Program-made: the position numbers and the translations under genes | Part shown: positions 1 through 9,011 of the stretch, one piece after another | Position numbering within the stretch: position 1 is the first letter of the stretch | Layout of the letters: every line of letters begins with the position of its first letter | The notes under the pieces: model-generated | Told to the model about the DNA's origin: nothing | What the model saw: only the letters and a program-made list of their open reading frames with translations | The model's database searches: none | NCBI GenBank assembly: GCA_016841005.1 | Contig: JAEORG010000172.1 | Coordinates: 1 to 9,011 of the forward strand | Reading direction: 5' to 3' | DNA: 9,011 nt | Source: Candidatus Thorarchaeota archaeon | GTDB taxonomy: Archaea; Asgardarchaeota; Thorarchaeia; Thorarchaeales; Thorarchaeaceae

Positions 1-1
1 A

Positions 2-202
2 CTCAAGGAGAGACTCCACAAGGAGATCACCGAACTAGTCCCAGAGAACATCGAGGTCCGAATCATCGCTCCACCCGAGAGACAATATTCAGTCTGGATC
101 GGCGGAAGCATTCTTGCTTCACTGAAGACGTTCCAGAAGATGTGGGTATCTCGCAAGGAGTTCGAAGAGCAAGGCCCCGAAGTCATACACCGTTGTATCT
201 AA
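2..202 (+). CDS. Asgard actin, C-terminal 66 codons (5' part off window)
   Basis: This is the C-terminal end of an actin-family ATPase, the filament-forming cytoskeletal protein typical of Asgard archaea and eukaryotes. Seen: an open frame from the left edge to TAA at 200-202. It contains [20 protein letters not shown], which matches the actin subdomain 1/3 segment [19 protein letters not shown], then [19 protein letters not shown] and the ending PEVIHRCI (eukaryotic form: PSIVHRKCF). The near-eukaryotic C-terminus excludes MreB and ParM and argues against crenactin. The start, the ATP-binding phosphate loops and the hydrophobic loop lie outside the window. The fragment is visibly richer in G and C than the peptidase gene that follows. 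The last 17 sense codons and stop recur at 2432-2485. A strong hairpin terminator follows directly. Confidence 0.95.
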
Positions 203-261
203 GCGTACGACACCTAGTTTCCGAAGGAGGGGTTCGCTCCTCCTTCGTATCTCTCCCTTTT
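147..261 (+). repeat. Direct repeat copy A: actin 3' end plus terminator
   Basis: Positions 147-207 match 2430-2490 at 57 of 61 bases. After a 6-base segment present only here (208-213), 214-229 matches 2491-2506 at 16 of 16. The hairpin and pyrimidine tail that follow are similar but not identical. A weaker third copy begins at 7298 (27 of 34 bases against 196-229). Copies A and B bracket the prolyl oligopeptidase gene. Confidence 0.9.
222..261 (+). terminator. Actin terminator: hairpin plus pyrimidine tract
   Basis: The arm CGAAGGAGG (222-230) pairs perfectly with CCTCCTTCG (239-247). Two inner pairs, one of them G-U, extend the stem to 11 bp closed by a TTCG loop at 233-236. A pyrimidine run with TTTT follows to 261. 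Related tails recur at 2519, 2797, 4576 and 7345 on the same strand, so this looks like a local standard terminator module. Confidence 0.75.
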
Positions 262-266
262 ATAAA
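258..266 (+). promoter_or_regulatory. Probable TATA box for the prolyl oligopeptidase gene
   Basis: TTTATAAAA directly abuts the pyrimidine tail of the actin terminator. Archaeal initiation about 25 bases downstream would begin transcription near 290 and leave a leader of roughly 50 bases before the ATG at 339. This is inferred from sequence alone. Confidence 0.5.
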
Positions 267-338
267 ATCGAATTTCCCCAAGATTGATTAGTATGCATCT
301 GTACTTCTTCTGATTATCACGTGCGATGGGGAAAGAGA

Positions 339-2426
339 ATGACCATCAAATATCCTGACACCAGACGAGAAGATGTAGTAGATGACTATCACGGAGTAAA
401 AGTTCAAGACCCTTTTCGTTGGTTGGAAGACACATCGAACCCAGATGTGCAAGAATGGATTGACCAGCAAAATAAGCTAACAGAAGATGTGCTTAATTCA
501 TATCCTGGAAGAGATACTGTAAGGAAAAGAACTAGGGAACTGCTTTCATACGAATCAATATCCGAACTAGTCATCCGCAAAACCCCCAGTGGGGTCCGTT
601 TCTTCTATTTTTACAAACATCCAGAAAACAGTCAGCCTGTAGTGTGCTATCAAGATGAGGAACAAGGTGAACGATACGAAATCATCAATCCTGAACAACT
701 AAAACCAGATGGATTGCTATCAATTGATTGGTTTTATCCATCATGGGATGGAAGATATGTCGCGTATGGAATATCAGAATCTGGAACCGAAGAGAGTGTT
801 CTCCATGTTTTTGATTTAGAAGCAAATGAACTCCTTCAGGAAGAAATTCCTAGAACCCGTTGGGCATACGTTGCCTGGAATCAGACAAACACGGGCTTCT
901 ACTATACTCGATATCCTCTACCTGGAATGGTGCCTGAAGAAGAGATGAATTATCATAGACATGTGTATCTTCATGAGTTCGGAACCGACTACCTGGATGA
1001 CCCAAGTATCTTTGGTGATGAACGAACTCCGACGGAAATGCCACTAGTCTTTACACACCCTGAGCATGATTGGATACTTCTGATTGCATGGCGGTACTCT
1101 TCGGCTGATGTTTATGTGACAAAGGATAGCTATGATTACAACCTAATCCCTTTGATAGAAAGTGACACGGATAGGAGCATGGCCTATTTTTCATCAACTA
1201 GCGTCTTTGTCGAAACACATCAAAATGCCAAGAATGGCCGAATCCTGAAGTTTGAGTTGAAGGATTTGGAAGATTCCACATCATCTCCGGATGGAGCAGT
1301 ATTTGTTGAGGAAGGAGAGTTCCCAATTGAGATTTGGATGGGAACAGTAGCTGGTTATCTCACTTATATACGCTTGAAGAATGCAAGTCATGAGATTATG
1401 ATTCATGATTTGAACACTGGATCCTTCATAGAGCGTATCGAATTTCCATCCCCTGTAACTGTTATACAAACCACTCAATGCCCCCGAACAAAGAAACTCT
1501 ATCTATCGATACAGAAATTTACTGGACCTGATAATATTCAAACCTATGAAATTGGAGGAGACCTAGTTCCATTCTTCGAACCATCAGTCGAATTAGATTC
1601 GAATGACTTCAAAGTGGATCAAGTTTGGTACAAATCTAAGGATAGTACAGATGTATCTATGTTCTTGGTGTCTTCAAAAAGGACTAAGATAAGCAATCAA
1701 ACTCCAATACTAATACGAGGTTATGGCTGTGGTGGAGTTCCATACACTCCTCAATTTCATCCAGAATACATGATTTGGCTGGAAAAAGGGGGCATTCTAG
1801 CGATACCGAATATTCGGGGAGGTGGCGAGTATGGAGATGGGTGGCATAAAGATGGCATTAGAGAATGCAAACAAAACGGGTTTGATGATTTCATTGCTGC
1901 AGCAGAATGGTTGCACACAAATGGTTATGGCTCATCTGAAACAACAGCTATCATGGGTCGCAGTGGTGGTGGATTTCTCGTTGGTGCTATTATGGTACAG
2001 CGTCCTGATTTATTTGCATCCGTATATTGCGGAGTCCCACTCTTGGATATGGTGAGATATGTTGAATCTACTATAGGTAAGTATTGGACTGGTGAATTTG
2101 GAGACCCCTCTGTTGAAGAAGAATTTCAATGGATTTACCCAATAAGTCCGTATCACAATGTTCGAGAAAATATCTCCTTTCCAGCAGTACTCTTCTATAC
2201 AGCATTAGGTGATATTCGAGCAGATCCATCTCATGCATTGAAGACAGCTGCTAGAGTACAACAAGCCACATCCGCTGAGATAGATGTACATCCTATTCTA
2301 CTCCGTGTAGACAAAGATGTAGGACACAGTGCCTATGGTTTAGGACTGTCAACGGAGAAGTTAGTGGAAATACGAAGCAATCAAGTTATATTCCATGCAA
2401 AACACACAGGTCTTAACTTGGAATAG
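339..2426 (+). CDS. Prolyl oligopeptidase, S9A family
   Basis: A serine peptidase that cleaves short peptides after proline; there is no signal peptide, so it should be cytosolic. Length is 695 residues (family about 700). The N-terminal motif TRREDVVDDYHGVKVQDPFR and WLED is typical; a variable beta-propeller region (about 70-415) and a conserved alpha/beta-hydrolase domain (about 420-695) follow. Catalytic Ser542 lies in GRSGGG, Asp625 in GDIRADPSHALK and His663 in DVGHSAYG. The oxyanion tyrosine segment GYGCGG and the NIRGGGEYG, FDDF and QRPDLF motifs are intact. Arg627 matches the substrate-binding Arg643 of pig POP, but the residue before it is Ile instead of Asp, and the nucleophile elbow is GRSGGG rather than the usual GGSNGG. 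An in-frame GTG at 321 exists, but the family N-terminus fits the ATG at 339. The gene stands alone between two copies of the actin 3' end, and its stop is only 3 bp from the second. Confidence 0.93.
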   Translation: MTIKYPDTRREDVVDDYHGVKVQDPFRWLEDTSNPDVQEWIDQQNKLTEDVLNSYPGRDTVRKRTRELLSYESISELVIRKTPSGVRFFYFYKHPENSQPVVCYQDEEQGERYEIINPEQLKPDGLLSIDWFYPSWDGRYVAYGISESGTEESVLHVFDLEANELLQEEIPRTRWAYVAWNQTNTGFYYTRYPLPGMVPEEEMNYHRHVYLHEFGTDYLDDPSIFGDERTPTEMPLVFTHPEHDWILLIAWRYSSADVYVTKDSYDYNLIPLIESDTDRSMAYFSSTSVFVETHQNAKNGRILKFELKDLEDSTSSPDGAVFVEEGEFPIEIWMGTVAGYLTYIRLKNASHEIMIHDLNTGSFIERIEFPSPVTVIQTTQCPRTKKLYLSIQKFTGPDNIQTYEIGGDLVPFFEPSVELDSNDFKVDQVWYKSKDSTDVSMFLVSSKRTKISNQTPILIRGYGCGGVPYTPQFHPEYMIWLEKGGILAIPNIRGGGEYGDGWHKDGIRECKQNGFDDFIAAAEWLHTNGYGSSETTAIMGRSGGGFLVGAIMVQRPDLFASVYCGVPLLDMVRYVESTIGKYWTGEFGDPSVEEEFQWIYPISPYHNVRENISFPAVLFYTALGDIRADPSHALKTAARVQQATSAEIDVHPILLRVDKDVGHSAYGLGLSTEKLVEIRSNQVIFHAKHTGLNLE

Positions 2427-2428
2427 AC

Positions 2429-2485
2429 ATATCCCGAAAGGAGTTCGAAGAGCAAGGCCCCGAGGTCATACACCGCTGTATCTAA
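2429..2485 (+). pseudogene. Remnant of an actin gene 3' end (last 18 sense codons)
   Basis: One frame reads Ile then [17 protein letters not shown] and TAA, identical in protein to the end of the actin at 147-202 except for Val to Ile at the first codon. The four base differences downstream of that codon (151/2434, 154/2437, 181/2464, 193/2476) are all synonymous third-position changes. No actin homology is visible before 2429, where the peptidase stop (2424-2426) lies. The fragment therefore comes from a functional actin gene diverged under protein-level selection, not from recent noise or a perfect duplication. It has no start and is presumably untranslated. Confidence 0.85.
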
Positions 2486-2541
2486 GCGTACTAGTTTCCG
2501 AAGGAGTGGGAGCGTTCCCCTCCTTCGTTTCTTTCCTTTTT
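2430..2541 (+). repeat. Direct repeat copy B: actin 3' end plus terminator
   Basis: Second copy of the block at 147-261, offset by 2283 bases. It has 73 of 77 identical bases outside a single 6-base gap, followed by a diverged hairpin that keeps its pairing and a similar pyrimidine tail. Its left border falls 3 bases after the prolyl oligopeptidase stop. Confidence 0.88.
2499..2541 (+). terminator. Terminator after prolyl oligopeptidase (within repeat copy B)
   Basis: CGAAGGAG (2499-2506) pairs with CTCCTTCG (2520-2527). An inner GGGA/TCCC stem with one bulged T and a 4-base loop continues it, and a pyrimidine tract ends in five T. The loop and inner stem differ from the copy at 222, but both fold into a hairpin, which suggests the structure matters. 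Confidence 0.7.
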
Positions 2542-2548
2542 CTGGTCG

Positions 2549-2794
2549 TTAATCATCCCAATACTCTTCATCTGGGACATCCGTCCCTTCTTCAATAGGT
2601 CCACTCCTCCATTCTAGAAATCTGACTAAAAGAGGTTTGAAAACATAGAGTGCAAATAGTGGAATAATGATTAACGATATCAGGTTAATCAGATTTTGCC
2701 ACTACGTATACTCCTCCTCAAATGGAAAAATCATTAGAAATCCTACCACAACTAGATATTGTCCTTGACTGAAAATAATACTTCTGCCAGAAAA
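2549..2794 (-). pseudogene. Broken small membrane protein with in-frame TAG
   Basis: On the minus strand one frame reads from about 2794 to TAA at 2549 and is interrupted only by TAG at 2702-2704. Before the stop it encodes FSGRSIIFSQGQYLVVVGFL and MIFPFEEEYT. After it comes WQNLINLISLIIIPLFALYV, then a basic/acidic tail ending in GTDVPDEEYWDD. Hydrophobic stretches on both sides of the TAG, in the same frame and joined by a plausible loop, argue that this was one protein with two membrane helices. No start codon lies upstream: an in-frame TAA occurs about 15 codons before, and the frame runs backwards through a terminator-like repeat (2797-2820). The 5' end therefore seems lost. It lies 18 bases or so after the winged-helix membrane protein in the same direction and may be the remains of a partner or of a similar protein. 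UAG readthrough cannot be excluded. Confidence 0.6.
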
Positions 2795-2796
2795 CC

Positions 2797-2820
2797 TCTC
2801 CTTCGTTTCTCTCCCTTTCG
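2797..2820 (+). repeat. Isolated terminator-like pyrimidine block (copy D)
   Basis: TCTCCTTCGTTTCTCTCCC followed by TTTCG closely matches the 3' arm and tail of the terminators at 239-261 and 2519-2541, but no 5' hairpin arm precedes it and no plus-strand gene ends nearby. The bases CGTTAATC after it also occur after copy B (2547-2554). It looks like a stranded repeat remnant at the broken 5' end of the minus-strand pseudogene. Confidence 0.5.
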
Positions 2821-2833
2821 TTAATCTGGTTGG

Positions 2834-3313
2834 TTATCTTTTGGATGTGGACTGAAGATTAGAATAAAGGATTAGATTGCTTGTCGAAAACAACGTGGCA
2901 AAGACTCCCAATGTTAACATTTCAAGAGGTCCTTCTACAACTATCATGTACATCAATGCTGATGCCCACAATAATGCATTAGCGATAATGGTTGCTCCAA
3001 GTTGTTTGGAAACGCCTCCTAAAATCTCTGCTGTTTCAGAGTAAGTGACAAGTTTTGTCATCAATGCGTATACATCCTTTCCTAGAGTTGATAGCTTGTA
3101 GAGATCATCATCGTGAAGCATTAAGGGTGTCAGTGTACTGAGATGATATGAAAGGGATGCGCTCTCTTCAATTCCAGTAGCTCTCTTTATTTCAGTAAAT
3201 TTTGCATTCTTCTGTTCTCCTATGAATCGAAGTATATCTCGTCTTATTTGATGACCAAGTGTTTTGAATACCATTTCTTCAATTGAGATTGAATCATCTA
3301 CATCCTCTGACAT
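2834..3313 (-). CDS. Winged-helix (ArsR-like) regulator with two membrane helices
   Basis: A 159-residue protein likely to be a membrane-tethered DNA-binding regulator. Residues 12-86 form an ArsR/MarR-type winged helix: FKTLGHQIRRDILRFIGEQ, then KFTEIKRATGI with recognition helix ASLSYHLSTL and wing DDLYKLSTLGKD. Two hydrophobic segments follow (about 106-126 and 130-151) and then a short basic tail. The frame is open up to 3472, but ATG 3313 is preferred: homology starts there, and a minus-strand TATA box at 3346-3352 places initiation near 3323, about 10 bases before it. It is divergent from the double-GNAT gene, which makes that gene and itself candidate targets. No sensor domain is visible, and the ligand is unknown. 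Confidence 0.82.
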   Translation of the reverse strand: MSEDVDDSISIEEMVFKTLGHQIRRDILRFIGEQKNAKFTEIKRATGIEESASLSYHLSTLTPLMLHDDDLYKLSTLGKDVYALMTKLVTYSETAEILGGVSKQLGATIIANALLWASALMYMIVVEGPLEMLTLGVFATLFSTSNLILYSNLQSTSKR

Positions 3314-3344
3314 TATTTTCACATGAATAACAGAGCTTTGCGAG

Positions 3345-3353
3345 AATATAACT
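3345..3353 (-). promoter_or_regulatory. TATA box for the winged-helix membrane regulator
   Basis: The minus strand reads GTTATATTC here, 33 bases upstream of the ATG at 3313. The spacing predicts a nearly leaderless transcript and supports the shorter start. Confidence 0.5.
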
Positions 3354-3460
3354 TGCTTAGTGTACAGAATTTTACTAGAAGTGTGATTAGTTATTTTCAT
3401 TAACTCAGTCCCGTTTCTCTCCCCTTTCTGCGAATCTACCTTTTGGCGTTGTTGTAAATC

Positions 3461-3468
3461 ATTATAAT
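3461..3468 (+). promoter_or_regulatory. TATA box for the double-GNAT gene
   Basis: ATTATAAT lies about 45 bases before the ATG at 3512. Initiation near 3490 would leave a leader of about 20 bases that contains the GGGAGGT ribosome binding site at 3499-3505. Confidence 0.5.
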
Positions 3469-3511
3469 ACATCCTCAGTGATTCTTGAGAACCACGATGG
3501 GAGGTTTCCAG

Positions 3512-4468
3512 ATGATCCTAAAGATTCAGAAGATGCAAGAGATTGATGTTGATGCTCATGCCAATCTAATCTACAAATCCCGACAAAACTCACCTCTCCA
3601 AAGTGATGAAAGAACTGTAGAGAGAATTAAGCAGGTATTGGAGGACTTGCAAAAGCAGGATGATGCTCACGCTATGATCATAGCTTTGGATGAAAGATCT
3701 GGCGAACTTCTAGGTCAGATGTTAATGTGGCTAGAATGGGGTGAAATAGGAGTGACTCGACCATGGCAACCCATTGTACAACCTAATGTAGATCAAGAAA
3801 CTGTAGCTATTGCATTGATCGAACACGCAAAGAAACTCGTGGAAACTCACTCAAAGACAAAGCTTGAGATATGGATGGAAATCACTGACGAGCAGGTGAA
3901 GGCAGTACAACCCACCTATGAAAACTGGTATCAACAATGTGGTTTCAAATTAAACTCAAAAGAATACTTCATGGACACAGAGTACTCGAAATTGAAAGAA
4001 TTGGAGTATTCTATTCCCGAAGAGATTAAAGTCATTTCTATGTCAAACTTCACAAACAAACAGTTAGAGGATATCGTATTCGAAACATTCCGAAATGGTT
4101 CAGATTTATGGGTCAATAGCATGACTGATTCTCAACTCAATGGGTCTGTAGAAGCTTGGTTAAAGAGAGATGAAACGTTCAACCCGGAAGCTTCGATTGT
4201 ATTATCAAAGGATGGTTCAATCATAGGATATAATGTAATGAGGATCGAGGAGGACTCTATTGAAGTTGGGCCAGTTGGAGTCCTTCCTGCATATCGTGGC
4301 AAAGGCCTTGGAAGATCCCTTATCCTTGAATCGATTCATAGATTCCCTGAAAAACAACAATCCGTATGGCTTACAGTGAGTACTGGAAATACCTATGCAC
4401 ACAGACTCTATTCGCAACTTGGGTTCGAGAACCGATACACAATTCTGATTTATGCTTGGACCCCCTGA
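3512..4468 (+). CDS. Tandem GNAT-domain N-acetyltransferase
   Basis: A 318-residue protein predicted to transfer an acetyl group from acetyl-CoA to an unknown amine. The C-terminal GNAT domain (about 165-318) carries EVGPVGVLPAYRGKGLGRSL, with the acetyl-CoA loop R262-G-K-G-L-G, and ends with the usual AHRLYSQLGF and YAWTP. The N-terminal half (1-155) has the length and pattern of a second GNAT fold (QQCGFKLNSKEYFM resembles the domain end) but lacks the RGxGxG/A loop, so it is probably structural or substrate-binding. The frame extends to TTG 3485 and ATG 3497, but GGGAGGT at 3499-3505 sits 6 bases before ATG 3512, which decides the start. The truncated gene at the right edge is a paralogue. 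A hairpin terminator follows at 4563. Confidence 0.88.
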   Translation: MILKIQKMQEIDVDAHANLIYKSRQNSPLQSDERTVERIKQVLEDLQKQDDAHAMIIALDERSGELLGQMLMWLEWGEIGVTRPWQPIVQPNVDQETVAIALIEHAKKLVETHSKTKLEIWMEITDEQVKAVQPTYENWYQQCGFKLNSKEYFMDTEYSKLKELEYSIPEEIKVISMSNFTNKQLEDIVFETFRNGSDLWVNSMTDSQLNGSVEAWLKRDETFNPEASIVLSKDGSIIGYNVMRIEEDSIEVGPVGVLPAYRGKGLGRSLILESIHRFPEKQQSVWLTVSTGNTYAHRLYSQLGFENRYTILIYAWTP

Positions 4469-4562
4469 GTCGTTTGGGTGTGATTCAAGGAAATCTCGGC
4501 GTATTTTACTCAGGTATCATATACTACTGTTTCTGAACACACTGCAGCTCATCGCTTGGGGA

Positions 4563-4599
4563 GTGAGAAATCTCGCCTCCTTCGTTTCTCACCATTTTA
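4563..4599 (+). terminator. Terminator between convergent GNAT and TetR genes
   Basis: GTGAGAAA (4563-4570) pairs with TTTCTCAC (4585-4592), followed by CATTTTA. The 3' portion contains CCTCCTTCGTTTCTC, the same block as in the actin and peptidase terminators, but here the stem is formed by different bases. It serves the plus-strand gene; no clear terminator is seen for the tetR side. Confidence 0.6.
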
Positions 4600-4623
4600 G
4601 TAAATTGATTAGCCTTCTCCTTC

Positions 4624-5196
4624 TCATCTGCAGATTGAATTCCATGCCATCTCACACACTTGTTTGATCATATTCTCACTTAATTTTAAGACGCCGCTGA
4701 TATGAAACCTAAGTAGTGTAATGATAGGCACAAATGCGAACGAAGCAAGCAAAGGAATAGGGAGGTCCTTGATGATTCTCTCCTTGATGCCTCTCTGGAG
4801 AAGATCATTACTGAAACGATAAATCCCAAACTCCTGTTCGTTTATATTCTGCATCATCGCTGTTTGTTCGAAGCGTTCACGATAGAGAATGAAGTCTGGA
4901 TGCTCCAGATAGTATAGGAACGTACCCCTACACAAGCTCTTGAAAGATTCTTCTACTGTCATATTGTCTTGGATCTCTTCCAGGGCTCCTTTGCTCATGT
5001 GATTTCTGACATCGACATAGATCTTTGTAAAGAGATCTTCCTTATTCTTGAAGTAGATATAGATAGTTGCTGGAGAAACTTTTGCCTGTGATGCTATCCG
5101 AGAAATTGAGATACCATCAAAACCAAGCTCGTTTACTAGTCTAATCGACGTATCAACAACTGCATCATATTTTGCTTGGTCACGTGTTCGAGTCAT
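4624..5196 (-). CDS. TetR-family transcriptional regulator
   Basis: A 190-residue one-component repressor. The N-terminal HTH (residues 10-55) reads GISISRIASQAKVSPATIYI then YFKNKEDLF, the standard TetR signature. The rest is the helical ligand-binding and dimerisation domain, with no recognisable subfamily. A GTG start at 5217 is in frame, but a minus-strand TATA box at 5218-5226 places initiation at about 5197, making ATG 5196 essentially leaderless and preferred. It is divergent from the MBL/membrane-protein operon. Three copies of TGAA-N4-CATTCA in the shared region, one between its own TATA and start, indicate autorepression and control of the neighbours, relieved by an unknown effector. 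TetR regulators are known in archaea, though less common than in bacteria. Confidence 0.92.
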   Translation of the reverse strand: MTRTRDQAKYDAVVDTSIRLVNELGFDGISISRIASQAKVSPATIYIYFKNKEDLFTKIYVDVRNHMSKGALEEIQDNMTVEESFKSLCRGTFLYYLEHPDFILYRERFEQTAMMQNINEQEFGIYRFSNDLLQRGIKERIIKDLPIPLLASFAFVPIITLLRFHISGVLKLSENMIKQVCEMAWNSICR

Positions 5197-5202
5197 GAAT
5201 AA

Positions 5203-5216
5203 TGAACAATCATTCA
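5203..5216 (+). promoter_or_regulatory. Probable TetR operator O1
   Basis: TGAACAATCATTCA, matching the consensus TGAA-N4-CATTCA. It lies directly between the tetR TATA box and the leaderless tetR ATG, so bound repressor would cover the start site. A wider pair TGAAT (5196-5200)/ATTCA (5212-5216) adds symmetry. Confidence 0.6.
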
Positions 5217-5217
5217 C

Positions 5218-5226
5218 TTATATAAA
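5218..5226 (-). promoter_or_regulatory. TATA box for tetR
   Basis: TTATATAAA reads as TTTATATAA on the minus strand, a strong archaeal TATA element about 25 bases upstream of ATG 5196, which implies a leaderless message. Confidence 0.65.
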
Positions 5227-5258
5227 TTCGTCCTTACGTGCTACGAAAATATTATTAG

Positions 5259-5272
5259 TGAACGTTCATTCA
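5259..5272 (+). promoter_or_regulatory. Probable TetR operator O2
   Basis: TGAACGTTCATTCA, with the perfect 10-base palindrome TGAACGTTCA at 5259-5268. Second of three same-orientation copies of TGAA-N4-CATTCA, in the middle of the divergent promoter region. Confidence 0.6.
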
Positions 5273-5283
5273 TTAATCATAAC

Positions 5284-5297
5284 TGAATAACCATTCA
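5284..5297 (+). promoter_or_regulatory. Probable TetR operator O3
   Basis: TGAATAACCATTCA, the third TGAA-N4-CATTCA copy, with the inverted pair TGAAT/ATTCA separated by 4 bases. It abuts the TATA-like GTTATAAA at 5303-5310 of the MBL operon, where a repressor would block TFB/TBP. Confidence 0.6.
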
Positions 5298-5302
5298 CTA
5301 AT

Positions 5303-5310
5303 GTTATAAA
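5303..5310 (+). promoter_or_regulatory. Possible TATA box for the MBL operon
   Basis: GTTATAAA immediately downstream of operator O3. Initiation about 25 bases on would fall near 5330, inside the longest version of the MBL frame; this would favour ATG 5348. An alternative weaker TATA-like AAAATATTA at 5246-5254 would suit the starts at 5318/5321. Confidence 0.4.
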
Positions 5311-5320
5311 GGTGAAAATG

Positions 5321-6037
5321 ATGAAACTGAACATCGAGATACCGAGCATGGCGAATAAATTTGATAGACCATACTATATCACAAGAATCGAACAGAACCA
5401 GACTAATTGTTATTTGATAGAAATAGATAATGGATTCATTTTGATAGATACAGGTTACACCAAATACCGACAAGAGATAGATGATGCAATAGCATCAGCA
5501 GGATGTGCACTTGGAAATCTCAAACTCATCGTGCTGACTCATGGGGATTTTGACCATTCTGGTAATGCTGAGTATTTTCGCAGGAAATACCGGTGCAAGA
5601 TTGCAATGCATTCTGCAGATATAGGAATGGTTGAGAAGGGTGATTTCTTCTACAATCGCGAAAATCGAGTAATTACCAAAGTACTTGGAAGATTGGCAAT
5701 CTCAATCCTACGCATGAATCTAAAGAAAGAAGACTGCTTTACTCCAGACATTCTTCTTGACGACATGCAAGATCTTTCAGAGTTTGGACTAGATGCCGTG
5801 ATAATTCACACCCCTGGACACTCAAAGGGATCTATTGGCATTCTTACAAAAGAAGAGGATTTCTTCTGTGGAGACCTCTTCGTGAACACCGCGAAACCAG
5901 AGAAGAACACCATGCTCTCTAACTCTAGAGAATACGAGGAAAGCATCAAGAAGATAGGGAGTCTCCAAATCAAGAGAGTCTATCCAGGACATGGACTTCA
6001 TTTCACTATGAATGACATACTCTCGGAGGTTCGATAG
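5321..6037 (+). CDS. Metallo-beta-lactamase-fold hydrolase
   Basis: A 238-residue glyoxalase-II-like hydrolase, cytosolic and without signal peptide; the substrate is unknown (thioester, lactone and phosphodiester hydrolases share this fold). The N-terminal strand pair NCYLIE...ILIDTGY is typical. Metal ligands, numbered from 5321: LTHGDFDH supplies His74, Asp76, Asp78 and His79, with Asp in place of the second His of the usual HxHxDH; TPGHSKGS gives His167, FCGDLF Asp185, and YPGHG His224. The site therefore looks able to bind two metals. Possible starts are GTG 5312, ATG 5318, 5321 and 5348; GGTG at 5311-5314 is best spaced for 5321, while the TATA at 5303 would favour 5348. Its TAG abuts the next gene's ATG, so the two form an operon, divergent from and probably repressed by TetR. 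Confidence 0.9.
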   Translation: MKLNIEIPSMANKFDRPYYITRIEQNQTNCYLIEIDNGFILIDTGYTKYRQEIDDAIASAGCALGNLKLIVLTHGDFDHSGNAEYFRRKYRCKIAMHSADIGMVEKGDFFYNRENRVITKVLGRLAISILRMNLKKEDCFTPDILLDDMQDLSEFGLDAVIIHTPGHSKGSIGILTKEEDFFCGDLFVNTAKPEKNTMLSNSREYEESIKKIGSLQIKRVYPGHGLHFTMNDILSEVR

Positions 6038-6601
6038 ATGACACTTGTTCTTCAGAGGGAATCTACCCCAGTCCTGAATGATGAACGGAATAAGCTAAGA
6101 AGACCAATGTATCTGAGTCTACTTCTGGTTTTTCTTTCTATGCCTCTAGTTCTATCTGCATTACAGGCATCTGGATACAATGGTACCATAGATGACACTC
6201 AACTTGGTTTTAGTGCTCAGATAATCAAGGGATACTTTGCATTGATGGACTCTCAAGGCATGATGCTCTTTGCCCTTGGGAATCTATTTGACTATCTATT
6301 CATACTATCCTATGGAACCTTCTTCTATTACAGTACAAGATACCTATCTTGGAACTATCCCCCTAGGAGTATAACAAAACAGATCGCGGTTGGCTTCATG
6401 TGGATTGGAGTTGCAAGTGCAGTTAGTGATGCCATTGAGAATATCTTTCTATTCCTAATGCTCTCCAACCCATTGGGATTTCCAAGTTGGCTTGCAATAG
6501 CCCACTCACTGTTTGCTACACTAAAGTTCATGATGATGTATGCTACTATTGGATGGCTAGTATTTTCAGTGATCTTGAACAAAACCATCTTCCGGAATTA
6601 A
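6038..6601 (+). CDS. Four-helix integral membrane protein, unknown function
   Basis: 187 residues with predicted membrane helices at about 24-44, 75-98, 114-141 and 150-180 and a short charged cytoplasmic N-terminus. Polar residues inside or near the helices stand out: Asn82 and Asp85-Tyr86 in LGNLFDYLFILSYG, Asp131 and Glu134-Asn135 in SDAIENIFLF, and Lys163 in ATLKFMMMY. This FDY...D..EN...K pattern resembles uncharacterised small four-helix proteins found in bacteria, but I cannot name a family. The start is certain: GGAGGT at 6025-6030 lies 7 bases before ATG 6038, which directly follows the MBL stop. Co-transcription and TetR control suggest that it works with the hydrolase, perhaps on a membrane or hydrophobic substrate; this is inference. 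Confidence 0.85.
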   Translation: MTLVLQRESTPVLNDERNKLRRPMYLSLLLVFLSMPLVLSALQASGYNGTIDDTQLGFSAQIIKGYFALMDSQGMMLFALGNLFDYLFILSYGTFFYYSTRYLSWNYPPRSITKQIAVGFMWIGVASAVSDAIENIFLFLMLSNPLGFPSWLAIAHSLFATLKFMMMYATIGWLVFSVILNKTIFRN

Positions 6602-6602
6602 A

Positions 6603-6629
6603 TTCTGTGAAAAATGTAGATTCACAGAA
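6603..6629 (+). terminator. Hairpin after the MBL/membrane-protein operon
   Basis: TTCTGTGAA (6603-6611) and TTCACAGAA (6621-6629) form a perfect 9-bp stem with a 9-base loop, starting 2 bases after the stop codon at 6599-6601. No T-tract follows, so it may be an mRNA 3'-end stabiliser or processing site rather than a classical terminator. It is unlike the pyrimidine-block terminators elsewhere in the window. Confidence 0.45.
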
Positions 6630-6757
6630 CTGATGAGAAGAGTGCAACAGCGAATCTGATATGACTTGTTTCCTATCCATCTGAGCTTGCTGGATAACAC
6701 GCATTTATGAATCAATAAAACAACATGCTCTGTGAATGAATAATTAGAGTGGGCATA

Positions 6758-7282
6758 ATGGGTCATATAATCGGTGCTGAAAAAGAAGATGTCGAGAATT
6801 TAGACAACGCAATGAAAAGGATTTTACAAAGCACAATAGAAATGCTCTCCAAATTGAAATCACCGACGGTAATGAATTCAGATGACTGGATTCGTCTAAT
6901 GGCAATCTTTCCTGTCTTCGCAATGACCTCAGGATCAACAGTTTTGAAAGAAGACTTGACTGAGCAAAGTTCACTTGTTGAAACATGGAAACTGGCGCAA
7001 GAGAGAATGAAACAGCTTCCGGTGCCAGATAGTTTCAAGACTGTTTCAGCTACTTTGATTGAAAAACGGGGAGTCTGTGAATTCTATGAAGTCGGTGATA
7101 GTTTCGATATTACAAGTCCATTCTATTGGCCAACATCATGTTCTGGATTATGGTTCGCAGCATGGCCGTACATGATTGCATCAGGATTAGGATTTGAAGG
7201 ATGGGAAGGTGATGATCCACACATATACAGAATCTCGTGTCCATCCAAGAAGGGTATCGTTATAGAAATGAAACGAAAATAA
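6758..7282 (+). CDS. TIGR04076-like small protein with helical N-terminal extension
   Basis: 174 residues. The C-terminal part (about 93-174) has the layout of the TIGR04076 family, whose function is unknown: a strand, then KRGVCEFYEVGDSFDI, then SCSGLWFAAWPYMIASGLG, then the closing YRISCPSKKGIVIEMKRK. Cys107, Cys128 and Cys161 are possible metal or redox positions, but metal binding is not shown. Residues 1-90 are mostly helical and unusually long for the family, whose members are often near 90-100 residues. GTG 6749 is an in-frame alternative start; ATG 6758 was chosen for lack of a convincing ribosome binding site for either. The 156-base region before it holds the hairpin at 6603 and an AT-rich stretch at 6701-6725 that could contain the promoter. 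It is convergent with the gene at 7369. Confidence 0.7.
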   Translation: MGHIIGAEKEDVENLDNAMKRILQSTIEMLSKLKSPTVMNSDDWIRLMAIFPVFAMTSGSTVLKEDLTEQSSLVETWKLAQERMKQLPVPDSFKTVSATLIEKRGVCEFYEVGDSFDITSPFYWPTSCSGLWFAAWPYMIASGLGFEGWEGDDPHIYRISCPSKKGIVIEMKRK

Positions 7283-7297
7283 CCATCTTTTCAGTGG

Positions 7298-7370
7298 TAT
7301 CTAAGTGCATGACACCAAGGTTCCATAGGAGTGGAAACACTATTCCCTCTTGTTTCTCCCTTTATGTTTT
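7298..7370 (+). repeat. Degenerate third copy (C) of the actin 3'/terminator block
   Basis: Starting 15 bases after the stop of the TIGR04076-like gene, 7298-7331 matches 196-229 at 27 of 34 bases, including TATCTAAG around the actin stop codon, GACACC (absent from copy B), TTCC and GGAG. A pyrimidine tail (CCCTCTTGTTTCTCCCTTT) occupies the same place as in copies A and B. The actin reading frame before it is not preserved. Confidence 0.65.
7328..7370 (+). terminator. Terminator between convergent genes (inside copy C)
   Basis: An irregular hairpin (GGAGTG, GAAA loop, CAC...TCC with a bulge) is followed by a pyrimidine-rich tail ending in TTTT at 7367-7370, overlapping the 3' end of the minus-strand gene. 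It is weaker than the actin terminator but positioned correctly for the gene ending at 7282. Confidence 0.5.
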
Positions 7371-7677
7371 ATTCAGGACTTGTAGCAGAAGGTCGCATTA
7401 TGCGGATTCGCGTATTTTCAAAGTAGTTGGTTGCACCACTTGCTATCTTCTGATACTGATCATCTCCCCATAGTTTTGCGAACTTGTGCTCATCTTCAAA
7501 AAATACGAGAAAGACAACATGACCAGTGTTATCAGACCAGAAGCTGTAATGCTTGATCGTCCCATCTTTTTTCATCTTCTCAATATATGGTAAGGACTTC
7601 TCCGAAAATTTCCAGTAGCCTTTCCATCGTTCTTCATCTTTTGGTGAATCCCACTCGACCATCAAACAAGTTTCCAT
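7369..7677 (-). CDS. Small ferredoxin-like-fold (dimeric alpha/beta barrel type) protein
   Basis: 102 residues of unknown function. The pattern fits a one-domain ferredoxin-like or dimeric alpha/beta-barrel protein: strand METCLMVEWD, helix SPKDEERWKGYWKFSEKSLP and YIEKMKKDG, strand IKHYSFWSDNTGHVVFLVFF, helix EDEHKFAKLWGDDQYQKIAS, strand RIRIMRP. Such proteins include mono-oxygenase-like and YciI/NIPSNAP-like folds; no catalytic residue can be assigned. An in-frame GTG at 7710 exists, but GGAGGTG (minus strand, 7683-7689) ends 5 bases before ATG 7677 and decides the start. A TATA element at 7722-7730 gives a leader of about 23 bases. It is convergent with the TIGR04076-like gene and divergent from the gene at 7874. 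Confidence 0.72.
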   Translation of the reverse strand: METCLMVEWDSPKDEERWKGYWKFSEKSLPYIEKMKKDGTIKHYSFWSDNTGHVVFLVFFEDEHKFAKLWGDDQYQKIASGATNYFENTRIRIMRPSATSPE

Positions 7678-7721
7678 ACGAACACCTCCATTGTATCGAA
7701 ACAATAACACTCTGCTTAACT

Positions 7722-7730
7722 TGTATAATT
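7722..7730 (-). promoter_or_regulatory. TATA box for the ferredoxin-like-fold gene
   Basis: The minus strand reads AATTATACA within a very AT-rich stretch, about 45-50 bases before ATG 7677 and at a suitable distance upstream of the ribosome binding site. Confidence 0.45.
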
Positions 7731-7873
7731 ATTTTATCATATCATTAAAACTACAATTATGTAATTATTCCGTCTTCTTTCGTTACTCTTTATGTCAGAA
7801 TTGCAATACCTTATTTTGTATCCCTCCCAGCTTAGAATGAAATATTCTTCCAAAATTCATTGAGGACGAGCAT

Positions 7874-8341
7874 GTGACATATACAAAGAAAGAATTGAAG
7901 AATTACCTAAAGAAACTTCTAAAGAACCAAACAGAGTTGGACAGTTTTTCATTCGAATATCAGTCTGGACATACTGCATTTCATACGCGTCTTAGAATCC
8001 TCATTACATCCGCGAAGATTGAACACCAGAGAATACCACGAGGAATCGAAGTTGGTAGTCCCGAAGAGGCGAATGCGACCAAAGTACACGAAACGGAATT
8101 TTCTATTGAGAGTCTATCCCTCTTTATAGAACAGTTACTCAAGAAGAAAATATGGGATCTAGAGAATTGTACTGACCGCGCTCTTCCAGATACAGCTCAA
8201 TTAACGTTCACAATTAGAGAAAATGAAAATATTGTCTTCACACAAAATGTCTGGCAGAACTGTCGGAATGATGACGATAGGACCAAGGATCTTATACGAG
8301 CGATAGCATCAATCATTCCTATGAACTGGAGTCCTCCCTAA
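7874..8341 (+). CDS. Conserved-looking hypothetical protein
   Basis: 155 residues, soluble, no family recognised. There is a lysine-rich helical N-terminus (1-20), a probable beta region (ELDSFSFEYQSGHTAFHTRL to SAKIEH), a helix (SIESLSLFIEQLLKKKIWDL), strands (QLTFTIRENENIVFTQNVW) and a distinctive C-terminus NCRNDDDRTKDLIRAIASII plus PMNWSPP. The density of charged and aromatic residues in NCTDRALPDTA and VWQNCRNDDDRTKDL looks like a conserved, possibly ligand-binding surface. Cys99 and Cys130 are the only cysteines. The start is GTG: GAGGA at 7862-7866 lies 7 bases upstream, and the ATG at 7872 is in another frame. A TATA-like TGAAATAT at 7838-7845 is possible. It converges with the GNAT gene with only 19 bases between stops and no pyrimidine-block terminator there. 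Confidence 0.75.
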   Translation: MTYTKKELKNYLKKLLKNQTELDSFSFEYQSGHTAFHTRLRILITSAKIEHQRIPRGIEVGSPEEANATKVHETEFSIESLSLFIEQLLKKKIWDLENCTDRALPDTAQLTFTIRENENIVFTQNVWQNCRNDDDRTKDLIRAIASIIPMNWSPP

Positions 8342-8360
8342 TCCATTGTGATGGTTCTGG

Positions 8361-9011
8361 CTAAGGTGACCAATAGTAAAACTGCTTGTAGTATTCAGGC
8401 CTGAATCCGAACTTTGTATACAGATTCTGTGATAGACTATTACTGAGAGAAGTATCAAGAGAAACAATCTCCACTCCCTCCTCTTTCAGCGTCCTCAAAA
8501 TAGTGCCTAGAAGAATAGTTCCTAATCCCTGCCCTCTGGCTTTTCGAATTAGACCAACAGGTCCAATCTCTATTTCATCGTCATCTGGCTTTGCAATAAT
8601 AAAACCAATAATCTTCTCTTCATTCATTAATACAAGTGATGCACTGTCATGAAATGGTTTTGATTTATCGAACCAATATTCTAGATTCACTCTCTTTTCT
8701 TCATGACTCATGGAGCGAAACAGGTCTTCCATGCTATCATTAAATATTTCATATCCTGATTGAATTAATAGGTCTGTAGGCACATCTGAGAATTTTTTCA
8801 GTATATAGTCACCTGGTAGCACAAGACTTGAAAATTCGATAGATGTAAGGTCAGCGGTCATGTGCATTTCCTCTGCGGCGAAATCAAAGTCTGCTTTCTT
8901 GTACCAATCAATCAAACTCTCTGACAATGATCTATGGGCATCTGTAGGTAATTCTAATTCAATCTCAATTCTGGTATGTTGTCTTTCTAGTATCTCCTGC
9001 TTTCCTGCTTC
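8361..9011 (-). CDS. GNAT acetyltransferase, paralogue of the double-GNAT protein (5' end off window)
   Basis: A predicted acetyl-CoA-dependent N-acetyltransferase; 216 residues are visible. The frame is open to the right edge: 28 codons before the TTG at 8926 (EAGKQEILERQH... ELELPTDAHRSL) align with the inter-domain region of the protein at 3512-4468, so the TTG is not the start and this is the second half of a double-GNAT protein. The C-terminal domain carries IEIGPVGLIRKARGQGLGTI with the acetyl-CoA loop RGQGLG (8520-8537), then NSLSQNLYTKFGF and the ending YYWSP, parallel to YAWTP in the paralogue. A second full GNAT half, probably without the RGxG loop, is expected to the right. The substrate is unknown. 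Confidence 0.85.
   Translation of the reverse strand, partial: EAGKQEILERQHTRIEIELELPTDAHRSLSESLIDWYKKADFDFAAEEMHMTADLTSIEFSSLVLPGDYILKKFSDVPTDLLIQSGYEIFNDSMEDLFRSMSHEEKRVNLEYWFDKSKPFHDSASLVLMNEEKIIGFIIAKPDDDEIEIGPVGLIRKARGQGLGTILLGTILRTLKEEGVEIVSLDTSLSNSLSQNLYTKFGFRPEYYKQFYYWSP

Follow-up and report, generated by a model that had tools for sequence, protein, structure and literature searches.

The 3' end of the actin gene as a probable attachment site for gene cassette arrays in Thorarchaeota

Features of the actin locus

We analyzed the whole 9,011-nt stretch of contig JAEORG010000172.1 from Candidatus Thorarchaeota archaeon (the window), to which all coordinates refer. The following features were located.

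2..202, + strand: 3' end of the actin gene (Pfam PF00022 Actin, E 7e-26; stop codon at 200-202; the contig starts inside the gene)
147..261, + strand: proximal (left) repeat copy, with the last 53 nt of actin, the stop codon, a spacer, a hairpin (222-247) and a pyrimidine tract
321..2426, + strand: ORF of an S9A prolyl oligopeptidase (PF02897 and PF00326), cargo of putative cassette 1
2430..2541, + strand: distal (right) repeat copy, with [17 protein letters not shown], a spacer, a hairpin (2499-2527) and a pyrimidine tract
2798..2818, + strand: hairpin-arm and pyrimidine-tract fragment (20/21 nt), which may be an old copy or simply resemble the terminator
2834..7282, mixed strands: second stretch of cargo, with six ORFs (Pfam), namely the following
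2834-3472, - strand: DUF7347/ArsR-like
3485-4468, + strand: GNAT
4624-5217, - strand: TetR
5312-6037, + strand: metallo-beta-lactamase fold
6038-6601, + strand: 187-aa protein without a Pfam match
6749-7282, + strand: 177-aa protein without a Pfam match
4576..4608, + strand: hairpin-arm and pyrimidine-tract fragment (82% of 33 nt), which may be an old copy or simply resemble the terminator
7294..7363, + strand: degenerate third repeat copy, covering the actin stop and terminator (73% over 70 nt, same register, E 1e-5)
7874..8341, + strand: 155-aa gene of family F18, with relatives also behind actin in other loci

The actin C-terminus of the window recurred at 94 to 100% protein identity in 35 of the 73 loci found (L001 to L034 and L036). 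By blastn within the window, 147-261 matched 2430-2541 at 84% over 118 columns with gaps (E 3.8e-31); without gaps, the match was 94% of 62 nt (147-208 against 2430-2491) and 95% in 19-nt blocks (214-232 against 2491-2509). A preliminary description of this DNA had reported the same duplication of actin end, stop and hairpin, counting 73 of 77 identical bases outside one 6-base gap, and our values agree with it. Its statements that a complete S9A peptidase gene lies between the repeats and that the right repeat starts 3 bases after the peptidase stop were also confirmed. The degenerate copy at 7294-7363 had been overlooked there, as had both terminator fragments; this copy was found by within-window blastn and not by the repeat-profile search. 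The best blastn match of the distal copy among the fetched loci was the actin end of L035 (86% over 118 nt), and the distal copy is read as a putative displaced actin end.

The prolyl oligopeptidase carries an N-terminal propeller and a catalytic domain, both recognized by Pfam, and ATG 339 was judged by eye to be the likelier start of its ORF. Its best solved relative was 2bkl (E 4e-104), aligned over residues 10 to 671, which takes in what we presume to be the regions of the triad Ser, Asp, and His. A truncated relative was present at the same place in L036. Relatives of the F18 gene begin 189, 551, 1842, and 2565 nt behind actin in L006, L001, L011, and L035, respectively, and 7675 nt behind it in the window. 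An Rfam search of the window gave 0 matches.

Occurrence of the repeat behind actin

Of the thorarchaeotal actin loci, 33 extended 0.9 kb or more past actin, and in 22 of these the repeat followed the gene. Ten of the 33 had no second copy at any threshold, and the eleventh (L033) had only a weak one. A Hermodarchaeota version was present in 3 of 8 genomes, where the arrays were made from their own actin tail. When 42 sequences (567 kb) were searched with a repeat profile, 41 non-actin matches were obtained. All 39 extra copies on actin-holding contigs lay downstream of actin in direct orientation, with no match upstream of actin or on the other strand. Strong further copies, accompanied by other cargo, were found only behind actin or on contigs without actin. 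Because the profile matches were restricted to actin and its downstream side, the repeat is more than a chance resemblance. As a control, 723 ORFs were tested alike in two genomes, and only actin had a clear downstream 3'-end repeat, in both genomes; the other positive was a single ORF with a 72% match inside a cluster of related genes. The units of the arrays were 0.3 to 4.9 kb long, with a median of 1.27 kb (n = 40 spacings). Apart from these arrays, a 461-bp direct duplication with actin-like sequence was seen in Lokiarchaeota (L070); it was left out of account as another kind of locus that may be broken.

Cassette-empty sites and variable cargo

Comparison of the actin 3' flanks of relatives revealed differing arrangements, including sites free of a cassette. 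Positions -149..55 of L004 corresponded to -149..55 of L005, and 1490..9499 of L004 corresponded to -32..7952 of L005 (8,020 columns, 89%). The two loci thus differed by one 1522-bp insert besides small gaps and were otherwise colinear over 8 kb. L009 (483 nt, to its contig end) agreed with the empty arrangement of L005. With L005 as the reference, inserts were also found at -32/-29 in L068 and L007; further inserts lay at -48 in L021 (reference L027) and at -32 in L017 (reference L016). No compared locus provided an exact empty counterpart for the cassette of the window.

Gene order differed on the two sides of actin. Within 5 kb upstream, four families were present in 22 to 23 of 23 loci in a fixed order, whereas the 5 kb downstream held 101 families, none of them in more than 6 of 26 loci, and was hypervariable. 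The zinc-ribbon family F11 was found at 98, 111, 495, 677, 1525, 1627, and 2201 nt in seven loci. Cargo orientation was mixed, with 44 of the 90 array ORFs (90 aa or longer) sharing the strand of actin. These 90 ORFs contained 74 Pfam families, 25 of which were inspected, and an enzyme may be among the other 49. The cargo includes toxin-antitoxin-like pairs (DUF433/DUF5615 and HepT/nucleotidyltransferase), peptidases, acetyltransferases, and proteins resembling defense families. No tRNA genes that could serve as hidden targets were present in 13 loci.

Repeat anatomy and recombinases

The actin part of the repeat measured 32 to 58 nt, grouped at 32 to 34, 41 to 49, and 53 to 58 nt, in the 19 of 30 measured copies that reached at least 85% identity, among which L004, L007, and L068 share one cassette end. 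Across 27 thorarchaeotal actin ends, structure prediction gave a hairpin in which 5 of 7 pairs showed two-sided compensatory change. No repeat pair was identical over its whole length, and in L022 the copies showed no decay with distance. The origin of the terminators was compared in 18 loci by setting the proximal and the distal copy against those of relatives. In L017, L021, and L031, the proximal terminator was clearly like that of another lineage and the distal terminator like that of a closer relative, as expected if the cassette donates the proximal tail; L038 and the window fitted weakly. L006, L011, L022, and L023 were contrary, the proximal UTR being nearer the closest relative, and the rest gave no decision either way.

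In 47 thorarchaeotal genomes, PF00589 was present in 18, PF00239 in 13, PF01548 in 5, and PF16795 in 0, and none of the four families occurred within an array, many array contigs being short. In the same genomes, no IntI-type integrase lay next to an array and no tyrosine recombinase lay in one. A tyrosine recombinase in G017 was rejected as an array part; it lies about 12 kb past the last tail copy, with no copy beyond it in the 20 kb taken. In viral contigs, 48 stretches matched an actin C-terminus pattern, none of them a relative, and searching with a degenerate 30-nt pattern of the tail gave 0 matches. No circular form of a cassette was seen.

Proposed mechanism

Foreign genes appear to have been inserted repeatedly at the actin end in Thorarchaeota and some Hermodarchaeota, while actin stayed intact. 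The 3' end of actin is probably the attachment site of an integrated cassette array and is restored at each insertion. The preliminary description had likened the arrangement at 147-2541 to site-specific integration at a gene's 3' end or to a recombination cassette, and the empty sites, the varied cargo, and the confinement to actin support that view. We infer a circular intermediate, a single crossover, and a cassette that donates the proximal tail. A cassette, probably circular, would bring its own last 32 to 58 nt of actin together with a stop codon and a hairpin terminator. One crossover within the tail stretch would join it to the chromosome, so that the cassette's tail completes the actin frame and the old tail and terminator end up beyond the cargo. 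An array would grow by further rounds at the tail next to actin, and its older, mostly decayed copies would lie farther out. In the window, the prolyl oligopeptidase would be the cargo of the newest cassette, and the stretch to 7294 would represent one or more older cassettes. A virus or plasmid may provide the recombinase in trans, or the enzyme may belong to an unrecognized family.

A more far-reaching proposal, which we put forward tentatively, is that Thorarchaeota and Hermodarchaeota own a cassette-capture system, a functional counterpart of the integron at the actin end and its hairpin, with a recombinase of a family beyond the four tested or lent by visiting elements. In such a system, actin would offer a site safe from loss. 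In those Asgard actins that seem to contain a mini-intron near -60, the part of actin kept in the repeat (58 nt or less) lies inside the final exon, and the intron and the attachment site may be linked. A link of this kind has been suggested for archaeal tRNA genes.

Alternative explanations

Host homologous recombination with no dedicated enzyme is the main alternative, although we regard it as rather unlikely on its own. Circles arising when two tails of one array recombine, or linear DNA, would integrate at actin through 80 to 120 bp of homology. The repeats are indeed long and 73 to 98% identical, their left edges vary, and the actin tails are mosaic; the tail of L007, for example, is foreign from about -85, beyond the homology of its cassette. 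Because of this mosaicism, a three-way tail comparison reached no fixed crossover point. The absence of the four recombinase families from the arrays and the mixed outcome of the terminator comparison also fit this explanation. However, homologous recombination alone explains neither how new genes first acquired an actin tail nor why actin is used exclusively. It could also leave long actin stretches, whereas the well-preserved copies are confined to 32 to 58 nt. Since the repeat edges vary and the tails are mosaic, homologous exchange is also at work at these loci.

An origin of the copies from tandem actin paralogues that have since decayed is very improbable. The array of L015 does hold an actin paralogue ending in the same tail, but this was the only one of 22 array-bearing loci in which actin body was detected outside the actin gene (tblastn with actin residues 1 to 356, the last 22 omitted). 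Moreover, the boundaries of the copies stay sharp even at a tail identity of 98 to 100% (L014, L017, L023, and L068), which contradicts a paralogue origin for these sharp, young copies. An assembly artefact or mis-joined strains can hardly be the general cause, because arrays are present both in numerous assemblies with separate titles and in L006 (CP070658), a chromosome that forms one contig, as well as on a 471-kb contig (L003) and with a cassette stretch common to L004 and L007 at 89%, although three contigs (L010, L024, and L037) end 8 to 21 nt past the last actin sense codon and the region may trouble assemblers.

Significance and comparison with known systems

Actin is an emblematic eukaryote-like gene of Asgard archaea, and its downstream side appears to be an entry port for foreign genes in two classes, Thorarchaeota and Hermodarchaeota, both of them related to the ancestors of eukaryotes. 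The actin site marks a definite spot at which gene gain in Asgard lineages can be sought. The attachment-site model predicts a recombinase and circular cassettes, which can be looked for in metagenomes. In addition, a natural 120-bp site might help DNA insertion in organisms without genetic tools. No report of actin as an insertion site was found in the titles and abstract openings of the openly licensed PMC papers that matched our searches.

Integrative elements use the 3' ends of tRNA and tmRNA genes and of a few protein genes, such as icd in Escherichia coli, the target of phage 21 and e14. As in these elements, the 3' end of a conserved gene is targeted and restored, the displaced end is kept as a direct repeat, and islands can accumulate in tandem. 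Here, however, the target is actin, the units are small, no integrase was found on them, and the terminator lies inside the repeat. Tycheposons and other hitcher elements likewise form small islands of cargo at fixed positions and may rely on enzymes acting in trans, but they target tRNA genes in bacterial hosts.

According to excerpts of one study, integrons occur in Asgard and other archaea (PMC9668308). The actin arrays resemble them in their small cassettes of mixed function parted by a repeated site, and integrase-less arrays (CALINs) are described in those excerpts as common there too (PMC9668308). In contrast, the actin arrays use the coding end of actin without an adjoining integrase, and their cargo faces both ways (44/90), whereas integron genes are described in the same excerpts as generally sharing one orientation (PMC9668308). 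The integrated elements and aloposons of Heimdallarchaea, as presented in part of another report, are also Asgard mobile DNA beside host genes (PMC8813620). Those insertions, unlike the actin arrays, are described there as lying at tRNA genes and consisting of a virus with an integrase or of aloposons with giant genes (PMC8813620).

Structure of the window

The preliminary description reported a direct repeat around a peptidase gene, and this was borne out. The end of the actin gene (final 53 nt, stop codon, spacer, hairpin, and pyrimidine tract, here called the tail) recurs behind a complete S9A prolyl oligopeptidase gene. A third, degenerate copy, missed by our repeat profile search, closes a second cargo stretch that encodes regulators, an acetyltransferase, a metallo-beta-lactamase-fold protein, and unknowns.

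Features of the window
2-202, 3' part of the actin gene (the contig starts inside the gene)
147-261, tail at actin (proximal copy)
2430-2541, tail beyond the peptidase gene (distal copy)
7294-7363, third, degenerate copy

A truncated relative of the peptidase cassette occupies the corresponding position in another thorarchaeotal locus, L036 (60% over 78 residues). At 4624-6037, an imperfect inverted repeat (5249-5307) separates a TetR gene (-) from the metallo-beta-lactamase-fold gene (+), which points away from it; perhaps they form a self-regulated divergent pair.

The repeat across Thorarchaeota

When the 66 C-terminal actin residues were scanned against the genome_contigs collection (84,980 species), 73 loci were returned, and record titles placed all except five (four "archaeon," one "Bathyarchaeota") in Asgard lineages. 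The thorarchaeotal set comprised 39 loci (L001 to L038 and L068) from 37 genomes by record name. Two of them, L002 and L038, are titled Lokiarchaeota, yet their actin ends resemble thorarchaeotal ones.

A profile built from 27 actin ends (the window and 26 loci, downstream copies left out) was searched against both strands of 42 sequences (567 kb) at E ≤1. It gave 82 matches: 41 at actin genes, most of which were the ends used to build the profile, and 41 elsewhere. Of the latter, 39 lay on actin-bearing contigs and two on L073, a contig without a full actin end. No match in these sequences was upstream of actin or on the opposite strand. Among the 33 thorarchaeotal loci with at least 0.9 kb downstream, 22 carried at least one extra tail copy (E ≤0.01) and L033 had one at E 0.03 only; the profile search found none in the other 10.

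Genome-wide, a match was obtained in 43 of the 47 genomes from this class and two or more in 25; strong matches lay at actin, behind it, or on contigs where actin itself gave no match. In single-contig genomes, all matches (three in G003, one in G004) were at the actin locus. Weak matches elsewhere, which some genomes besides G034 (E 0.004 and 0.006, on other contigs) also have, were excluded as copies. The repeat is a class-wide feature of Thorarchaeota.

Contigs L010, L024, and L037 end 8, 10, and 21 nt past the final sense codon of the actin gene, whereas L030 ends inside a tail copy. The repeat may cause assembly breaks, and arrays are therefore probably undercounted.

Probable insertion at the actin 3' end

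Locus positions are given relative to the final base of the final sense codon of actin. L004 and L005 match at 95.6% from -149 to 55, and 1490 to 9499 of L004 matches -32 to 7952 of L005 at 89% over 8,020 columns. Small gaps aside, the two differ by one 1522-bp insert at the tail, and L009 agrees with this comparison along its whole available 483 nt. Different inserts were found against the same L005 site in L068 (1397 = -32) and L007 (2079 = -29). Elsewhere in the class, L021 against L027 (950 = -48) and L017 against L016 (2431 = -32) gave a similar result. L005, L016, and L027 are empty only for the cassette in question, because each carries additional copies at greater distances from actin. 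The suspicion of insertion at this site gained relatives lacking a given cassette, but no exact empty relative was found for the window, whose distal tail best matches L035 (86% over 118 nt).

Gene neighbors were compared over 5 kb on each side of actin in 40 thorarchaeotal loci (the 39 and the window). Upstream there were 11 families, four of them present in 22 or 23 of the 23 loci whose sequence was long enough; downstream there were 101, the commonest in 6 of 26 loci. Four Jord/Freyarchaeia loci, which have no tail copies, were conserved on both sides; the lokiarchaeal and other sets shared few families on either side and were unusable as a control. Downstream families were shifted by varying distances behind actin: 98 to 7953 nt for F11, 532 to 2826 nt for F23, and 189 to 7675 nt for F18, for which the window has the largest. 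The hotspot behind actin is one-sided.

Actin specificity was assessed with ORFs of at least 100 amino acids from 400 kb each of G003 (369 ORFs) and G002 (354 ORFs), by seeking downstream matches that begin at least 25 nt inside an ORF and extend past its stop. Actin had such a match in both genomes; the sole other ORF was one in G003, with a 72% match inside a cluster of similar genes.

Repeat edges were measured, ungapped, in 30 copies. The actin part spans 32 to 58 nt in the 19 copies with at least 85% identity (5 at 32 to 34, 9 at 41 to 49, and 5 at 53 to 58 nt), among which L004, L007, and L068 are not independent because they have one cassette end in common; it spans 11 to 51 nt in the 11 less-preserved copies. 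The 3' edge lies approximately where the pyrimidine tract ends, and of the 7 pairs in the predicted hairpin on this side, 5 show two-sided changes. Successive copies are 344 to 4863 nt apart (median, 1274; 40 spacings, weak copies counted).

Origin of the proximal tail

A cassette-borne tail predicts a foreign proximal copy and a native distal copy. Comparison of 3' UTRs in 18 loci was mixed: three were clearly for, two weakly for, four opposite, and the rest neither. In L017, the proximal UTR was nearest L025 (0.85) and the distal nearest L016 (0.88), the locus most closely related to L017 by actin body. In L021, the two were nearest L032 (0.91) and L027 (0.86), the latter ranked the closer relative by downstream colinearity, its actin being too short for body comparison. 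In L031, they were nearest L023 (0.80) and L027 (0.83), and the body was nearest L027. The window (0.80 versus 0.83 to L035) and L038 were weakly for, whereas in L006, L011, L022, and L023 the proximal UTR was nearer to the closest relative. At one codon pair of L004, the distal tail agrees with related actins and the proximal tail differs. The actin of L007 is foreign from about -85, past the reach of its cassette's homology; therefore, ordinary exchange also reshuffles actin ends. Given this reshuffling and the mixed UTR test, we only infer from these comparisons that the cassette donated the proximal tail.

Cargo

Further repeat copies with other cargo were found, with varied genes in 32 array spans. 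These hold 90 ORFs of at least 90 amino acids, 44 of them on the actin strand. The cargo includes the pairs DUF433/DUF5615 and HepT/nucleotidyltransferase; acetyltransferases, S9A and S15 peptidases, a deaminase, radical SAM proteins, a nitroreductase, and a methyltransferase; and a solute-binding protein, NYN and SnoaL proteins, a Ras-type GTPase, and an actin paralogue. Many other cargo proteins are unknowns. One cargo protein each resembles PADLOC mads_2, mads_3, and mads_8, a resemblance only. The paralogue (L015, 6831-7949) is 40% identical to actin in its body; over its last 58 nt it matches the main actin at 53 positions, and the stretch through the terminator matches at 91%.

Other Asgard lineages and putative actin mini-introns

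The hermodarchaeotal locus L072 has its own tail type, KKEYMEQGAGVIHRCF*, which is present at actin and again 1469, 3378, and 4408 nt downstream, with a further weak copy at 5064 nt. Copies of this type were found in three of the eight genomes of its class: G006 (L159), G052 (two, L156), and G050 (three, L157). The G052 and G050 copies lie on contigs in which no neighboring actin gene was seen. The remaining five genomes gave no match to the two genome-wide queries, both of them other than the Hermodarchaeota profile. The repeat DNA is the lineage's own, and the habit is therefore either old or arose twice. The 32 other loci (L039 to L067 and L069 to L071; 0.3 to 10 kb downstream) showed no tail-spanning repeat except L070; own-tail searches of L055, L058, L066, L069, and L071 gave short matches outside the actin tail. 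L070, a Lokiarchaeota contig, has a 461-bp direct duplication (789-1248 and 6210-6669, 91%) that includes actin-like sequence.

Two thorarchaeotal actins and one hermodarchaeotal actin carry a 30-nt insertion at the same place (after FQ, about -60).

Actin genes with the 30-nt insertion
L035, 1753-1983
L038, 10001-10231
L072, 200-514

The length of the insertion is divisible by three, and it contains an in-frame stop. In L035 and L038 it folds into a bulged hairpin resembling the bulge-helix-bulge of archaeal introns. It is likely a mini-intron, of which our literature search found no earlier report; 67 of the 72 actin loci show the insertion-free length. A Jordarchaeum actin (L071, 10001-10232) has a 31-nt hairpin insertion elsewhere, following VWI, which may mark a second mini-intron site.

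Mechanism and comparison with known systems

The geometry of the arrays is that of insertion restoring the 3' end of its target. In the 47 thorarchaeotal genomes, none of the recombinase families PF00589, PF00239, PF01548, and PF16795 was found inside the arrays; genome-wide they occurred in 18, 13, 5, and 0 genomes, respectively. The array-bearing genomes G008, G009, G015, and G018, all fragmented assemblies, had none of the four. We favor a recombinase that is supplied in trans or is of an unrecognized kind; the main rival is homologous recombination of circles, which would take the place of such an enzyme. Although no element-borne integrase was found on the actin cassettes, and the arrays differ from integrons in having neither an adjacent integrase nor a uniform cargo orientation, they work in the manner of both tRNA-end integration and an integron array.
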